64,000 bases of DNA from assembly GCA_020402865.1 (NCBI GenBank), contig JADBYT010000009.1, positions 1 through 64,000 on the forward strand, read 5' to 3'. The notes beneath the pieces are model-generated. The model saw only the letters and a list, made by a program, of their open reading frames with translations. It searched no databases and was not told where the DNA came from. Origin of the DNA: Bacteroidota bacterium (GTDB taxonomy: Bacteria > Bacteroidota > Bacteroidia > Palsa-965). The stretch's first letter is position 1, and each line of letters opens with the position of its first letter. The translations under genes and the position numbers were made by a program. This document shows positions 1-64,000 of the stretch, piece by piece.

Positions 1-365
1 GTAATGGTCATGTTCTGCACTTTGGTGGTGTGCGGGCATGAAGCCGGGCTGGTAATGGTTACCACCGGAGGCTGCACCGTGGGCGAATTGGGCTTGTAGG
101 TGATCTGGCAGGTTTCGGCATCGCTGCCGGCGCTGTTGGTGCCTGTAATGCTGAGGTTGTTTACACCGCTGTTGAGCACCACAGGGAAGCTGATTGTGGC
201 TACCGTGCCGTTGAGTGCAAAGCTGAAGTTAGTTACTGCTGCACCGTTGAACAGTACATTCACCTGACTGGCTGCCGTTACGTTGGTAATTGTAGCCGTA
301 ATGGTCATGTTCTGCACTTTGGTGGTGTGCGGGCATGAAGCCGGGCTGGTAATGGTTACCACCGG
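1..365. repeat. Direct repeat inside the Ig-like coding repeats
   Basis: Positions 1-68 and 298-365 are identical over 68 bases and start 297 bases apart, which is exactly 99 codons. They encode the first strand of two successive Ig-like repeats. The copy at 1 is cut by the window edge, so the true identity may extend further left. Confidence 0.9.
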
Positions 366-1931
366 TTTGGCAGGGGCGGGCGTATTGTTGTAAAGAATGG
401 TAGTAGCGTCATTCGCCATACCAAACTGGTTGGTAACGGTAATCTGATAGAGGTTGCTTCCGTTTTGCAGGTTAGCAGGGAAAGTAACTACGCCCGTATT
501 GGCATTGAATGTGAAATTAGTCACATTAAGCCCGTTCTGGGTAATCTGCACGTTAGAAGCGGCAGCCACATTTTGTGTTGTGGCAGTAATCAGCTGGTTT
601 ATCTGTGTCCAGGTAACGGGCGAGCCGGCCGGGTTGGTAAAGTTTACTGTGGGAGGCACACCGTTGTTGCTGTTGCCCGATTTGAAAATGATGGTTTGAT
701 TATCATTGTCGGAACCTGCGGCATTGGTAGCCACTACATAATAGGTGTTGTTGCCCGGCTGCAGCGTATGGCTGAAGGTCATGAGCTGCGAAGTCGGGTT
801 GAAGTTAAAGGCCGACTGCGGCATGATTTGACCGTTAATGGTAAGGCTGATCTGGCTCTGCTGCAACACGTTTTTCACACGCACAGTAAGCTGCTGGTTT
901 ACCGTTGTGGCCGTATAGGGATTGGTAGCGGGCACGGTAAAATCAACCTGCGGCGGAGGCAGCGCACTCATGTTGGGATTCTGAGTGGGATTGGTGGGAA
1001 TGGGATCGGGATCGGGTTGTGTGATAACCGGAGGAGTGGGATTGTAAACAGGAGGCGTTACAACCGGCGTAGGAGGCAACGGAGGCTGGTTGTTGTTAAC
1101 GGTACTTGAAGAGCTTGTGGCTCCGAAACGCCAGCGGAAAAACAAACCGGCATAATGATACATGTCTTTATTCGGTGTAGCGGCACCGGTGTGATTAAAG
1201 CGGGTTCCGTCAATCACATCATTCAATGCAAAAGTGGTGCGGTGTTCAACACCAAAAGCAAATGCATTCCATTCATAGCCTAACCCGAAGCCGGCCGAAG
1301 GCATAAACGACCATTGTGCACCATCTACACTGCCATCGGCATTGGTTTCGTAGGTATCATCAAGCATGGCATCAAGCTGATCGGCCACTACTTCCTGATT
1401 ACCCGGGTTGTTGATATTGGAATAATCATACAAATTTCCTGAGGCATTAAGCAGGTTAGTGGTGGTTTTCCAATAGTTCAAACCAGCGCCGCCATAGGCA
1501 TACAGCAGCACACCATGCTTACGAAGACCGTTGCTTCCGATAAGAAGTTCAGCAGCTAACTCATCATAACGAAAACGATAATTACTGAATATATCACCAT
1601 TGTTTACCGGATCGGCCAGATAGTTTGTGCTGCCCGAATTCAGTACCGGATTATTCGCAATATTCAGCTTGTTGTAGTTGTAGCCAAAGTTGCGCCCGTC
1701 GATAAAACGAAAACGAAGGCCGAAGAAAAAAGGCCCCGGCATACTTTTGCGGGTAAACTTCGTAGCGTGAATGCCAAATGCCATTCCGGCCCGTGGCTGC
1801 ATATCGCTGGTCTGAAACGAGGCGCCAAGATCGGCTCCCCACCACCAGGGATTGCGTTCTGCCAGTTTATTCTGACCAAAGGAGTTTGTCAGACAAAGCA
1901 GTAAAAACAAAAGGGTAAATAATCTTTTCAT
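1..1931 (-). CDS. Outer-membrane-type protein with Ig-like repeats (3' end missing)
   Basis: The gene runs leftward from an ATG at 1931 and leaves the window, so its C-terminus is unseen. An N-terminal signal peptide (MKRLFTLLFLLLL..., cleavage near FGQ) is followed by about 250 residues of aromatic, Gly-rich sequence with alternating polarity, typical of Bacteroidota outer-membrane beta-barrels (WWWGADLGASF near the start). A Pro/Thr-rich linker (PPLPPTPVVTPPV) follows, then at least four Ig-like/hyalin-like repeats of about 99 residues, each opening with PPxVxF or PVVTITSPAS and ending in a TNxxGxxxD strand. The third and fourth repeats share an identical 68-base segment. A barrel joined to adhesion-type repeats suggests a cell-surface role, perhaps ending in a T9SS sorting domain off the edge. 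That is inference. The gene is divergent from the sigma operon at 2149. Confidence 0.85.
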   Translation of the reverse strand, partial: MKRLFTLLFLLLCLTNSFGQNKLAERNPWWWGADLGASFQTSDMQPRAGMAFGIHATKFTRKSMPGPFFFGLRFRFIDGRNFGYNYNKLNIANNPVLNSGSTNYLADPVNNGDIFSNYRFRYDELAAELLIGSNGLRKHGVLLYAYGGAGLNYWKTTTNLLNASGNLYDYSNINNPGNQEVVADQLDAMLDDTYETNADGSVDGAQWSFMPSAGFGLGYEWNAFAFGVEHRTTFALNDVIDGTRFNHTGAATPNKDMYHYAGLFFRWRFGATSSSSTVNNNQPPLPPTPVVTPPVYNPTPPVITQPDPDPIPTNPTQNPNMSALPPPQVDFTVPATNPYTATTVNQQLTVRVKNVLQQSQISLTINGQIMPQSAFNFNPTSQLMTFSHTLQPGNNTYYVVATNAAGSDNDNQTIIFKSGNSNNGVPPTVNFTNPAGSPVTWTQINQLITATTQNVAAASNVQITQNGLNVTNFTFNANTGVVTFPANLQNGSNLYQITVTNQFGMANDATTILYNNTPAPAKPVVTITSPASCPHTTKVQNMTITATITNVTAASQVNVLFNGAAVTNFSFALNGTVATISFPVVLNSGVNNLSITGTNSAGSDAETCQITYKPNSPTVQPPVVTITSPASCPHTTKVQNMTI

Positions 1932-2013
1932 GGCTTCTAATCTTTTAGCGGGGTTAATTTTGGCTTAGCAGGAATTGTGCCGAAAAAATAAATTTATTTA
2001 GCCAAACTTTAGA

Positions 2014-2046
2014 TAATTGATAATCAACATATTAAATTATCAATTA
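2014..2046. promoter_or_regulatory. AT-rich perfect inverted repeat in a divergent promoter region
   Basis: TAATTGATAAT (2014-2024) and its exact reverse complement ATTATCAATTA (2036-2046) are separated by 11 bases. The element lies in the 217-base gap between the leftward envelope gene and the rightward sigma-factor operon. It could be an operator. It lacks a GC stem or T-run, so it is not a typical terminator. Confidence 0.45.
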
Positions 2047-2148
2047 AATCCCGAAGGCAAAGCTAACCATTCCCGTTCGTAATTCAAATCCTGCCTTTGA
2101 TCGTTCAAAATATTTCATGTAACGATTCAGATTTTTGATCAGGCAGGA

Positions 2149-2778
2149 ATGATTGTTGCTGCGCAGAAGTTTGTACTTTCACACCATACTGTGGTAGTTT
2201 ACTCTTCACATATACGCGGGCTGAGCGATGCCGAGCTTGTTGCACAATTTAAAGCCGATGGCAATCAGATGCTAATCGGCGAATTGTTCAGGCGGTACCG
2301 GCATCTGGTATATGGTGTATGCATGAAATACCTTGCCGATGAAGATGAGAGCCAGGACGTTCAGATGCAGGTATTCGAAAAACTGCTTACCGATCTTCAT
2401 CGCCACGAAATAGCTCAGTTTAAGGGCTGGTTATATGCAGTTGCGCGCAACGAGTGCCTGATGTATCTGCGAAGCCGGAAATCAAAGCGGCTGCATGAGC
2501 AGGAATTGCAAAAAGATTTAGGGGCTGTTATGGAAACCGAAACTTCGGTGCATCCTGAGGGTGTAACAGAACATGAATGGCTGCTACGTGAAATGGAAAA
2601 CAGCCTTCAGCATTTAAACGAACATCAGCGCAACTGCATTGAACTGTTTTACCTTCAGAAAAAAAGCTATCAACAGGTGGCCGATCAAACCGGCTATACC
2701 TTAACGGAAGTAAAAAGCTACATCCAAAACGGAAAACGAAATTTAAAAATCCTCCTCACCAAACAACAGCATGGCTGA
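2149..2778 (+). CDS. ECF-type RNA polymerase sigma factor
   Basis: This 209-residue protein has the sigma-70 family layout. Region 2 covers about residues 45-110 (FRRYRHLVYGVCMKYLAD..., then FKGWLYAVARNECLMYLR). A short linker follows, then region 4 at about 150-205 (LNEHQRNCIELFYLQKKSY, QQVADQTGYTLTEVKSYIQN), which holds the helix-turn-helix for the -35-type element. It would direct RNA polymerase to an envelope- or stress-related regulon. The stop overlaps the start of the next gene by 8 bases, the usual arrangement of an ECF sigma with its membrane anti-sigma. The start at 2149 has AGGA just upstream. The first 24 residues are not typical of the family, so an internal start near LSDAELVAQF is possible. 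Confidence 0.88.
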   Translation: MIVAAQKFVLSHHTVVVYSSHIRGLSDAELVAQFKADGNQMLIGELFRRYRHLVYGVCMKYLADEDESQDVQMQVFEKLLTDLHRHEIAQFKGWLYAVARNECLMYLRSRKSKRLHEQELQKDLGAVMETETSVHPEGVTEHEWLLREMENSLQHLNEHQRNCIELFYLQKKSYQQVADQTGYTLTEVKSYIQNGKRNLKILLTKQQHG

Positions 2779-3976
2779 TCCGTTCACATATCCGCTCCTG
2801 CCGCAGTCGCCGTGTTTAACGGAGGAACAGTTGCTTGCCTATATCGACGGCAAAATGAGTGCGGCCGAACAACACGAAGCCGAACTGCACATTACCGACT
2901 GTGCCATGTGCAGCGATGCAGTTGACGGCTGGCATCTTGTAAATGACCGCGAAAAAGCCCTTGCCTTTCCGGCCGAAGTAACCATGGCCGCAGCCCCGGC
3001 CGGAACAACGCGGCAGGAAGAAAAAAACGAGCCTAAAGTAATTCCGCTCACACACAATCGCCGCCGTCTCTGGCTGAGCATTGCCGCCAGCGTGGCTGTT
3101 ATTCTCGTTATTGCGGCTACAATTACCATAATTGCGCCCGGCAGCAACAAGCAGCTGGCCGAAAACACAGCAGCAAAAAAACCGGGCTCACCCGGCCAGC
3201 CTCTCCCCGCGCCTCCTTCCGAACAATCAGCTGCCCGCACGGATTCACCCTCCGCTGCCTCAAAGCTGCCGGAACCAATCATCGAAATCGGCACCACTTC
3301 TTACTACTCAAAAGAAGAAGTGTCTGAGTCGGAAATGAGTGGTGTTGCCGCATTTGAAGAAATGGCTCCCGAAGCCGCTCCTCCCGTTGTTGCCGATGAC
3401 GCGATGAGCATGACCGAAATGCTTGTTGCCACCGAAGATCTTAAACTTCGGGAAAAGGAACTTGAGAAAGACGAAGCCAAAACCGATCTGGCTGCTCAAG
3501 ACAGGAAGGCTGCTCCGGCTGCTATGGCAGACAGTGTGGCTGTATTTGCCAATAGCACAACCGTTTCAACCGGTAGCACAACCAGCACAACATGGAGTCA
3601 AAATGCCCAGCAGGAGCAACTGAGTGATGTGGTGGTTGCCGAAAAAGCCACCCCGAAGAAAAGTTCGGCTACCAAAACCAAGCAACGCGCTGAGGCTTCG
3701 CAGCCTTCCGCAGCAGGTGCCAACGTGGCTGTGCATCCTTCGTATTCGCGGGGTATGCAGTATATGCAGAACAAAAAATACACCGAAGCCATTACTGAAT
3801 TCGATAAAGTGCTGGCCGTTAAAACCAACCTCAACTACGCCGATGCACAGTGGCAAAAAGCACTGGCGCTGATCAAACTCGGCAAAAAGGCAGAAGCCAA
3901 AACACTGCTTCAGGAAATTGTTAACGCCAAAGGCCCTTATAAAACGCAGGCTGAGGCCGAACTGAAAAAATTGTAA
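2771..3976 (+). CDS. Anti-sigma-like membrane protein with a TPR-type C-terminus
   Basis: This 401-residue protein opens with a zinc-finger-like anti-sigma motif, HxxxCxxC (HITDCAMC, about residues 41-48), inside an EEQLLAYIDGKMS context. A single membrane helix follows at about 100-122 (SIAASVAVILVIAATITII). A long Ala/Glu/Ser-rich periplasmic stretch comes next, and about 80 C-terminal residues resemble a tetratricopeptide pair (RGMQYMQNKKYTEAITEFDKVL, then WQKALALIKLGKKAEAKTLL). It is translationally coupled to the sigma factor at 2149 and most likely holds it at the inner membrane. The TPR end suggests protein-protein sensing in the periplasm. The signal is unknown. Confidence 0.8.
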   Translation: MADPFTYPLLPQSPCLTEEQLLAYIDGKMSAAEQHEAELHITDCAMCSDAVDGWHLVNDREKALAFPAEVTMAAAPAGTTRQEEKNEPKVIPLTHNRRRLWLSIAASVAVILVIAATITIIAPGSNKQLAENTAAKKPGSPGQPLPAPPSEQSAARTDSPSAASKLPEPIIEIGTTSYYSKEEVSESEMSGVAAFEEMAPEAAPPVVADDAMSMTEMLVATEDLKLREKELEKDEAKTDLAAQDRKAAPAAMADSVAVFANSTTVSTGSTTSTTWSQNAQQEQLSDVVVAEKATPKKSSATKTKQRAEASQPSAAGANVAVHPSYSRGMQYMQNKKYTEAITEFDKVLAVKTNLNYADAQWQKALALIKLGKKAEAKTLLQEIVNAKGPYKTQAEAELKKL

Positions 3977-3998
3977 GTCACACTATTCATCCATACAC

Positions 3999-4034
3999 AA
4001 AGCGGCCACACAAATTTGTGAGGCCGCTTTGCTT
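3999..4034. terminator. Hairpin between convergent genes
   Basis: AAAGCGGCC (3999-4007) pairs with GGCCGCTTT (4022-4030), followed by GCTTTATT. It sits between the converging anti-sigma gene and porQ and could serve both. Confidence 0.7.
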
Positions 4035-4046
4035 TATTCATTTCGG

Positions 4047-5099
4047 TTACTTCTTCTGGTAGAAATCAGAAAGTGTACTGGTAATGGAGAACGTATTTGT
4101 ACCTCCGGCAATGTGATAGGCCGAGCGGGCATAGCTGATATTAAATTTGTAAATACGAATACCGGCACCAAACGAAAAGCCAACCATACCCGGACGTGAA
4201 TCAATCAGCATTTCGCGGCGGCGCTGGTAATTAAAGCCTCCGCGCAGGAACATGGCTTTACCGATTAATATTTCAGCGCCCACCACCACGTGTCGTGCGG
4301 CCTTATCGCCAAAGGTGCGGAAACGGCTTACTTTAATTGAATCGCCGGTGAGCGGATCAACCGTTTGGGGAGGATTTGCAGGGTCGATATACGTTAAATC
4401 CCACTGCTGAAGATGCTGCAGCGTCATAAAGATCCGGATGGGCATGTGCTTAGGTTTCTTTGAGAAACCGGCTTCAATTTCAAACGGTAAACTTTCGCGG
4501 TTGCCTGAGGTATAAGTCGAAAGCATGCGTCCGGTGTTACGGATCATAATTGAAGCCGAGAAGTTTTTGGCGGGGCGGTGATAGGTTACTGCCGCATCAA
4601 AAGCCAGTGCGTTGGCCTGCCAGAGGTAGAGGTTTGACTGCAGAAATTTGAGGTTGGCCCCCACGGTAAACATGCTGTCGAGCTGGCGGCTGTAGCCGAG
4701 GGTAATGCCATATTCACCGGCGGTAAACTCGCCAATGATGGCACCGGTGTTGTCGGTTTCGGTAAAATCGCCGTAATTGATGCGGGACGCACTCAATGCA
4801 AATGTGCCAATGGAATCCACATGCCAGGCAAAGGCCGCATATCCCACGCGGATATCGGTGAAATAATCCACAAAACTAAACGCAAGCTGGCTGGAGGTCC
4901 GTTTTGAAAGCAGCGAGGGATTCCATACGGCCATATTCAGGTCGTGGTCATACACGCTCAGCGCCTTCCCGCCCAATGCAGCCGCACGGGCCGAAAGCGG
5001 CAGATCCGTAAATCCGAACGCGGCAGAACCGCCAATTTGCGCCTGCAGGCCAGCCGGACCAAGCCACACGGCAAAAACGAGTAAAAACAGCTTTTTCAT
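4047..5099 (-). CDS. porQ: Type IX secretion system protein PorQ
   Basis: This 350-residue protein has a signal peptide (MKKLFLLVFAVWLGPAGLQAQ). It then shows the PorQ/PorV-type start: IGGSAAFGFTDLPLSARAAALGG, the segment LNMAVWNPSLL, and alternating beta-strands to the end (FNISYARSAYHIAGGTNTFS). PorQ is an outer-membrane beta-barrel needed for T9SS function. It is thought to work with the sortase PorU and PorV in attaching or shuttling cargo at the cell surface. Length and motif order fit the family. Cargo proteins with T9SS sorting domains are encoded nearby (6011 and 7951). Identification is from remembered family features, not from an alignment. Confidence 0.85.
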   Translation of the reverse strand: MKKLFLLVFAVWLGPAGLQAQIGGSAAFGFTDLPLSARAAALGGKALSVYDHDLNMAVWNPSLLSKRTSSQLAFSFVDYFTDIRVGYAAFAWHVDSIGTFALSASRINYGDFTETDNTGAIIGEFTAGEYGITLGYSRQLDSMFTVGANLKFLQSNLYLWQANALAFDAAVTYHRPAKNFSASIMIRNTGRMLSTYTSGNRESLPFEIEAGFSKKPKHMPIRIFMTLQHLQQWDLTYIDPANPPQTVDPLTGDSIKVSRFRTFGDKAARHVVVGAEILIGKAMFLRGGFNYQRRREMLIDSRPGMVGFSFGAGIRIYKFNISYARSAYHIAGGTNTFSITSTLSDFYQKK

Positions 5100-5178
5100 T
5101 CAGGACTTAAAAATACGTAATTGGTGCAAACCGCATCATTAACGTTTGCCCGGCTGCTTTATTATTTCGCCGGGCGTT

Positions 5179-5186
5179 TATCTTTG
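5179..5186 (+). promoter_or_regulatory. Bacteroidota -7 box
   Basis: TATCTTTG matches TAnnTTTG. Only four bases separate it from the ATG at 5191, so transcription would start at or very near the start codon. No clear TTG lies at the usual -33 spacing. Confidence 0.55.
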
Positions 5187-5190
5187 CGGC

Positions 5191-5955
5191 ATGACAGATC
5201 AGGGACACGTAACCACCGGAATTGAAAACGGTATAGGCACCGTTACATTTTTTCATCCCCAGAGCAATTCGCTGCCCGGGGCTTTACTGCGTAAACTGGC
5301 AGAGGCCATTACCGAAATGGGTAATAACCCCGAAGCCCGGGTAATTGTGCTGCGAAGTGAAGGTGAAAAAGCGTTTTGCGCAGGCGCTTCATTTGATGAA
5401 CTGATCAGCATCAAGGACATAGAAACCGGCAAGCAGTTTTTCTCGGGCTTTGCCATGGTTATCAACGCAATGCGTAAAGCGCCCAAGTTCGTGATTGCGC
5501 GCGTGCAGGGCAAAGCCGTGGGCGGTGGTGTGGGCCTTGCTTCGGCAGCCGATTATACACTGGCGGTTTCTGCGGCTTCAGTAAAACTTTCGGAGCTGGC
5601 TGTTGGCATTGGCCCGTTTGTGGTAGGCCCCGCCGTAGAACGCAAAATGGGCACATCCGCCTTTACCAACTTAGCCATAAACGCCAGCGAATGGCGCAAT
5701 GCACAATGGGCACAACAGCACGGACTCTATGCCGATGTGTATGACGATTCTGCCGCGCTTGATGAAGGCGTAAATGCTCTCGCAAAACGGCTCGCCGCCA
5801 GCAACCCGGAGGCCATGAGCATGCTTAAAAAAGTGTTCTGGCAGGGCACCGACCATTGGGACACCCTCCTCACCGAACGCGCACTGATGAGTGGCACGCT
5901 TGTGCTTTCTGAATTTACAGTAAATGCCATCAACTCGTTCAAGGCCAAAGCCTGA
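5191..5955 (+). CDS. Enoyl-CoA hydratase/isomerase family protein
   Basis: The crotonase fold is evident over about 250 residues: IVLRSEGEKAFCAGASFDEL (substrate-side oxyanion loop), VQGKAVGGGVGLASAADYTLA (second oxyanion glycine run) and VKLSELAVGIGPFVVGPAVERK. These enzymes hydrate or isomerise CoA thioesters in fatty-acid or branched-chain amino-acid breakdown. The Glu at the crotonase E164 position is present (SELAVGI). The Glu at the E144 position is a Gly (GGGVGLA), so the exact reaction is uncertain. The ATG at 5191 is chosen over an upstream in-frame ATG because a TATCTTTG promoter box lies directly before it and the upstream residues do not fit the family. It stands alone between convergent or divergent neighbours. 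Confidence 0.88.
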   Translation: MTDQGHVTTGIENGIGTVTFFHPQSNSLPGALLRKLAEAITEMGNNPEARVIVLRSEGEKAFCAGASFDELISIKDIETGKQFFSGFAMVINAMRKAPKFVIARVQGKAVGGGVGLASAADYTLAVSAASVKLSELAVGIGPFVVGPAVERKMGTSAFTNLAINASEWRNAQWAQQHGLYADVYDDSAALDEGVNALAKRLAASNPEAMSMLKKVFWQGTDHWDTLLTERALMSGTLVLSEFTVNAINSFKAKA

Positions 5956-5964
5956 ATGCACAAT

Positions 5965-6007
5965 AAAAAAACAAACAGCCCTTCGCGAGAGGGGCTGTTT
6001 GTTTTTT
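5965..6007. terminator. Bidirectional intrinsic terminator
   Basis: The arm AAACAAACAGCCC (about 5970-5982) pairs with GGGCTGTTTGTTT from 5992, with A-rich and T-rich flanks. It lies between the converging genes ending at 5955 and 6011. Confidence 0.85.
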
Positions 6008-6010
6008 ATG

Positions 6011-7564
6011 CTAACGATTCACAACCAGCTTGGCAGTGTGAGGTTTATTCGCGGAATCTGTAATCCGAACCTGATAAATTCCTTCCGGAAGATTGCTGAT
6101 ATCAAGCTGCCGGCCGGAGGATCCTGACGGAACAGATACACGCATCACCGTGCGACCATCAACAGCAATGATTTCGGCCAAAGCATTACCCGAAAAATTC
6201 AGCTCAATGGCAAGCACATCCGAAGCCGGATTCGGATATACATTGATCACAGCCTCACTATTTTCCGCTACCGATACCTGATTGATGCAATTATCAGTCA
6301 CTGTAGCCAACATCAATTGTGTGGAAAGCGATGACACTTCGTTAACCGGTGTATAAGGCGATAATGTAACGGCAAACGGAACAGGATTACTTAGATTAAT
6401 CGAATATAGCGTATAATTTGTGCTTACCTGCGTACATCCGCCAAACTGAAAGTCGGTGCCCGACATCGGATTGGTTTTAATAATGCGGGTTTTGTAATAA
6501 TCTGTACTTTCACCTGCAAGATAAATGCTCCCGTCGCTGATTTGAAAAAAAGCTTCAGCTGAAAACGTTGTGGAATCTGCATAATTAATACCATTGTTCA
6601 CCGACGGGCTGGCCGACCAATTACACAATCTTGTACCGAAAGTGTTATTACCATGTACAGAAACATACCCTCCGGAGTGGTAAAATAAGGCATTGGTAAA
6701 AGGCTGAGTACTGAATGGAGACCATCTTGCCTGGGAAATATTCCCTGCACTGTCTAATTCAACTAATCGGTTGGCTGAAGCTGAATTCCATAAAAGCAAC
6801 GCTTTAATTGATTTGGCCGAATCAGTCACAATAGCTTGTAGAAATCCCCATTGCGCACATTGTTTCGAACTAACCAGCGTACCTGCTGAATCAATTGTAA
6901 ATAAATTCACATCGTTTCCGGGTACATTTTGTGCGCCGATATGTACTCCGGAAGCAGGAGCTTCATTTATTGTAGCCAGTTGTTGTCTTGGCGAAGTGCC
7001 AAATGTTTTTCCCCAAAGTAAATTACCCGAAGCCGAAAAACGCAATAAAATAATTGCTTCGGCAGATGGAAAATTACTTTCATCCGTAGCCAGATAAATA
7101 CTCCCGTCGCTCGCTTCAACCAATTTGGAATTACCTCCCAAATCAAATCCTGAAGGGCCGCCCGATGAATACTCCTTTTCCCATAGCAAAGCACCGGCAC
7201 TGTTTATTCTGAAAAGCCCCACTGAAAGCCTGTTCGTGCTGGTATTTAACGATGAGGTGGAAACAAGAATATCTCCATTGGAGGCTTCAATAATATCACT
7301 CCCTCCCGAATAGTCAACACTCGAATTGTAAAACTCAATGTACCAGATCAGATTCCCGTCTGCATCGTAACGATTTACATTAAAGGCATTATTCGCAGTT
7401 TGAGCTGATGAATAGACCGTTACAAAATCACCATTAGCACAACCGGCCATTTCAGAAAATACGGGATCATTGGACATTACCGTAATTTTATCAAAACTTG
7501 AAGTCTGCGAAAATCCTGTGCATCCAATAAATAAAGATGCTAATATTTGTATATATATTTTCAT
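6011..7564 (-). CDS. Secreted T9SS cargo protein, paralogue of the gene at 7951
   Basis: This 517-residue protein has a signal peptide (MKIYIQILASLFIGCTGFSQ). About 400 residues of repeated short beta segments follow (CANGDFVTVYSS, EASNGDILVSTSS, EASDGSIYLATDES, FSASGNLLWGKTFG), resembling a beta-propeller or PQQ/SBBP-like repeat. A classic type A sorting domain ends it (VINVYPNPASDVLAIELN ... NLPEGIYQVRITDS ... AKLVVNR). The sorting domain directs outer-membrane passage by the T9SS and attachment or release. The body function is unknown. It shares motif order with the 7951 gene throughout, so the two arose by duplication. The ATG at 7564 starts the signal peptide. Confidence 0.88.
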   Translation of the reverse strand: MKIYIQILASLFIGCTGFSQTSSFDKITVMSNDPVFSEMAGCANGDFVTVYSSAQTANNAFNVNRYDADGNLIWYIEFYNSSVDYSGGSDIIEASNGDILVSTSSLNTSTNRLSVGLFRINSAGALLWEKEYSSGGPSGFDLGGNSKLVEASDGSIYLATDESNFPSAEAIILLRFSASGNLLWGKTFGTSPRQQLATINEAPASGVHIGAQNVPGNDVNLFTIDSAGTLVSSKQCAQWGFLQAIVTDSAKSIKALLLWNSASANRLVELDSAGNISQARWSPFSTQPFTNALFYHSGGYVSVHGNNTFGTRLCNWSASPSVNNGINYADSTTFSAEAFFQISDGSIYLAGESTDYYKTRIIKTNPMSGTDFQFGGCTQVSTNYTLYSINLSNPVPFAVTLSPYTPVNEVSSLSTQLMLATVTDNCINQVSVAENSEAVINVYPNPASDVLAIELNFSGNALAEIIAVDGRTVMRVSVPSGSSGRQLDISNLPEGIYQVRITDSANKPHTAKLVVNR

Positions 7565-7950
7565 TGTAATTTTTCCGCCAAAGTAATACAGATAATCAAA
7601 AAAAATAAATCACTAAAGTGAATAAATGAAACTAATTGCTTTAGATTATTGATCTACAAATGCATAAAAATAAAGGCTTAATCACCTGAATAAATCTAAA
7701 TATAAAACAATAATTAGTTTATCGATTTACCTTAACATGGTAGTTTAAATTGTATTTAAAATAAGTTATGAAGCCATTAGGTCAGACAAATCGACTTTTG
7801 CCCATCCCAACAAAACTGTTGAGACGGGCAAAAAAGTGAACGATGTATGGTTCAAAATGGAATATCACAAACTCGAATTAATACACACCGAAGTATGGTG
7901 CAAAAATGCATATGACAGATTTATGAAATAATCGTTGAACAGCCACTTAA
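7565..7950. other. Non-coding gap between the two paralogues
   Basis: This 386-base AT-rich stretch separates two leftward genes. It holds the upstream region of the 6011 gene, an open frame at 7749-7931 (listed separately) and a symmetric element around 7796-7834 (CTTTTGCCC / GGGCAAAAAAG with an inner CAACA/TGTTG). The T-run precedes and the A-run follows the stem on both strands, so it is not a normal intrinsic terminator. Confidence 0.5.
7749..7931 (+). pseudogene. Possible 3' remnant of a lost gene
   Basis: This open frame of 60 codons follows an in-frame stop at 7746-7748 and ends with TAA at 7929. It has no ATG before codon 39. Its translation looks protein-like (TVETGKKVNDVWFKMEYHKL, then HTEVWCKNAYDRFMK), with none of the low-complexity look of random AT-rich sequence. 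I do not recognise the family. It may be the tail of a deleted gene or simply chance. Confidence 0.3.
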
Positions 7951-9519
7951 TTATCGACTGATAACCAATTTGGCTGAGCGGGGTTGTCTATTACCATCAG
8001 ATAGTTTAAGTAAATAGACACCCTCTGGAAGCATACTTGTATTTAGTGTCAGGCTATTTGTTCCTGAGTGCATTTGTGATTGAAGTAAAAGCTGCCCTGT
8101 CGCCGCATAAATTTCAACCATTACATCACCCGAAAAACGGCCAGATACATTCACAAGGTCTGTGGCCGGATTGGGATACACCTCAAACCCGGTCTGCAAT
8201 GTTTCATCAATTGAAACAAGTGAACAGTTATTGATTACATTGGCTGATGCTGTTTGTACCTGAAAAGACGAATTTTCGACCACCGGACTGTAGGCTGAAA
8301 TTACCAATGCTTGCGGCAATGGATTGGCCATCCCGGCCGAAACGATTGTAAAATCAGCCGTAGCCTGGGCACATCCGTCGGACGGGAAATTGAAACCAAT
8401 CATCGGTTTGGTTTTAATAAACCTTGTTTTTTGCGTTTGCGGACTTGCAGCAGATATACCTGACAGGTAGATTCCACCGTCGGCTGCAGCAAAAAAATCG
8501 AATGCCGTAAACGATGACGAGTTTGTAAACTGCAAACCATTGGTAAGAGAAGGCCCTGCAGACCAGCTGCAGAGCATGGTTCCGCCGCCCGACATTTCGT
8601 GAAGTGAAACATAACCTCCGCCAAGCCACAGTAAATCAGTCCCCCACGAGGTTGCCGCAATTGATGCCTCATTTACTGCCGTAACATTACCAGTACTGTC
8701 TAATTCCACCAAACGTGTCCAGGTCTGATAATCGCAACCAAGTATGGCTTTGGGCCGGTGGTTTGCATCAGTCACAAAATCGGTAATATTTCCGGTAAGC
8801 GTATAGTTGTACTTTAATGAGCGGGTAACAACTCCGGCAGAATCGAAAGTAATTAGATGCGTATTTCCATTAATATTACTTGAAGCACCAATATGTACGC
8901 CACCGGCCGCAGCCTTACGCATTTGTACAACTACCATTGGGGGGGCCAGACCGGGACTTTTCCCCCAAAGTAAATTCCCTGAAGCCGAAAAGCGAAACAA
9001 AATCATAGCTTCCGTGCTGGGATTTTGCGACACGTTAATATCAGCTAAAGCAAGGAAAATACTTCCGTCTGTAGCTTCAACTACTTTAGAGTAAGCCACA
9101 AACACATCGCTGAGCATGCTGCCTGTTGAATAGAGTCTTTCCCAAAGTAAAGTTCCCTGACTGGTTATGCGAATAAGGCCTGAAGTCTGTGTGTTATTGA
9201 GCGCCGAAAATGCAATAATGAGATCTCCGTTTGATGCTTCTGTTACATCGTTGGCACTGCAACTGGATACACTTTGATTCAGGTACTCTTTTTGCCAGAC
9301 AAAATCCCCATCTTCATCATACCTGATTACTGAAAATGCATTCGGAACATTTACGTTACCCGAAAATACAGATACAAGATCGCCGTTGGCGCATTGAACT
9401 GTTTTACGTAATGCGGGAGCATTGCTTAGTAATGTGCTTTTATCGAAACTGAGAAGTTGTGCATTTGCTGTTAGTGAGAAAAGAAGTAAAAAAACGATGA
9501 ATGTTTGCCTTGTATTCAT
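7951..9519 (-). CDS. Secreted T9SS cargo protein, paralogue of the gene at 6011
   Basis: This 522-residue protein has a signal peptide (MNTRQTFIVFLLLFSLTANAQ) and a body that lines up motif by motif with the 6011 protein: SFDKSTLLSNAP, VQCANGDLVSVFSG, EASNGDLIIAFSA, EATDGSIFLALAD, RFSASGNLLWGKS, GGVHIGAS. A type A sorting domain closes it (GFEVYPNPATDLVNVSGRFS ... MLPEGVYLLKLSDG ... AKLVISR). It is predicted to be exported by the Sec system and then the T9SS. The repeated G-D/G-S blade motifs suggest a beta-propeller surface protein. The ligand is unknown. Confidence 0.88.
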   Translation of the reverse strand: MNTRQTFIVFLLLFSLTANAQLLSFDKSTLLSNAPALRKTVQCANGDLVSVFSGNVNVPNAFSVIRYDEDGDFVWQKEYLNQSVSSCSANDVTEASNGDLIIAFSALNNTQTSGLIRITSQGTLLWERLYSTGSMLSDVFVAYSKVVEATDGSIFLALADINVSQNPSTEAMILFRFSASGNLLWGKSPGLAPPMVVVQMRKAAAGGVHIGASSNINGNTHLITFDSAGVVTRSLKYNYTLTGNITDFVTDANHRPKAILGCDYQTWTRLVELDSTGNVTAVNEASIAATSWGTDLLWLGGGYVSLHEMSGGGTMLCSWSAGPSLTNGLQFTNSSSFTAFDFFAAADGGIYLSGISAASPQTQKTRFIKTKPMIGFNFPSDGCAQATADFTIVSAGMANPLPQALVISAYSPVVENSSFQVQTASANVINNCSLVSIDETLQTGFEVYPNPATDLVNVSGRFSGDVMVEIYAATGQLLLQSQMHSGTNSLTLNTSMLPEGVYLLKLSDGNRQPRSAKLVISR

Positions 9520-9819
9520 AACTGAGTTTTTTTCAATGATAACGCAAAAGGGTGGTTTTGCTACGGTTTCTTTAGTATCTGAAAAAAACGTTAGATTGTG
9601 CAGACAAGCGTTTCATAAGGAAATCGGAAGTGAGATGCATTATCGAAGAAAATCATTAGATGGATAAAACTAAACTTTAACTGGAAAAGACCACATAAAA
9701 GATCGAACCGTTGATTATGATATAAGTCTGGTATCATCGACAAAACAGGTATTTACAAAAAAAATCATTTATGATTAAACCTTCTTCCACCAGCTGCGTC
9801 AAAATACAAAACAGCCACT
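9520..9819. other. Divergent intergenic region
   Basis: These 300 bases separate the leftward cargo gene from the rightward secreted-protein gene at 9820. I see no RNA gene, no clear TAnnTTTG box and no repeat. An open frame entering from the cargo gene's antisense strand has no protein-like features. Confidence 0.5.
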
Positions 9820-10788
9820 ATGCGTTACCTTCTCTTCCTCCTGCTGCTCACTCCGTCCGTGGTTAAAGCACAAAGCAACGATGCTGATTCACTCGGATTG
9901 CCGGGCGACAATTTTGATCTCTACGGTGTACTTGAGCTTTTCAAAAAAGCCGAAAGCATTTCTGCTTTTGAAGAAGCCATCAACAAACAAAGCAACGAAG
10001 TAAACAACCTCGATCTTGATGAAGACGGGAATGTGGACTATGTGCAGGTGGTTGACAACATGAGCAAAGACACGCATGCACTTGTGCTTCGTGTGGCGGT
10101 GAGTGAAACGGAAACGCAGGATATAGCCGTAATAGGTATTGAGAAAAGCGGCGAAAACAATGCCGTGCTTCAGATTGTGGGCGATGAGGAGCTTTACGGT
10201 AAAGATTATATTCTTGAACCGGCCGATGAGGTGGAAGAAAAATCAGGTCGCGGGCCGGCGGCTTATTCGCCAAACGGTATGGCCCGTGCGCCCATTGTAA
10301 TTGTGAATGTGTGGTACTGGCCTGGCGTGCGTTACATGTATGCGCCGGGCTATGTGGTGTGGCGTTCGCCGTGGCGCTGGCGTGCTTATCCGGTGTGGTG
10401 GTCGCCGTGGCATCCGGTTGCCTGGCGTGTGCACCATGCGCGCGTGGTTCGCTACCGGCATGTGTATTGCCGCCGGGTAACCGTTTACCGTGTACATCAC
10501 GCGCGTCGCGTATATAGTCCGCACCGGGCTGCTGCCCCCAGCGTACAACGCCGCACAGCTGCCCGCCGCGCCAACAATCCGGCACAGGTGCAGCGCAGCC
10601 AGCAAACGCAACGCAACCAGCCTGCTGCACAAAATACACAGCGTAATACACAAACAAAGCAAAACAAGCAGGCCGTAAAAGCACAAAACCGCCCGGCCGC
10701 CAAGGCACAAACTGCGCCACGCAATAAGGCCGGAAAGGCTGGCGGCGGCCGCGCACAATCTAAACCTGCGGGTACACGGCCACGATAA
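9820..10788 (+). CDS. Secreted protein with an aromatic/basic mid-region and a Gln/Ala/Arg tail
   Basis: This 322-residue protein has a signal peptide (MRYLLFLLLLTPSVVKAQ). Residues about 40-140 form an ordinary acidic domain with an EF-hand- or dockerin-like loop (LDEDGNVDYVQVVDN) and a beta-rich stretch (ALVLRVAVSETETQDIAVIG). Residues about 160-230 are extremely rich in Trp, Tyr, His and Arg (YVVWRSPWRWRAYPVWWSPW). The last 90 residues are low-complexity Ala/Gln/Asn/Arg. The protein is therefore acidic in front and very basic behind. I do not recognise a named family. Binding to polyanions (cell-surface polysaccharide or nucleic acid) by the tail is a guess from composition only. A strong terminator follows. 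Confidence 0.8.
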   Translation: MRYLLFLLLLTPSVVKAQSNDADSLGLPGDNFDLYGVLELFKKAESISAFEEAINKQSNEVNNLDLDEDGNVDYVQVVDNMSKDTHALVLRVAVSETETQDIAVIGIEKSGENNAVLQIVGDEELYGKDYILEPADEVEEKSGRGPAAYSPNGMARAPIVIVNVWYWPGVRYMYAPGYVVWRSPWRWRAYPVWWSPWHPVAWRVHHARVVRYRHVYCRRVTVYRVHHARRVYSPHRAAAPSVQRRTAARRANNPAQVQRSQQTQRNQPAAQNTQRNTQTKQNKQAVKAQNRPAAKAQTAPRNKAGKAGGGRAQSKPAGTRPR

Positions 10789-10807
10789 TGTTCCGTCACC
10801 ATGTAAA

Positions 10808-10845
10808 CTAAAACCGCCCGGATGTATATGTCCGGGCGGTTTTAG
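10808..10845. terminator. Strong bidirectional terminator
   Basis: CTAAAACCGCCCGGA (10808-10822) pairs perfectly with TCCGGGCGGTTTTAG (10831-10845) around an 8-base loop. It lies between the converging genes ending at 10788 and 10859. Confidence 0.92.
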
Positions 10846-10858
10846 TATGGTGTTATGT

Positions 10859-13306
10859 TCAGTTATAAGTGGCTTTAAGCCTTGCCCGCTGCCAGTCGTT
10901 CCAGCCCGGGCCAAATATATAATCGCTTATTGTGCGGCGGTTTGAGGCCTGTTCGTAGTAATATTTCATAGCAGCAATACACGGCCCGGCCAAACGTGTG
11001 TTGCTGCTGAAACCGGCCTGCACCAAGTTTTTCATTAGTGCTTCGTCGAAATAGTTTAACCGTTTCAGCGCATTGGCAGCGTTTACCCGTGTACGGAATT
11101 CGTACGACACGCTGGTAAGATTAACAAGCTGCTTAAAAGCCTCAGGTGTGGCATTGAAACGCGCCTGCACTTCGAGCCTTTTCACGAGCACGTTCCGGCC
11201 CGACGTACCTTCCACACCATCTGTGGCTTTAAGGTAGTTTGCCGTGTTGGCCGGGTACTCAAAGCTGAGCTTGTCGAGCGCCATTTCCACCACCTGATAC
11301 GAACGTGCAGTAAGCAGCTTTTCGAAATCAGGCAGCAGGTCTTTGGAAATTGAAGTGGTGAAGTTAAGCACGGCTTTCTGCACATTGGCATCGCCGCTCT
11401 TAATCGCATCGCGCACCATAGCTTGTGAAGCCGGATCAGGATCATTGGCCAGCTGGCTCAACACTTCCGAACGACAAAAGTGATAATTGTCTTTGGAAAA
11501 AACATTCAGCAACACTTCGCGGCGCTGTGTAAGCGGAAATTCACGCAAAGCCATCAACGCAGCATGCCGGTCGAGCAGCCCTTCGGCATTAAGCGCCTGA
11601 TTTTTCAGCCAATCAAACGGTTTGCGGAATGTTACCTTCTTCATCACCTCGCTGTTCGGATCAAAAAGCACATACGCCACTTTTTTTGCGGAAGTGTTGG
11701 CAATGTCAACCGTTTCGGTTTTACGGCTTATCCATTTCTCCACACGCTCTTTGCTTCCATCGGTATAATGCACTTCAAACCAAATAGGCATGCTGAACAG
11801 GCCGGTGGTTTGGTTTTGCGGCTGCACCTGCTCTACCGTAAAACGGGTCACTGCTCCGGCTGAGCCTTTTAGTTCTTCCGCATTCACTTCATACCACGGC
11901 TCTCCTCCTCTGTAAATCCACTGATCCCAGAACCAGTCGAGCGACATGCCTGTGGTTTCGTTAAACGCCACCAGCAAATCGTGCGAATCGACATTGGCAT
12001 ACGGATGTTTTTTGAGGTAATGCTGTATGGCCCGGTTATATACTTCGCGCCCGCCCACCACATTCTTCAGCATATTGAGCACAAACGCACCTTTCGGGTA
12101 ATGCCGCACCGAACCGCTCTGGCTGTGCGCCACCGGCAGGTTGTTCAGCTTGGTTTCATTCAGCGAATTGTTAATGGCATCGTACCGCTGCACATCAAAA
12201 TAATTTTTGCCATACACTTCGCGCTCAAAAAGCATGTTGTAATAGGTGGCAAAACTTTCCTGCAGCCAGTGGTGCGCATCGCTTCGGGCGGTTACATAAT
12301 CGCCAAACCACTGGTGCGCCAGTTCGTGTGCATTTACGCCTACATACGCGCGGTCTAGTTCGGCACGTTCATCCACAAACAGAAAATCGCCAAACACGGT
12401 GGCCGTGGTGTTTTCCATGGCACCATACATAAATTCCTGCACCGGAATCTGCGAGTAACTTTCCCAGGGGTAAGGCACACCGGTTTCGGTTTCAAAAAAA
12501 TCCATCATCTCCGCACTGTATCTGTATGTTGCATCTACGCGGTCTTTCCATTCGGGATAGTAATACAGATTAATCGGCACACCCGATTTCGATTTGGTTT
12601 GTTTGATGTCGTAAATACCAATACCCAGCATCACCAGATAAGGTGCATGCGGCTTGTTCATACGGTAGTGCCAGGTGCGCGTGCCGTCTTTGTTCAGTTT
12701 CTCACTTTTCTTCACACCGTTCGACAATACTTTATATTCACCACCGAAAGTCACAATCATTTCGGTAGTGAGTTTATCATTCATCTCGTCGTAAAACGGA
12801 ATCCAGTTTCGGTTGTCGATGCCTTGTCCCTGGCTCCAGATCTGTTTGCGGCAAATATTGGCCGGATCGTTCCAGCCAATAAAATAGAGGCCTTTTTGCG
12901 GATTGGCTTCATACACCACCGTAAGGCTGTCGGTTTCGCCGTAAGGCAATGAGCGGCCTGTATGTATCCACATGCCCTGCTTTTCGCTGCGCCAGGTAGC
13001 CGGTTTTCCGTTTACCGTTACACTGCTTACGCGTATGCCCGGCCCGTCGAGCCAAACCGAATCTACTTTGGGGCGCAGCGGTGTGAAACGGTGTGTGACT
13101 TTGCCTTTCACCAAACCCTGCGCAGGTTCAAATGTAAGTTCAAGCCGCATGTGCTGAAAATCCACAAACCGTTCGCGCGGGGCCCAGGCCTCATCGTTCA
13201 GATAAGCGCGAATGCCATCGCTGCCTTCACCGTTTCCAACCGGCTGAGCCCATGCCTGCAGGTTCAGGAAACAGACACCTGCCCAGAGTATCAACTTCGT
13301 TTTCAT
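10859..13306 (-). CDS. M1 family metallopeptidase (aminopeptidase N type)
   Basis: This 815-residue protein has a signal peptide (MKTKLILWAGVCFLNLQAWAQ), so it acts in the periplasm or outside. It carries the M1 hallmarks in order: the exopeptidase motif GAMEN (residues 295-299), the zinc site HELAH (327-331) and the distal zinc ligand Glu350 (WLQESFATYY). A C-terminal helical HEAT-like region follows (residues about 600-815), as in DUF3458/ERAP-like M1 enzymes. It removes N-terminal residues from peptides. It lies upstream of lysA on the same strand but is separated from it by about 100 bases, so co-transcription is possible though not shown. Confidence 0.93.
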   Translation of the reverse strand: MKTKLILWAGVCFLNLQAWAQPVGNGEGSDGIRAYLNDEAWAPRERFVDFQHMRLELTFEPAQGLVKGKVTHRFTPLRPKVDSVWLDGPGIRVSSVTVNGKPATWRSEKQGMWIHTGRSLPYGETDSLTVVYEANPQKGLYFIGWNDPANICRKQIWSQGQGIDNRNWIPFYDEMNDKLTTEMIVTFGGEYKVLSNGVKKSEKLNKDGTRTWHYRMNKPHAPYLVMLGIGIYDIKQTKSKSGVPINLYYYPEWKDRVDATYRYSAEMMDFFETETGVPYPWESYSQIPVQEFMYGAMENTTATVFGDFLFVDERAELDRAYVGVNAHELAHQWFGDYVTARSDAHHWLQESFATYYNMLFEREVYGKNYFDVQRYDAINNSLNETKLNNLPVAHSQSGSVRHYPKGAFVLNMLKNVVGGREVYNRAIQHYLKKHPYANVDSHDLLVAFNETTGMSLDWFWDQWIYRGGEPWYEVNAEELKGSAGAVTRFTVEQVQPQNQTTGLFSMPIWFEVHYTDGSKERVEKWISRKTETVDIANTSAKKVAYVLFDPNSEVMKKVTFRKPFDWLKNQALNAEGLLDRHAALMALREFPLTQRREVLLNVFSKDNYHFCRSEVLSQLANDPDPASQAMVRDAIKSGDANVQKAVLNFTTSISKDLLPDFEKLLTARSYQVVEMALDKLSFEYPANTANYLKATDGVEGTSGRNVLVKRLEVQARFNATPEAFKQLVNLTSVSYEFRTRVNAANALKRLNYFDEALMKNLVQAGFSSNTRLAGPCIAAMKYYYEQASNRRTISDYIFGPGWNDWQRARLKATYN

Positions 13307-13405
13307 GGAAGCAAGTTTAACCAGAATACCTCAGCACGCCCAGCTATTTCGACACAACCGGGCAAAGCAACAGATGAACCCGTTTCTGCTATGGATAAAC
13401 GGCTC

Positions 13406-14593
13406 TTACGACTTAAAAAGCTCGCTGCTGAACACCGCATTACCCCGCTGCCGCAAATTATAATTGCTCACCATCACTTCGCCGTAGGCTCCGGCCGTGC
13501 GCAACGCCACCAGATCGCCGCGTTTGAGTTCGGGCAGTTCAAGCGCCTTCGCAAAACAGTCGGTTGATTCGCACACCGGCCCCACCACATCATACTTCTG
13601 CACCTCACCCGCAGAAGGTGATAGCACATCAATGCGGTGATAAGCCTGATACAACGCCGGGCGTATCAGCTCCGTCATACCGGCATCCAGCACGGCAAAA
13701 TTGGTCTGCAACCCTTTCTTCACATACAGCACACGGCTAATCAGCGAACCGCATTGCGCAATGATGGAACGCCCCAGCTCAAAATGAATTTGCTGACCGG
13801 CACGACGTTCAATAAACTTTGCGAATATTTCAAAGTACGCGGCAAAATCAGCTACCGGCTCGGAATCAGGCTCGTAGTAATTTACACCAAGCCCTCCGCC
13901 CAGATTAAGGTGCGGCAGCGGCAATTCGTACAACGCGAAAAGCTGCTGCAGGCGGTTCACTTTTGTACACAAGGCACGGAACACATTCAAATCGGTAATC
14001 TGTGAACCGATGTGTACATGCAGCCCCATACACTGCACGTGCGGGTGTTGCTTAAACAGAGCTATCACCTCGCCTATTTCGTGCAGGCCAATGCCAAATT
14101 TATTTTCTTCCAGTCCGGTAGTAATGTAGTGGTGTGTGCGTGCATCCACGTTAGGATTTACGCGCAGCGCCACGCGCACAGTTTTTCCGGCATCAGCAGC
14201 CAGCGCGGCAATTACTTCAAGTTCCTGCAGCGATTCGCAGTTGAAGCAGAATATGTCGTGGTGCAGCGCCAGTTTTATTTCGGCATCGGTTTTTCCCACA
14301 CCGGCAAATACAATTTGTGAAGGTGCAAAACCGCAGTCAATGGCACGCTGCACTTCGTTGCCGCTCACACAGTCGGCCCCAAGTCCGGCCTGGCGTATCA
14401 GTTGCAGCAATTCAGGATGGGCATTGGCTTTCAACGCATAGTGTACGTGAAAGTCGTGTGCACCTGCAGCCTTAGTAAGCACATCAAGCGTATGGCGCAG
14501 CAGTTGCGTATCGTAATAGTAAAACGGCGTGGCAAGCGTATCGAAGTGCGAAAGCAGCTTTGCCTTGTTGGTGGTAAACGCAGTGCTGCTCAT
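13406..14593 (-). CDS. lysA: Diaminopimelate decarboxylase
   Basis: This 395-residue PLP enzyme of the alanine-racemase fold makes lysine from meso-diaminopimelate in the cytoplasm. PLP-binding Lys55 sits in HYALKANAHP. The glycine loop GGGLGVNYYEPDSEP and the ELGRSI segment are present. The active-site motif GPVCESTD supplies the catalytic cysteine from the partner subunit. The length matches bacterial LysA. Its ATG overlaps the stop of the aspartokinase gene by four bases, so first-step and last-step enzymes of the pathway are translationally coupled. Confidence 0.94.
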   Translation of the reverse strand: MSSTAFTTNKAKLLSHFDTLATPFYYYDTQLLRHTLDVLTKAAGAHDFHVHYALKANAHPELLQLIRQAGLGADCVSGNEVQRAIDCGFAPSQIVFAGVGKTDAEIKLALHHDIFCFNCESLQELEVIAALAADAGKTVRVALRVNPNVDARTHHYITTGLEENKFGIGLHEIGEVIALFKQHPHVQCMGLHVHIGSQITDLNVFRALCTKVNRLQQLFALYELPLPHLNLGGGLGVNYYEPDSEPVADFAAYFEIFAKFIERRAGQQIHFELGRSIIAQCGSLISRVLYVKKGLQTNFAVLDAGMTELIRPALYQAYHRIDVLSPSAGEVQKYDVVGPVCESTDCFAKALELPELKRGDLVALRTAGAYGEVMVSNYNLRQRGNAVFSSELFKS

Positions 14594-15924
14594 TGTATGC
14601 CGCGTGTTAAAAATTCGTCGGCAAAAAGACCTTCGTTCAGCGCCAGCAGCGTGTCGTTTTTGCGCTGCGTGTCCACCAGCACCGAAATATTATGTTCGCT
14701 TCCGCCGTAAGAAATCATGCGTATCGGAATTGTGCGCAGCGCGGCAAACACGCGCGATGCATAGCCGTGTGTATCAGCACCAAACGAGCCTACAATGCAC
14801 ACAATGCTCTGGTTGCGGTCAACCGTTACTTCGCCAAACTCGCGGAGTTCTTCTTCTATTTCGCTCAGGTGTGTATTGTCGTCAATTGTAAGCGACACGG
14901 CTACTTCCGAGGTGGTAATTAAATCAATCGGTGTGCGGTAGCGTTCAAACACTTCAAACACGGCACGCAGAAAACCGTAGGCCAGCAGCATGCGTCCGGA
15001 GCGTATGTTTATAGCCGTAATGCCATCTTTGGCGGCCACAGCTGTAATGCGGTCGCCTTGCAGAGCGCCGCTTATGCATGTGCCTTTGGCATCGGGCTGC
15101 ATGGTATTGAGCAGGCGCACGGGCACATTGGCTTTTTGTGCAGGCAGCACGCAGGTAGGGTGCAGAATTTTTGCGCCAAAATAGGCCAGCTCAGCGGCTT
15201 CGTCAAACGAGAGTTCATGCACCGGAAAGGTATGCGGTACAATGCGCGGATCGTTGTTGTGCATGCCGTCAATATCGGTCCATATCTGCACTTCGCGTGC
15301 GCCAATGGCGGCTCCGGCCAGCGTGGCGGTGTAGTCGCTGCCGCCTCGTTTCAGGTTGTCTATATTGCCTTTACTGTTGCGGCAAATGTAGCCTTGTGTA
15401 ATAAACAGGTTTACGCCGGAATGTTTTGCCAATTGCTGTTTCAGGTGTTCGGCTATATAGCGCATGTCGGGCTCTTCCTTGTCGTCGAGCCGCATAAATT
15501 CCAGCGCCGGAAGCAGGGCCGACTGTATGCCGCTTTCTTCAAGGAAAAATTGCACTAATCCGGTGCTCAGCAGTTCGCCGGTGGCCAGCACTTCTTTTTC
15601 TTCGGCCGCAGTAAAAAGGTCGGCGGCCAGGTTGCGCAGGCGGTTAAAATGCGCTTCAATAAATTCGTGGCCCGGTTTTCGGTTTTTCTCCAGCAGTTCG
15701 TCGGTTACCGCATGGTAACGCGTTTCCATTTCATCAATAAGCGTGGCCGCTTCCGCTTGGTTTCCCACAAGGAGTTCGGCCGAAATAGCCACCAGCTGAT
15801 TAGTGGTTCCGGACATGGCCGAGAGTACCACCAGATTAGGTTCGGCCACGGTAATCAGCGGCACCAGTGCACGCATACGGGCTGCGCTTCCCACTGAGGT
15901 GCCTCCGAATTTTTGAACAAGCAT
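14590..15924 (-). CDS. lysC: Aspartate kinase
   Basis: This 444-residue protein begins with the nucleotide-binding signature KFGGTSVGS. It has KRGGSDYTATLAGAAIGA and WTDIDGMHNNDPRIV of the amino-acid kinase fold. From about residue 310 it has two ACT-type regulatory domains (ITAINIRSGRMLLAYGFL; STVEV-like strands ending SIVCIVGSFGADTHG). It phosphorylates aspartate at the head of the lysine/threonine/methionine pathway, and the ACT domains imply end-product inhibition. It is monofunctional, with no homoserine dehydrogenase domain. It heads a two-gene operon with lysA. A -7-like box CATCTTTG (15964-15957, minus strand) is about 33 bases upstream. Confidence 0.94.
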   Translation of the reverse strand: MLVQKFGGTSVGSAARMRALVPLITVAEPNLVVLSAMSGTTNQLVAISAELLVGNQAEAATLIDEMETRYHAVTDELLEKNRKPGHEFIEAHFNRLRNLAADLFTAAEEKEVLATGELLSTGLVQFFLEESGIQSALLPALEFMRLDDKEEPDMRYIAEHLKQQLAKHSGVNLFITQGYICRNSKGNIDNLKRGGSDYTATLAGAAIGAREVQIWTDIDGMHNNDPRIVPHTFPVHELSFDEAAELAYFGAKILHPTCVLPAQKANVPVRLLNTMQPDAKGTCISGALQGDRITAVAAKDGITAINIRSGRMLLAYGFLRAVFEVFERYRTPIDLITTSEVAVSLTIDDNTHLSEIEEELREFGEVTVDRNQSIVCIVGSFGADTHGYASRVFAALRTIPIRMISYGGSEHNISVLVDTQRKNDTLLALNEGLFADEFLTRGIQ

Positions 15925-16225
15925 GTTAGTATTGCTTCATAGTAATGCAGGCGGTGCAAAGATGATCTTTTTTTCGGGAAGGTGAAAAAGTGGAAGTTGG
16001 AGCGAACCTGAGTGTGCAATAAAATTCCACCTGCCCGGGCTTTCCCTCCGGCCCGGCCGCAGAAAAAAAATCTGCGCCCGGTCCTCCGCTCAATCCCGGC
16101 TATATATTCCAATCTCCTGTGCAATAAAACACCTTCAATTCCCGTCACTTAACCAAACCCGGCAACCACCTGCCCGCCTTTCACTGCCAAGTGCACATTA
16201 AACACTAAAAATCCGGCCAAATACG
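15925..16225. other. Divergent region between lysC and gldF
   Basis: These 300 bases carry the promoters of two divergent operons. On the minus strand CATCTTTG (15964-15957) is a one-mismatch -7 box for lysC. The central part is C/G-rich (CCCGG and GGCCCGG runs at 16035-16090) without an obvious stem. No RNA gene was recognised. Confidence 0.5.
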
Positions 16226-16233
16226 TATTTTTG
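16226..16233 (+). promoter_or_regulatory. -7 box of the gldFG operon
   Basis: TATTTTTG matches TAnnTTTG. It lies 15 bases before the ATG at 16249, giving a very short leader. Confidence 0.6.
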
Positions 16234-16248
16234 GCAGCTCGCAACGCT

Positions 16249-16980
16249 ATGTATTCATTATTCGTCAAAGAAATACGCGCCTTTCTCAGTTCCCTTATCG
16301 GGTATATTGTTATTGTGGTGTTTCTGCTCGCCATCAGCCTGTTTATGTGGATTGTGCCGGGCGAAACCAATGTACTCGATATTGGCTACGCCGGGCTCGA
16401 CACACTCTTCAGCATTGCGCCCTGGGTGTTTCTGTTCCTCATCCCGGCCATTACCATGCGCTCCTTTGCCGACGAAAAGAAGTCGGGCACCATTGAACTC
16501 CTGCTTACCCGTCCGCTCACCGATATGCAGATTATTCTGGCCAAGTATTTTGCCGGACTGGTGCTGGTGTTGTTTTCACTGCTTCCCACGCTGGTTTATT
16601 TTTACAGTGTAGGTGAGTTGGGCTATCCTGAATGGAATCTCGACACGGGCGGTACGTGGGGCTCTTACATTGGTCTTTTACTGCTCGGCTCTTCGTTTGT
16701 GGCAATGGGCATTTTCAGTTCGTCGCTCACCGACAATCAGATTATTTCCTTTGTGCTGGCTTTTGTACTGAGTTTTTTCTGTTACGTAGGGCTTGAGCAG
16801 GTGAGTTCACTTTCACTATTTGGCGCGGCCGATACATTTATTGCATCGCTGGGCATCAATGCACATTACAATGCACTCAGCCGCGGCGTTATCGACACGC
16901 GCGATGTGGTGTATTTCCTGAGCTTCAATTTCCTTTTCCTCTTATGTACACGCACCGTGCTCGAAAGCCGGAAATGGTAA
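16249..16980 (+). CDS. gldF: Gliding-motility ABC transporter permease GldF
   Basis: This 243-residue membrane protein has about six helices and the ABC-2 permease pattern of GldF. It starts MYSLFVKEIRAFLSSLIGY and contains MRSFADEKKSGTIELLLTRP and LIGLLLLGSSFVAMG-type segments. GldF and GldG form an inner-membrane ABC transporter with the ATPase GldA, which is not in this window. The transporter is tied to gliding and T9SS biology in Flavobacterium, but its substrate is unknown. The ATG at 16249 is preferred to an upstream TTG because TATTTTTG (16226) overlaps that region. GldG follows after four bases. Confidence 0.9.
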   Translation: MYSLFVKEIRAFLSSLIGYIVIVVFLLAISLFMWIVPGETNVLDIGYAGLDTLFSIAPWVFLFLIPAITMRSFADEKKSGTIELLLTRPLTDMQIILAKYFAGLVLVLFSLLPTLVYFYSVGELGYPEWNLDTGGTWGSYIGLLLLGSSFVAMGIFSSSLTDNQIISFVLAFVLSFFCYVGLEQVSSLSLFGAADTFIASLGINAHYNALSRGVIDTRDVVYFLSFNFLFLLCTRTVLESRKW

Positions 16981-16984
16981 AGCC

Positions 16985-18757
16985 GTGAAAAAGAAAAACA
17001 ACCGCAAATCCGATCTGCTGAATCTCCTGCTGGGCGTGGGCATTATCGTGCTGCTCAATACGGCATCCAACTATATTTTTGCCCGTTTCGACCTCACCGC
17101 CGAAAAGCGTTACACGCTTGATGAAGGTACCCGCGATATGCTGGGCAAACTCAAAGATGTGGTGTTTGTGCAGGTGTATCTCGAAGGCGATTTTCCGCAG
17201 GGTGCCGGCGGCTTTAAACGGCTGCGCGACGAAACCCGCATCATGCTGGATGAATTCCGGGCATGGGGCGGCGACAACATTGAATACGAATTCATTGATC
17301 CGAACGAAAATCCCGATGCCGCCCAACGCCAGAAACTTGCCGAACAGCTTATGGAGCGCGGCCTGCTTCCGTTCGAAGTAAAAGTAAACGGCGAAGACGG
17401 AGCCACTTCCACACAGCGCATTTTTCCCGGCGCTATTGTCACCTACAATGCAAAGAAAACCGTCATCAACCTGCTCAGCACCCGTCGCGGCGCCAGTGGC
17501 GATGAACAACTGAACAACTCGGTGCAGGAGCTCGAATACGAGTTTTCAAACGCAATACGCAAACTCCAAACCGTAAACCGTCCGCGCGTAGCCGTGCTGC
17601 AGGGCCATGGCGAACTCGACTCACTTTACATGGCCGATTTTGCCGGCGCGCTGGGCGAGTATTACGATCTGGAATATGTAACCCTCAACGACCAGCTGCG
17701 TGGCCTGCGCGATACCATGCAAAAGGCCGATCAGATCCGAAACAAATATGCCGCCCTCATTGTAGCACGACCCGATACAGCCCTGAGCGACAAAGAACAG
17801 TTTATCGTGGATCAGTTTGTAATGTATGGCGGGCGCGTGCTGTGGATGGTGGATCCGGTGTATGTGGATCTGGACAGCCTTGCACTTACTGGCAATACTT
17901 ACGGACTGCCCAACACGCTTGGCGTAGAAGACATGCTTTTCCGCTGGGGCGCACGCCTGAACAGCAATCTGGTGCAGGATCGTTACAGCACACCCATAGC
18001 CATAAACGTAGCTCCGCCCGGCGCACAGCCGCGCATCGAACGCCGTCCGTGGCTTTTCTACCCCATGCTGCGGCCCGAAAGCCAGCACCCCATAGTGCGC
18101 AACCTCGATGCTATCCGCAGTACTTACCTGAGCACGGTAGATACCGTGGAAACCACCTCGCCGGTAAAGAAAACCATCCTGCTCACCAGCTCCAAAGAAT
18201 CGCGCGTGGTGAATACGCCCACCCGTATTTCACTCGCCATGACCCGCTTTCAGTTCGACCGGCGCATGCTCAACAAGCCGTTTCAGCCGGTTGCGGTATT
18301 GCTGGAAGGAAAGTTCGACTCGTACTTCAAAAGCAAATTTCTGCCGGCCGAGATCAAAACCAATCCCATTATCGGTTACAAGGAGCAAAGCCCCGAAACG
18401 CGTATGATTGTGATTGGCGACGGCGAAATTGCCGGAAACGATGTGCGCAACGGACAGGCCATGCCGCTGGGTTACGACCGCAATTCGCCGCAAAGCGGGG
18501 CATTGTACGCCAACAAGGAGTTTTTGCTCAACTGCATGAACTACCTGCTCGACGGGAAAGAGTTGCTTTCGCTTCGCTCGCGCGAGGTAAAACTTCGTTT
18601 GCTCGACCGCGACAGCATTTCGCAGCACCGTTTAAAATGGCAGGCCATAAATACAGGAGTGCCGGTAATTATTGTAGCACTCTTTGGCTTTGCGCGCATG
18701 ATTTTGCGCATCCGCCGCTATGGCAGCCGCAAGCCATTGCAACCGAAAACAACCTGA
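16985..18757 (+). CDS. gldG: Gliding-motility ABC transporter component GldG
   Basis: This 590-residue protein has an N-terminal membrane helix (about residues 12-30, LLLGVGIIVLLNTASNYIF) and the conserved opening RFDLTAEKRYTLDEGTRDML. A large periplasmic ABC-associated domain follows (VAVLQGHGELDSLYMADF; YGGRVLWMVDPV), and a C-terminal helix (about 560-578) is followed by a basic tail (RKPLQPK). That is the GldG/DUF7088-ABC_transp_aux arrangement. It starts with GTG, four bases after gldF. The operon probably continues across a 103-base gap into the DUF4340 gene at 18861, although that gap has its own promoter. Confidence 0.9.
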   Translation: MKKKNNRKSDLLNLLLGVGIIVLLNTASNYIFARFDLTAEKRYTLDEGTRDMLGKLKDVVFVQVYLEGDFPQGAGGFKRLRDETRIMLDEFRAWGGDNIEYEFIDPNENPDAAQRQKLAEQLMERGLLPFEVKVNGEDGATSTQRIFPGAIVTYNAKKTVINLLSTRRGASGDEQLNNSVQELEYEFSNAIRKLQTVNRPRVAVLQGHGELDSLYMADFAGALGEYYDLEYVTLNDQLRGLRDTMQKADQIRNKYAALIVARPDTALSDKEQFIVDQFVMYGGRVLWMVDPVYVDLDSLALTGNTYGLPNTLGVEDMLFRWGARLNSNLVQDRYSTPIAINVAPPGAQPRIERRPWLFYPMLRPESQHPIVRNLDAIRSTYLSTVDTVETTSPVKKTILLTSSKESRVVNTPTRISLAMTRFQFDRRMLNKPFQPVAVLLEGKFDSYFKSKFLPAEIKTNPIIGYKEQSPETRMIVIGDGEIAGNDVRNGQAMPLGYDRNSPQSGALYANKEFLLNCMNYLLDGKELLSLRSREVKLRLLDRDSISQHRLKWQAINTGVPVIIVALFGFARMILRIRRYGSRKPLQPKTT

Positions 18758-18799
18758 ATGCAACCGTCTGAAAATTGACGCTGACCACCGGCAAGTTTT

Positions 18800-18832
18800 T
18801 TTGCATTTGCCCGATTCCTGTGCCCATATTTG
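18800..18832 (+). promoter_or_regulatory. Bacteroidota promoter, -33 and -7 boxes
   Basis: TTTG (18800-18803), then 21 bases, then CATATTTG (18825-18832), a single mismatch to TAnnTTTG. It is correctly spaced and lies 28 bases before the ATG at 18861. Confidence 0.55.
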
Positions 18833-18860
18833 AAACGCCATCCCGCCAAATAATCTAAGT

Positions 18861-19895
18861 ATGAAAAAAGCATTACTCCCTTTACTCCTTGTGCTTGGCC
18901 TTGGCGGCCTTGTATTCTGGCTCGTTACCCGCAATAAGGGAACCACCCTAAGTGAAGAACTCCGCGATTTTGCGGTGAGTGATACCGCCTCGGTAACCAA
19001 AGTTTTCTTTGCCACCAAGCAACCCAAATCGCTTACACTTACCAAAGAAAGCAACGGCACCTGGCTGATAAATGGTAAATACCCCGTTCGCCGCGATGCG
19101 ATGAAAATACTCATGAACACCATTCATGGCCTTTCCGTACGCGAACCGGTGAGCCGTCTGGCTAAAGAAAATATCATCAAAAACCTCGCCGCCAGCGGCA
19201 CCAAAGTCGAAATTTATCAGGGCGATAAACTAGCCAAAGTCTATTTCGTAGGCGGCGAAACACCCGACATGCTGGGCACTTACATGCTGCTGCGTGATGC
19301 TGAAACCGGTGCAAACTCATCGGAGCCGTTTATTATGGAACTCAAAGGCTTTAACGGCTACCTCACTCCGCGCTATTCCACCAATCCCGACGACTGGCGC
19401 GAGCGGACGGTGTTTAAGTATTTTGTGCCCAACATCCGCTCCATCAAAGTAGAACACCGTGCTTCAAAGGAACAGTCGTTTGAAGTGCGCCAGACCTCGC
19501 CAAGTAACGGTTTCGGACTTTATTCCACCAGCGGACAGCCCCTGCCGTTTGACACGGTAGCCGTGAAACAATATTTGTCGTATTTCAATTTCATTGGTCA
19601 CGAAGGACTCGCTGTCAATCTCAAACCCACGCAGCAGGATTCAATACTACGCAGCACACCTGAGCATATTATTACGGTTACCGATGCGCAGGGTAAAGTA
19701 AACCGCGTGGCCTTGTACCTGAAAAAGAACGATGGCATGGCCCCGCAGGATTCCACCGCAGCCATGCCGCCAGCCTACGACCCCGACAGAATGTATGCTT
19801 ACAGCAGCATGGAAAAGGAAATGGTGCAGGTACAATACTTCGTATTCGGCAAACTGCTTATTACACCTGAATATTTCAGGAAGGCCGGGGAATAG
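18861..19895 (+). CDS. DUF4340 domain-containing protein
   Basis: This 344-residue protein has an N-terminal membrane anchor (about residues 4-22, LLPLLLVLGLGGLVFWLV), then a repeated beta-rich body. It has the DUF4340 pattern VTKVFFATKQPKSLTLTKES ... GTWLINGKYPVRRDAMKILM, repeated in weaker form later (IRSIKVEHRASKEQSFEVRQ). DUF4340 proteins are commonly found beside GldG-type ABC exporter genes and are thought to be periplasmic partners. Placement just after gldFG supports that here. The exact role is unknown. Confidence 0.85.
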   Translation: MKKALLPLLLVLGLGGLVFWLVTRNKGTTLSEELRDFAVSDTASVTKVFFATKQPKSLTLTKESNGTWLINGKYPVRRDAMKILMNTIHGLSVREPVSRLAKENIIKNLAASGTKVEIYQGDKLAKVYFVGGETPDMLGTYMLLRDAETGANSSEPFIMELKGFNGYLTPRYSTNPDDWRERTVFKYFVPNIRSIKVEHRASKEQSFEVRQTSPSNGFGLYSTSGQPLPFDTVAVKQYLSYFNFIGHEGLAVNLKPTQQDSILRSTPEHIITVTDAQGKVNRVALYLKKNDGMAPQDSTAAMPPAYDPDRMYAYSSMEKEMVQVQYFVFGKLLITPEYFRKAGE

Positions 19896-19932
19896 ATTTT
19901 CGGATAATTTTTGGTTTTTTTTGGAGAAACCC

Positions 19933-19964
19933 TTGACAAGGGGTGTGGGCGGATTATACCTTTG
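19933..19964 (+). promoter_or_regulatory. Near-consensus Bacteroidota promoter
   Basis: TTG (19933-19935), 21 bases, then TACCTTTG (19957-19964). This is the best -33/-7 pair in the window. It drives the two-gene unit starting at 19989. Confidence 0.75.
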
Positions 19965-19988
19965 GGGAAATTAAAAAAGGAAGAAAAC

Positions 19989-20267
19989 ATGAAGGAAGCT
20001 AAAGAGTCGGTTGAAATTTCATCCATAATTAACCACAAAAATGGCGAGGTTACTTTATTCCTCTCCAACATTTCCGGCGGTCCCATTGTTACCGGCAAAA
20101 ACATGGAAGACGCCAAATCCAAAATGAAAGATGCATTCGGCATCAGCCTCGTAGCTGCTTCTTTCGAAGATGGCATACACGCCATACACGCCAAAAATAG
20201 TTTGCTTGATCTGGAAGAGAAGTTGAAAATCAATGATGTGAAGTTGAACCAGAAATTTGCAAACTGA
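19989..20267 (+). CDS. Small HicB-like protein
   Basis: This 92-residue protein begins MKEAKESVEISSIIN. Its core, GEVTLFLSNISGGPIVTG then NMEDAKSKMKDAFGI, resembles the HicB/UPF0150 fold: a beta-hairpin, a Gly-rich turn, then an EA-rich helix. No DNA-binding helix-turn-helix or arc domain is visible after it. The ATG at 19989 follows AAAAAAGGAAGAAA and a near-consensus promoter. Its stop overlaps the next start (TGATG), so the two proteins are coupled. An antitoxin or small-regulator role is inference from the fold and operon layout only. Confidence 0.72.
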   Translation: MKEAKESVEISSIINHKNGEVTLFLSNISGGPIVTGKNMEDAKSKMKDAFGISLVAASFEDGIHAIHAKNSLLDLEEKLKINDVKLNQKFAN

Positions 20268-20596
20268 TGCTGAGAAGACGATCCCTCGAAACCATACTCG
20301 AAGAAAACGGCTGTTTCCGCAAATCACTCCGCGGCTTAAAAAATGATTATCCCGAAATTTATGCAGCATTAAAGGCTGGTTGTATGGCAGTAGAAGCCTA
20401 TACCATGCTTGAAGTATTAGAAAACCGATGGCAAAGTCTGGATCAGCATTATTCCATCTGGTTAAAATCGGGTCTTGATTATCCGATTGTGCTTGAAATT
20501 AAAGACGAGTATCCCGAACCGGAAGTAATGATACTCGCGCAGAAGCTGGGTATTGCAGCAGAAATTTTGCAGGAAATAAGCGAAGCTACTCATTAA
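20267..20596 (+). CDS. Small protein of unknown function, partner of the HicB-like gene
   Basis: This 109-residue, mostly helical, acidic protein (LKNDYPEIYAALKAGCMAVE; LEVLENRWQSLDQHYSIWLK; DEYPEPEVMILAQKLGIAAE) has no signal peptide or membrane helix. I do not recognise it. It has no HicA double-stranded RNA-binding motif (a His in a GSH-type context), so it is not an obvious HicA toxin. The one-base stop/start overlap with the gene upstream implies co-translation. Confidence 0.68.
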   Translation: MLRRRSLETILEENGCFRKSLRGLKNDYPEIYAALKAGCMAVEAYTMLEVLENRWQSLDQHYSIWLKSGLDYPIVLEIKDEYPEPEVMILAQKLGIAAEILQEISEATH

Positions 20597-20651
20597 CAAT
20601 TAATTGAACTCAACTTCAACTTGTTAACACCTGTTCAAAAGTTGGTTAAAA

Positions 20652-20681
20652 AATGCGGGGCAATGCCCCGCATTCGGTTTT
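20652..20681. terminator. GC-rich hairpin before dnaN
   Basis: AATGCGGGGC (20652-20661) and GCCCCGCATT (20665-20674) form a perfect 10-base stem with a 3-base loop, followed by CGGTTTT. It probably ends the 19989-20596 operon. It lies only 16 bases before the dnaN -7 box, so an operator or attenuator role is also open. Confidence 0.6.
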
Positions 20682-20689
20682 GAAAGGGC

Positions 20690-20697
20690 TAATTTTG
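20690..20697 (+). promoter_or_regulatory. -7 box of dnaN
   Basis: TAATTTTG matches TAnnTTTG, 24 bases before the ATG at 20722. Confidence 0.6.
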
Positions 20698-20721
20698 CAG
20701 GATAATTACATAAAACCAGCT

Positions 20722-21864
20722 ATGAAATTTATTGTTTCCAGTTCAACACTGCTTCGCCAGCTTCAGATGCTGAACGGTGTGCTCAACTCCAGCAACACCC
20801 TTCCTATACTTGATAATTTCCTTTTTGAAATAGACAAGGGGCAGCTTACCGTTTCGGCTTCCGACCTGGAAACAACCATGACCACACAGCTCAATGTGGA
20901 GTCGAAAGACAGCGGTAATGTAGCTGTGCCGGCAAAACTGCTCATTGACACCCTCAAAACATTCCCCGAGCAGCCACTTACATTTTCGGTTGACAAAAAG
21001 CGTTTTGCCATTGAAATTGCCTCTGACCACGGTAAGTACAAAATCACCGGTCAGAATGGCGATGAATTCCCCAAAGCGCCTTCACTCGAAAACGCCAACA
21101 ACATTGAAATGGATGCCAGCGTGCTTTCACGCGCGGTGGCCAAAACCATTTTTGCCGCCGGTAACGATGAGCTCCGCCCCGTAATGTCGGGTGTGTTTGT
21201 GCAGTTTACCGAAGAAAACGCCACTTTTGTGGCTACCGACGCACACAAACTGGTACGCTACCGCCGCAGTGATGTAAAATCAACCGGTGCCGCTTCATTT
21301 ATTCTTCCCCGCAAACCGCTCAACCTGCTCAAAAATATTCTGAACAGCGTGGAAGGCATTGTACGCATTGAGTACAATCCCACCAACGCACGCTTCTCGT
21401 GGGGCATCGCTGCCGACGGCACCGTGGGTACCACACTTGTGTGCCGCCTCATTGATGGTAAATACCCGAATTACGAAGCCGTAATTCCCAAAAACAACCC
21501 CAACAAACTGAGCATTGATTCCGGCGCCCTGCTCGGCTCCATTCGCCGTGTATCTATATTCGCCAACAAAACCACCCATCAGGTACGCCTCAAAATTGCC
21601 GGCAGCGAACTCAATATCTCCGCCGAAGACCTCGACTTCTCCAACGAAGCCGTAGAACGCCTCACCTGCTCCTACTCCGGCGACGATATGGAAATCGGCT
21701 TCAACTCCAAGTTCCTGCTCGATATGCTTACCAACGTGGACAGCGACGAAGTAGTGATCGAACTCTCGGCACCCAACCGCGCAGGTATTCTTCTGCCCGG
21801 CAACAAAGCCAACGACGCCGAAGACACACTCATGCTTGTAATGCCTGTAATGCTCAACAACTAA
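20722..21864 (+). CDS. dnaN: DNA polymerase III beta subunit (sliding clamp)
   Basis: This 380-residue protein consists of three clamp domains in order: MKFIVSSSTLLRQLQMLNGV with the NTLPILDNFL motif, the middle domain (LSRAVAKTIFAAGNDELRPVMSGV) and the last domain (SIRRVSIFANKTTHQVRLKI). It ends with a clamp-typical tail (AEDTLMLVMPVMLNN). It encircles DNA and tethers the replicative polymerase. The ATG at 20722 is used because upstream residues do not match the family and a TAATTTTG box precedes it. No dnaA, recF or oriC-like DnaA boxes are visible nearby, so the gene sits apart from any origin cluster. Confidence 0.95.
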   Translation: MKFIVSSSTLLRQLQMLNGVLNSSNTLPILDNFLFEIDKGQLTVSASDLETTMTTQLNVESKDSGNVAVPAKLLIDTLKTFPEQPLTFSVDKKRFAIEIASDHGKYKITGQNGDEFPKAPSLENANNIEMDASVLSRAVAKTIFAAGNDELRPVMSGVFVQFTEENATFVATDAHKLVRYRRSDVKSTGAASFILPRKPLNLLKNILNSVEGIVRIEYNPTNARFSWGIAADGTVGTTLVCRLIDGKYPNYEAVIPKNNPNKLSIDSGALLGSIRRVSIFANKTTHQVRLKIAGSELNISAEDLDFSNEAVERLTCSYSGDDMEIGFNSKFLLDMLTNVDSDEVVIELSAPNRAGILLPGNKANDAEDTLMLVMPVMLNN

Positions 21865-21892
21865 GCATACCCCGGTTTTATATACAACATTG

Positions 21893-21922
21893 CGGAGAGG
21901 TAAATAACCTCTCCGTTTTTTT
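21893..21922 (+). terminator. Intrinsic terminator after dnaN
   Basis: CGGAGAGGT (21893-21901) pairs with ACCTCTCCG (21907-21915) and is followed by seven T residues. Confidence 0.92.
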
Positions 21923-21936
21923 ATTACCTTAATCCA

Positions 21937-22428
21937 ATGACTGAAATAGATAGCCCCGAAAAGCCGGATGAAATGCCCGATTTCCCGGATGATCTGATCA
22001 CCATAGCCCGCTTTTATTACCTCTACGAAGCCGAATTGCTGGCTGGTAAACTCGAAGCCGAAGGCATTGAAGCATTTATTCCCGATGCCATGACCATAAG
22101 TGTGGATCCGTTTCTGGCCAATACCCTTGGCGGCATCCGCGTACAAATACGTCAGGCCGATGCCGCACAGGCGCAGACAGTACTTGCTGCCCTGCAAGAA
22201 AACAAGACGCCGCAACCCGGCAAGCCCGAATTTGTAACACACAACGGCAAAAAAATGCGCCTCAACAAAGGTGTGTGCATGGAGTGCGATGCCGCCGGCA
22301 TTTACATTACGGTGCAGCCGTTTTGGCGTTCAATTCTATCGGGTGTGGTGGCGCTGGGTATTGACCTGCCTTTATCGCCGCCGCGTATTTGCTGGTGCAG
22401 CGAATGCAATGCCGAATGGAAGTTGTAA
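21937..22428 (+). CDS. DUF2007-type protein with a Cys-rich tail
   Basis: This 163-residue cytoplasmic protein has a DUF2007 (putative signal-transducing) core at about residues 20-85: ITIARFYYLYEAELLAGKLE, GIEAFIPDAM and LGGIRVQIRQADAAQA. After a spacer it has a second part with CMEC (about residue 112) and CWCSEC near the end, a possible zinc-ribbon-like set with a short hydrophobic stretch between. Function is unknown. A weak -7-like box lies before the ATG, just past the dnaN terminator. Confidence 0.75.
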   Translation: MTEIDSPEKPDEMPDFPDDLITIARFYYLYEAELLAGKLEAEGIEAFIPDAMTISVDPFLANTLGGIRVQIRQADAAQAQTVLAALQENKTPQPGKPEFVTHNGKKMRLNKGVCMECDAAGIYITVQPFWRSILSGVVALGIDLPLSPPRICWCSECNAEWKL

Positions 22429-22452
22429 ACTAATGCAGCGCGAAAAGTGCAA

Positions 22453-23139
22453 CTATGCTTTCCGGCCGCGCAGCATTTCGCGTTTGCCGGGTGGACCTTG
22501 CAGACGTTCCACCATAAATCCGGCGGCCTGAATGTTACGGCGCACCTGACCTTTGGCGCAGTAGGTGGTTAGTATGCCGCCGGTATCCAATGCAAAATAC
22601 ATTTTCTCAAATACCTCCTGTGTCCACAATTCAGGCTGTACACGCGGGGCGAAAGCATCAAAATAAATCAACTCAAATTCGCCGGGCTTTGGTGTAAATG
22701 CATCAAGTGTGCAGTGCATTTTTTGCAACGTAAATCCGGTAGTAATCGGAACGGCTTCATTCCACACCGCATCATGCAATTGCGCAAACACGGTTGCATC
22801 GCCCTGCGCGCCTTCGTGCAAGGCATAGTTGAGCTGTGTGGCCTGCTGCGGATCAACCGGATAGGCTTCGAGCGACGTGTAATGCACTTGCGCATGGCCT
22901 GTTGCCAGCAAAGTAAGCCAGGCATTTAATCCGGTGCCGAAACCAATTTCGAGAATGCGCAATGCCTGCCTTTTTTTAAGCGCCTCGTCAAACCCCATGC
23001 GCATAAATACAAGCAGTGATTCCTGTATCGCACCGTGCACTGAATGATAATGTTCATTCAGTGCCGGTACGAACAGCGAGTGAGAGCCGTCGGCCGTAAG
23101 GATAAGTTCACGGTGACTGAAATCATTGCTCATGCGCAT
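22453..23139 (-). CDS. mnmD: tRNA 5-methylaminomethyl-2-thiouridine methyltransferase MnmD
   Basis: This 228-residue DUF752-family SAM enzyme performs the last methylation of the wobble uridine modification mnm5s2U in tRNAs for Lys, Glu and Gln. SAM-binding motif I is ILEIGFGTGLNAWLTLLA. The MnmD signature strings FDAFAPRVQPELWTQEVF and TYCAKGQVRRNIQAAGF are clear, and it ends in the typical GPPGKREMLRG loop. It is the stand-alone form without the MnmC oxidase domain. The start may be the second ATG (23133). It begins five bases after the LacI-type regulator stop, so the two may be co-transcribed. Confidence 0.9.
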   Translation of the reverse strand: MRMSNDFSHRELILTADGSHSLFVPALNEHYHSVHGAIQESLLVFMRMGFDEALKKRQALRILEIGFGTGLNAWLTLLATGHAQVHYTSLEAYPVDPQQATQLNYALHEGAQGDATVFAQLHDAVWNEAVPITTGFTLQKMHCTLDAFTPKPGEFELIYFDAFAPRVQPELWTQEVFEKMYFALDTGGILTTYCAKGQVRRNIQAAGFMVERLQGPPGKREMLRGRKA

Positions 23140-23144
23140 GCAGG

Positions 23145-24167
23145 TTACACCGATCGCCTGATTTTGAGTTCGGCATCGAGAACGATGCTGTGCGCTTCGG
23201 CAGGCGATTTTGATTTGTTGATGAGTGCCAGCAGGAGCTCGGCAGCTTCGCGGCCAATGGATTCGGCCGGCTGAGCCATTGCGGTGAGCGGCGGCTGCAA
23301 GAGCGGAAACACATCAATATCGTCAAAGCTGACCAGCGCCACTTCGTCGGGAATGTGTTTGCCTGCTTCGCGCAGGGCATTAATTGCCGCAATGGCAAGG
23401 CGGTTGTTTGCCGTAAAAATGGCATCCACCGCATCAGGCCCCTGCGTAAGCTCCTTTACGGCCGCCGCAGTGGCTTTGTCAACATCGCTGAAAGGCACTT
23501 CGCGCAAAAGATTGGTGATGTCGGCCATGCCGGCCTTCGCCAGTGCATCTTTCCACCCAAGCACACGGTCGCGCACCGAACTGAGGTGGGAAGGCCCGAT
23601 AGAAAGCATGGCAATACGCTTGCGCCCTGCAGCAATCAGATGCTCAACTGCCTTTTCGGCACCTGAGCGGTTGTTTACGCCCACAAACTGCCGGTTTAAA
23701 CCCGGCAAATCGCGGTCGATAAACACCAGCGGATAGTTTTGCTCAATCATTTCCGAAAACGGCTGTACATCAGTTTGTGCTGTACACACAATAATGCCTG
23801 CTGCACGCTGGCTTTGCCGGATAATGTGCAGCAACTGATTTTCGCGCGCCGTATCTTCATCGGCACTGCACACCATCAGGTAATAACCGGCTGTAGAAGC
23901 GGCATCCTCAATGCTGCGGGCTATGCGCGAGAAAAAAGGGTTGGAAATGTCGGGCACTATCAGCCCGATAATTTTTGTGCGTCCCGTACGCAGTGAACTG
24001 GCTACACTGTTGGGGACATAATTCAACTCGGCAGCTAATTTTCTTACCGCTTCCTGAGTTTCTTTCTTAATCCCAAACTGGCTACCTTTTCCGCTCAAAA
24101 CCAGTGAGACTAAAGTTGGCGATACGCCAAGCTTACGGGCAATTTCGGCCATCGAAACCTTTGCCAT
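23145..24167 (-). CDS. LacI-family transcriptional regulator
   Basis: This 340-residue protein has an N-terminal LacI helix-turn-helix (VSMAEIARKLGVSPTLVSLV, then the hinge YVPNSVASSLRTGRTKIIGL). A periplasmic-binding-protein-like effector domain follows (VPDISNPFFSRIARSIEDAA; LVFIDRDLPG; DAIFTANNRLAIAAINAL; VALVSFDDIDVF). Such proteins usually repress sugar-use genes in response to a sugar, but no sugar operon lies beside it. Upstream, two TTAGTAA copies (24261-24267 and 24273-24279) are spaced 12 bases apart and could form part of an operator. That link is speculative. Confidence 0.92.
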   Translation of the reverse strand: MAKVSMAEIARKLGVSPTLVSLVLSGKGSQFGIKKETQEAVRKLAAELNYVPNSVASSLRTGRTKIIGLIVPDISNPFFSRIARSIEDAASTAGYYLMVCSADEDTARENQLLHIIRQSQRAAGIIVCTAQTDVQPFSEMIEQNYPLVFIDRDLPGLNRQFVGVNNRSGAEKAVEHLIAAGRKRIAMLSIGPSHLSSVRDRVLGWKDALAKAGMADITNLLREVPFSDVDKATAAAVKELTQGPDAVDAIFTANNRLAIAAINALREAGKHIPDEVALVSFDDIDVFPLLQPPLTAMAQPAESIGREAAELLLALINKSKSPAEAHSIVLDAELKIRRSV

Positions 24168-24319
24168 ACACTAAATCGGAAGCTGTGAGAATCGGGGGGA
24201 AAAGGTCGATGCAGCATTCCGGATGTAAAACTAATCCATTCGGCCGAACCGCAAAATTGTTTAGTAAAAAAATTAGTAACTGGGCGTTTTTAACTGTTAA
24301 GAGGTAATCTAAACACCCT

Positions 24320-24625
24320 TTATCGCTTCAGCAGCCCCAGTCCGACAGGAAATACAATATAAGCGGCACCGGCTACAATGTATATCCATACCAGCAGCCT
24401 GAAGGCAATATTGCGCGGGGCTTTGCGTGTGAGCCAAACAGCACCAAGGCAAAGGGGTTGTAAAAAGAGATTAAGCCAGAACGCAACAGCCATTCCGGTA
24501 CTTGTTTGCCCCGGAGTATGCGTTTCGGCATTGAGCATAAAGAGGAAGAAAATCAAACCTGCCAGACCAGCGATTAATGCTGTGTTGAGCAGTCTTGATT
24601 TAGAATTTGGAAATGCCTGACGCAT
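24320..24625 (-). CDS. Small membrane protein, three predicted helices
   Basis: This 101-residue protein has hydrophobic segments at about 13-31 (LNTALIAGLAGLIFFLFML), 47-66 (AVAFWLNLFLQPLCLGAVWL) and 77-97 (LLVWIYIVAGAAYIVFPVGL). A basic N-terminus and KAPR loop suggest the N-terminus faces the cytoplasm. The family is not recognised. It stands alone between two divergent units. Confidence 0.65.
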   Translation of the reverse strand: MRQAFPNSKSRLLNTALIAGLAGLIFFLFMLNAETHTPGQTSTGMAVAFWLNLFLQPLCLGAVWLTRKAPRNIAFRLLVWIYIVAGAAYIVFPVGLGLLKR

Positions 24626-24712
24626 AAAACGAATTTATACAAAAACTCACTTCACTGCCCGAACATTTTGTACAAATGCATGTGCGGCATAGTTTTCGCG
24701 TATTTTTACCCT

Positions 24713-25309
24713 ATGAATAAAAAATCGTTTTCCCTTGCGGCCTGCCTGTTGCTGGCTGTTTTTATTCTTCAAAGCAATAAATGCGAGAAAAAAGACGCCA
24801 CACAGCAAACTGCATCGGCCGATATGGACCGGGTGCGCGACTCGATGCTGAAAGCAGATTCGCTGAGGGCAGCCTATGAAGCAGCTAAACGCGATTCGGT
24901 GCGTATAGCCGACGCGCAAGCATATAAGGCCTTGCAAGAGGATTCGACTCTTAAAGCCGACAGTGCCGCTGCCGCACAAATGCATCAGCACCGTCCGCAC
25001 CCGCCGGCTTTACCGGTGGCGCCTGCTTATAAGGAAGGCCGTGCCGCACTCGATAAGTTTCTGACCGATAATACACGCTATCCCGAGCAGGCGAAGAAAA
25101 ACAACATTACCGGCTTTGTGGTAGTTAGTTTTCTTGTAAAAACGGATGGCACACTTACTGATTTCCGCATACTCAAAAGCCTCGGCTACGGATGCGACGA
25201 AGAAGCATTGCGTGTGGCCAAACTCATGCCGCCATGGAACCCCGGCCGAAAAGACGGAAAAACGGTGGCGATGGAAATGAACGTAACCGTAAAATTCGGC
25301 ACAAAATGA
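24713..25309 (+). CDS. TonB C-terminal-domain protein with N-terminal membrane anchor
   Basis: This 198-residue protein has a hydrophobic N-terminal segment (SLAACLLLAVFIL), a charged helical stretch rich in DSxxA and Lys/Glu (about 30-95), and a TonB-type C-terminal domain (about 105-198). That domain shows YPEQAKKNNITGFVVVSFLV, the TDGTLTDFRILKSLG turn, CDEEALRVAKLMPPWNPGRK and VKF at the end. Such domains normally contact outer-membrane receptors. A Cys at about residue 24 (SNKC) is not a good lipobox because Lys precedes it. The ATG at 24713 follows a TATTTTTA box after four bases. It overlaps the next gene (ATGA). Confidence 0.8.
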   Translation: MNKKSFSLAACLLLAVFILQSNKCEKKDATQQTASADMDRVRDSMLKADSLRAAYEAAKRDSVRIADAQAYKALQEDSTLKADSAAAAQMHQHRPHPPALPVAPAYKEGRAALDKFLTDNTRYPEQAKKNNITGFVVVSFLVKTDGTLTDFRILKSLGYGCDEEALRVAKLMPPWNPGRKDGKTVAMEMNVTVKFGTK

Positions 25310-25911
25310 GGTGGTTGATTTTTGCGGCCGTATTGGGTTTTACCTCCTGTGCGCCGGAAGCGCCCGAGCAACAAACGCCACCGGCCGATACGCTGGCCGC
25401 GGAGGAACAATCAATCCCCGACACGGTAGCCTACATTGATACGTTTACTGTGCGTAAACCGCATCCGCTTACTCCGGCCGAAAAGGCCGAGCAGGATTCC
25501 ATTCTGGCGCATGCCGCCGCAATGGCGCAACAAATAAGCGGCATTCAGAACGATAACGACGAAAGCCGGTACCGCCCTTCGCCAAAGGATGAACAGATTA
25601 TCCTCAGTCCCGATGCAGCACCGCAGTTCAGCGGTGGCGAGGCAGCCATGAATGCGTGGCTGAAAAAGAACCTCGTGTATCCGCCCACGGCCTGGCAAAA
25701 TAATGTGCGGGGCATGGTCATGGTGCGTTTTGTGGTGGAAACCGATGGCAGTATCAGCAACGCCACCATTACCCGCTCACTGAGCCCCGACTGTGATGCC
25801 GCAGCCATGCAGGCCGTACTGAAAATGCCCAAGTGGCTGCCCGGCCGTAAAGGCGGAAAAGTGGTGCGCACCGTGGTTACCCTGCCCCTGAGTTTTGTGC
25901 CGCAGGAGTAA
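25306..25911 (+). CDS. TonB C-terminal-domain lipoprotein
   Basis: This 201-residue protein starts MRWLIFAAVLGFTSCAPEAP, a likely lipoprotein signal with Cys15. An acidic linker follows, then a TonB-type C-terminal domain (about 105-201): PPTAWQNNVRGMVMVRFVVE, TDGSISNATITRSLS, CDAAAMQAVLKMPKWLPGRK and VTLPLSFVPQE. Its ATG overlaps the previous stop. A lipid anchor would be unusual for energy coupling through TonB, so it may instead be a structural or envelope-spanning partner. The two domains look like a duplication. Confidence 0.8.
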   Translation: MRWLIFAAVLGFTSCAPEAPEQQTPPADTLAAEEQSIPDTVAYIDTFTVRKPHPLTPAEKAEQDSILAHAAAMAQQISGIQNDNDESRYRPSPKDEQIILSPDAAPQFSGGEAAMNAWLKKNLVYPPTAWQNNVRGMVMVRFVVETDGSISNATITRSLSPDCDAAAMQAVLKMPKWLPGRKGGKVVRTVVTLPLSFVPQE

Positions 25912-25972
25912 TAAGCTGTTAAACCTTGCTAAAGCCCGGCCCCGACATCCTCCGCAGGCAACCGGCTTTTAT

Positions 25973-25980
25973 TATATTTG
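25973..25980 (+). promoter_or_regulatory. -7 box before the OmpH/Skp gene
   Basis: TATATTTG matches TAnnTTTG, 24 bases before the GTG start at 26005. Confidence 0.6.
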
Positions 25981-26004
25981 CGCTGATAACAAATAACATC
26001 GCTC

Positions 26005-26649
26005 GTGAATAACCGAATTTCCCTGTTGCTCAATGTGGTACTGCTTGCTGCGGTAGCCGTTTTATTTTACCTGCATTTCAAGGGCAATGCGTCCGGTACA
26101 GAAAGCCCGGTATCTGTAAAAAAAGATTCCGTATCGCCCAAACTTATGTTTGATGTGCCCAAGAATCTGGCCGGTGCGCGTGTATTGTATGTAAATATCG
26201 ACTCCATTAACCTGCGCTACGATGCCATTACTGATCTTACCCGCGAAACGGAAGCGTACATGAAAAGTCTCGATCAGCGCTACCAGAAGCGCCAGATGGA
26301 GGTGCAGGAGCAGTATTCGAAATACCAGCAGCGGGCACAGGCACAAACCATCTCTGCCTCTGAAGCCGAGGCCGAAGAAAAATCAATCAACGCCGGCATG
26401 GAAGAGCTGGCTAAAATGGAACGCGAACTGAGCCAGCTGCAGAACAATGCCTTTAAGAAAAACGAAAAGATTGTAACCGAGGTTTCTTCCTACTTCAAAG
26501 AGTACAGCAAAACCAAGGGCATCGACTTTATTCTGGGCTACGGCAGTGCCAGCAATGTGCTTTACGCCAACGACAGCCTTGATGTAACGGCCGATGTGCT
26601 GAACGCACTCAACGCCACTTATCGTCAGACCAAGGGCGGCAAGAAATAA
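26005..26649 (+). CDS. OmpH/Skp-family periplasmic chaperone
   Basis: This 214-residue protein has an N-terminal signal/anchor (LLLNVVLLAAVAVLFYLHF). An Skp-type layout follows: strand VLYVNIDSINLRYD, a long coiled coil (about residues 80-160: KSLDQRYQKRQMEVQEQYSK, MEELAKMERELSQLQNNAF) and the return strand GIDFILGYGSASNVLYAN. The Skp fold holds unfolded outer-membrane proteins in the periplasm. The start is GTG with a TATATTTG box upstream. It is not next to bamA as in many genomes. Confidence 0.88.
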   Translation: MNNRISLLLNVVLLAAVAVLFYLHFKGNASGTESPVSVKKDSVSPKLMFDVPKNLAGARVLYVNIDSINLRYDAITDLTRETEAYMKSLDQRYQKRQMEVQEQYSKYQQRAQAQTISASEAEAEEKSINAGMEELAKMERELSQLQNNAFKKNEKIVTEVSSYFKEYSKTKGIDFILGYGSASNVLYANDSLDVTADVLNALNATYRQTKGGKK

Positions 26650-26669
26650 TATTCACACACTGCCACATT

Positions 26670-26708
26670 ACACCGGCCGCTCGAACTGTGTTCCTGCGGC
26701 CGGTGTTT
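26670..26708 (+). terminator. GC-rich hairpin after the OmpH/Skp gene
   Basis: ACACCGGCCGC (26670-26680) pairs with GCGGCCGGTGT (26696-26706) and is followed by TTAATTC. The stem is strong and the T-run short. Confidence 0.7.
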
Positions 26709-26723
26709 AATTCATACACCACC

Positions 26724-27134
26724 ATGAGCCAGATCAACACCTCCATGCTGCTTACCAAAATTATGTCGGTAGGCGAATTTCACGATGTATTCCGCATTGG
26801 CAACCGCCACCAGCCCACGGGCGATATTCCGCTGGCCGAAGCCGAACTGCGATTCAATTTGATGAAGGAGGAAAACGAAGAATACCTCGATGCCTGCCGC
26901 AAAGGCGATCTGGTGGAAATTGCCGATGCCCTCGGCGATCAGCTATACATTCTCTTCGGCACGATTCTCCGCCACGGACTTCAACATAAAATTGAAGAAG
27001 TGTTCGACGAGATTCACCGCAGCAACATGTCGAAATTAGATGCCGACGGAAATCCGATTTTCCGCGAAGACGGGAAAATTCTGAAAAGCGAATTGTATTT
27101 CCGCCCCGACATCAAAACAGTGCTGGAGCGGTAA
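26724..27134 (+). CDS. MazG-like nucleoside triphosphate pyrophosphohydrolase
   Basis: This 136-residue all-alpha NTP pyrophosphohydrolase carries the metal-binding acidic motif: MKEENEEYLDACRKGDLVEI (EExxE-type), then ADALGDQLYILFGTILRHG (the ExxD-type half), and FDEIHRSNMSKLDADGNPIF. Members cleave nucleotides to monophosphate and pyrophosphate for pool cleaning. The final KxxGKILKSELYFRPDI-like part is common to the phage- and Bacteroidota-type single-domain forms. The ATG at 26724 gives the compact family length. Confidence 0.85.
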   Translation: MSQINTSMLLTKIMSVGEFHDVFRIGNRHQPTGDIPLAEAELRFNLMKEENEEYLDACRKGDLVEIADALGDQLYILFGTILRHGLQHKIEEVFDEIHRSNMSKLDADGNPIFREDGKILKSELYFRPDIKTVLER

Positions 27135-27145
27135 TTAAACGTTAG

Positions 27146-27823
27146 TTAGCGAATATCAAACCCGGCCACCTTATGGCCGTCGCCGGTTTGTACAAAAAAC
27201 GTGCAGTTCTTCGTTTCGCCGTTACTTAATTCAACCCAATATGTAACGGCATGCACCGGAATCTGTGTATTGTCGATATTGGTATCCAGAATACCGGCAA
27301 GGCGGCTCAACTTTACATTACTTGTTTTGCTGAATTGTTGTGTGGCAATATTAAGCACCTGCCCGATCTGGTCTTCGCCGAGGTAAGTGGCATCACCGTC
27401 TTTGAGCAGCGCGTCTTTATTTCCGGCCAGCATGCCGCTCAGGTATCTGTTTGCCGAAGCTGCCGAAGCCGCGTACGACGCTATTTCAGCAGCCGAGAGT
27501 TTGTACACATTTTTCACCGCACCATCGTCTATTTTCACTTCTGTTTCGGCACCCATTGCCGCGCCCAGCTCCTGCGCTTTTACTGCCATGGCAATAGCCA
27601 CACGCTGGTTGTCGAAACCGAGGCGTTTGCCCAGTGCAGAGGTGCCTGTTTCAATTTCCGAACTGCCGTTGCCGCTAATGTTGGTGGTTACCGTTACCGT
27701 TCCGGTTTCGAAATGTGCGCGCAACGCATTACCGGTTTCCATATTCTTCTTGATCTGCTCGCCGAGCTGACCGCAACCGGCCAGCAGCAGCACAACGGCA
27801 AAAATGGAGAGGGCTTGTTTCAT
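27146..27823 (-). CDS. Lipoprotein of unknown function
   Basis: This 225-residue protein has a strong lipobox (LLLAGCGQ, Cys at about 17). The mature part is Ala/Ser/Thr-rich with a helical middle (AAEIASYAASAASANRYLSG) and a beta-rich end (VHAVTYWVELSNGETKNCTF, then DGHKVAGFDIR) resembling NTF2- or SnoaL-like strand patterns. I do not recognise a named family. It is the last gene of a tight leftward run with LysE (11-base gap) and GH3. Confidence 0.75.
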   Translation of the reverse strand: MKQALSIFAVVLLLAGCGQLGEQIKKNMETGNALRAHFETGTVTVTTNISGNGSSEIETGTSALGKRLGFDNQRVAIAMAVKAQELGAAMGAETEVKIDDGAVKNVYKLSAAEIASYAASAASANRYLSGMLAGNKDALLKDGDATYLGEDQIGQVLNIATQQFSKTSNVKLSRLAGILDTNIDNTQIPVHAVTYWVELSNGETKNCTFFVQTGDGHKVAGFDIR

Positions 27824-27834
27824 GGAGGGAATGG

Positions 27835-28482
27835 TTAATGGTGATTCCAGGGTTTCTCCACAAAAAGGCGTACGATGAGTACAGCGCCTGAGATAAGGAG
27901 AATTAATCCTGCAATGATGTTTACCTTGTGAATGAATGTTTCGTTGAGGTATTGCTTGATGCGGCCGGCGGCGAGTGATTTAAGTACATCGCTGCCGAGG
28001 ATGGTGAGCAGTGTGGCCGCAAAAAACAGGAAGATGAGCAACGGATTGAACTCGAAATTTTTGGAGGCCAGACTGAAAGCGCCCATCCAGAGAATAATCA
28101 CAAACGGATTAAACATATTCATGAGAAATCCTTTGAGCGCCATTGAGCCGATGGTGGGTGTAACCGGCTCTATCGCTTCGCCATTGTCTATGCTTTGCAT
28201 TTGAGGTTTACGCAAAATCTGCGCAAGTCCGTAGCCGATCAGCAATACACCGCCGGTGAGTCCAACCACAATGGAATATTTCGGGTCCATAATGATTTTC
28301 GAAATTCCGAAATAGGTAAGCAGCAGATAGACCAGATCACTGATAAATATGCCACCGGCCATGGCTATGCCCGAACGGTAACCATAGCGCAAACTGGTTT
28401 GGATAAGTCCGAAGAAAGCGGGCCCCAGTGAAAAACTGAGCGCAAGACCAAGAATCATTCCCTGACCGATGGCGCTGAACAT
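27835..28482 (-). CDS. LysE-family amino-acid exporter
   Basis: This 215-residue integral membrane protein has about six helices and LysE/RhtB signatures: an N-terminal GLALSFSLGPAFFGLIQTSL (the GPxxF motif), GGIFISDLVYLLLTYFG, and MFNPFVIILWMGAFSL (the NP motif). Such proteins export amino acids or their derivatives out of the cell. It starts three bases after the GH3 gene stop, so it is probably co-expressed with that enzyme. The substrate is unknown. Confidence 0.9.
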   Translation of the reverse strand: MFSAIGQGMILGLALSFSLGPAFFGLIQTSLRYGYRSGIAMAGGIFISDLVYLLLTYFGISKIIMDPKYSIVVGLTGGVLLIGYGLAQILRKPQMQSIDNGEAIEPVTPTIGSMALKGFLMNMFNPFVIILWMGAFSLASKNFEFNPLLIFLFFAATLLTILGSDVLKSLAAGRIKQYLNETFIHKVNIIAGLILLISGAVLIVRLFVEKPWNHH

Positions 28483-28485
28483 GAG

Positions 28486-30027
28486 TTATACGGTTTGAGT
28501 TTTGAATTCGCCAACAACCGCTTTCCAGCTTTCCAGCCGATCGGCTTTAATTACGCGCGGGAACTTGTGCTGTCCGCCGGTTTTACCCTGGCGGCGCATC
28601 CATTCGCGGAACGCCTCAACGGGGACAATTTCCACAATTACTTCTTTCAGAGCTGCTGTACGTTCTACCCGGTAATCGTCGTTCAGATCTTTCAGGATAT
28701 CATCAATACAAGTGCGCAGTGTGTTTACATCCACCTGATCGTTGGTGCCGATGTACCAGTGATGTGCAAAGAGGTTTTCGTAATTGATACCGGCCACGGT
28801 AAACTCATTGATGGTGATATTGAGTTTTTCAGACGCAAGATCCACCGCGCGGTTCATATTGTCTTGCGAGAGATGCTCGCCGCAAAGGCTGAGGAATTGT
28901 TTGGTGCGGCCGGTAATCAGTATTTCTGCGTTTTCTACAGAAACGAATTTGATGGTGTCGCCAATGAGGTAGCGCCAGGCACCTGAGCAGGTGCTGATGA
29001 GCAGCGCATACTCAGTATTTTCTTCCACTTCGGCAATGGTGAGTGTTTGCGGATTCCTCACCATCGATCCGTCGTTGGCAAAATTATCTTCGTTAAACGG
29101 CACAAACTCGAAGAAGATGCCATTGTCGAGCTGAAGGCGCTGCGCAGAGGCATCGGGATGGTTTTGAAACGCCATAAAGCCTTCGGAGGCCAGATAGGTT
29201 TCGAGGTAGCTGATGGGACGGCCGAGCAGTTTATCGAGGCTTTTCTTGTAGGGTTTGATGGATACACCGCCCCACACGTACAGCTCAAGATTGGGCCAGA
29301 TTTCGTGCACGTGGCTTACGTTATAGTGCTCGCAGATGCGTTCAAACAAAATCTGGATCCAGGCCGGCACGCCGCAAATAACGCCAATGTCCCAGTTTTT
29401 GGCATTGCGCACCATTTCGTCGAGTTTATTGTCCCACTCACGTTCGCGCGAAATGCGCCGGCCGGGTTTGTAAAAATGCTGGAACCAGAACGGAATGTTT
29501 CCGGTGGTGATGCCGCTGAGATCGCCGGAGTAGTAGGTGCCGTTGTAATTGAGGTGTGTGCTTCCGCCGATCATCAGTATGCCTTTTTCAAAAAAATCGG
29601 GCGGCAGGGTGTAATGATTGAGTGCCATAAGCTGGCGGATACTGGCCCGGCGGATGGCACGCAGCATGTCTTTGGTAACGGGAATATGCTTGCTCGACGA
29701 TTCGGAAGTGCCGGAGCTGAGGGCAAAATATTTTACGCGTTCGGGCCAGCATACAAATGCTTCGCCGTTGAGGGTACGGTACCACCATTTGCGAAACATG
29801 GAATTGTAATCATGCACTTCAACCGTGCGGCGGAATGCGCCCACAGTATCGGCATCGGCAAGCAGGCGGGTAAACTGGTAATGTTCGCCAAAAGCAGTAA
29901 ACTCGGCCTTTGCCAGCAGCTTTTTCAGGGTACGTTCCTGCATCCGCCAGGCATCGCGGCGACGCAGCTTGGGCAACTTCTTCTGAAGCGCCAGCGTATT
30001 TTTCAGAATAGAACCCAGAATGGCCAT
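28486..30027 (-). CDS. GH3-family acyl-acid amido synthetase-like protein
   Basis: This 513-residue protein matches the GH3 (auxin-responsive promoter) fold, an ANL-type adenylating enzyme. It has the ATP P-loop-like YFALSSGTSESSSKHIPVT (about residues 97-115), YLETYLASEGFMAFQNHPD, the acidic YALLISTCSGAWRYLIGD and a C-terminal domain with LSLCGEHLSQDNMNRAVDLA. Plant GH3 proteins join amino acids to acyl acids. Bacterial members are widespread in Bacteroidota but few have a known substrate. It precedes a LysE-family exporter by three bases and follows an M42 peptidase gene. Confidence 0.9.
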   Translation of the reverse strand: MAILGSILKNTLALQKKLPKLRRRDAWRMQERTLKKLLAKAEFTAFGEHYQFTRLLADADTVGAFRRTVEVHDYNSMFRKWWYRTLNGEAFVCWPERVKYFALSSGTSESSSKHIPVTKDMLRAIRRASIRQLMALNHYTLPPDFFEKGILMIGGSTHLNYNGTYYSGDLSGITTGNIPFWFQHFYKPGRRISREREWDNKLDEMVRNAKNWDIGVICGVPAWIQILFERICEHYNVSHVHEIWPNLELYVWGGVSIKPYKKSLDKLLGRPISYLETYLASEGFMAFQNHPDASAQRLQLDNGIFFEFVPFNEDNFANDGSMVRNPQTLTIAEVEENTEYALLISTCSGAWRYLIGDTIKFVSVENAEILITGRTKQFLSLCGEHLSQDNMNRAVDLASEKLNITINEFTVAGINYENLFAHHWYIGTNDQVDVNTLRTCIDDILKDLNDDYRVERTAALKEVIVEIVPVEAFREWMRRQGKTGGQHKFPRVIKADRLESWKAVVGEFKTQTV

Positions 30028-30088
30028 ATCAAATTACGTTATCGGTGGAGGATACGTGAAACAGCTAAAGCAAGCAGGGCTTGTTTGT

Positions 30089-31192
30089 TCAGCGAATGTA
30101 GCGGAAATCATGTCCGCTTTTTATGTTTCGCAGCGACTCAAGGATGAGATGGATCACATTTTCCACATCATCGCGGTGAACACTTTCAACGGTGGTGTGC
30201 ATATAGCGCAGCGGCAAGGAGATAAGCGCCGAGGGCACACCGCCGTTTGAGTAGGCAAAGGCATCGGTATCGGTGCCGGTTGTGCGCGAGGCAACTTCGC
30301 GCTGGAACGGAATTTCGTTTTTGTTGGCCGTATCAATAATGAGCTGAAGCAGTTTATTGTGTACCGCCGGACCATAGGTAAGTGACGGGCCTTTGCCTGA
30401 AGCAATATCGCCCTGCGCCACTTTGTTCATCATGGGCGTTTGCGTATCATGCGTTACATCGGTTACAATGGCCACATCGGGCTTAATGGTTTCGGTAATC
30501 ATTTCGGCACCACGCAGGCCTACTTCTTCCTGCACCGAGTTTACGATGTACAGCGCAAAAGGCAGCTTTGTTTTTTTCTCGTGCAGCAAACGCGCCACTT
30601 CCGCAATCATAAAACCACCCATGCGGTTGTCGAGCGCGCGCCCCACAAAGTAGCGGTTGTTGAGCATCATGAACTCATCTTCATAAGTCACCACACACCC
30701 TACATGAATGCCCAGTTCGGCCACTTCCTTATCGCTCGAACAGCCGCAGTCGAGAAAAATATTTTTCAGCGTGGGCGCTTCTTCACGGCCCGGTTCGCGG
30801 GTGTGAATGGCCGGCCAGCCAAAAACGGCTTTCACTATGCCTTTATCGGTATGAATATTCACCCGCTTGGAAGGTGCAATCTGATGATCGGAACCACCGT
30901 TGCGGCGCAGGTAAATAAATCCTTCTTTAGTAATGTAATGCACAAACCAGGAAATTTCATCGGCATGTGCTTCAATCACTACTTTATATTTTGCATCAGG
31001 GTTAATTACACCCGCAACTGTTCCGTAATTATCTGTAATGTAAGTATCTACATACGGGCGTACATAATCAAGCCAGAGGCGCTGGCCGGATGATTCGAAA
31101 CCTGTAGGGGATGCATTATTGATGTATGCCTCCAGAAAAGCCAGCGACTTCTCTGTGAGCAGGGATGTTTTCTTCTTTTTTGATTTTGCCAT
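30089..31192 (-). CDS. M42-family metalloaminopeptidase
   Basis: This 367-residue dizinc aminopeptidase has the metal motif KVVIEAHADEISWFV (His and Asp ligands), a PDZ-like insert region, EEVGLRGAEM with the catalytic Glu pair (VNSVQEEVGLRG) and a C-terminal metal-binding His (PLRYMHTTVE). M42 (glutamyl aminopeptidase/TET-type) enzymes trim peptides in the cytoplasm as large complexes. There is no signal peptide, and the N-terminus is Lys-rich. It is first in a leftward run, 61 bases before the GH3 gene. Confidence 0.92.
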   Translation of the reverse strand: MAKSKKKKTSLLTEKSLAFLEAYINNASPTGFESSGQRLWLDYVRPYVDTYITDNYGTVAGVINPDAKYKVVIEAHADEISWFVHYITKEGFIYLRRNGGSDHQIAPSKRVNIHTDKGIVKAVFGWPAIHTREPGREEAPTLKNIFLDCGCSSDKEVAELGIHVGCVVTYEDEFMMLNNRYFVGRALDNRMGGFMIAEVARLLHEKKTKLPFALYIVNSVQEEVGLRGAEMITETIKPDVAIVTDVTHDTQTPMMNKVAQGDIASGKGPSLTYGPAVHNKLLQLIIDTANKNEIPFQREVASRTTGTDTDAFAYSNGGVPSALISLPLRYMHTTVESVHRDDVENVIHLILESLRNIKSGHDFRYIR

Positions 31193-31332
31193 AACAGCTA
31201 CTTCATGTTTCTGTAAAGATAAGAACTGAATTCACTTAAAACCATTACCCTAAAATAATCTAAAACCACTATCTTGGCATTAGTAATTTGATTGCCAAAT
31301 TAAATCCAGTTCTAATTACACTCAACACACCA

Positions 31333-33822
31333 ATGAAAAAAATCAAATTAGCCGGAATTCTGGGTGGTTTGCTCACACCATTCCTGATGTTTGCCGGCCA
31401 GGGAGAAGGCGGACAGCCGCTGAGCTTCAAATTTTCGGATGCCGCCACGCGCGTGCCCGTAGCCATTACACCTGCTTTCAATGTCGATTCGGTAATGAGT
31501 GCCGCCTTGCAGCAGGATGCCGTAAAAGGGGCTTACAAATTTGGCTACAACCACTATGCGAACTACAACCTGCGCAATTCAGGCGTGTGGCAGACCTTGC
31601 CCGACGGCACCCGTTTCTGGCGCATGGGAGTGCGCTGTCCGGGCGCGCTTTCGGTAAACCTGGCCTTCAACAATTTCCACCTGCCCGAAGGGGCAAAGCT
31701 GTTTGTTTACAGCCCTGATCATTCGCAAATTCTCGGCGCATTTACCTCATCGTCGAACTTTGCCGATCAGCTTTTTGGAACCGAGCTTATTGCGGGCGAA
31801 GAAGTTGTTGTAGAATATTCAGAGCCTGCTGCCGTAAGCGGTCAGGGCACACTGAATATTTACCGCATTACACATGGTTTCCGTGGTGTGGCCGCATATG
31901 TAAGCAATATTTCGCGCGGCTTTGGCGACTCCGGCTCGTGCAACAACAATGCAAACTGCCCCGGAGGCGCAAGCTGGAGCGATCAGAAACGCTCGGTGGT
32001 GTGCCTCGTGTCGGGTGGCAGCGAATTTTGCACCGGCGCATTGGTCAACAATACCTGCCAGGACGGCACGCCCTACGTACTCACCGCCGACCATTGCGGC
32101 AGTGCCGACGGAAGCTGGGTATTCCGCTTCAACTGGGAAGCCGCAGGCTGCACCAATCCGGCCACAAACCCCAGCTCGCAATCGCTCAGCGGCGGCACTG
32201 CACGCGCCAGCAACCCCGGCTCCGATGTACACCTCTGCCAGATCAACTCAGCCATTCCGGCCAGCTACAACGTATATTACTCAGGCTGGTCGAACGCAAA
32301 CGTAGTGGCCGACAGCGCCTGCTGCATACACCACCCTGCGGGCGACATCAAAAAAATAACCTGGGCCCGCAACCCCACCATTTCTGCCACCTACGGCAGT
32401 GCCGACTGCTGGCGCACCACGCAGTGGACATCAGGCGTTACCGAACCCGGTTCGTCAGGCTCGCCCCTGTTTGATCAGAACCACCGCATCATCGGGCAGC
32501 TCTTCGGAGGCCCCTCGGCGTGCAATGTACCCGCAAGCAGCCTCAACGACTACTACGGTAAATTCTCCACCTCGTGGAACACCGGCACCACGCCCGCCAC
32601 ACGCCTCCGCGACTGGCTGGATCCCTGCAACACCAATGCCGTAACGCTCGACGGGTACGACCCCAACACACCCACCGCTGCGCTCGATGCGCAAATGGCC
32701 GCCGTGGTTTCGCCCTCGGGCAATTACAGCGGATGCTCCGCCACACAAAACGAAAATATTGTGGTAAATCTGCGCAATGCCGGACTCAACACACTCACCA
32801 GCTGCACCATTAACTGGCAGATTGATACCAATGCGCCCACCGCCTACAACTGGACCGGCTCGCTCAACAGCGCTCAAATTGCTACGGTAACGCTGGGCAA
32901 CATCGCATTGCCTGCCGGCTCGCACACACTCACGGTAACCGTATCGAACCCGAACAACGGCACCGACGGAAACAATGCAAACAATACCACCGTTTCCACC
33001 TTCACCTTTACCGTGATCGGCACCGCCATGCTGCCCGTGGCCGAAAATTTCCAGAACACACCCTTCCCCGGTATCGACTGGCAGATCATCAACACCGATA
33101 ACGATGTAACCTGGGCACGTTCCACCACCGTGGGCAACGGCAGTACGGCCTCCATGTTTGTGGATAATTTCAACACCAACACAGCAGGCAAAACCGACAG
33201 CTACGTTACACCCGTGCTCAACTTTGGCAGTGTAACCGCCCCCGCCGCCATTACGTTTGATGTGGCTTACGCCCGCTATAGCAGCACCTACTCCGACACA
33301 CTCGGCGTATTTGTAAGCACCGACTGCGGCCTCACCTGGACACAGGTGTTCCTCAAAGGAGGCACCACGCTGGCCACTGCGCCCGACAATAGCAACGTCT
33401 TTACGCCAAACGCTTCGCAGTGGCGCACCGAAACGGTGAACCTCAACAGCTACATTGGCCAGTCGTCAGTGCGTATTGCGCTGCGCAACATTGGCGGCTA
33501 CGGCAATTTCCTGTACATCGACAACATTAACATTACCGTAGGTGCTCTTGCCGTAAACAGCCTTCAGGCAGGCACACCGGCGGTATATCCCAATCCCTCG
33601 GCCGGCGGCCTCTTCACGGTTGATTTCAGCCAGACACCTGCCGCCGAAGTACAGTGGTCGGTAATTAACGTAGCCGGTCAAACGGTTAAAGCCGGTCAGC
33701 AAAACAATCCTACTTTGCTGCCGCTCGATCTTTCGGCACTGGCGCCGGGCGTGTATTTCCTGCAGCTGCAAACAGAGGCGGGAGTAACTACGCAGAAGAT
33801 CAGTATTACGGCGAAGTTGTAG
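31333..33822 (+). CDS. T9SS-secreted trypsin-like serine protease
   Basis: This 829-residue protein has a signal peptide (MKKIKLAGILGGLLTPFLMFA). A propeptide-like region (about 25-195) precedes a chymotrypsin-fold protease of the lysyl-endopeptidase kind, with triad His254 (LTADHCG), Asp298 (GSDVHLCQI) and Ser375 (EPGSSGSPLF). Many Cys pairs suit an extracellular enzyme. A CARDB-like domain (about 450-560) and a cleaved-adhesin/MAM-like jellyroll (about 565-745, VAENFQNTPFPGIDWQIINT ... GYGNFLYIDNINITV) follow. A type A sorting domain ends it (PAVYPNPSAGGLFTVDFS ... GVYFLQLQTE). The ATG at 31333 starts the signal peptide. A TAATTTG/CAAATTA inverted repeat (31284-31302) lies upstream. Confidence 0.92.
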   Translation: MKKIKLAGILGGLLTPFLMFAGQGEGGQPLSFKFSDAATRVPVAITPAFNVDSVMSAALQQDAVKGAYKFGYNHYANYNLRNSGVWQTLPDGTRFWRMGVRCPGALSVNLAFNNFHLPEGAKLFVYSPDHSQILGAFTSSSNFADQLFGTELIAGEEVVVEYSEPAAVSGQGTLNIYRITHGFRGVAAYVSNISRGFGDSGSCNNNANCPGGASWSDQKRSVVCLVSGGSEFCTGALVNNTCQDGTPYVLTADHCGSADGSWVFRFNWEAAGCTNPATNPSSQSLSGGTARASNPGSDVHLCQINSAIPASYNVYYSGWSNANVVADSACCIHHPAGDIKKITWARNPTISATYGSADCWRTTQWTSGVTEPGSSGSPLFDQNHRIIGQLFGGPSACNVPASSLNDYYGKFSTSWNTGTTPATRLRDWLDPCNTNAVTLDGYDPNTPTAALDAQMAAVVSPSGNYSGCSATQNENIVVNLRNAGLNTLTSCTINWQIDTNAPTAYNWTGSLNSAQIATVTLGNIALPAGSHTLTVTVSNPNNGTDGNNANNTTVSTFTFTVIGTAMLPVAENFQNTPFPGIDWQIINTDNDVTWARSTTVGNGSTASMFVDNFNTNTAGKTDSYVTPVLNFGSVTAPAAITFDVAYARYSSTYSDTLGVFVSTDCGLTWTQVFLKGGTTLATAPDNSNVFTPNASQWRTETVNLNSYIGQSSVRIALRNIGGYGNFLYIDNINITVGALAVNSLQAGTPAVYPNPSAGGLFTVDFSQTPAAEVQWSVINVAGQTVKAGQQNNPTLLPLDLSALAPGVYFLQLQTEAGVTTQKISITAKL

Positions 33823-33839
33823 GTAGTTTTAATGAGTAT

Positions 33840-33879
33840 AAAGTGCGGGGGTGCCGGGATGGTGCTTCCGCACTTTTTT
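33840..33879 (+). terminator. Intrinsic terminator after the protease gene
   Basis: AAAGTGCGG (33840-33848) pairs with CCGCACTTT (33868-33876) and a T-run follows. Confidence 0.85.
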
Positions 33880-34007
33880 GTTTTGTGTTGTTTTGTTGGG
33901 GGGGATTCTTTAGGACGGTATTTGCATGGTGCGGAATCTATCAACAATATTTAATATAATAATTCCGTATTTTGTAGCTAAGAGCTTCCAGTAATTATGC
34001 AATAAAA

Positions 34008-34403
34008 ATGAGCACAATTAAATTCATCATTCTATTGTATTTGCTTTCTTTCACCTCATGTTATGGTAGTAAAGAAAGTAGAAAAATAAAAAGAAGTAGT
34101 GATGTAATCAGAACATCAAAAGTAATTTTATATGCACATCATGACGGTGCGATAAGTTTTTTTAGTTTATATCTTCGAGAAAATAATTTCTTTACTATTA
34201 GAACAAATTCAGCGTATTTACATGACTTTTATGCTGGAACGTGGACAGAAAACAATGACACAATCAGACTGAATTATATTGACGGACATAAACCAGACTA
34301 TGTCTTAGATTATGCAGTGAGGACTGAAAATGAAGTTATTTTTGATCGAGTAAACAGGGCAACAAAAATGACACTGACAATTATTTACACTAACAAAAAG
34401 TGA
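34008..34403 (+). CDS. Small lipoprotein in an AT-rich island
   Basis: This 131-residue protein has a lipoprotein signal (MSTIKFIILLYLLSFTSCYG, Cys18). The remainder is a single beta-rich domain (KVILYAHHDGAISFFSLYLR; YAGTWTENNDTIRLNYIDG; YAVRTENEVIFDRVN). The GTWxxxNDTIxL stretch resembles the barrel of small lipocalin/META-like lipoproteins. No named family was recognised. Its AT content is far above its neighbours, suggesting later arrival or poor codon adaptation. Confidence 0.7.
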   Translation: MSTIKFIILLYLLSFTSCYGSKESRKIKRSSDVIRTSKVILYAHHDGAISFFSLYLRENNFFTIRTNSAYLHDFYAGTWTENNDTIRLNYIDGHKPDYVLDYAVRTENEVIFDRVNRATKMTLTIIYTNKK

Positions 34404-34556
34404 TACTAAAAGCCTGCGCGCAATAGTTTTATAATATGGCTTGTAATATTCTGGGACGTTATACATCTATAATCGGTTAGAATTGCATAAGTGTTTCATG
34501 TGCATTCCCTTATTCTAAAAGAATCAAAAAGTAAACTATAAATCATTAAAAATTGA

Positions 34557-35129
34557 CTACTGATTCTCCAACAACCAACTATGAAATTTATCCCGACTCA
34601 AATCTCCCGTATAAGTAGAAATTACCTTCCCGTTTCCATCTAAAAGTGCAAATACCGGATTATGCCCACTGTGCGTAAGTTCAATTTGAAAACCGCTGTA
34701 ATACTCTCCTGTCCAAACAAAATTTCGTTTGTTAGCAGACAATGCAGCTCTTTTCGAATCAGACAACCTTATTCTTTCATCCACAAATAAATTTTCGAAA
34801 ATAAAATTTGTCTGAATAAGCGATTTTATACTATCACTAAAAAGTATTTTATTCTCAAAATCCCGGCAATTGACACAGGCTAAACTATTAAAGCATATTA
34901 CTGTTTTCTTATGACTATTTTTTCCTCTAAGAATGGCATCGTCTATCTCAAAACCGGTTTGATAATTTCTATAGTACTTACGATATAATGAATCATTTTG
35001 ACACAGTGAATCGACAGTTCGGGAGCGATGATGATGACTAACACTACTATTTGTACATCCCAATAAATAACAAACGAAAATAGTTACGAAAGGGGCAATC
35101 AATTTATTGAGCGTGTTATTTAGTTTCAT
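34557..35129 (-). CDS. Thioredoxin-fold lipoprotein with CxxC
   Basis: This 190-residue protein has a lipobox (VCYLLGCTNSS, Cys near 25). A thioredoxin-like domain carries the redox motif CVNC (KTVICFNSLACVNCRDFENK) and a later cis-Pro-type strand (HNPVFALLDGNGKVISTYTG). It is similar in outline to thiol-disulfide or DsbD-gamma-type lipoproteins facing the periplasm. Partner and substrate are unknown. It is AT-rich like the gene at 34008 and reads toward it. Confidence 0.8.
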   Translation of the reverse strand: MKLNNTLNKLIAPFVTIFVCYLLGCTNSSVSHHHRSRTVDSLCQNDSLYRKYYRNYQTGFEIDDAILRGKNSHKKTVICFNSLACVNCRDFENKILFSDSIKSLIQTNFIFENLFVDERIRLSDSKRAALSANKRNFVWTGEYYSGFQIELTHSGHNPVFALLDGNGKVISTYTGDLSRDKFHSWLLENQ

Positions 35130-35260
35130 TGGGAGTTATATCTCTAACCAATAAATATCGTGAATCTACCCTTACTTCGACTTTCAAAATCAAAACAATC
35201 TCATCCTGCTTATCTTATGAAATTTCCTATATTCGGTTTACCAAAACCGGAAATCCATTT

Positions 35261-36310
35261 ATGAGGCACTACTTACTACTGGCTGCAACGCTGCTCGTTT
35301 TCAGCACCGGGGCGATTGCGCAAACCGATACGGTAAAGGCCACTACCCTGCCGCCGGCTCAGGAAGCCGAGAAGTTTTACAACAGCGGCACCACCAAATT
35401 CAACAGCAGGCAGTACACCGAGGCCATTGCCGATTTTAACAAGGCCATTGAGCTGCGGGCCGATTTTGAGCAGGCGTATTACAACCGTGCCCTTTCGCGC
35501 ATGGAGCTTACGCTGGTGAACGGTGCGCTTGACGATTTTTCGAAGTGTATTGAGCTGAATGCCGGCAACGACAATGCCTGGTACGGGCGCGGCATGGCGC
35601 GGCTTTCGATGGGCGATAAAAAGAGCGCGCTGGTTGATTTTTCGAAAGCCACTACGCTCAATCCGCAAAACGACAAGGCCTGGCACCAGAAAGGCGTGCT
35701 GCTGTTTGAAGAAGGCGATTACAAAACGGCCCTGAGCGATTTTGACAAAGCCCTGCAGCTGAACACCAAAGATGCCTACTACTGGAACGACCGTGGCAGC
35801 TGCAAACGGCAGCTGAACGACTTAGACGGGGCGCTGGCCGATTATCAGCAGGCCAACCGCGTAAATCCGGGCCTGTACTTTGTACACAACAACCTGGGCA
35901 GCGTGCGCCGTATGAAAGGCGATCTGAAAGGCGCCGTGGAAGCCTACACCGTGGCCGTGAACCTGAAAACCGATTACTACGTGGCTTACAACAACCGTGG
36001 ACGCGCCAAGTTTGAACTGGGCGACTATGCCGGTGCCATTTCCGATTTCAACCGCGCCATACAGCTCAAAAACGATTATGCCTTTGCCTACGTAAACCGC
36101 TCGGCGGTGCGCTACAGGCAGCGCGATTACAAAGGCGCAGTGGAAGACTGCAACAAAGCCATTCAGCTGAACGACAGCTACGCCGAAGCCTACCTGAACC
36201 GCGGCATTGCCAAAGAAATGCTGCGCGATGCCACCGCCTGCAGCGATTTTAAACAGGCCGCCGCGCTGGGTTCGGAACAAGCCAAACAATATCTCAACGA
36301 TTGCGAATAA
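35261..36310 (+). CDS. Periplasmic tetratricopeptide-repeat protein
   Basis: This 349-residue protein has a signal peptide (MRHYLLLAATLLVFSTGAIAQ). It is then built of about eight consecutive TPR units of 34 residues: KFNSRQYTEAIADFNKAIEL, ALDDFSKCIELNAGNDNAWY, DYKTALSDFDKALQLNTKDA and so on to DYKGAVEDCNKAIQLNDSYA. It is a protein-binding scaffold. It lies 12 bases before the PorE-like OmpA gene, so both are probably one operon and may form an envelope complex. The ATG at 35261 opens the signal peptide. Confidence 0.88.
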   Translation: MRHYLLLAATLLVFSTGAIAQTDTVKATTLPPAQEAEKFYNSGTTKFNSRQYTEAIADFNKAIELRADFEQAYYNRALSRMELTLVNGALDDFSKCIELNAGNDNAWYGRGMARLSMGDKKSALVDFSKATTLNPQNDKAWHQKGVLLFEEGDYKTALSDFDKALQLNTKDAYYWNDRGSCKRQLNDLDGALADYQQANRVNPGLYFVHNNLGSVRRMKGDLKGAVEAYTVAVNLKTDYYVAYNNRGRAKFELGDYAGAISDFNRAIQLKNDYAFAYVNRSAVRYRQRDYKGAVEDCNKAIQLNDSYAEAYLNRGIAKEMLRDATACSDFKQAAALGSEQAKQYLNDCE

Positions 36311-36315
36311 GGAGG
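36311..36315 (+). promoter_or_regulatory. Shine-Dalgarno sequence deciding a start
   Basis: GGAGG lies seven bases before the ATG at 36323 but only one base before the ATG at 36317, so the downstream ATG is favoured. It is one of very few such sites in this window. Confidence 0.6.
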
Positions 36316-36322
36316 CATGTGT

Positions 36323-38467
36323 ATGAAAAAGATACTGACTATTGTGGCTGCCGTGTGCATGCCGGTGCTTGTGTTTTCGCAGGATGTGTCGTTTGACGAA
36401 AAGAACTTTCCGGGAAAAGACAAAAAGGAAATTAAAGAAGCCCGCCGCAATTTCGACGACGGCAACAGCGTGTTTGAGCAGGCCATGGCCGTTCAAAACA
36501 GCGTGCTGAAACGCTTTGTGTCCGAAAACCACTATTACCCCAACGGCATAAACGAACTGGCCGGCGCGGGTGCCGAAGGTTTTATCATGGCGCGCGATGC
36601 CTATCTGAAAGCCAATGCGTTTAATCCGAACAATGCGCAGCTGAATTTTCGGCTGGGTGTATGTTATTACAATATTCCCAAACAAAAAATGATGGCGCTG
36701 GCCTATCTCGAAAAAGCGCAGAAGCTGAATCCGAATGTGGATGCCGATTTGCAATACTACCTCGGACGCGCCTATCATTTAACGGCGCAGTGGGACAAAG
36801 CCATTACCGCTTACCGCGCCTGGCAGCAGCCGCTCAACGCAAAGCCTACCGATAACCGCGACAAAATTGCCGATGCCAACCGTAAAATAGGCGAATGCCT
36901 GAACGGCAAGGAATACGAGAAAAATCCGGTGCGCGTGTTTATCGACAACCTCGGAAATGCGGTAAACAGCAGCGATGCGGAATATACACCCATCATTACC
37001 GCCGACGAAGCAACCATGATTTTCACTTCGCGCCGTCCCGGCACCACCGGCGGCAAGCGCGATGAAGACAATCAGTATTTCGAAGACCTTTACCTCACCA
37101 CATGGACCAGCAGCGGCTGGAGCACGCCGGTAAACATGGGCAAACCGGTAAACAGCGAAGACCACGACGCCACCGCAGGCCTCTCGCCCGACGGGCAGCG
37201 CATGTACATTTACCGTCCGCGCAACGGCGGCGATTTGTACGAAAGCATCCTTACGGGCACACTTTGGTCGGAGCCGGAGCGGATGAACAAAAACATCAAT
37301 TCCGAAGGGCACGAATCGTCGGTGTCGGTTTCTTTCGACGGAAAAAAACTTTACTTCGTAAGCGACCGCGAGGGCACGCTGGGCAACCGCGACATCTGGG
37401 TTTCGACCATGGATGCCAAAGGGCGCTGGGGCGAGTCGCAGAACCTCGGACCGGGCATAAACACCATGTACGGCGAAGAAGGTGTGTTTATGCATCCCGA
37501 CGGAAAAACGATGTATTTCAGTTCGCAGGGCCACAAAAGCATGGGTGGCTACGATATTTTTAAATGCGAATGGAAAGACGGAAAATGGAGCGAGCCCGAA
37601 AACCTCGGCTGGCCCATTAACGGCCCCGACGATGATGTGTTTTTTGTAGTATCGGGCAATGGCCGGCGCGGCTATTTCTCATCGAACAAAGCCGACGGAC
37701 TGGGCGAAAAAGACATTTACAAAATTACGTTCCTCGGTCCCGAAAAGCCGCTGGCACTCAGCAGCGAAGACAACCTGATTGCAGGTAACAATGTGCCGGT
37801 GAAAACCATTACAGCCGCGCAGCAGGTAGAAATAAAAACCGCGCAGCTTACCCTGCTCAAAGGCACCATAACCGATGCCATGACGCAGAAGCCCGTGGGC
37901 GCTACCATTGAACTGGTTGACAACGAGCGGCAGCAGGTAATTGCTACGTTTCCGGTAAACAGTTCCACCGGAAAGTACCTCGTATCGCTGCCCTCAGGTA
38001 AAAACTACGGCATAGCGGTGAAGGCCGAAGGCTATTTGTTTCACTCCGAAAACTTCGACATTCCGGCCATAGCCAGCTATCAGGAAGTGCAGAAAGACAT
38101 AGCCCTGAAGCCGGTGGCCGTGGGCAGTGCCATTGTGCTGCGCAATGTGTTTTTTGATGTGGGCAAAGCCACGCTCCGCCCCGAATCGTTTACTGAGCTT
38201 GACCGCTTAGTGGCGCTGCTGAACGATGTGCCCACCATGCGCATTGAGGTTTCGGGGCATACCGACAACCGGGGCTCGGCCGAGATGAACAAAAAACTCT
38301 CGCAGGACCGCGCGAAAGCCGTGGCCGATTACCTCATCAGCAAAGGCATAAAAGCCGAGCGCATTGTGTGGGCCGGCTATGGTTTTGATCAGCCCATGGC
38401 ATCGAATGACACCGAGGCCAACCGCCAGCTGAACCGCCGCACGGAGTTTAAGATTCTGAGCCGGTAA
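36323..38467 (+). CDS. PorE-like OmpA-family protein (TPR, beta-propeller, CRD, OmpA)
   Basis: This 714-residue protein has a signal peptide (MKKILTIVAAVCMPVLVFSQ) and the four-part order known for the T9SS protein PorE. TPR-like helices (about 25-195) come first. WD40/PD40 propeller blades follow (about 210-480: ATMIFTSRRPG, LSPDGQRMYIYRPRNGGDLY, SFDGKKLYFVSDREG, HPDGKTMYFSSQGH). A carboxypeptidase-regulatory-like domain comes next (about 515-590). An OmpA peptidoglycan-binding domain ends it (about 600-714: VFFDVGKATLRPES, SGHTDNRGSAEMNKKLSQDR). Unlike classic PorE it shows no lipobox Cys. Bacteroidota carry several such paralogues, so assignment to PorE itself is tentative. The upstream TPR gene is coupled. 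Confidence 0.85.
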   Translation: MKKILTIVAAVCMPVLVFSQDVSFDEKNFPGKDKKEIKEARRNFDDGNSVFEQAMAVQNSVLKRFVSENHYYPNGINELAGAGAEGFIMARDAYLKANAFNPNNAQLNFRLGVCYYNIPKQKMMALAYLEKAQKLNPNVDADLQYYLGRAYHLTAQWDKAITAYRAWQQPLNAKPTDNRDKIADANRKIGECLNGKEYEKNPVRVFIDNLGNAVNSSDAEYTPIITADEATMIFTSRRPGTTGGKRDEDNQYFEDLYLTTWTSSGWSTPVNMGKPVNSEDHDATAGLSPDGQRMYIYRPRNGGDLYESILTGTLWSEPERMNKNINSEGHESSVSVSFDGKKLYFVSDREGTLGNRDIWVSTMDAKGRWGESQNLGPGINTMYGEEGVFMHPDGKTMYFSSQGHKSMGGYDIFKCEWKDGKWSEPENLGWPINGPDDDVFFVVSGNGRRGYFSSNKADGLGEKDIYKITFLGPEKPLALSSEDNLIAGNNVPVKTITAAQQVEIKTAQLTLLKGTITDAMTQKPVGATIELVDNERQQVIATFPVNSSTGKYLVSLPSGKNYGIAVKAEGYLFHSENFDIPAIASYQEVQKDIALKPVAVGSAIVLRNVFFDVGKATLRPESFTELDRLVALLNDVPTMRIEVSGHTDNRGSAEMNKKLSQDRAKAVADYLISKGIKAERIVWAGYGFDQPMASNDTEANRQLNRRTEFKILSR

Positions 38468-38519
38468 CACACGCAAAAATCCGTACCTTTAACAATTGCA
38501 AAAGCTATTGTGTAAAGGA

Positions 38520-39797
38520 ATGAAACGTTTGCATCGCTTACTCATTTTACTTGTGTGTTTCAGCGGATTGATGATTCCGCTGCGTGCCGCTTACATACTC
38601 ATCCCGATGGATGAAACACAGCGCAACCACCTCAAAGCCTACGGCATTACCTACTGGGTGCTCGAAAAAGGCATAGAGGCACAGTGGCTGCTCAACTACC
38701 GCTACGGCAGTTTCCTGTTCAAATACGATAAGGCTTTTGAAAACGAATGCCTTGTGCGCGGCGTGTCGTTTGAAGTAATTCCCGATGCCAAGACAAACGC
38801 CATACTGGCCGAAATTGCCAACCCGGAAGTAAACATGGATGCGGTGAAACTTGAAAAGCCGCCCAAAATTGCCGTGTACACACCCGGCGGCAAACAGCCG
38901 TGGGACGATGCCGTGACACTGGTGCTTACCTACGCCGAAATTCCGTACGAAAAAGTGTATGACGAAGAAGTAATGCTGGGCAAGCTGCCGCTTTACGACT
39001 GGCTGCACCTGCATCACGAAGATTTTACCGGGCAGTATGGCCGTTTCTGGGCCGGTTTTGCCAATGCACCGTGGTACCGGGCCGAAGTGGCCGATAACGA
39101 AGCCACGGCACAGAAACTGGGCTTCCAGAAAGTATCGCAGCTTAAGCTGGCGGTGGCGCATAAAATACGCGAGTTTGTGGGCAACGGCGGCTTTCTGTTT
39201 GCCATGTGCTCGGCCACCGATTCTTATGACATTGCCCTTGCGGCCGAGGGCGTGGATATTTGCGAAAGCATGTTTGACGGCGACCCGGCCGATCCGGGAA
39301 TGAACAACAAAATGGATTTCTCGAAGTGCTTCGCCTTCCAGAATTTCGTGCTCAAAACCAATCCGCGCGAATACGAATTTTCGGATGTGGACACCTACTT
39401 CACCCGCGAAATGCGCGGACTGAATGAAGACAATGATTATTTTACACTGTTTGATTTTTCGGCCAAATGGGATCCGGTGCCCACCATGCTTTGCCAGAAC
39501 CATAAAAACATGGTGAAAGGATTTTGGGGACAAACCACCGGTTTTGATAAAACGAAAATCAAACCCGGCGTGCTCATTATGGGCGAAAACAAAGCCATTA
39601 ACGAAGCCCGCTACATACATGGCGAGTATATGAAAGGCATGTGGACGTTTTACGGCGGCCACGATCCGGAAGATTACCGCCATAAGGTAGAAGAACCGCC
39701 CACAGAACTTGAACTCTATCCCACATCGGCGGGCTATCGTTTAATTCTTAACAATATTCTGTTTCCCGCCGCACGAAAAAAGCACCAGAAAACCTGA
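38520..39797 (+). CDS. Conserved exported protein (homologues often labelled asparagine synthetase B)
   Basis: This 425-residue protein has a signal-like N-terminus (MKRLHRLLILLVCFSGLMIP). Conserved segments include AYILIPMDETQRNHLKAYGI, KIAVYTPGGKQPWDDAVTLV, WLHLHHEDFTGQYGRFWAGF, FAMCSATDSYDIALAAEGVD and MKGMWTFYGGHDPEDYRH. I recall close Bacteroidota homologues carrying the name asparagine synthetase B. But no N-terminal nucleophile Cys, SGGxDS PP-loop or glutaminase domain is visible, and it appears exported, so that name is doubtful. The HxHHExF and GGHDPED strings hint at a glutamine-amidotransferase-like or metal-dependent fold. The ATG at 38520 follows a TACCTTTA box (38484). Confidence 0.75.
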   Translation: MKRLHRLLILLVCFSGLMIPLRAAYILIPMDETQRNHLKAYGITYWVLEKGIEAQWLLNYRYGSFLFKYDKAFENECLVRGVSFEVIPDAKTNAILAEIANPEVNMDAVKLEKPPKIAVYTPGGKQPWDDAVTLVLTYAEIPYEKVYDEEVMLGKLPLYDWLHLHHEDFTGQYGRFWAGFANAPWYRAEVADNEATAQKLGFQKVSQLKLAVAHKIREFVGNGGFLFAMCSATDSYDIALAAEGVDICESMFDGDPADPGMNNKMDFSKCFAFQNFVLKTNPREYEFSDVDTYFTREMRGLNEDNDYFTLFDFSAKWDPVPTMLCQNHKNMVKGFWGQTTGFDKTKIKPGVLIMGENKAINEARYIHGEYMKGMWTFYGGHDPEDYRHKVEEPPTELELYPTSAGYRLILNNILFPAARKKHQKT

Positions 39798-39851
39798 CCA
39801 ACGCTGCGATAAACAGAACGTTCAAACTACACACCAACTTACATTACATCA

Positions 39852-41012
39852 ATGAAATCAATTCAGTTTCTGATTGGCGCGGCGGCGGCCTCGCTTTTTG
39901 CATTTCCGCTTTCGGCACAGGAGAAAAAAAATAAACCCGAAAGCACACTGAAATTTACCGTGGTGAAAGAAGCAAAAGCCACAAGTGTAAAAGATCAGTA
40001 CCACTCAAGCACCTGCTGGATTTTCTCTACACAATCGTTTCTCGAATCGGAGTTTATGCGCATGGGTAAAGGCGAAACGGATCTTTCGGAAATGTGGCTG
40101 GTGCGTTGCGGATATATTGAGAAAGCGAAAAAGTACATGCGCATGATGGGCAAAACAAACTTTGCTCCGGGTGGCGAACCGCATGATGTGATAAACCTTG
40201 CTGCGCAATACGGACTGATGCCGCAAAGTGCTTACGCCGGTATGCCTGCCGGTGAAAGCAAAGTGAAACACGGCGAAATGGACAATGTGCTCAAAGCCAT
40301 TCTTGATGCCCAGCTGCGACTTGAAGAAAAGCAACTTAATCCGAACTGGCTTGCCGCATTTACAGCTGTGCTGGACGCCTACCTCGGTGCGCCTCCTGTT
40401 ACCTTTGAGGTGAACGGTAAGAAAATGAATTCAAAAGAGTATGCAGCTTCGCTGGGTTTCAATGCAGCTGATTATGTAGGGCTTACTTCATTTACGCACC
40501 AGCCTTTTTACAAACCGTTTGTACTGGAAATTCCCGACAACTGGTCGTGGGGCATGTTTCAGAATGTGCCGCTCAACGAGTTCAGCGCCATTACCGACAA
40601 TGCGCTGATGAATGGTTATACGGTTGCCTGGGGCGCAGATGTATCTGAATCGTATTTCTCGCACCGAAGTGGTATGGCCATTGTGCCGGAAAAAAGCATG
40701 GACGATATGCGCAAAGGCGAAAGAGATTCGCTCTGGCTGGCTCCGTGCAAGGAAAAAACAATCACCCAGCTCATGCGTCAGGAAGCATTCGACAACCTGA
40801 GTACGCAAGACGACCACGGCATGCAACTCACCGGCATTTCAACAGACCAGACCGGGAAACGCTACTACATGGTAAAAAACTCATGGGGCACCAGCAATGA
40901 ACTTGGCGGCTATTTTTATTGCTCGGAAGCATATTTCCAATACAAAACAGTAAGCATCCTCGTACACAAAAGCGCAATTCCGAAAGAGATTGCGAAGAAG
41001 ATAGGTTTGTAA
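39852..41012 (+). CDS. C1-family cysteine peptidase (aminopeptidase C / bleomycin-hydrolase type), exported
   Basis: This 386-residue protein has a signal peptide (LIGAAAASLFAFPLSAQ), then the papain-fold catalytic set. Oxyanion Gln49 and nucleophile Cys55 lie in VKDQYHSSTCWIFSTQSFLE, the general base His is in DDHGMQLTG, and Asn is in MVKNSWGTSNELGGYFY. The VRCGYIEKAKKYMRMMG segment and overall length match bleomycin-hydrolase-like C1 enzymes of Bacteroidota. Export means it acts on peptides in the periplasm or outside. It sits between an unknown exported protein and a small cytoplasmic protein on the same strand. Confidence 0.9.
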   Translation: MKSIQFLIGAAAASLFAFPLSAQEKKNKPESTLKFTVVKEAKATSVKDQYHSSTCWIFSTQSFLESEFMRMGKGETDLSEMWLVRCGYIEKAKKYMRMMGKTNFAPGGEPHDVINLAAQYGLMPQSAYAGMPAGESKVKHGEMDNVLKAILDAQLRLEEKQLNPNWLAAFTAVLDAYLGAPPVTFEVNGKKMNSKEYAASLGFNAADYVGLTSFTHQPFYKPFVLEIPDNWSWGMFQNVPLNEFSAITDNALMNGYTVAWGADVSESYFSHRSGMAIVPEKSMDDMRKGERDSLWLAPCKEKTITQLMRQEAFDNLSTQDDHGMQLTGISTDQTGKRYYMVKNSWGTSNELGGYFYCSEAYFQYKTVSILVHKSAIPKEIAKKIGL

Positions 41013-41022
41013 TTTCCACAAC

Positions 41023-41487
41023 ATGAGCAATTATTTTAGTTGGGACGATCTGAAGCAGTTGAAGGCTGTGGAAGGACATACACTGAACCGGGTGATTTAT
41101 CACTACTGGCAGAACGTGGCCAAACCGGGCGAGGCTTTTGAGTTTTTAGACAAACTCGAACTCGAATTTTCGGAAGGGAAAAAACTCATCATCGGCACCT
41201 CCGAAGAAACGGAAGCGGCGCTGGCATTGGCCATGGACTTTGATGCCGAAAAGCAGCATTTCCTTTTGCTTCACGAGTTTGGCGGCAAGCTGGGCATGCG
41301 CTCAGCCGATCTTTCGCAAAACGACCTTTGGACACCTGTACTTCACCACACACTGATAAGCTGCGACCTTGTGAAAGAAGGTGAATCATACCGCACAGAC
41401 GCTGTGCTCCTCAATTTCGGCGAAGAAAAATTAGAAGTGCGCCCCAACGTAGAAGGCCTGCTGGTAGAGCCTTTTGAAGACATTTAA
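41023..41487 (+). CDS. Small cytoplasmic protein of unknown function
   Basis: This 154-residue protein has no signal or membrane helix. The motifs seen are FSWDDLKQLKAVEGHTLNRV, YHYWQNVAKPGEAFEFLDKL and beta-rich FEDEKLxxTSEETEAALAL-like stretches ending EVRPNVEGLLVEPFEDI. I do not recognise the family. It starts ten bases after the C1 peptidase gene, so it may be co-transcribed. Confidence 0.65.
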   Translation: MSNYFSWDDLKQLKAVEGHTLNRVIYHYWQNVAKPGEAFEFLDKLELEFSEGKKLIIGTSEETEAALALAMDFDAEKQHFLLLHEFGGKLGMRSADLSQNDLWTPVLHHTLISCDLVKEGESYRTDAVLLNFGEEKLEVRPNVEGLLVEPFEDI

Positions 41488-41541
41488 AAACCCTGTCATT
41501 TCTTCCTGCACCGGTTGTGGGAAAGAAATGACAGGGTTTTT
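41486..41541. terminator. Long bidirectional terminator
   Basis: AAAAACCCTGTCATTTCTT (41486-41504) pairs with AAGAAATGACAGGGTTTTT (41523-41541). It lies between the converging genes ending at 41487 and 41592. Confidence 0.92.
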
Positions 41542-41591
41542 ATGTTGCCGTTATTGCGAATCTATGCTGTAGCGGCAAAAATGAAATACAA

Positions 41592-42488
41592 TTACTCGCT
41601 TACACGAATTACCCCTTCGCGCGGTTTGCGGGCATTTTCGGTTGAACCGTTTCCATAGCGCCAGCCCAGCACAATGCCTCCGCGAAGCATGGCACGATAA
41701 CCGCTCACATCATCGAGGCCGGTTACCTGTGTGCCAAGCGAACAAAAGAGTGATACATTCAGATTCTGACTGGGCTGAATAAGCACACCATTTACCACAC
41801 CCACTGATGAAAACCACGTGCGGGTGAGTTCACCCGCGCCGGGCTGCGGAAAGGGCCCAAAAATGGGACGCGTATAATTCACCTGTCCGTATTCCCATGT
41901 AAGCCCTACAAAATAGCTTGAGAAATTCTGACCCGAGGGATAATAGCGAAGATCGAATCCGGAGCTGAATACTTTGTTCCGGTTGTAATAATAGAAATCC
42001 GGATAGCCGATATTGTCGGGCTGCAAACCGCTTAGTCCGCTCAATCCGAACGAAAGCGGGAAACGCAGCGAAACATTGTCTTTAAATACATTGACTTCGT
42101 AGCTTAACGAGATAATGCCGGGAAGCAGATCAGTAACATTAAGTCCGATCAGGTGTTTCCGCTTGAAGCCATTACTGTCGGGCAACATGTTACGGGTAGA
42201 AGGTGCGCGTGATGAACTGCTGGAAGCAGGGCGCTGAGACTGTGATTTAGGCGCTACAAACACATCGCTGTGCCCGTCGGCATAAACCACTTTGCGCACT
42301 TCAGCAGTTTTAATTACATATACAGGGCCGCTTCCGTTATCGCCTTTTTTATACTTGATTTCCGAAGCCGAAACTTCGGTTACCTGAATGATCATCTTCT
42401 CGCCGTTGGTGCGATAAAGCGTATCCTGTGCCTTTGCAATAAATGATGTACACAGTACAAATAGTGTGAGCAAAAATTTGAATTTCAT
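41592..42488 (-). CDS. Outer-membrane beta-barrel-type exported protein
   Basis: This 298-residue protein has a signal peptide (MKFKFLLTLFVLCTSFIAKAQ). A short N-terminal beta domain (about 22-80: DTLYRTNGEKMIIQVTEVSA, YVIKTAEVRKVVYADGHSDV) is common in Bacteroidota envelope proteins. A Ser-rich linker (SSSSSRAPS) follows, then a beta-barrel-like stretch (VTDLLPGIISLSYEVNVF; SFGLSGLSGLQPD; LRYYPSGQNFSSYFVGLTWE; GIVLGWRYG). A structural or transport role in the outer membrane is inference. It converges with the gene at 41023. Confidence 0.75.
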   Translation of the reverse strand: MKFKFLLTLFVLCTSFIAKAQDTLYRTNGEKMIIQVTEVSASEIKYKKGDNGSGPVYVIKTAEVRKVVYADGHSDVFVAPKSQSQRPASSSSSRAPSTRNMLPDSNGFKRKHLIGLNVTDLLPGIISLSYEVNVFKDNVSLRFPLSFGLSGLSGLQPDNIGYPDFYYYNRNKVFSSGFDLRYYPSGQNFSSYFVGLTWEYGQVNYTRPIFGPFPQPGAGELTRTWFSSVGVVNGVLIQPSQNLNVSLFCSLGTQVTGLDDVSGYRAMLRGGIVLGWRYGNGSTENARKPREGVIRVSE

Positions 42489-42605
42489 AACTTATGCTTG
42501 TTAATGAATAAGACGTGTAATGTGTTAAAAGTTGCTTCCCAAATATAGGTAAATGTATTCGTGTTATATTTATGAGAGATGTTAGTATTTTCCGCACTTT
42601 CAATA

Positions 42606-42719
42606 ATGCTCGATGCACTTAGCGGCGAATTGGTACTGAGTGCCTTTCTGCTGCTTTGCGCAATGGTAGCGCTGATTACGTTTTTAGTAATGTGGATCAT
42701 TCGTAAACGCAGGAAATAA
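42606..42719 (+). CDS. 37-residue single-helix membrane microprotein
   Basis: MLDALSGELVLSAFLLLCAM starts a 37-residue protein with one membrane helix (about 9-31) and a basic RKRRK tail, so the C-terminus faces the cytoplasm. The gene was below the size threshold of the ORF list. Its stop overlaps the next start (TAATG at 42717-42721), which supports it being real and translationally coupled. Function is unknown. It may be a small subunit or regulator of the membrane proteins encoded after it. Confidence 0.65.
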   Translation: MLDALSGELVLSAFLLLCAMVALITFLVMWIIRKRRK

Positions 42720-43039
42720 TGCCGTTCTGGGGTGCTTTTGTCTTTACTGTGTTTAGTGAGTGGCTGCTGTTCAGCGGCTTTTCGCGGTATGCGCTGAAGC
42801 TTACGCTCTTTTTTATCGTGCTCCTAAATTTAGTAACCTGGCCGGTAATAAACTGGCTTTATGCCACCACGGCTATTCCGCTCTGGCAGCTGGAAACGGG
42901 TGTGTGGCTGGTGGAATCTGTAATCATAACCATACACTGGCAATGGCCGCTTTGGCGGGGAGCCGTTGCTGCACTGCTTATCAACGCCGGAAGCTGGGGC
43001 ATTGGCAGTGTGCTTGAACACGTTTTTTTCGGCCAATGA
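42719..43039 (+). CDS. Small membrane protein in a coupled operon
   Basis: This 106-residue protein has three hydrophobic segments (about 1-20, FWGAFVFTVFSEWLLFSGF; 26-48, LKLTLFFIVLLNLVTWPVIN; and 80-101, RGAVAALLINAGSWGIGSVL) and Trp-rich loops. No named family was recognised. The start overlaps the microprotein stop and the stop overlaps the MFS start (ATGA), so all three genes should be translated from one message. Confidence 0.7.
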   Translation: MPFWGAFVFTVFSEWLLFSGFSRYALKLTLFFIVLLNLVTWPVINWLYATTAIPLWQLETGVWLVESVIITIHWQWPLWRGAVAALLINAGSWGIGSVLEHVFFGQ

Positions 43040-44061
43040 AGCAGCGCAGCTCCCTGACACTTTTGCTGCTTGGTGCGGCACACGGCCTGAACGATTTTGT
43101 GGCCGGGGCGCTGCTTGCGTTTTGCAGCCGCACACTACCCGGCAGTGAAACCGCCGTGTGGTTTACGGTGTATGTGGCCTTAGCCTTTGCCGCACAGGTG
43201 CCGCTGGCGCTGATAGCCGATAAATTTCCGCAATGGCGCTGGTGGCTGGCGGGGGCGCTTACACTCATTGCCGCAGCAGCCATGTTAGGAAGCACGCACA
43301 CAGGTGTGGCAGTTGTACTGAGCGGCGTGGCATCGGCAGCGGTGCACGTGGCGGGCGGTGCGTGGGCCTTGCAGCTAAAGGTGCCACAAGGTTTAGGTGC
43401 CGGTGTGTTTGCCGCGCCCGGCATTGTGGGCCTTACGCTGGGCGGATTTGCACAGCTGCATGGATTTACGTGGACAGCATTGGCCGCAGCCGCGCTGGGC
43501 ATTGGTGCCACACTTTTTGCATTGCGCCCCGAGCTGCGTGCCCGCGAGAAAAAAACGGCAGAAAAACCGCCACACCTGTTTGACCGGCACGATGCGTTTA
43601 TGCTCCTGCTGCTGCTGGTGATCACACTTCGCTCGGCCGTGTGGGATATTTTTCAGGCCATACACACCGGCAGCGAGCAGGTGCTGCTGGGCATAGCCCT
43701 GGCGGCCGCCGCAGGAAAAATAACCGGCGGCTGGCTGGCCGACAAAATGAATTCGCTGCAGGTGCTTGGCGGCACGCTGCTTTCGTCGCTGGGCCTGCTG
43801 CACTTTAGCGAAAAGCACGAAGCGTTTTTGTACACCGGCATAGCATTGCTGCAGGCCACGCTGCCGGCATCGGTATTGCTGCTGCACCGCCTGCTGCCGG
43901 GCTGGCCGGCTATGACCAACGCGCTGGTACTCGGCCTTGCCGTAACACTTGGCGGCTTCCCCTACATGCTCGATGCACCCGCGCTACTCACTCCCCTCAC
44001 ACTCACGCTGCTACTGCTGGCCGCAATACTATGGTGGATCAAACGCCCCCAATCCCCGTAA
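43036..44061 (+). CDS. MFS-type membrane transporter
   Basis: This 341-residue protein has about ten hydrophobic segments. MFS-like features are the loop LIADKFPQWRWWLAGALTL (the D-K-x-x-x-R/W motif A region) and, in the second half, KITGGWLADKMNSLQVLGGT, repeating motif A. It is shorter than the usual 12-helix MFS protein of about 400 residues. The substrate is unknown. The start overlaps the small membrane protein. The last codons and the TAA (44059-44061) fall inside a 37-base tandem repeat, so the C-terminus may have been altered by the repeat. Confidence 0.85.
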   Translation: MKQRSSLTLLLLGAAHGLNDFVAGALLAFCSRTLPGSETAVWFTVYVALAFAAQVPLALIADKFPQWRWWLAGALTLIAAAAMLGSTHTGVAVVLSGVASAAVHVAGGAWALQLKVPQGLGAGVFAAPGIVGLTLGGFAQLHGFTWTALAAAALGIGATLFALRPELRAREKKTAEKPPHLFDRHDAFMLLLLLVITLRSAVWDIFQAIHTGSEQVLLGIALAAAAGKITGGWLADKMNSLQVLGGTLLSSLGLLHFSEKHEAFLYTGIALLQATLPASVLLLHRLLPGWPAMTNALVLGLAVTLGGFPYMLDAPALLTPLTLTLLLLAAILWWIKRPQSP

Positions 44062-44124
44062 GGGCGCGATACATCACTCCCGGCAAGAATCCCCGTAAGG
44101 GCGCGATGCATCGCGCCCGGCAAG
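44051..44124. repeat. 37-base tandem repeat, two copies
   Basis: Copies at 44051-44087 and 44088-44124 differ at four positions. The second contains a perfect 20-base palindrome GGGCGCGATGCATCGCGCCC (44099-44118). The matching part of the first (44062-44081) is degenerate. The first copy supplies the stop codon of the MFS gene. Confidence 0.9.
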
Positions 44125-44127
44125 AAT

Positions 44128-44184
44128 GCCCGAAGGCCGCACCACGCCCGAAGGCCGCACCACGCCCGAAGGCCGCACCACGCC
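44128..44184. repeat. 18-base tandem repeat, three copies
   Basis: GCCCGAAGGCCGCACCAC occurs at 44128-44145, 44146-44163 and 44164-44181 without change, then GCC begins a fourth. It follows the 37-base repeat directly and is followed by an A-rich run. Confidence 0.92.
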
Positions 44185-44565
44185 AAAAAAACAAATCCCA
44201 AAAAAAACAAATGCCCCAAAAAAACAACACACTACACGCGCGTGAGGGATGGAGGCGGCAGCGAGCGGCGGCGGGGCCTTGTGCTGCCGCAACGAGCAGG
44301 CGACCGGAGGAAGCCCGCGCAGTGCGAGCAGCACACAGCCCCGCCACCGCGACTACAGCCGACAGCCCGACCCTTTGCCGGAGTGATGCCTTTTTGAGGG
44401 AAAGCGGCAAAGGGGCACGCCCTAAGAAAATACTTCGTTCTGAAAAAACAACAAGTTACTTTCTTCGCACACGCATGATGACGAGTAAAACAATCGCAAT
44501 GACCTGGATAGCGAAGAAAATCGTTTACAAAGGCAATTTGCCGACAGGAATTGCTCCTGAATAAA
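44185..44565. other. Non-coding region with large inverted repeats
   Basis: Nothing protein-like is seen here. Two strong inverted repeats are present. GGCGGGGC-CTT-GTGCTGC (44270-44287) pairs with GCAGCAC-ACA-GCCCCGCC (44328-44345), and CCCTTTGCCG (44371-44380) pairs with CGGCAAAGGG (44405-44414). Together they could fold as two hairpins in RNA or be a multicopy intergenic element. The last 150 bases show no structure. Confidence 0.6.
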
Positions 44566-45084
44566 CTACATTACCACCTCACCCGAACGCAGGTAACGCC
44601 TGCGCACCCACCACACCAGCAAGGCAACCAGCGCCGATGCGCCAAGCACGGGCAAAAGCTGCATACCCGGCGAAAGCGGCTCCTGCGTAGCGGTAACACC
44701 AAAACCTTCATTACGTGTTGAAGGTGAATCGAGCCGTGTAAATTTCACCACACTGTCATTCACCACCGAGTCGATGCGCAGAATTACATGGCCGTTTACG
44801 CCGGTGAAATAACCGAGGTTGTATGTTTTACCACTATCGGCACGGCTTACCTGAAACGAAAAGCTGATGGGTGCACCGCGCCCGCCGGGCATGTGAATAA
44901 GCGTGGAATCATGCAGCCAGTAGATGGTATCGCCGTAATTGGGCGAGAGTGAAAAACGAAACGCAGGAAATGCACTGGCGTTTACCACCATGAACGAGCC
45001 TGATGGGCGTGGCTTGCTGCCCGGCATATCGGCAAGAGCCGGCAGGCAGAGCAACAATAAAAAGAAAGTGAGCAAACGTTTCAT
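44566..45084 (-). CDS. Exported protein with C-terminal membrane anchor
   Basis: This 172-residue protein has a signal peptide (MKRLLTFFLLLLCLPALA). A beta-rich extracytoplasmic domain follows (FMVVNASAFPAFRFSLSPNY, TLIHMPGGRGAPISFSFQVS, HVILRIDSVVNDSVVKF). A C-terminal helix (about 146-164, LLPVLGASALVALLVWWV) is followed by RRRYLRSGE facing the cytoplasm. The family was not recognised. The ATG at 45084 is chosen because residues before it in the open frame do not look like a protein. It is downstream of the DUF5916 gene on the same strand. Confidence 0.72.
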   Translation of the reverse strand: MKRLLTFFLLLLCLPALADMPGSKPRPSGSFMVVNASAFPAFRFSLSPNYGDTIYWLHDSTLIHMPGGRGAPISFSFQVSRADSGKTYNLGYFTGVNGHVILRIDSVVNDSVVKFTRLDSPSTRNEGFGVTATQEPLSPGMQLLPVLGASALVALLVWWVRRRYLRSGEVVM

Positions 45085-45125
45085 GAACCGAAAGGTAGTG
45101 AAGGAAACCGGAAAATGAAACTGCA

Positions 45126-47558
45126 CTAACTTTTCCGCTTTTTCGCAAACGCCTTGATCTGCTGCGCCTCGAGAAACCAGATGAGTTTGAACGACAAACT
45201 GTTTACCTGCGGCTGATTGAACACATAATCTGCATCTTCGAAATAGTTGCGGAAAAGCTGCTGGGTGTTGCCCACAATTGTGTTTTTCCATACCAGACTC
45301 AGTTCGCTGCCGGGCACAAACTGCCAGGTAAAAATCATGTCGATGGTGAAGGCGTTGAACGTAATATCGCTGTTGCGGTTGAAGCCTGTGCTGCTCTCTT
45401 TTCCTTCATTATTCAGTGCAAAAAACGAGGTGTAACGCGCCTCCGACCAGTAGTGGCGGATGCGTGTTGTGAGAATCATGGTGCTGTTGAAGGTGTAATT
45501 GACGTTGATGGTGTTGGTAACCGTACGCAGGTTGCGCACACCCATAATGATGGAATCGTTATACATGGTTACGAAGCCCACATTATCGGTTTTAAATTCG
45601 TTTTCGTTACGGATAACGAAGAAAAGATGATCGTTTGCACGCACGCGCGGGGCAATGGTGTAGCGCAAAATAGTACGGTTGCGTTCGAGAAAAATGCGGT
45701 AAGAGGCCGACATGTCGAGTGCAAACACTTTGCGGTAGTCGGATGAAATAAATCCGCCTGCTTCGTAGTTGCGCGGATAAATCATATAACGGCCGGGTAC
45801 GCGGGGTTCGAAATAATCGTTGTTGCGCACAGGCTGCGTGAGCCAGTTGATACCGGCTGTCATAAAATTGCGGTACGTGGCAATTACGCGTCCGTTGATG
45901 GTAAGAAACGTAAAATCGCGCGGGAGATAAAGCTGGCCGTAGTCGATGTTTATATCGCTGGTGATGCGCACGAAACGGCGGAAGGGCTTGAAGATATTGT
46001 ATTTTAACGTAGTGCCGTAGCTGATTACGTTGTTACGTTCCTGAAAGCCCATGTCGGTAGGATCGAACTTATCGCTGACGAGGCGGTGGCGGATTTCGGC
46101 CTGAAATTTTCCGCTGAACTTTCCGGCGCGGATATAGTAACGATAACCACTTACAGGAGCAGCCGTATTGCGCGGCCACACCAGACTGAGATCGGCAAAA
46201 CCTTCGGTGCCCCACACGTTTTTCTTTTCCACCAAACGAAACTGCGCCGAACTCACATTGGCATCGCGTGCTTTTCCATTGCGCATTACATTGGTATTGA
46301 GAAAGCCGAGGTAGGAATTTTTACCGATTACCTGTTCGGCCACAAACACATTGTAATTGGCCAGTTCTTCGGTACGCACTTCGCGCACTTTGCCGCTCAT
46401 CGTATCGCGCAAAAGCGCATCAACCGGAGCCGACACCGCATTTAAAAAACCAATGCCGAGGTTGCCCGGTGTGCGGCCGCTTATTTTCATGGCATTGTAC
46501 AGTTTGGCCACACCGGGGTTGTTTTCAATCACCTCATTGGTATCGAGCTGAGTGCGCACACTGTTAAAACCCGATGGCTGTGCACCGATGCGGCGCGAAT
46601 AAAAAAGATCGTTTTTATTAAACAGCTCCGTTCCTTCGGTAAAAAAGTACCGCCGCTCATCGAACTTGATTTCAAACGGCGAGAGATTGAGCACAAGGTT
46701 ATCGCTGATGGTTTGCCCGAAATCGGGAATAAGCGTCATGTCGAGTGTAAAACTCTCGTTGATGCCCAGCTTTACATCCATGCCGCCGTTGAGCGAATAG
46801 GATTGTTTACCCTGAAAATTATCGGCATAGCCCGACACGTAGGGAAGCATGGCCAAACGAAGCGGCGGCAATATGTTTCGGATACCCTTAAGGTCGCCAA
46901 ACTGGTTGACAATACCCTGCACGTTCTGGTCGATGTTGTTCCAGTACGAAAACTCGCGGTGGCGGCGCAGCCCGCGCACAAAATTCAGTCCCCACATCTG
47001 CTCGGGCTGATTGGGAAAGCGCAGCGAGTAATAGGGAATTTTCAGTTCGGCGGTCCAGCCTTTGGCATGACGTTTTACGCGGCTGTACCATACACTGTTG
47101 AGGCTGTAGTCGAATTTATCTACCGTTACACGGGCATCAATCTGCACGTTTGCGGCCGATACTGCAAAGTAAAATGCGTTGCGGCGGTCGCGGTAGGTAT
47201 CGAGATACACGCCAAACAGATCGGAATTGGTGTTTTCATCGTCGCGCGCACCCAATTGCGCCAGCACACTGTCGGGCGATGAGTCGTGCATTTCGGCCAG
47301 AATAAAAATCGCCTGATCGTTGTAAAGTACGCGTACTTCGGTGTGCTGCCGGGGTGAATTGCCGGGGTTGGGCTGCTGCTGCACAAAATCGGCCGCTACG
47401 GATGCTGCTTTCCAGCAGGAATCGCTGCCGTCGCCGTCAATTTCGGGAACAGCGGCAGTGCGCAGCGCCTCCATACCGCGTATGGTTTGCGCCTGCAGCG
47501 GGCCGGCAGCCAAAAGCACCAGCACGAATAAAAAACGTATCAGGACATTTGAGTTCAA
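45126..47558 (-). CDS. DUF5916 outer-membrane protein with CBM9-like domain
   Basis: This 810-residue protein has a signal peptide (LIRFLFVLVLLAAGPLQAQ). A carbohydrate-binding family-9-like domain follows (about 35-215: PEIDGDGSDSCWKAASVAAD, LYNDQAIFILAEMHDSSPDS, GWTAELKIPYYSLRF). A DUF5916 barrel-type region makes up the rest (about 230-810: PYVSGYADNFQGKQSYSLNG, FTLDMTLIPDFGQTISDNLV, EIKFDERRYFFTEGTELF, ending VNSLSFKLIWFLEAQQIK). The combination is common in Bacteroidota, and the role is unknown. It may be a surface glycan- or protein-binding barrel. It has its own upstream region, divergent from the DUF1905-type gene. Confidence 0.9.
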   Translation of the reverse strand: MNSNVLIRFLFVLVLLAAGPLQAQTIRGMEALRTAAVPEIDGDGSDSCWKAASVAADFVQQQPNPGNSPRQHTEVRVLYNDQAIFILAEMHDSSPDSVLAQLGARDDENTNSDLFGVYLDTYRDRRNAFYFAVSAANVQIDARVTVDKFDYSLNSVWYSRVKRHAKGWTAELKIPYYSLRFPNQPEQMWGLNFVRGLRRHREFSYWNNIDQNVQGIVNQFGDLKGIRNILPPLRLAMLPYVSGYADNFQGKQSYSLNGGMDVKLGINESFTLDMTLIPDFGQTISDNLVLNLSPFEIKFDERRYFFTEGTELFNKNDLFYSRRIGAQPSGFNSVRTQLDTNEVIENNPGVAKLYNAMKISGRTPGNLGIGFLNAVSAPVDALLRDTMSGKVREVRTEELANYNVFVAEQVIGKNSYLGFLNTNVMRNGKARDANVSSAQFRLVEKKNVWGTEGFADLSLVWPRNTAAPVSGYRYYIRAGKFSGKFQAEIRHRLVSDKFDPTDMGFQERNNVISYGTTLKYNIFKPFRRFVRITSDINIDYGQLYLPRDFTFLTINGRVIATYRNFMTAGINWLTQPVRNNDYFEPRVPGRYMIYPRNYEAGGFISSDYRKVFALDMSASYRIFLERNRTILRYTIAPRVRANDHLFFVIRNENEFKTDNVGFVTMYNDSIIMGVRNLRTVTNTINVNYTFNSTMILTTRIRHYWSEARYTSFFALNNEGKESSTGFNRNSDITFNAFTIDMIFTWQFVPGSELSLVWKNTIVGNTQQLFRNYFEDADYVFNQPQVNSLSFKLIWFLEAQQIKAFAKKRKS

Positions 47559-47634
47559 GCGTGCAAAAATACGGAACCTGTATTAAAACCGTGTATAAAC
47601 ACATAAAAGCCGGTTTTGACTATATGGAATGCAT

Positions 47635-47642
47635 TATTTTTA
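47635..47642 (+). promoter_or_regulatory. -7-like box for the DUF1905-type gene
   Basis: TATTTTTA is one mismatch from TAnnTTTG. TTTG (47615-47618) lies 16 bases upstream. The ATG at 47667 is 24 bases further on. Confidence 0.4.
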
Positions 47643-47666
47643 CGCTGAACGGCAGCTATACTTCAC

Positions 47667-48176
47667 ATGCCACGCAAAAAACAGCCCGACACATTCCGCT
47701 TTTCGGCCCCGCTGGAAGCGTGGAAAAGTAAATCCACCTTTTACCTCATCACCTTTCCGCATGTGGTGGAAGAAGTATTCGGCACCAAAAGCCGTGTGCG
47801 TTTTACAGGAACCATAAACGGTGTGCCGGTTGAACAGGCCCTTATGCCCGGCCGCAGCGGATTTCATTACATAAGCATTGGCGGCACGCTGCGCCGTAAA
47901 TTAAAATTGCGCGAAGGCGATGTGGTGCATGTAGAACTGAAACGCGACGAACGCCCCGATGATTTTGTGGAATTGCCCGAAGCACTTATTGCCGCGCTGG
48001 AACTGGAACCACAGGTAAAAGAAAAATTTGATGCACTTACGCCCGGCTACAAGCGCAGCCTAAGCTACTGGATAAACAGCGCGAAAGGAATTGATACCCG
48101 TGTAAACCGCGCACTTGAAATTGTGAAGCGGCTGGAAAACGGTACGCTGAAACGCAGTTATAAAAAGGAAGCGTAA
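47667..48176 (+). CDS. DUF1905 / YdeI-type (bacteriocin-protection-like) protein
   Basis: This 169-residue cytoplasmic protein has an N-terminal DUF1905 beta-barrel (about 10-95: FSAPLEAWKSKSTFYLITFP, TGTINGVPVEQALMPGRSGF, LRRKLKLREGDVVHVELKRD). A C-terminal YdeI/OmpD-associated helical part follows (about 100-169: LPEALIAALELEPQVKEKFD, LTPGYKRSLSYWINSAKGID, ALEIVKRLENG). The family has been linked to peptide or bacteriocin tolerance, but the biochemical role is unclear. It converges with the AraC-type gene one base after its stop. Confidence 0.85.
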   Translation: MPRKKQPDTFRFSAPLEAWKSKSTFYLITFPHVVEEVFGTKSRVRFTGTINGVPVEQALMPGRSGFHYISIGGTLRRKLKLREGDVVHVELKRDERPDDFVELPEALIAALELEPQVKEKFDALTPGYKRSLSYWINSAKGIDTRVNRALEIVKRLENGTLKRSYKKEA

Positions 48177-48177
48177 T

Positions 48178-49104
48178 TTACAGCGCAGACAAAAACGGGC
48201 TGCCAAATTTACCCTTGTATTCGAGCGGCGTAACACCTTCGAGCTTTTTGAAGGCGCGTGAAAAATAATTCGGATCCGAAAAGCCCGATGCGTAGCACAC
48301 TTCTTTCACGGCCATTTGCGAATCAGCCAACAGTTTTTTGGCGTGATTGATTTTTTCCTGCAACAACAGTTGCGAAGGCGACATACCAAACTCATTGGCA
48401 AACGTGCGGTAAAAAACCGATTTGCTCATACAGGCCATTTTGCTGAGCTCGGCCATTGAAATTTCGGCCGTGATGTTTTTGCGGATGTATTCAATAACGG
48501 CCCGAAAGCGTTCGTTGGTTTGTCCCGGCTCAATAAACAGCGAGGTGTTGTTTTGCAAACGCAGCAGGGCCAGCACAAGCTCTTTCAGCTTTAAATCAAC
48601 CAGCACATCCTTGAGCGGATCGGTGCTGCGGAAGATGCGGACAAGGCGTGTGCTGAGTTCGGCAATGGTTTTATCGTTGCGTAAAAATGCCTGATGCAGG
48701 TTGAGTTTCCATTCCTGATTAAGTTCAGGATTGCGCGGAAACTGTTCATTAATATAAGTAAGCTGTTTATTGAGATAATCTTCTTCGATAACCAGCGCGG
48801 TGCATTGTGTGGGATTTTTGTAATGCGCTTCGGGGAAATCAATCACCATTTCTTCCGATGCATCTACCAGATAGGTTTCGCCGGGAATGTAGTTCAGGGG
48901 CTGATTGCCCCCATGCAGTATTTTTTTGCCGCGAAGCATGGAGGTAATGGTAAACCCGCCAAAGGTGAGCCGCACTTTCTCGGCACGGCGGTGCGTTTCA
49001 AACACATTCAGCTCACAGCGGTTGAGGCTGAAGGTGGTGCGCTGTTCTATTTCAGTGCGCAGCAAATGGTGCGGAGTAACGGGGACCTGACCAAGTTGAT
49101 GCAT
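48178..49104 (-). CDS. AraC-family transcriptional regulator
   Basis: This 308-residue protein has an AraC N-terminal-type sensing domain (about 20-190) and two helix-turn-helix motifs at the C-terminus: ISMAELSKMACMSKSVFYRT with EFGMSPSQLLLQEKINHAKK, then MAVKEVCYASGFSDPNYFSR with LEGVTPLEYKGKFG. It is divergent from the aldehyde dehydrogenase-DUF779 operon. By analogy with YqhC-type regulators next to aldehyde or alcohol oxidoreductases it probably activates that operon in response to an aldehyde or alcohol. That is inferred from layout and not shown. Confidence 0.92.
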   Translation of the reverse strand: MHQLGQVPVTPHHLLRTEIEQRTTFSLNRCELNVFETHRRAEKVRLTFGGFTITSMLRGKKILHGGNQPLNYIPGETYLVDASEEMVIDFPEAHYKNPTQCTALVIEEDYLNKQLTYINEQFPRNPELNQEWKLNLHQAFLRNDKTIAELSTRLVRIFRSTDPLKDVLVDLKLKELVLALLRLQNNTSLFIEPGQTNERFRAVIEYIRKNITAEISMAELSKMACMSKSVFYRTFANEFGMSPSQLLLQEKINHAKKLLADSQMAVKEVCYASGFSDPNYFSRAFKKLEGVTPLEYKGKFGSPFLSAL

Positions 49105-49126
49105 GTAGTGTGCTTGTTTGGACTTA

Positions 49127-49181
49127 TCCCAAATTTAAACGAATGTGAGCTTGTATTTTCCTGATCGTTATCAGTTTGGGA
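49127..49181. promoter_or_regulatory. Candidate operator between the AraC-type and aldehyde dehydrogenase genes
   Basis: TCCCAAA (49127-49133) and TTTGGGA (49175-49181) form a separated inverted repeat. CTGAT-CGTT-ATCAG (49161-49174) is a compact palindrome inside it. Both lie in the 163-base gap between the divergent genes, where an AraC-type dimer would be expected to bind. Confidence 0.5.
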
Positions 49182-49267
49182 AATCAGTGCTATTGGCCGG
49201 GATTTGAATACAGGCTCCGGGAAATTGATTTTTCCAATTTGCGGTTGAAACCTAAAAACTCAACATC

Positions 49268-50839
49268 ATGTCAAATTCAGTAGAAACAACAGCCCCTTCA
49301 GCCAACGGCACCGCTTATACGAATGCCCTTTCGGCCTTTCCGGGTGTACAGGTGCCTGTGTTTAAAACCCGCTACAACAATTACATCGGCGGCAAATTTG
49401 TAGCGCCGGTAAGCGGACAATACTTCGACAATATTTCACCGGTTACCGGCAAAGCCTTTACGCAGGCTGCACGTTCGGGCAAGGAGGATATTGAACTGGC
49501 ATTAGATGCCGCTCACAAGGCTTTTGCCACATGGAGCAAATCATCAGCCGCCTACCGCAGCAATATCCTGCTCAAAATTGCGCAGGTAATGGAAGACAAC
49601 CTCGAACTGCTGGCCACAGTTGAAACCATTGACAACGGCAAGCCCATCCGCGAAACCCGCGCAGCCGATTTGCCGCTCTGCATCGACCATTTCCGCTACT
49701 TTGCCGGTGTGCTCCGCGCCGAAGAAGGCACTATTTCCGAACACGACGAACACACGGTAAGCATCAACCTGCACGAACCGCTTGGTGTGGTAGGACAAAT
49801 TATTCCGTGGAACTTCCCGCTGCTTATGGCCAGCTGGAAAATTGCGCCGGCACTGGCGGCCGGATGCTGCACCGTAGTGAAACCGGCCGAGCAAACGCCT
49901 ACTTCCATAATGGTACTCATGGAACTCATCGGCGATTTGCTGCCTCCCGGTGTACTTAACGTAGTGAGCGGCTTTGGTCCCGAAGCAGGCAAACCGCTGG
50001 CTACATCCACCCGCATTGCCAAAGTAGCATTCACCGGCGAAACCACTACCGGCCGCCTCATTATGCAGTATGCTTCCGAAAACCTCATTCCGGTTACCAT
50101 GGAACTGGGCGGAAAATCGCCCAATATCTTCTTCCCCAGCGTGGCCGATGCCGATGATGAGTTTTTCGATAAAGCCGTAGAAGGCGCTGTGCTCTTTGCG
50201 CTCAACCAGGGCGAAGTATGCACCTGCCCCTCGCGCATGCTGGTACACGAAAGCATTTTCGACAAGTTTATGGATCGTGTAATTGAGCGCACCAAAGCCA
50301 TCAAAGCCGGCAATCCGCTTGATGGTTCGGTAATGATTGGCGCGCAGGCCTCGAACGATCAGTACGAGAAAATTCTTTCGTACATCCAGATTGGTAAGGA
50401 AGAAGGCGCCGAAGTACTTTGCGGCGGCAATGCAGCCAAACTTGGCGGCGACATCAGCGAAGGCTATTACATTGAGCCTACCATATTGAAAGGCCACAAC
50501 AAAATGCGTGTGTTTCAGGAAGAAATCTTCGGGCCGGTGGTGTGCGTAACCACATTCAAAACCACCGAAGAAGCCATTGCCATTGCCAACGATACACTCT
50601 ACGGACTCGGTGCCGGTGTGTGGACGCGCGATGCGCATGAGCTTTACACTGTGCCGCGTGCCATTGAGGCAGGCCGCGTGTGGGTAAACTGCTACCATGC
50701 GTATCCTGCACACGCTCCGTTTGGTGGTTACAAAAAATCAGGCTTCGGACGCGAAACGCATAAAATGATGCTTGGCCATTACCGCCAAACCAAAAACATG
50801 CTCATCTCTTACAACAAACAGAAACTCGGTTTCTTTTAA
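49268..50839 (+). CDS. NAD-dependent aldehyde dehydrogenase (AldB/ExaC type)
   Basis: This 523-residue protein has the aldehyde dehydrogenase superfamily motifs: PWNFP (residues 180-184), the general-base Glu279 in [11 protein letters not shown], and catalytic Cys318 in [14 protein letters not shown], a string typical of the acetaldehyde/AldB-ExaC group. The C-terminal bridging part is [15 protein letters not shown] and [14 protein letters not shown]. It oxidises aliphatic aldehydes such as acetaldehyde to acids in the cytoplasm. DUF779 follows after a strong hairpin, as it does beside similar dehydrogenases in other phyla. It is divergent from the AraC-type regulator. Confidence 0.93.
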
Positions 50840-50850
50840 CCGGTTTTCAC

Positions 50851-50885
50851 AATCATCGCCCGGAAAAACACTCCGGGCGATGATT
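50851..50885 (+). terminator. Strong hairpin between the aldehyde dehydrogenase gene and DUF779
   Basis: AATCATCGCCCGGA (50851-50864) pairs perfectly with TCCGGGCGATGATT (50872-50885), a 14-base stem with a 7-base loop. TCAAAAATA follows instead of a T-run, so full termination is doubtful. It may act as a partial terminator or a processing/stability element separating the two cistrons. The next ATG is 18 bases away. Confidence 0.6.
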
Positions 50886-50902
50886 TCAAAAATAAATCAG
50901 TG

Positions 50903-51346
50903 ATGGCAAGCGTAATAATTAACACCGCAAGAGGTATCGAGTTTATGCAACTTACCGAAAACAATCAGCCGGCTGTATTGCGTATCAATGCCACACCGGC
51001 CGCGCTCGAACTTATTGATATGCTCAAAGTGGCCTTTGGTCCGCTCATGTTTCACCAGAGTGGCGGCTGCTGCGACGGTTCGGCTCCGATGTGTTTTGCA
51101 CGCGGCGAATTCAGAACCGGTGCATCCGATGTACTTATCGGCACAATAAACAACGATACACCTTTCTGGATGAGCGATGACCAGTTTCAATACTGGAAAC
51201 ACACCCAGCTTACACTTGATGTAGTGAACGGACGTGGTTCAAGTTTTTCGCTCGAAATTCCTACCGGAAAACGCTTCATTATCCGCTCGCGGTTGTTTAC
51301 CGATGAGGAATTGAGTCAGCTTGCTGAAGTAAGCCGGGGTGAGTGA
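50903..51346 (+). CDS. DUF779 domain-containing protein
   Basis: This 147-residue cytoplasmic protein has the DUF779 signature HQSGGCCDGSAPMCFARGEF (about residues 50-70), with Cys pairs that could bind metal, plus WKHTQLTLDVVNGRGSSFSL and LEIPTGKRFIIRSRLFTDEE. DUF779 genes often accompany acetaldehyde-type dehydrogenases. Their role is not settled and may be dehydrogenase maturation or assistance. The ATG at 50903 is preferred to an in-frame GTG one codon earlier. A terminator follows at 51430. Confidence 0.88.
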   Translation: MASVIINTARGIEFMQLTENNQPAVLRINATPAALELIDMLKVAFGPLMFHQSGGCCDGSAPMCFARGEFRTGASDVLIGTINNDTPFWMSDDQFQYWKHTQLTLDVVNGRGSSFSLEIPTGKRFIIRSRLFTDEELSQLAEVSRGE

Positions 51347-51429
51347 ATAAATGTGTATAACCCGCTCAACCCGATACCTTCGGGAATGAATGAACAAATC
51401 AATCCGACGTGTACATCACTTTGTGCGAT

Positions 51430-51456
51430 AACCAGTCTTTACAGGCTGGTTTCTTT
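51430..51456 (+). terminator. Intrinsic terminator of the aldehyde dehydrogenase-DUF779 unit
   Basis: AACCAGTCT (51430-51438) pairs with AGGCTGGTT (51443-51451) with one wobble, four-base loop TTAC, followed by TCTTTA. Confidence 0.7.
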
Positions 51457-51473
51457 ATTCAATATTGAGGATA

Positions 51474-51861
51474 GATAACATACACTCACCTGTTTATTCG
51501 CAATTTTTGCCGCTGGTTCCGGGCACAGGCAGCAGCATTACGGTTTCGCCAACTGCAAATGATACGTTGCAGGAGGTGTGCATCACACCCGCCCCCAATT
51601 CATTTACCCCAAACGGCGACGGAAAATGATGTGTTTATGCCCGCATGCAACGGCCTTGAAAACAACAATTACGAGCTGCTGATATTCGACCGCCGGAGCA
51701 ATCTTCTCTTTGAAAGTCATAACCTGAGTGCGGGATGGGATGGCCGTGTGGAAGGACATGCAGAAAAGGTAATAACCGATACCTATGTATGGAAAATACA
51801 GGTACAGTCCGCCACAGCCCGCACCATCATTCGTATCAGGCATGTCAATGTGATTCGCTGA
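51474..51861 (+). pseudogene. Decayed C-terminal fragment with T9SS type B (CHU_C) sorting domain
   Basis: Two overlapping frames together spell a gliding-motility-associated C-terminal domain. Frame one (about 51474-51626) gives SITVSPTANDTLQEVCITPA, then PNSFTPNGDGK, and hits TGA at 51627. Frame two continues at 51625 with NDVFMPACNGLENNNYELLI, FDRRSNLLFESHNLSAGWDG and TDTYVWKIQVQ to a TGA at 51859. The consensus FTPNGDGxND and FDRWG show that two bases were lost (or one gained) at 51624-51628, and that W-G has become R-S. No start codon or body of the gene remains upstream. It is the tail of a lost T9SS type B cargo gene. Confidence 0.8.
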
Positions 51862-51950
51862 TGCGGAAAACCGGTTCCTTTATTTTTATGATCGTACGCA
51901 TGCGCAGGAGCCTGTTTGGAAATTACTGAACAGATTGCCGGGCTATCTGT

Positions 51951-51958
51951 TATTTTTG
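51951..51958 (+). promoter_or_regulatory. -7 box of the TauE/SafE gene
   Basis: TATTTTTG matches TAnnTTTG, 14 bases before the ATG at 51973. Confidence 0.6.
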
Positions 51959-51972
51959 ACAATATTCAGTAT

Positions 51973-52848
51973 ATGGAATCAACAGCACCGACACCTCGAT
52001 TCAGGTATTTTACATCCGCACTTTTTGTGCTCACCGCAATTTGGGGTGTAATTTATTTCACGGTTTTTCCCGAGCCCGTTTCCTTGCTTTCCCGCAACTG
52101 GCCACTGATACTCATTGGTGTGCTTGGTGCGTTTATTGGCAATATTACAGCCATTGGCGGCGGATTAGTATTTATTCCTGTGCTGATGTTTGTGTATAAA
52201 ACCGATCCGCTGAGTGCGCTGAAACTGGCTTTTGTAACACAGGCCGTGGGCATGAGCAGCGGGGCAAGCGGCTGGCTGAAGCGTGGCGAAGTTCCGCTTA
52301 AACTGCTTTGGTGGACTATTCCATCGCTGCTTATCGGTACACTCATTGCAACGTTTGTGTTTCATCCCAATGGCATGGTGGTGAAAAGCTTGTTCGGGCC
52401 GGTATCGTTAGTGGCGGGTGTGCTTACACTTGTTACTCTCAACCGCTCAGGCACGCTGCAAGAGCTTCCTCAAAAAGCCATGGTGCCCGTGTTCCTTATA
52501 TCCCTGCTGGGTGGCTTAATTACAGGCTGGGTAGCTATTGGCGAAGGCGAAATTATTGCCGCGTTCTGCATGCTGGTTTATGGCTTAACCGCCACACGTG
52601 CCATCGGGCTGGGCGTGGTGTTGCTTGCCGTAAATTCTATTGTACTGGCCTTGCTGCACAGCTTCTATTTCGGTGGTGTGCCGTGGGATATGGCCATATT
52701 TACCATGCTTGGCGTGCTTTGGGGCGGTCGCCTCGGTCCGTGGCTCTCACAATGGATTTCGATCAAACAAAGTAAGCTCGTTTTTGCCTGCATCGCCATT
52801 CTCGACGGAGCACTGATTACGTGGCAGGCGTTGCGGAGTTTGTGGTAA
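51973..52848 (+). CDS. TauE/SafE-family sulfite/sulfur-compound exporter-like permease
   Basis: This 291-residue protein has about eight membrane helices and the family's repeated half motifs: LGAFIGNITAIGGGLVFIPV in the first half and GGLITGWVAIGEGEIIAAFC in the second, with VPWDMAIFTMLGVLWGGRLG near the end. TauE/SafE proteins move sulfite, sulfoacetate or related organosulfur anions. The substrate here is unknown. The ATG at 51973 is chosen over an earlier in-frame codon because a TATTTTTG box sits at 51951. It stands alone after the decayed sorting-domain fragment. Confidence 0.88.
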   Translation: MESTAPTPRFRYFTSALFVLTAIWGVIYFTVFPEPVSLLSRNWPLILIGVLGAFIGNITAIGGGLVFIPVLMFVYKTDPLSALKLAFVTQAVGMSSGASGWLKRGEVPLKLLWWTIPSLLIGTLIATFVFHPNGMVVKSLFGPVSLVAGVLTLVTLNRSGTLQELPQKAMVPVFLISLLGGLITGWVAIGEGEIIAAFCMLVYGLTATRAIGLGVVLLAVNSIVLALLHSFYFGGVPWDMAIFTMLGVLWGGRLGPWLSQWISIKQSKLVFACIAILDGALITWQALRSLW

Positions 52849-52850
52849 GG

Positions 52851-52896
52851 CCTCTGTCTTCCCTCTGCTCCGCTCGGGATGACAGAGGCTGTTTTG
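52851..52896 (+). terminator. Hairpin after the TauE/SafE gene
   Basis: CCTCTGTC (52851-52858) pairs with GACAGAGG (52881-52888), then CTGTTTTG. The loop strand, read in reverse, is ATCCCGAGCGGAGC, which resembles a dispersed repeat I recall from Bacteroidota intergenic regions. Confidence 0.65.
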
Positions 52897-52951
52897 TATG
52901 ATTCTGGGGACTTTTTTGTATGATTCTGTGATTGTTTTTTATATGATTCTG
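52897..52951. repeat. Three TATGATTCTG repeats
   Basis: The decamer TATGATTCTG occurs at 52897, 52919 and 52942 with T-rich spacers, giving a 22-23-base period. It lies between the TauE/SafE gene hairpin and the 3' end of the ELWxxDGT gene. Confidence 0.75.
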
Positions 52952-52958
52952 TGGTTCT

Positions 52959-54596
52959 TTATTGTTTGATTATTCGCTGTGTTGATCTTCCTTCGGATGT
53001 GGTGATGGTGGCGATATACATGCCGCTCTCAAAACTTCCAAGATCAATCTGATGGGTGAGTGTTGGCGACATTAACTGTGTATAAACCAACTGACCGGTG
53101 AGTGTATATATTTCAACCTGTTGTATGGGGCTGCTGGTTGTTATTGTAAAGGTGTTTGGGGTGGGATTGGGAGAAAGAGAAATACGTGAAAGAGTAGATT
53201 CAACACCGGTGGTATTGGGTGTTAATTTCCAGAGTTCGTAGCCATTTGTTAGATCGTAAGACTGAAAAAAAAGTGCATTGGATGCCGGGCAGAGGTTTGA
53301 AACTCTGGCTTGGCCAGCGATACTCTGCCAGCTTACTCCATCTGTTTCATAGAGAGTATCAAAACTTGCAGCAAGGAAATATAATCGATTGTTGAACGTA
53401 ACAAATGAATAGGGTGATGAAGAATTAGGGCCACTAATAATATCTGCAAAGGGGAATAATGCCGGTGATAGATATTGTGTACCATTTGTACAGAATAACT
53501 CTTGACCATTATCATTCACTCCATTAGTTGCTGAAAAATACACCTTACCATTAAATACGTATAAATGTGAAATATTTGAATCCCCAATTCCTCCATTAAG
53601 ATTAGAAATATTATGAGCTGTTGTATCTTGACTTGATGTCATCCATAACTCATCTCCCAAACCACTTGGTCCATTATTTGCAACAAAAAATAATGTATCG
53701 TGAAGATTTACCATTTTATAGCTTGCCGGATTATTAATACTAAAGTAAGCGCCTGTAAACTGAGGATTAATGTCTTTTACTATTTCCCATCCACCAACGT
53801 TGGAATTAATTTTATAGAGTTCGGCTCCATATTGCGCAGTAATAGCTCTAAAATAAAGAATGGAATCTACAGCTATAAGATCCTGTGGATTAGAGGTATA
53901 ATTAGTATCAATTTCTTCATAAAGACCTGTTCCTATTGCTGTTCCGTCTGTTCTATATATTTCTTTTCCGATAAATGGTTCAGCGGCTACAAAGTATGCA
54001 TAATTTCCAATTGAAGTAAAATATGCAGGAAATCCAATATCAATGGCATTACCAGATAAGTTTATATCCTTAATTAACATGGTTCCTTGTCGGGTTCCGT
54101 CACTTTTCCAAATTTCATTCCCTTCGTTTGCAGAAATAGCTGTAAATAAGAGAGTTCCATTAAAATTAAACATATTAGAAATTTGTGAGTCAGAGGTACC
54201 TGCATATATATCTTTAAGAAAATTAGTATCATTAGTTACCGGATCATACATCCATAGTTCTTCTCCATAAGTAGGATGTTTAGCAGTAAAAAATAGCATT
54301 CCGTTTACCTCAATAAAATTTCTAGGTTCAGACCCTGTAGCTCCGGGATAAATTTCGGCTAACTGAAAGGTTCCACTTTGAGTTCCGTCGCTTACCCATA
54401 ATTCTTCACCTGAAGCAAAATTACTGGTCGCAGCAAAATAAACTTTATTCCCAACTGCTGTAATATTTTTCGGGTAGGAAGATTGCCCTCCTTGAAATAA
54501 ATCTTCAACCAATGTTGGTACTTGTGAAAACAATTCATTGAATGAAAAAATAATTGAGACAAATGCAAGGAGAGTGATTGCAGGTACTTTCTTCAT
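52959..54596 (-). CDS. T9SS cargo protein with ELWxxDGT repeats
   Basis: This 545-residue protein has a signal peptide (MKKVPAITLLAFVSIIFSFN). Serial ELWxxDGT-type repeats follow (GEELWVSDGTQSGTFQLAEI; GEELWMYDPVTND; GNEIWKSDGTRQGTMLIKDI; GKEIYRTDGTAIGTGLYEEI), which form propeller-like blades. A type A sorting domain ends it (ISLSPNPTPNTFTITTSSPI ... GMYIATITTSEG). It is exported through the T9SS. The ligand is unknown. The DNA is distinctly AT-richer than the genes around it, especially 53340-54600, suggesting separate origin or relaxed codon choice. Confidence 0.88.
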   Translation of the reverse strand: MKKVPAITLLAFVSIIFSFNELFSQVPTLVEDLFQGGQSSYPKNITAVGNKVYFAATSNFASGEELWVSDGTQSGTFQLAEIYPGATGSEPRNFIEVNGMLFFTAKHPTYGEELWMYDPVTNDTNFLKDIYAGTSDSQISNMFNFNGTLLFTAISANEGNEIWKSDGTRQGTMLIKDINLSGNAIDIGFPAYFTSIGNYAYFVAAEPFIGKEIYRTDGTAIGTGLYEEIDTNYTSNPQDLIAVDSILYFRAITAQYGAELYKINSNVGGWEIVKDINPQFTGAYFSINNPASYKMVNLHDTLFFVANNGPSGLGDELWMTSSQDTTAHNISNLNGGIGDSNISHLYVFNGKVYFSATNGVNDNGQELFCTNGTQYLSPALFPFADIISGPNSSSPYSFVTFNNRLYFLAASFDTLYETDGVSWQSIAGQARVSNLCPASNALFFQSYDLTNGYELWKLTPNTTGVESTLSRISLSPNPTPNTFTITTSSPIQQVEIYTLTGQLVYTQLMSPTLTHQIDLGSFESGMYIATITTSEGRSTQRIIKQ

Positions 54597-54737
54597 GATT
54601 ATATTTATTAATTATTCAATACAAATATTAATACACGCTCTCAATAAAAAATCATCAGAACTACTGATTTCAATTCAAAAATTGATATATATAAGGATCA
54701 CCACTCCGCATATTCAAGGAGTAATAACAAATCTCCG

Positions 54738-55661
54738 CTATAACCTTACCCCCGCCACCAGCACATCATCGGTTTGCTCGGTCATTCCTTTCCAGAGTAC
54801 AAATGTTTCGTGAAACTGTTGCCGGCGTTGTTCGGAGGGGGTATTGTGACCTATGGAGTGGATGAGTTTACGCAAGCGTTCGCGGGAGAATTTTTTATTC
54901 TGAGGGCCGCCAAACTGATCGGCAAAGCCATCGGTAAATAAATAGAGTTGTGCGCCGGTTTCAAAACGTAGTGTGTGTTCGGGAAAGGTACGTTCGGTTT
55001 CAAAACGCATGCCGCCAATGGGATAGCGTGCACCACTTATTTCGGTGAGTGTGTGGTTTTGCAGCAGCATCATGGGACGCATGGCACCGGCAAACCGGAG
55101 GGTTTGTGTGCTGCGGTTGATGGTGCAGAGCGCAATGTCCATACCATCGTAACTGCGGCGGGTGTGTTGCTCGGTGTGCTGCACGAAAGTTTCCTGCATG
55201 CCCTGATCTACCGCCGTGAGAATTTGCGCCGGGCTTGTAAGCCCCTGATCAATTACCGCGCGGTTGAGCAGGTTTAACCCCAGCATACTCATAAGTGCGC
55301 CCGGCACACCATGCCCGGTACAATCGGCCACGGCGAGAATAAACAGATCGTCTTTGCTGTAACACCAGCAGAAATCACCACTCAGCACATCGCGCGGAAT
55401 ATTGAGCAGAAACGCATCGCCGGCAAGTTCACGCAAACGTGCCTCGTCGGGCAGAAGCGAATTTTGAAGATGCCGTGCATAACGCAAACTATCATCCATT
55501 TCAATCATCCGCGTTTGCCCATCCATATAATGCCTGAGCAGCAACTGATTTTCCTGTTTTATTTTTCGCGTATGCTGTTCTACATATTCACTTATTACCA
55601 TACGCAAACGGCGCCGGCTGTTCCCTTTTCTCCTGATTAAATTCATGAATCTGATTAACAT
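54738..55661 (-). CDS. PP2C-like SpoIIE-type serine phosphatase
   Basis: This 307-residue protein has a basic N-terminus (MLIRFMNLIRRKGNSRRRLR), a coiled-coil stretch (about 28-75: EQHTRKIKQENQLLLRHYMD) and a PPM/SpoIIE phosphatase domain. The domain has the metal-binding Asp residues in DVLSGDFCWCYSKDDLFILA and VADCTGHGVPGALMSMLG, then YDGMDIALCTI, LYLFTDGFADQFGG and DDVLVAG. The usual partners are anti-sigma antagonists or stress-signalling proteins. No PAS, GAF or HAMP sensor is fused and none lies beside it, so the input is unknown. It probably dephosphorylates Ser residues in a partner-switch pathway. Confidence 0.9.
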   Translation of the reverse strand: MLIRFMNLIRRKGNSRRRLRMVISEYVEQHTRKIKQENQLLLRHYMDGQTRMIEMDDSLRYARHLQNSLLPDEARLRELAGDAFLLNIPRDVLSGDFCWCYSKDDLFILAVADCTGHGVPGALMSMLGLNLLNRAVIDQGLTSPAQILTAVDQGMQETFVQHTEQHTRRSYDGMDIALCTINRSTQTLRFAGAMRPMMLLQNHTLTEISGARYPIGGMRFETERTFPEHTLRFETGAQLYLFTDGFADQFGGPQNKKFSRERLRKLIHSIGHNTPSEQRRQQFHETFVLWKGMTEQTDDVLVAGVRL

Positions 55662-55847
55662 TTCCCCTACAACAAATGTAGAACCATCGTTTACCGGGTA
55701 TGTTATGGCAATATGAAGCAGAAAATTATTCGATAACCTGAAAAGAATACATGTTAACCCTGATTATGAACGGGATGGATGCGGCCTGTTGTACGACGAT
55801 GAAAATGACGGAATGTTAACTGTAATACAAAGTATCTGTTAACTCAA

Positions 55848-57077
55848 TCAGCCATTAAACCTAATCGTTTGAAAACGTTTTGTATAAACACGCACCGGAT
55901 ACCAGGCCGCCAGCAAACCAATGCCCGTAACCGCAGCAGTAATGAGTAAAATATCACTCAGCCGCACATCAACCGGATAGGCTTCTACCACAAACCCTTC
56001 GTCAAACCGCACCAGTCCGAACTGGTGTTGCAGAAAAACAACCAGCAAACCAATGACAAGGCCAATTACCACCCCTGCCGTTGAAATCAGCAGGCCTTCG
56101 GTAAAGAAAATGCGCCGCAGTATGCGGTTGTCGGCACCCATGCTCCAGAGTACGCCTATATCTTTCTTCTTTTCGATAATGAGCAGCGTGAGAGAGCCTA
56201 TGGTGTTGAACATGGCTATCGACAAAATGAAAAGCAGAATGATGGAGGTCCAGAGTTTTTCTGATTGCAGGGTACGAAAGAGAATTTCGTTTTGCTGATA
56301 GCGGTTTTGAATACGAAGCTCCGCTCCTGCAATGGCCGCAATTTTCTGCAATGCTTCAGCGGCGTTGGTTCCGGGTTTAAGACCAATTTCCACTGAAGTG
56401 CACTCGTTGGTATAATCAAGCAGTTTGCGCACGCTGGCAATGGGAACAATCACATATTTCCCGTCGAAATCATTGCTCACCGCGTAAAATCCGCTTACAA
56501 AAAACAGTTCTTCCCGAAAAGGCGCTTCGTCTAAATTGGTCATATCCACAGCCAGATTGCGGTCGCGGCGGGGCATGTACATTTTTACGGGTGTCATAAA
56601 GCCAAGTCCGAGCTTTGCAGCAATTTCGCGTCCTGGCACAGCGCCCTGATAGCCCTGCGGATGCAAATCGAAAGTACCTTCGCGTACTACTGTATCAAAA
56701 CGGCAGTTGCGGGCATAATCGTCGGTAACGCCGCGCAGGGTTACAATTATTTGCTTTCCGTCGTTTTCGGCCAGTGCGCTTTCTTCCACAATTTCGTTGT
56801 ACCAGGCTACGCCGGGCACTGCACGCAGCTGCTTTATTTGTTCGGGGGTAAAGGCAAATGTTTTTCCGCGTACAGGCGCAATACGCACGTCGGGATGGAA
56901 CGAATTATAAAGCGATTCAACCAAGCCGGTAAGACCGTTCATGGCCGAAAGAATAATGATGAGTGCCGCCGTAACCACCGCCACACAACTCACCGAAATC
57001 CACGTCACCCAGTTGATGGCGTTGTGCGATTTACGGGAGAATAAATAGCGGCGGGCTATAAACAGCGATACATTCAT
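55848..57077 (-). CDS. LolC/LolE-type ABC transporter permease
   Basis: This 409-residue FtsX-type permease has an N-terminal helix (about 22-45: NWVTWISVSCVAVVTAALIIILSAM) preceded by FIARRYLFSRKSHNAIN. A large periplasmic domain (about 50-265: VRIAPVRGKTFAFTPEQIKQ) follows, then three C-terminal helices (about 275-400: IILLFILSIAMFNTIGSLTL, GLLISTAGVVIGLVIGLLVV, ILLITAAVTGIGLLAAWY). LolCDE extracts lipoproteins from the inner membrane for transfer to the outer membrane. The ATPase and the second permease are not adjacent. rbfA precedes it on the same strand after 18 bases. Confidence 0.88.
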   Translation of the reverse strand: MNVSLFIARRYLFSRKSHNAINWVTWISVSCVAVVTAALIIILSAMNGLTGLVESLYNSFHPDVRIAPVRGKTFAFTPEQIKQLRAVPGVAWYNEIVEESALAENDGKQIIVTLRGVTDDYARNCRFDTVVREGTFDLHPQGYQGAVPGREIAAKLGLGFMTPVKMYMPRRDRNLAVDMTNLDEAPFREELFFVSGFYAVSNDFDGKYVIVPIASVRKLLDYTNECTSVEIGLKPGTNAAEALQKIAAIAGAELRIQNRYQQNEILFRTLQSEKLWTSIILLFILSIAMFNTIGSLTLLIIEKKKDIGVLWSMGADNRILRRIFFTEGLLISTAGVVIGLVIGLLVVFLQHQFGLVRFDEGFVVEAYPVDVRLSDILLITAAVTGIGLLAAWYPVRVYTKRFQTIRFNG

Positions 57078-57095
57078 GGCGGCGGCCGCGAAAAA

Positions 57096-57434
57096 TTACT
57101 TTTTCAGGAGTTCATCAATACGCTCGGCATAATCGAGCGAATCATCGAGGTAAAAAATAAGTTCAGGAATAACCCGCACCTGATGCCGGATGCGGTTGCC
57201 CAGCAGGCGGCGCAGCTCGTGGCCTTTGTCGCGGATGCTTTGCAGCAGGGCTTCCTTGTCTTTTACCGGAAATAAACTCACATATATTTTCGCCACGCCC
57301 AGATCCGGGCTTACACGCACCATGGTTACAGTAATCATTACCGGCCCGAAGGTGTTGCGGGTATCTATCTGAAAGATTTCCGCCATCTCTTTCTGGATGA
57401 GGCGGGAAAATTTTTGCTGACGGGTTGAATCCAT
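57096..57434 (-). CDS. rbfA: 30S ribosome-binding factor RbfA
   Basis: This 112-residue single KH-like-fold protein aids late 30S assembly and 16S 5' processing. RbfA features are MDSTRQQKFSRLIQKEMAEI, FGPVMITVTMVRVSPDLGVA, KIYVSLFPVKDKEALLQSIR and IRHQVRVIPELIFYLDDSLD. The ATG at 57434 is chosen because its promoter box TACCTTTG (57449-57442, minus strand) ends seven bases upstream. The longer open frame has no family match before it. It is first in an operon with the LolC/E-type permease and divergent from hemJ. Confidence 0.93.
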   Translation of the reverse strand: MDSTRQQKFSRLIQKEMAEIFQIDTRNTFGPVMITVTMVRVSPDLGVAKIYVSLFPVKDKEALLQSIRDKGHELRRLLGNRIRHQVRVIPELIFYLDDSLDYAERIDELLKK

Positions 57435-57441
57435 TTCAGCA

Positions 57442-57476
57442 CAAAGGTACGGAAACGCGGGCAATCCTTACCTTTG
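57442..57476. promoter_or_regulatory. Mirror-image divergent promoter boxes
   Basis: CAAAGGTA at 57442-57449 is TACCTTTG on the minus strand, for rbfA. TACCTTTG at 57469-57476 faces hemJ. The boxes are 19 bases apart and form an exact inverted repeat, each ending within 5-7 bases of its start codon. Confidence 0.7.
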
Positions 57477-57481
57477 GATTT

Positions 57482-58114
57482 ATGTATATGCTTTACATCA
57501 AATCGCTCCATGTAATTTTTGTGGTTACCTGGTTTGCAGCGTTGTTTTACATGCCACGCCTGCTCATTTATCACCGCGAGGCGCAGGACAAGCCTGAACC
57601 CGAGCGCGGCATACTCAGCGAACAGCTGAAGATTATGCAACGCCGCCTTTGGAATTTCATCGCCTGGCCCGGTATGACGCTGAGCTGGATATTCGGACTT
57701 TGGACTGCATTTAACCCCTACCCGTTTGCATTTCCCTACCCCTGGAACCAGATCTGGTTTATTCTCAAATTCGGGTTTGTGCTTACACTAACCCTGTATC
57801 ACCTTAAAACCCATTTCATTTACAAACAAATGCAGCAGAATATTTTTCGCTGGACATCCATGCGTTTGCGGATGTGGAACGAGGGGGCTACACTGCTGCT
57901 TTTTGTGATTATTTTTCTGGTTATCCCCAAAAAGAACGATGGCTGGGTATGGGCTTTGTTTGCCCTTGTACTGACTGCACTGGCAATCTATATAGGTGTG
58001 GTGCTCTACCGCCGGCATCGCCATGCAGCCGAAAAGGCCGAAACAACAAAAGAGGAGACAGCTCGGCAAACACCATCAAACCAGGATCACACGGATGTGC
58101 CCCCGATAAATTGA
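57482..58114 (+). CDS. hemJ: CopD/HemJ-type protoporphyrinogen oxidase
   Basis: This 210-residue, four-helix membrane protein has the HemJ signature LYIKSLHVIFVVTWFAALFY, with the conserved His and Trp, then MPRLLIYHREAQ and WNQIWFILKFGFVLTLTLYH. HemJ oxidises protoporphyrinogen IX to protoporphyrin IX for haem. The conserved membrane-helix His residues fit a haem-binding role. The C-terminal 40 residues are a charged extension (KAETTKEETARQ) not needed for the fold. The start may be the ATG at 57482 or 57488. The promoter box ends only five bases before, so the message is leaderless or nearly so. Confidence 0.85.
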   Translation: MYMLYIKSLHVIFVVTWFAALFYMPRLLIYHREAQDKPEPERGILSEQLKIMQRRLWNFIAWPGMTLSWIFGLWTAFNPYPFAFPYPWNQIWFILKFGFVLTLTLYHLKTHFIYKQMQQNIFRWTSMRLRMWNEGATLLLFVIIFLVIPKKNDGWVWALFALVLTALAIYIGVVLYRRHRHAAEKAETTKEETARQTPSNQDHTDVPPIN

Positions 58115-58169
58115 TTTTCCCCTCATATCCATTTGATACAGCCTTAATAATTGATTGACATTGCCGCCC

Positions 58170-58177
58170 TACGTTTG
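58170..58177 (+). promoter_or_regulatory. -7 box of the CheY-like gene
   Basis: TACGTTTG matches TAnnTTTG, 20 bases before the ATG at 58198. Confidence 0.55.
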
Positions 58178-58197
58178 CCGAAACGCATCAACGTAAA

Positions 58198-58581
58198 ATG
58201 ACAAACGAACCCGGCCGCATTCTCATTATCGACGACGAGCCCGACATCCGCGAATTTGTAAGCTACAACCTCTCACGCCGCGGTTATGTGGTGGAAACTG
58301 CATCCGACGGCAAAACCGGCTACGAGGCCGCGCTGATCTTCCGTCCGCACCTCATTATTCTCGACATTCTTATGCCGGTAATGAATGGTTATGAAACCTG
58401 CATGCGCCTGCGAAGAAACCCCGAATTCAGCACAACCCGTATTCTATTCCTCTCGGCCCTGAATGAATCCTATGCCCGTGAACTGGGCATCAAACTTGAG
58501 GCCGACGGCTATATCAGCAAACCTGTACGAATGGAGCTTTTGTTGCGTCGGGTGGAAGACTGGGTAAAACGGGCGGGCTGA
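58198..58581 (+). CDS. Single-domain (CheY-like) response regulator
   Basis: This 127-residue receiver domain has the acidic pair ILIIDDEPDIREFV (Asp12/13 region), phospho-acceptor Asp in LIILDILMPVMNGYETCM, Ser in place of the usual Thr (ILFLSALNES) and the conserved Lys in GYISKPVRMELLL. It has no output domain, so it must signal through protein contacts. No histidine kinase is adjacent. It may work with the SpoIIE-type phosphatase or a distant kinase. That is inference. Confidence 0.92.
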   Translation: MTNEPGRILIIDDEPDIREFVSYNLSRRGYVVETASDGKTGYEAALIFRPHLIILDILMPVMNGYETCMRLRRNPEFSTTRILFLSALNESYARELGIKLEADGYISKPVRMELLLRRVEDWVKRAG

Positions 58582-58611
58582 GATTTCGTAAATTGGTGAA
58601 AAATTACCCCT

Positions 58612-59484
58612 ATGCCTTTCACCATCACACTCAGTACAAACGGCAGTAACCATCTGGCCTCTTTCAACGGAGCCACGCCGTTTATTGTGGGCCGTCGTAC
58701 AACTTACCTCGGCAATACCGGCCTTATTAATCTGCGCAACATGGGGGCGGTATTTACACCCGAAGCCTATGAACCCGCTCTGGGCTGGTGGGCAAACTTT
58801 ATTGCACCCACCGCAAAAGCCGAAAGCGGCGGATCGTTAACCGTACTGAACACCTACGACCGGGCCAAATTCACGTTCAGTTTTATGCAGTATGCCGCAC
58901 ATGTGCCCGGCGGCGATTTTGTCGTGTTTTTTCGCAAACTTCTTCAACTGCCTGCAGCCGCCAGCTATTTCCCCGATCTGACAGTGAGCGGCGGACGCAT
59001 TGTTCAGCGCAGCGGCACGAATATCATTCCCCTTGAAAGCAAAACCAGCACGCAGGCGCTGATGGATTACCTCAACCCTACGCTGCAGGAAGTAGAGCAG
59101 GCCGAAATTTTAAACGCCGCCAAATTCATACACTGGGCCGTAAACGATCAGGCTCACCGGCAACTGCAGATTACCAGCGCCGTGGAGCATTTCAAAAAAC
59201 AAATGCCCCTCTACGATAAACGCTACAACATGAACGGCATGAGCGACCGTGTTTGCCTCGTAGTTTGCGACATCCGCCATCAGGGCAGGGCCAAGAGTGA
59301 GGCTATTCTGAACGCGATAAATACCGGCGGCAACACCGAAAAGGCGCTGAACAACCTGCTTGCACTCGGAGCAGATAAATTCAAAACCCGAATCGACACA
59401 CTTTCGGCTGAGATAAAACGGCTTACCGATGCCGGGAAGTTAGGCAAACGGGTATGGAACAGCGCGGCGGGCGATTTTGTGTGA
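58612..59484 (+). CDS. Unrecognised protein, possibly lysozyme-like
   Basis: This 290-residue protein has no signal peptide or membrane helix. Visible segments are FIAPTAKAESGGSLTVLNTY, then YDRAKFTFSFMQYAAHVPGG, DFVVFFRKLLQLPAAASYFP, AVNDQAHRQLQITSAVEHFK, VCLVVCDIRHQGRAKSEAIL and a helical end (LSAEIKRLTDAGKLG). The AESGG-YDRxxFTFxxxQ spacing is similar to the catalytic-Glu region of lysozyme-superfamily peptidoglycan enzymes, but I cannot confirm homology. A single domain of this kind inside the cell would be odd unless released. It is 30 bases downstream of the CheY-like gene. It has no sorting domain. Confidence 0.7.
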   Translation: MPFTITLSTNGSNHLASFNGATPFIVGRRTTYLGNTGLINLRNMGAVFTPEAYEPALGWWANFIAPTAKAESGGSLTVLNTYDRAKFTFSFMQYAAHVPGGDFVVFFRKLLQLPAAASYFPDLTVSGGRIVQRSGTNIIPLESKTSTQALMDYLNPTLQEVEQAEILNAAKFIHWAVNDQAHRQLQITSAVEHFKKQMPLYDKRYNMNGMSDRVCLVVCDIRHQGRAKSEAILNAINTGGNTEKALNNLLALGADKFKTRIDTLSAEIKRLTDAGKLGKRVWNSAAGDFV

Positions 59485-59506
59485 GCAGGAACTGGCCTGA
59501 GTTGCT

Positions 59507-59514
59507 TAAATTTG
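59507..59514 (+). promoter_or_regulatory. -7 box of miaE
   Basis: TAAATTTG matches TAnnTTTG, 16 bases before the ATG at 59531. Confidence 0.55.
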
Positions 59515-59530
59515 TGCAAACTGAAATCTG

Positions 59531-60115
59531 ATGCTCGGCCTCAAACTTGCCACCGACCCGCGCTGGGTAAACATCGTTGAATCAAACATCGACGAAATTC
59601 TTACCGACCACGCTTTCTGCGAACAGAAAGCCGCGTCGAACGCTATTTCCCTCATTGTACATTACCCGGAATACTCCGATATGGTGGAGAAAATGAGCGA
59701 AATTGCCCGCGAGGAACTCGACCATTTCCAGCAGGTGCATCAGCTTATTTTGCAACGCGGCGGCACACTTGGCCGCGAACGCAAAGACGATTATGTGAAT
59801 GAACTCATGCAGTTCATTAAAGCGCCCAACCGCTCGCGCGAGGCTACTTTGGTTGACCGCCTTCTTTTTGCGGCCATGATTGAGGCCCGCAGCTGCGAAC
59901 GGTTCCGCGTACTCTCCGAAAACATCAAAGACCCGACACTGGCCGGTTTCTACCGCGAGCTTATGATCAGCGAAGCTAACCACTACACCGTATTTATTGG
60001 CTTTGCCCGCAAATACGGACAAGGTGTGAACGTAGATGCCCGCTGGCAGGAGTTTCTGGCCTACGAAGCTGAAGTAGTTGCCCGCTACGGAAAAAAAGAA
60101 ACAGTTCACGGATAA
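59531..60115 (+). CDS. miaE: tRNA-(ms2io6A)-hydroxylase MiaE
   Basis: This 194-residue di-iron ferritin-like hydroxylase modifies the adenosine 3' of the anticodon in tRNA. Metal ligands sit in HAFCEQKAASNAISLIVHYP, MSEIAREELDHFQQVHQLIL (the ExxH), LLFAAMIEARSCERFRVLSE and ELMISEANHYTVFIGFA. The length and helix order match MiaE. The methylthiolation enzyme MiaB, which makes its substrate, is not in this window. Confidence 0.93.
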   Translation: MLGLKLATDPRWVNIVESNIDEILTDHAFCEQKAASNAISLIVHYPEYSDMVEKMSEIAREELDHFQQVHQLILQRGGTLGRERKDDYVNELMQFIKAPNRSREATLVDRLLFAAMIEARSCERFRVLSENIKDPTLAGFYRELMISEANHYTVFIGFARKYGQGVNVDARWQEFLAYEAEVVARYGKKETVHG

Positions 60116-60124
60116 TATACTGGC

Positions 60125-61228
60125 GTGGGAACCCTGCGTTTACTGCTCGCTGCAGCTGTGGTACTTTTTCATTCTTACCACATTTTTGGCGTAAGAATGA
60201 CCGGTGGCATGGTTTCCGTGCAGGCATTCTACATGATTTCGGGCTTTTACATGGCCCTTATCCTCAACGAAAAATACAACGGGCCCGGCTCATGGAAACT
60301 GTTTATGGGCAACCGCCTGCTGCGTATTTATCCGCTTTACTGGACCGTGCTGCTCATTGTGCTGCTGGTATCGGTAATTGGCTATTTCACATTGGGGAAT
60401 TCGTTTTTTCTGTATGCGTGGATCAGCTCGATTTCGCACCTGCACTGGTCAACCATACTTGCATTTGTGCTGGTCAACCTGTTTCTGTTTGGCAGCGACT
60501 GGTTGTTTTTTTCGGTCATTGGCAAAAACGACGGTTTGCTGCATTATTCCTCAAGCGCATTTTCAGGTTCACCGCGCACGTTTACGTTTATGCTGGTTCC
60601 ACAAGCCTGGTCGGTGGGAGCCGAGCTTACGTTTTACTTGCTGGCACCCTTGCTGGTCAGACGAAAATGGTGGCTGCAGGTACTTATTATTCTGGCCAGC
60701 GGAGCATTACGCTATTATTTGGTGACTGAAAAATTCCGTAGCTGGGATCCGTGGTCGTATCGCTTTTTTCCCAATGAAATTGCCCTGTTTATGCTGGGCA
60801 GTCTGGCCTGGCAGGTCTATCATCGCCTTAAAAACGTATCAGTGCCCAAATGGGCAGGACCGCTTGGCTGGAGCCTGATTATTGTGTGCATCATTGGCTA
60901 CGACTATTTCAGGTTTATTGATGAGGATGTAAGACCATTTGTATTCTACACTTTTTTCTTTTGCAGTTTACCTTTTATCTTCCGCTGGTCGCAGCATTTC
61001 CGCACCGACAGGTGGCTCGGTGAACTTTCCTACCCGCTTTACATCGGTCATTTGCTTATTGTAATGCTGTTCAGGAAATGGTTTTTCGGTACCGAAATTT
61101 TGAAGTGGTACGGCGTGGTTTCGCTGGCTTCAAGCCTTGTATTTGCCTTTCTGCTGATGCATTTTGTGGCCCGGCCCATCGAAAAAATCAGGGCCCGCCG
61201 TGTTTTACAGAATAAAGCCCGCTTTTGA
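60125..61228 (+). CDS. Acyltransferase-3 family membrane protein
   Basis: This 367-residue protein has about ten membrane helices and acyltransferase_3 motifs: the N-terminal LRLLLAAAVVLFHSYHIFGV (the conserved HS/H region), VSVQAFYMISGFYMALIL (the FFxxSGF-like motif) and NRLLRIYPLYW. These enzymes O-acylate surface polysaccharide or lipids. The start is GTG at 60125, nine bases after the miaE stop, so it may be co-expressed with miaE. A nucleotide-sugar dehydratase gene for surface glycans lies nearby at 61799. Confidence 0.88.
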   Translation: MGTLRLLLAAAVVLFHSYHIFGVRMTGGMVSVQAFYMISGFYMALILNEKYNGPGSWKLFMGNRLLRIYPLYWTVLLIVLLVSVIGYFTLGNSFFLYAWISSISHLHWSTILAFVLVNLFLFGSDWLFFSVIGKNDGLLHYSSSAFSGSPRTFTFMLVPQAWSVGAELTFYLLAPLLVRRKWWLQVLIILASGALRYYLVTEKFRSWDPWSYRFFPNEIALFMLGSLAWQVYHRLKNVSVPKWAGPLGWSLIIVCIIGYDYFRFIDEDVRPFVFYTFFFCSLPFIFRWSQHFRTDRWLGELSYPLYIGHLLIVMLFRKWFFGTEILKWYGVVSLASSLVFAFLLMHFVARPIEKIRARRVLQNKARF

Positions 61229-61283
61229 TGTGGCATTGATTTTGTAAAATTTCATATTTTAAAACCGTCAACCATTACAGCAA

Positions 61284-61733
61284 ATGATCAGAACACTCGT
61301 TTTTCTGCTGGCCTTTATCGGCCTCAGCTCTTTTTCTACCGTTCGCTATGCCGATGCTGATATCAATGGCATCTGGTTTAATCAGGAAAAAGATGGCAAA
61401 ATCAAAGTGTATTCCTCCGGAGGAAAACATTTCGGCTACATCATCTGGCTGAAAACTCCCAACGATCCCGAAACCGGAAAACCCCAACTCGACAAGAAAA
61501 ATTCCGATAAAGCCAAGCAAACCCGTCCAATCAAAGGACTTGAGATTATGAAAAATCTGGTTTGGGATGCGAAAGAGCAGGAATGGGCTGATGGTGAAAT
61601 TTACGACCCGAAATCAGGCAACAGCTACAGCCTTACCGTAAAAATGACCGATAAGAATACGCTGAGCCTGCGCGGCTACATGGGGGTTTCACTGCTCGGT
61701 CGTACTTCAGTATGGACCCGCACCACTGAATAA
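61284..61733 (+). CDS. DUF2147 domain-containing exported protein
   Basis: This 149-residue protein has a signal peptide (MIRTLVFLLAFIGLSSFST). The DUF2147 pattern follows: DINGIWFNQEKDGKIKVYSS, GKHFGYIIWLK, GLEIMKNLVWDAKEQEWADG, EIYDPKSGNSYSLTVKM, LRGYMGVSLLGRTSVWTR. The fold is a small lipocalin/FABP-like barrel in the periplasm. Its ligand is not known. Confidence 0.88.
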   Translation: MIRTLVFLLAFIGLSSFSTVRYADADINGIWFNQEKDGKIKVYSSGGKHFGYIIWLKTPNDPETGKPQLDKKNSDKAKQTRPIKGLEIMKNLVWDAKEQEWADGEIYDPKSGNSYSLTVKMTDKNTLSLRGYMGVSLLGRTSVWTRTTE

Positions 61734-61748
61734 TTTGTAAGCGAAAAT

Positions 61749-61783
61749 AAAAAAGGGAAGCGCTTGCCGTGCTTCCCTTTTTT
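61749..61783. terminator. Bidirectional intrinsic terminator
   Basis: AAAAAAGGGAAGC (61749-61761) pairs with GCTTCCCTTTTTT (61771-61783). It lies between the converging genes ending at 61733 and 61799. Confidence 0.9.
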
Positions 61784-61798
61784 ATTGATGTTGTTGGT

Positions 61799-63682
61799 TC
61801 AGACAGTTTCCTGATCTAATTTTTCATACACGGAATTGTTGCTGATAAATTCGGGCACCAGCTTTTTCATCAGCGCCACAATGGTCATGTTTTGCTGTGT
61901 ATCAAACAGGCCGATGAGTTCATTTACCTGCGTGTTCACGCTTTCATAGGCCGAAGGCTGCACACGGGCAATCATTATTTTTTCGTGATGTGTGGGGAGG
62001 GTGTTTTCGCTGTTGCTGAGGAGTTCTTCGTAAAGCTTTTCGCCGGGACGCAAGCCGGTAAACCGGATCTCTATATCGCGTCCGGGTTCCAGTCCCGAGA
62101 GCTGAATCATTTTATTGGCGAGGTCGATAATTTTTACCGAGCGGCCCATATCGAAGATGAAAATTTCGCCGCCTTTTCCCATACAGCCGGCCTCGAGCAC
62201 AAGGCGGCAGGCTTCGGGAATGGTCATAAAATAGCGTGTAATTTCGGGATGTGTAATGGTAACCGGCCCGCCATTTTCTATTTGCTGGCGGAAACGCGGA
62301 ATGACCGAGCCCTGCGAACCCAGCACATTACCAAAACGCGTAGTTACAAAGCGGGTAGAATTTATGTGGTTGTTGAGCGCCTGCGTATAAATTTCGGCAA
62401 TGCGTTTTGATGCGCCCATTACATTAGTCGGATTCACGGCTTTGTCGGTAGAAACCATTACAAATTTCTCCACGCCAAATTCCACCGCCAGATCAGCCGT
62501 AACCACGGTGCCCTGCACATTTGTGCGCACGGCTTCCGATGGGTTGAGCTCCATCATGGGCACATGTTTGTAAGCCGCAGCGTGATATACAAGCTGCGGA
62601 CGGAAGGTGCGGAACACATTGTGCATCCGTTCGCGGTTGCGCACATCACCAATTACTACTTCGTAGTTGAGTCCGCCCATTTCGGCCAGCTCAAGCTCCA
62701 TATCATACAACGGCGATTCGGCCTGATCGAGCAGCACCAGCAGGCCGGGTTCGAAACGGGCAAGCTGGCGCACCATTTCGCTGCCAATAGAACCTGCCGC
62801 GCCGGTAACCAGAATGGTTTTGCCCTTGAGCTGGCTGCTTATGTTGGCCTCATCAAGCTGGATAGGCTCGCGTTCGAGCAATTCCTCAATGCGTATCTTA
62901 CGCAGCTGCCCCGAACTCAGCTCGCCGTTTATCCAGCTCCGCACAGGCGGCACCGTAAGCACAGGCATGTGATGCGCAAGGCAGTAATCTACAATTTCCT
63001 GCTTGCGCGCTGCCGGTATTTGCTGTATGGAAAGAATAACCTGTGCACCCTCCGCTTTTCCGGCAAGTTGCGGAAGTTTGTCGGGCCCGTAAATGGTTAC
63101 GCCCTCCAGCTTACGGCCGTGCTTGGCTTTATCATCATCAATAAATGCCAGCACACGGTAACGCGTGGCTGCATCACGGTCAAGCGTGCGCTTGGTAATC
63201 AGCCCCGACTCGCCCGCACCGAAAATAATAACGTCGGTTTTGCCGCGCGTGGGATTTTTCAGTTCCATCCACAACGCTTTGTAAATAAGCCGCGCGGCAA
63301 TCATGCCAAAGGTGGTAGTAAGAAACTCAATGAAAATGATGGAATGCGGAATGATGTAAAGTCCGTTTATAAAACGGGTAATCTGGTTGATGGCAAAAAA
63401 CACCAGCGTACCACACAGCAGCGTAATGAGTATGCGCATGGCATCGCGCTGGCTCATATAGCGCACAATACCCCACGGAATGCGCGCCAGCAGAAAACTT
63501 ACAAGCCTCACGCCAATGAGCGTGGGAATAACCACCGGAAAAGCATCAACCTCCACCTGCGGAATGGCAAAATCAAACCGCAGCAGATACGCCATCCCCA
63601 CTGCACCCAGCACAATAGCCAGGTCGATGAGCAATACTATCCAGCGCGGCGTATAGCCTTCGGTGAGGTTGAGTTTTAGCAC
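61799..63682 (-). CDS. WbpM/CapD-type nucleotide-sugar epimerase/dehydratase
   Basis: This 627-residue protein has four N-terminal membrane helices (about 15-130). A first Rossmann domain with VIIFGAGESGLITKRTL (about 152-270) follows, then a catalytic SDR domain with ILVTGAAGSIGSEMVRQL (about 290-) and the active-site region MVSTDKAVNPTNVMGASKR, with Met where a normal SDR has Tyr. That is typical of UDP-GlcNAc C4,C6-dehydratases such as WbpM/PglF/FlaA1. It makes the first keto-sugar for surface polysaccharide or glycoprotein glycans, acting at the inner membrane face. No other glycan gene is visible, so it may head a cluster beyond the right edge. Confidence 0.93.
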   Translation of the reverse strand: MLKLNLTEGYTPRWIVLLIDLAIVLGAVGMAYLLRFDFAIPQVEVDAFPVVIPTLIGVRLVSFLLARIPWGIVRYMSQRDAMRILITLLCGTLVFFAINQITRFINGLYIIPHSIIFIEFLTTTFGMIAARLIYKALWMELKNPTRGKTDVIIFGAGESGLITKRTLDRDAATRYRVLAFIDDDKAKHGRKLEGVTIYGPDKLPQLAGKAEGAQVILSIQQIPAARKQEIVDYCLAHHMPVLTVPPVRSWINGELSSGQLRKIRIEELLEREPIQLDEANISSQLKGKTILVTGAAGSIGSEMVRQLARFEPGLLVLLDQAESPLYDMELELAEMGGLNYEVVIGDVRNRERMHNVFRTFRPQLVYHAAAYKHVPMMELNPSEAVRTNVQGTVVTADLAVEFGVEKFVMVSTDKAVNPTNVMGASKRIAEIYTQALNNHINSTRFVTTRFGNVLGSQGSVIPRFRQQIENGGPVTITHPEITRYFMTIPEACRLVLEAGCMGKGGEIFIFDMGRSVKIIDLANKMIQLSGLEPGRDIEIRFTGLRPGEKLYEELLSNSENTLPTHHEKIMIARVQPSAYESVNTQVNELIGLFDTQQNMTIVALMKKLVPEFISNNSVYEKLDQETV

Positions 63683-63746
63683 AATGGGTTAAAGGTAATG
63701 AGGAATAGGGAATTTTGATAGTTAACCGATTCCCTAAAATTGATAC

Positions 63747-64000
63747 TTAATGAAAAACCATAAGCCGCGTGTGCATTACTTGCCCTGTTGTAAGCCGGGT
63801 AACCGTCAATAAATAACTACCATTGTTTAGCGACTGAACAAAAAACCTGATCTGTGAATTGCTTGCATACTGCGTTTCACGCTGCACGAGTTTTCCATCC
63901 ATCGAAAAACACTCAATACGTACATCTTCACCTTCAAACTGGCCATCTAGTAACACAAAATCTTCCGCTGGATTAGGCCACACAACCATCGTCACCGGAT
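63747..64000 (-). CDS. 3' end of a T9SS cargo protein (type A sorting domain)
   Basis: The frame is open to the right edge, so only the last 84 or so codons are seen. They read VWPNPAEDFVLLDGQFEGED, VRIECFSMDGKLVQRETQYA, SLNNGSYLLTVTRLTTGQ and TRLMVFH, which is a T9SS type A sorting domain (PNP start, G-K-L-V middle, GxYLLxV end). The N-terminal part and catalytic or binding domains lie outside the window. Confidence 0.85.
   Translation of the reverse strand, partial: PVTMVVWPNPAEDFVLLDGQFEGEDVRIECFSMDGKLVQRETQYASNSQIRFFVQSLNNGSYLLTVTRLTTGQVMHTRLMVFH

Follow-up and report, generated by a model that had tools for sequence, protein, structure and literature searches.

Do three small overlapping membrane genes in a Bacteroidota genome, the first of them only 37 codons long, encode the parts of a single membrane module, or are they unrelated neighbors? 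We addressed this question in the window, by which we mean the whole 64,000-nt stretch analyzed here (contig JADBYT010000009.1, positions 1 to 64,000). The initial annotation had described a microprotein, a three-helix protein and a short MFS-type transporter whose frames overlap at TAATG and ATGA joints, and both the frames and the joints are indeed present. It had overlooked a fourth gene, on the opposite strand, for an anchored, beta-rich protein that elsewhere directly precedes the gene for the middle protein. We named that middle protein EN4, as a four-helix protein with invariant Glu and Asn residues. The features are as follows.

42606-42719, plus strand: microprotein ORF (37 aa, MLDALSGELVLSAFLLLCAMVALITFLVMWIIRKRRK), identified from the ORF list, codon score and conservation
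42717-42721, plus strand: TAATG stop/start overlap from the microprotein ORF to the EN4 ORF, a joint that recurs in relatives
42719-43039, plus strand: EN4 ORF (106 aa), sharing TAATG with the microprotein ORF
43036-43039, plus strand: ATGA start/stop overlap from EN4 to the MFS-like ORF
43036-44061, plus strand: MFS-like ORF (341 aa), sharing ATGA with the EN4 ORF
44566-45084, minus strand: bitopic anchored protein (172 aa), convergent with the MFS gene

No sigma-70-type promoter was found upstream, and a single Bacteroidetes-type -7 match, on the opposite strand, was no more than expected by chance. Around and after the MFS stop (44051-44216) lie two 37-nt copies, 92% alike and containing an inverted pair, as well as three perfect GCCCGAAGGCCGCACCACGCC copies spaced 18 nt apart and two A-rich copies of 16 nt.

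Codon usage in the microprotein frame resembles that of the window's genes and is unlike that of the other five frames (0.21 bits per codon, versus -0.15 to -0.57). A score this high is reached by 0.6% of 36-codon non-coding windows, while 26% of real-gene windows score lower. An alternative in-frame ATG at 42579, which would extend the protein to 46 aa, is possible but less likely to be the start; 42606 is favored because the relative in G002, a genome of the same genus, begins at the matching position, directly on the stop of the preceding gene. The microprotein has one transmembrane helix, with an N-terminal L-D motif predicted to lie outside and a basic RKRRK tail predicted to lie inside.

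The initial annotation had made its case depend on conservation of the 37-codon frame, and we found the frame conserved in related genomes: in G002 (with the same TAATG joint), in G006, in L014, and in G007, which carries two microproteins in tandem. Peptide identity among these relatives is 28-41%, and the L-D motif, the single helix and the basic tail are common to them. A profile built from six members matched exactly four of the 12 genomes of the window's family (G000, G002, G006 and G007), and within that family these are also the four genomes with EN4. As the profile contains those genomes' own copies, leave-one-out recovery is the fairer test. With its own copy removed, the window's microprotein was recovered at E 2e-4, above every non-member among 2,429 ORFs, and the two G007 microproteins at E of about 1e-10 and 7e-10; recovery of the remaining members was weak (E 0.015 to 0.08). 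Among 58 window genes, none has a strict form of the L-D motif within its first 12 residues. A motif of this type opens the microproteins and also the long-form EN4 proteins that we compared from genomes without a separate microprotein, and the N-terminus MPAFxPVLLD is common to the second microprotein and the EN4 of G007.

In relatives, EN4 is preceded by single-helix proteins that combine a basic tail with an L-D motif at the N-terminus, often with TAATG as the joint. This joint before EN4 occurs also in G002, L010, L115 and L118, and is replaced by TAATATG in G007, G247, L080 and L112. Recurring joints of these two kinds suit coupled translation, and the microprotein frame might accordingly be read as a leader that feeds ribosomes onto EN4 through the stop/start overlap, the peptide itself being inert. 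We consider such a leader improbable, as the peptide sequence, with its motif, helix and tail, is conserved; moreover, the microprotein lies about 1.6 kb away from EN4 in G006, forms the tandem pair in G007, and remains intact in G002 despite a broken EN4. Further, its place can be taken by other proteins. The EN4 start of L010 and of G247 coincides with, or adjoins, the end of a different single-helix frame that has a basic tail; the G247 versions carry a signal peptide, whose removal would leave a microprotein-like mature protein of about 40 residues. The microprotein proper is confined to some Bacteroidia; elsewhere signal-peptide or long anchored proteins replace it, and it is thus not universal. 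In G006, genes for a Crp-like regulator and a 258-aa multi-helix protein separate the microprotein from EN4 (L009, 355-1902), and neither gave a clue to a substrate.

Type I toxin-like peptides are small and have one helix and a basic tail. In these three respects the microprotein would pass for one of them, a toxin or stress peptide that is small and hydrophobic, but in several genomes a stop/start overlap ties it to an operon that is conserved and transporter-like, and we regard a toxin as very improbable. A PADLOC scan of six proteins for anti-phage defense gave no match.

EN4 is predicted to have four helices rather than the three initially counted, at residues 3-21, 26-50, 55-74 and 78-104 (AlphaFold2, pLDDT 91). 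Alignments show a two-helix unit that is present twice, with invariant pairs E14/N37 and E66/N89. When compared by hhalign, the two halves align with a probability of 97.7 (P 1.9e-12), and their Glu and Asn fall into register. Such scores are inflated by membrane composition, but the matching placement of the invariant pairs argues for a true internal duplication.

EmrE, of the SMR family, has about 110 aa, four helices and a glutamate at position 14, in helix 1. EN4 is similar in length, helix number and the position of its first Glu; it differs in being internally duplicated, with two Glu/Asn pairs, and a Pfam scan of 12 members gave no SMR match. The fold search with the EN4 model returned no confident match of any kind, and no SMR structure was among the matches listed. 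Kinship with FraC, a filament integrity protein that is also a small polytopic membrane protein, was considered and dropped: single EN4 members matched PF24301 / NF045624 at E 0.03 to 0.1, never reaching the curated cut-off, and nothing in the window's genome scored above that cut-off. Neither EN4, the microprotein nor the anchored protein had any match above cut-off in Pfam, NCBIfam or PADLOC, and a PDB sequence search revealed no significant relatives for EN4, the anchored protein or the MFS-like protein.

The 341-aa protein matches Pfam MFS_1 over both halves (E 8.8e-8, profile positions 1-318 of 347) with a score of 31.9 bits, just below the 33.4 cut-off, and nine of the 13 members of its family alignment match the same profile (best E 1e-13). 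Judged by its sequence, it is a member of a divergent MFS subfamily, in which H16, D20, Q54, H104, H185-D186, R199, K228 and Q273 are invariant in the alignment. A simple hydropathy count gives 8-11 helices in most members, against the superfamily criterion of twelve in two six-helix bundles. No plasmid-borne relative of the MFS-like protein was found. In G825 the MFS frame seems to continue into a 154-aa soluble protein (L118, 1498-2994), which in that genome's relatives is a separate, overlapping gene after the MFS gene; the apparent run-on suggests a further partner in the second class of Bacteroidota in which we found the subfamily. Related lipoproteins (CTSNEIGxSKDV) without a Pfam match are convergent with the MFS gene in two loci (L010, 1628-2326, minus strand; L045, 1751-2506, plus strand). 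Neither these lipoproteins nor the 154-aa protein provided a substrate clue.

The protein encoded at 44566-45084 has a signal peptide, the sequence DMPGxKPRPS past the predicted cleavage site, a beta-rich ectodomain and a C-terminal helix with basic residues after it. Its model (AlphaFold2, pLDDT 69) shows the signal helix, about nine strands and the C-terminal helix. The fold search gave no significant or confident match for it, the HGSNAT and PepT2-ectodomain hits being weak. Homologs of this protein lie directly before EN4 in L014, in G282 and in the second class, where a protein of the anchored type of about 220 aa is followed by EN4 and then the MFS gene; in G006 the homolog is convergent with the MFS gene. 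Several of the second-class bitopic proteins are matched by the Bacteroidia profile of the 44566-45084 family (E 8e-9 to 1e-5), those of L119 and L120 are recognized only by the second-class profile, and that of L121 is a 106-aa form that starts with SDLPGN after the signal peptide. Since homologs directly precede EN4 in relatives, the usual order is bitopic protein, EN4, MFS, and the microprotein is most readily understood as a bitopic protein reduced to a minimum and occupying the first of these positions. Two anchored proteins also occur in tandem within one locus (L119, 46-1168; L120, reverse complement, 217-1490), as do the single-helix proteins of G007 and G247, and in L120 both lie between EN4 and MFS. 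In the window, a gene for a DUF5916 and CBM9-like protein (45126-47558, minus strand) is directly upstream of the anchored-protein gene, a pairing kept in G002.

The layout of these bitopic proteins (signal peptide, ectodomain, helix, basic tail) is that of C-terminal sorting signals, one to three of them occur per locus, and weak, sub-threshold matches to CTERM and LPXTG anchor models were obtained. They could then be clients, processed or moved by EN4 and the MFS-like protein acting as a sorting or surface-assembly device. However, no NCBIfam sorting-signal model was matched above cut-off, comparison by eye found no common motif before the helix in the bitopic proteins compared, and the microprotein has neither signal peptide nor ectodomain. 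We consider a sorting device unlikely, if less so than a leader.

We compared the distribution of the MFS subfamily with that of EN4. Among 395 Bacteroidia genomes, the subfamily is present in eight and EN4 in 13, and all eight carriers of the subfamily also carry EN4 (Fisher p 9e-14 when genomes are counted and 1.6e-10 when genera are). In two of these (G012 and G347) the two genes are present and unlinked. Because the linked cases had supplied the profile seeds, new genomes were tested independently. EN4 lies directly upstream of the MFS gene in all three new MFS genomes outside Bacteroidia, and it is present in all eight testable further loci of the same second class, two additional loci cut at a contig end being left out as untestable. 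In total, 19 of the 19 testable genomes, among 21 with the MFS subfamily, have EN4, across two Bacteroidota classes; the eleven from the second class turned up after the link had been proposed, and as the MFS genomes there are mostly from one genus, these loci are not fully independent. Most of the new second-class loci also have a bitopic protein before EN4.

Conversely, EN4 is present without the MFS subfamily in G119, G235, G266 and G292, and so is not tied to that subfamily alone. One EN4 gene without MFS (L041, 3066-3416) precedes a secA-like gene, the same neighbor that follows the module in L010. Such solitary EN4 genes, as well as the genes around the module, which vary between genomes, are what would be expected if the operon were an ordinary one, with unrelated small membrane genes beside a stand-alone MFS transporter. 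Against this stand the presence of EN4 in every testable MFS genome, in two classes and even when unlinked, and the joint decay and block absence described below; we judge an ordinary operon about as improbable as a leader.

In G002 the microprotein is intact, EN4 is interrupted by a nonsense codon, and both a frameshift and an in-frame stop disrupt the anchored-protein gene. The MFS subfamily was not found in this draft, which is 72% complete, so that its absence is provisional: the missing gene may reflect a gap in the draft, and the lesions may not be genuine. The broken anchored-protein gene lies at a spot that is empty in G001 and G003, where a glycoside-hydrolase-like gene follows the DUF5916 gene with no anchored protein between them. 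In G004, a further genome of the genus, only 56 bp separate the DUF5916 gene from a homolog (31% identity) of the gene at 41592-42488, neighbors that in the window lie on either side of the module; all four module genes are thus absent as a block. The module appears, decays and disappears together across two Bacteroidota classes, supporting a conserved, multi-part membrane module that was not described before. On this point the initial proposal gains from gene order, co-occurrence and joint loss, and needs correction in its helix count and its omission of the anchored partner.

MFS proteins are, to our knowledge, usually regarded as self-sufficient, and their documented accessory subunits are mostly eukaryotic. 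A limited literature search found no published bacterial MFS protein with small accessory proteins. AcrZ is not known to share an overlapping operon with its partner AcrB, which, unlike the MFS-like protein at our locus, is an RND pump. As described in the consulted passages of a small-protein review, AcrZ (49 aa) is a single-helix protein acting on a bacterial transporter. In its single helix and in having fewer than 50 residues it is like the microprotein, which would likewise act on a transporter; the same passages showed no bacterial MFS case (PMC10710835). MFSD1, a lysosomal dipeptide transporter, requires the single-span protein GLMP (PMC6819133, PMC11252000), whose lumenal domain is a beta-sandwich and whose single helix is adjacent to the C-domain of MFSD1 (PMC11252000). 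Both there and in our module, an MFS protein would have a dedicated single-span partner with an outer-side beta domain, although the model of the bacterial ectodomain is only moderately confident. The eukaryotic pair differs in having neither a four-helix subunit nor a microprotein, and no sequence relation was detected; the resemblance is one of layout, not kinship.

We favor, with a probability of roughly 0.6, the reading that the product of the locus is an inner-membrane secondary transporter built from several subunits, with single-span accessory ones among them. The topology, contacts and transport that we infer for it are these. The substrate path would run through the MFS-like protein, as its family suggests. 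EN4, in which Glu and Asn are buried, would be its obligate partner and lie packed against it, as suggested by co-occurrence. The single-span proteins, with their N-termini outside and C-termini inside, would serve as accessory subunits, of which the anchored beta-rich protein may cover the outer face. The microprotein would be a stripped-down bitopic protein lacking the ectodomain, its helix packing against EN4 or MFS to promote assembly or stability. Translation would be coupled through the stop/start overlaps, such that the subunits are made together.

More tentatively, and with odds somewhat short of even, we postulate that (i) MFS, EN4 and interchangeable single-span subunits constitute an unrecognized class of obligate multi-subunit secondary transporters in Bacteroidota, with EN4, by virtue of its duplicated Glu/Asn hairpin a protein of its own kind, as the defining component, and, as part of the same joint reading, that (ii) the interchangeable subunits can be as small as a helix of 37 residues or as elaborate as a beta-rich domain at the surface. 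A bacterial MFS subfamily that always occurs with a four-helix protein, and usually with single-span partners, would offer a tractable example of an MFS system made of several parts, for which genomes having, lacking and losing the module are available for comparison. If the reading is true, it would also provide a function for a microprotein of a size that gene finders tend to miss.
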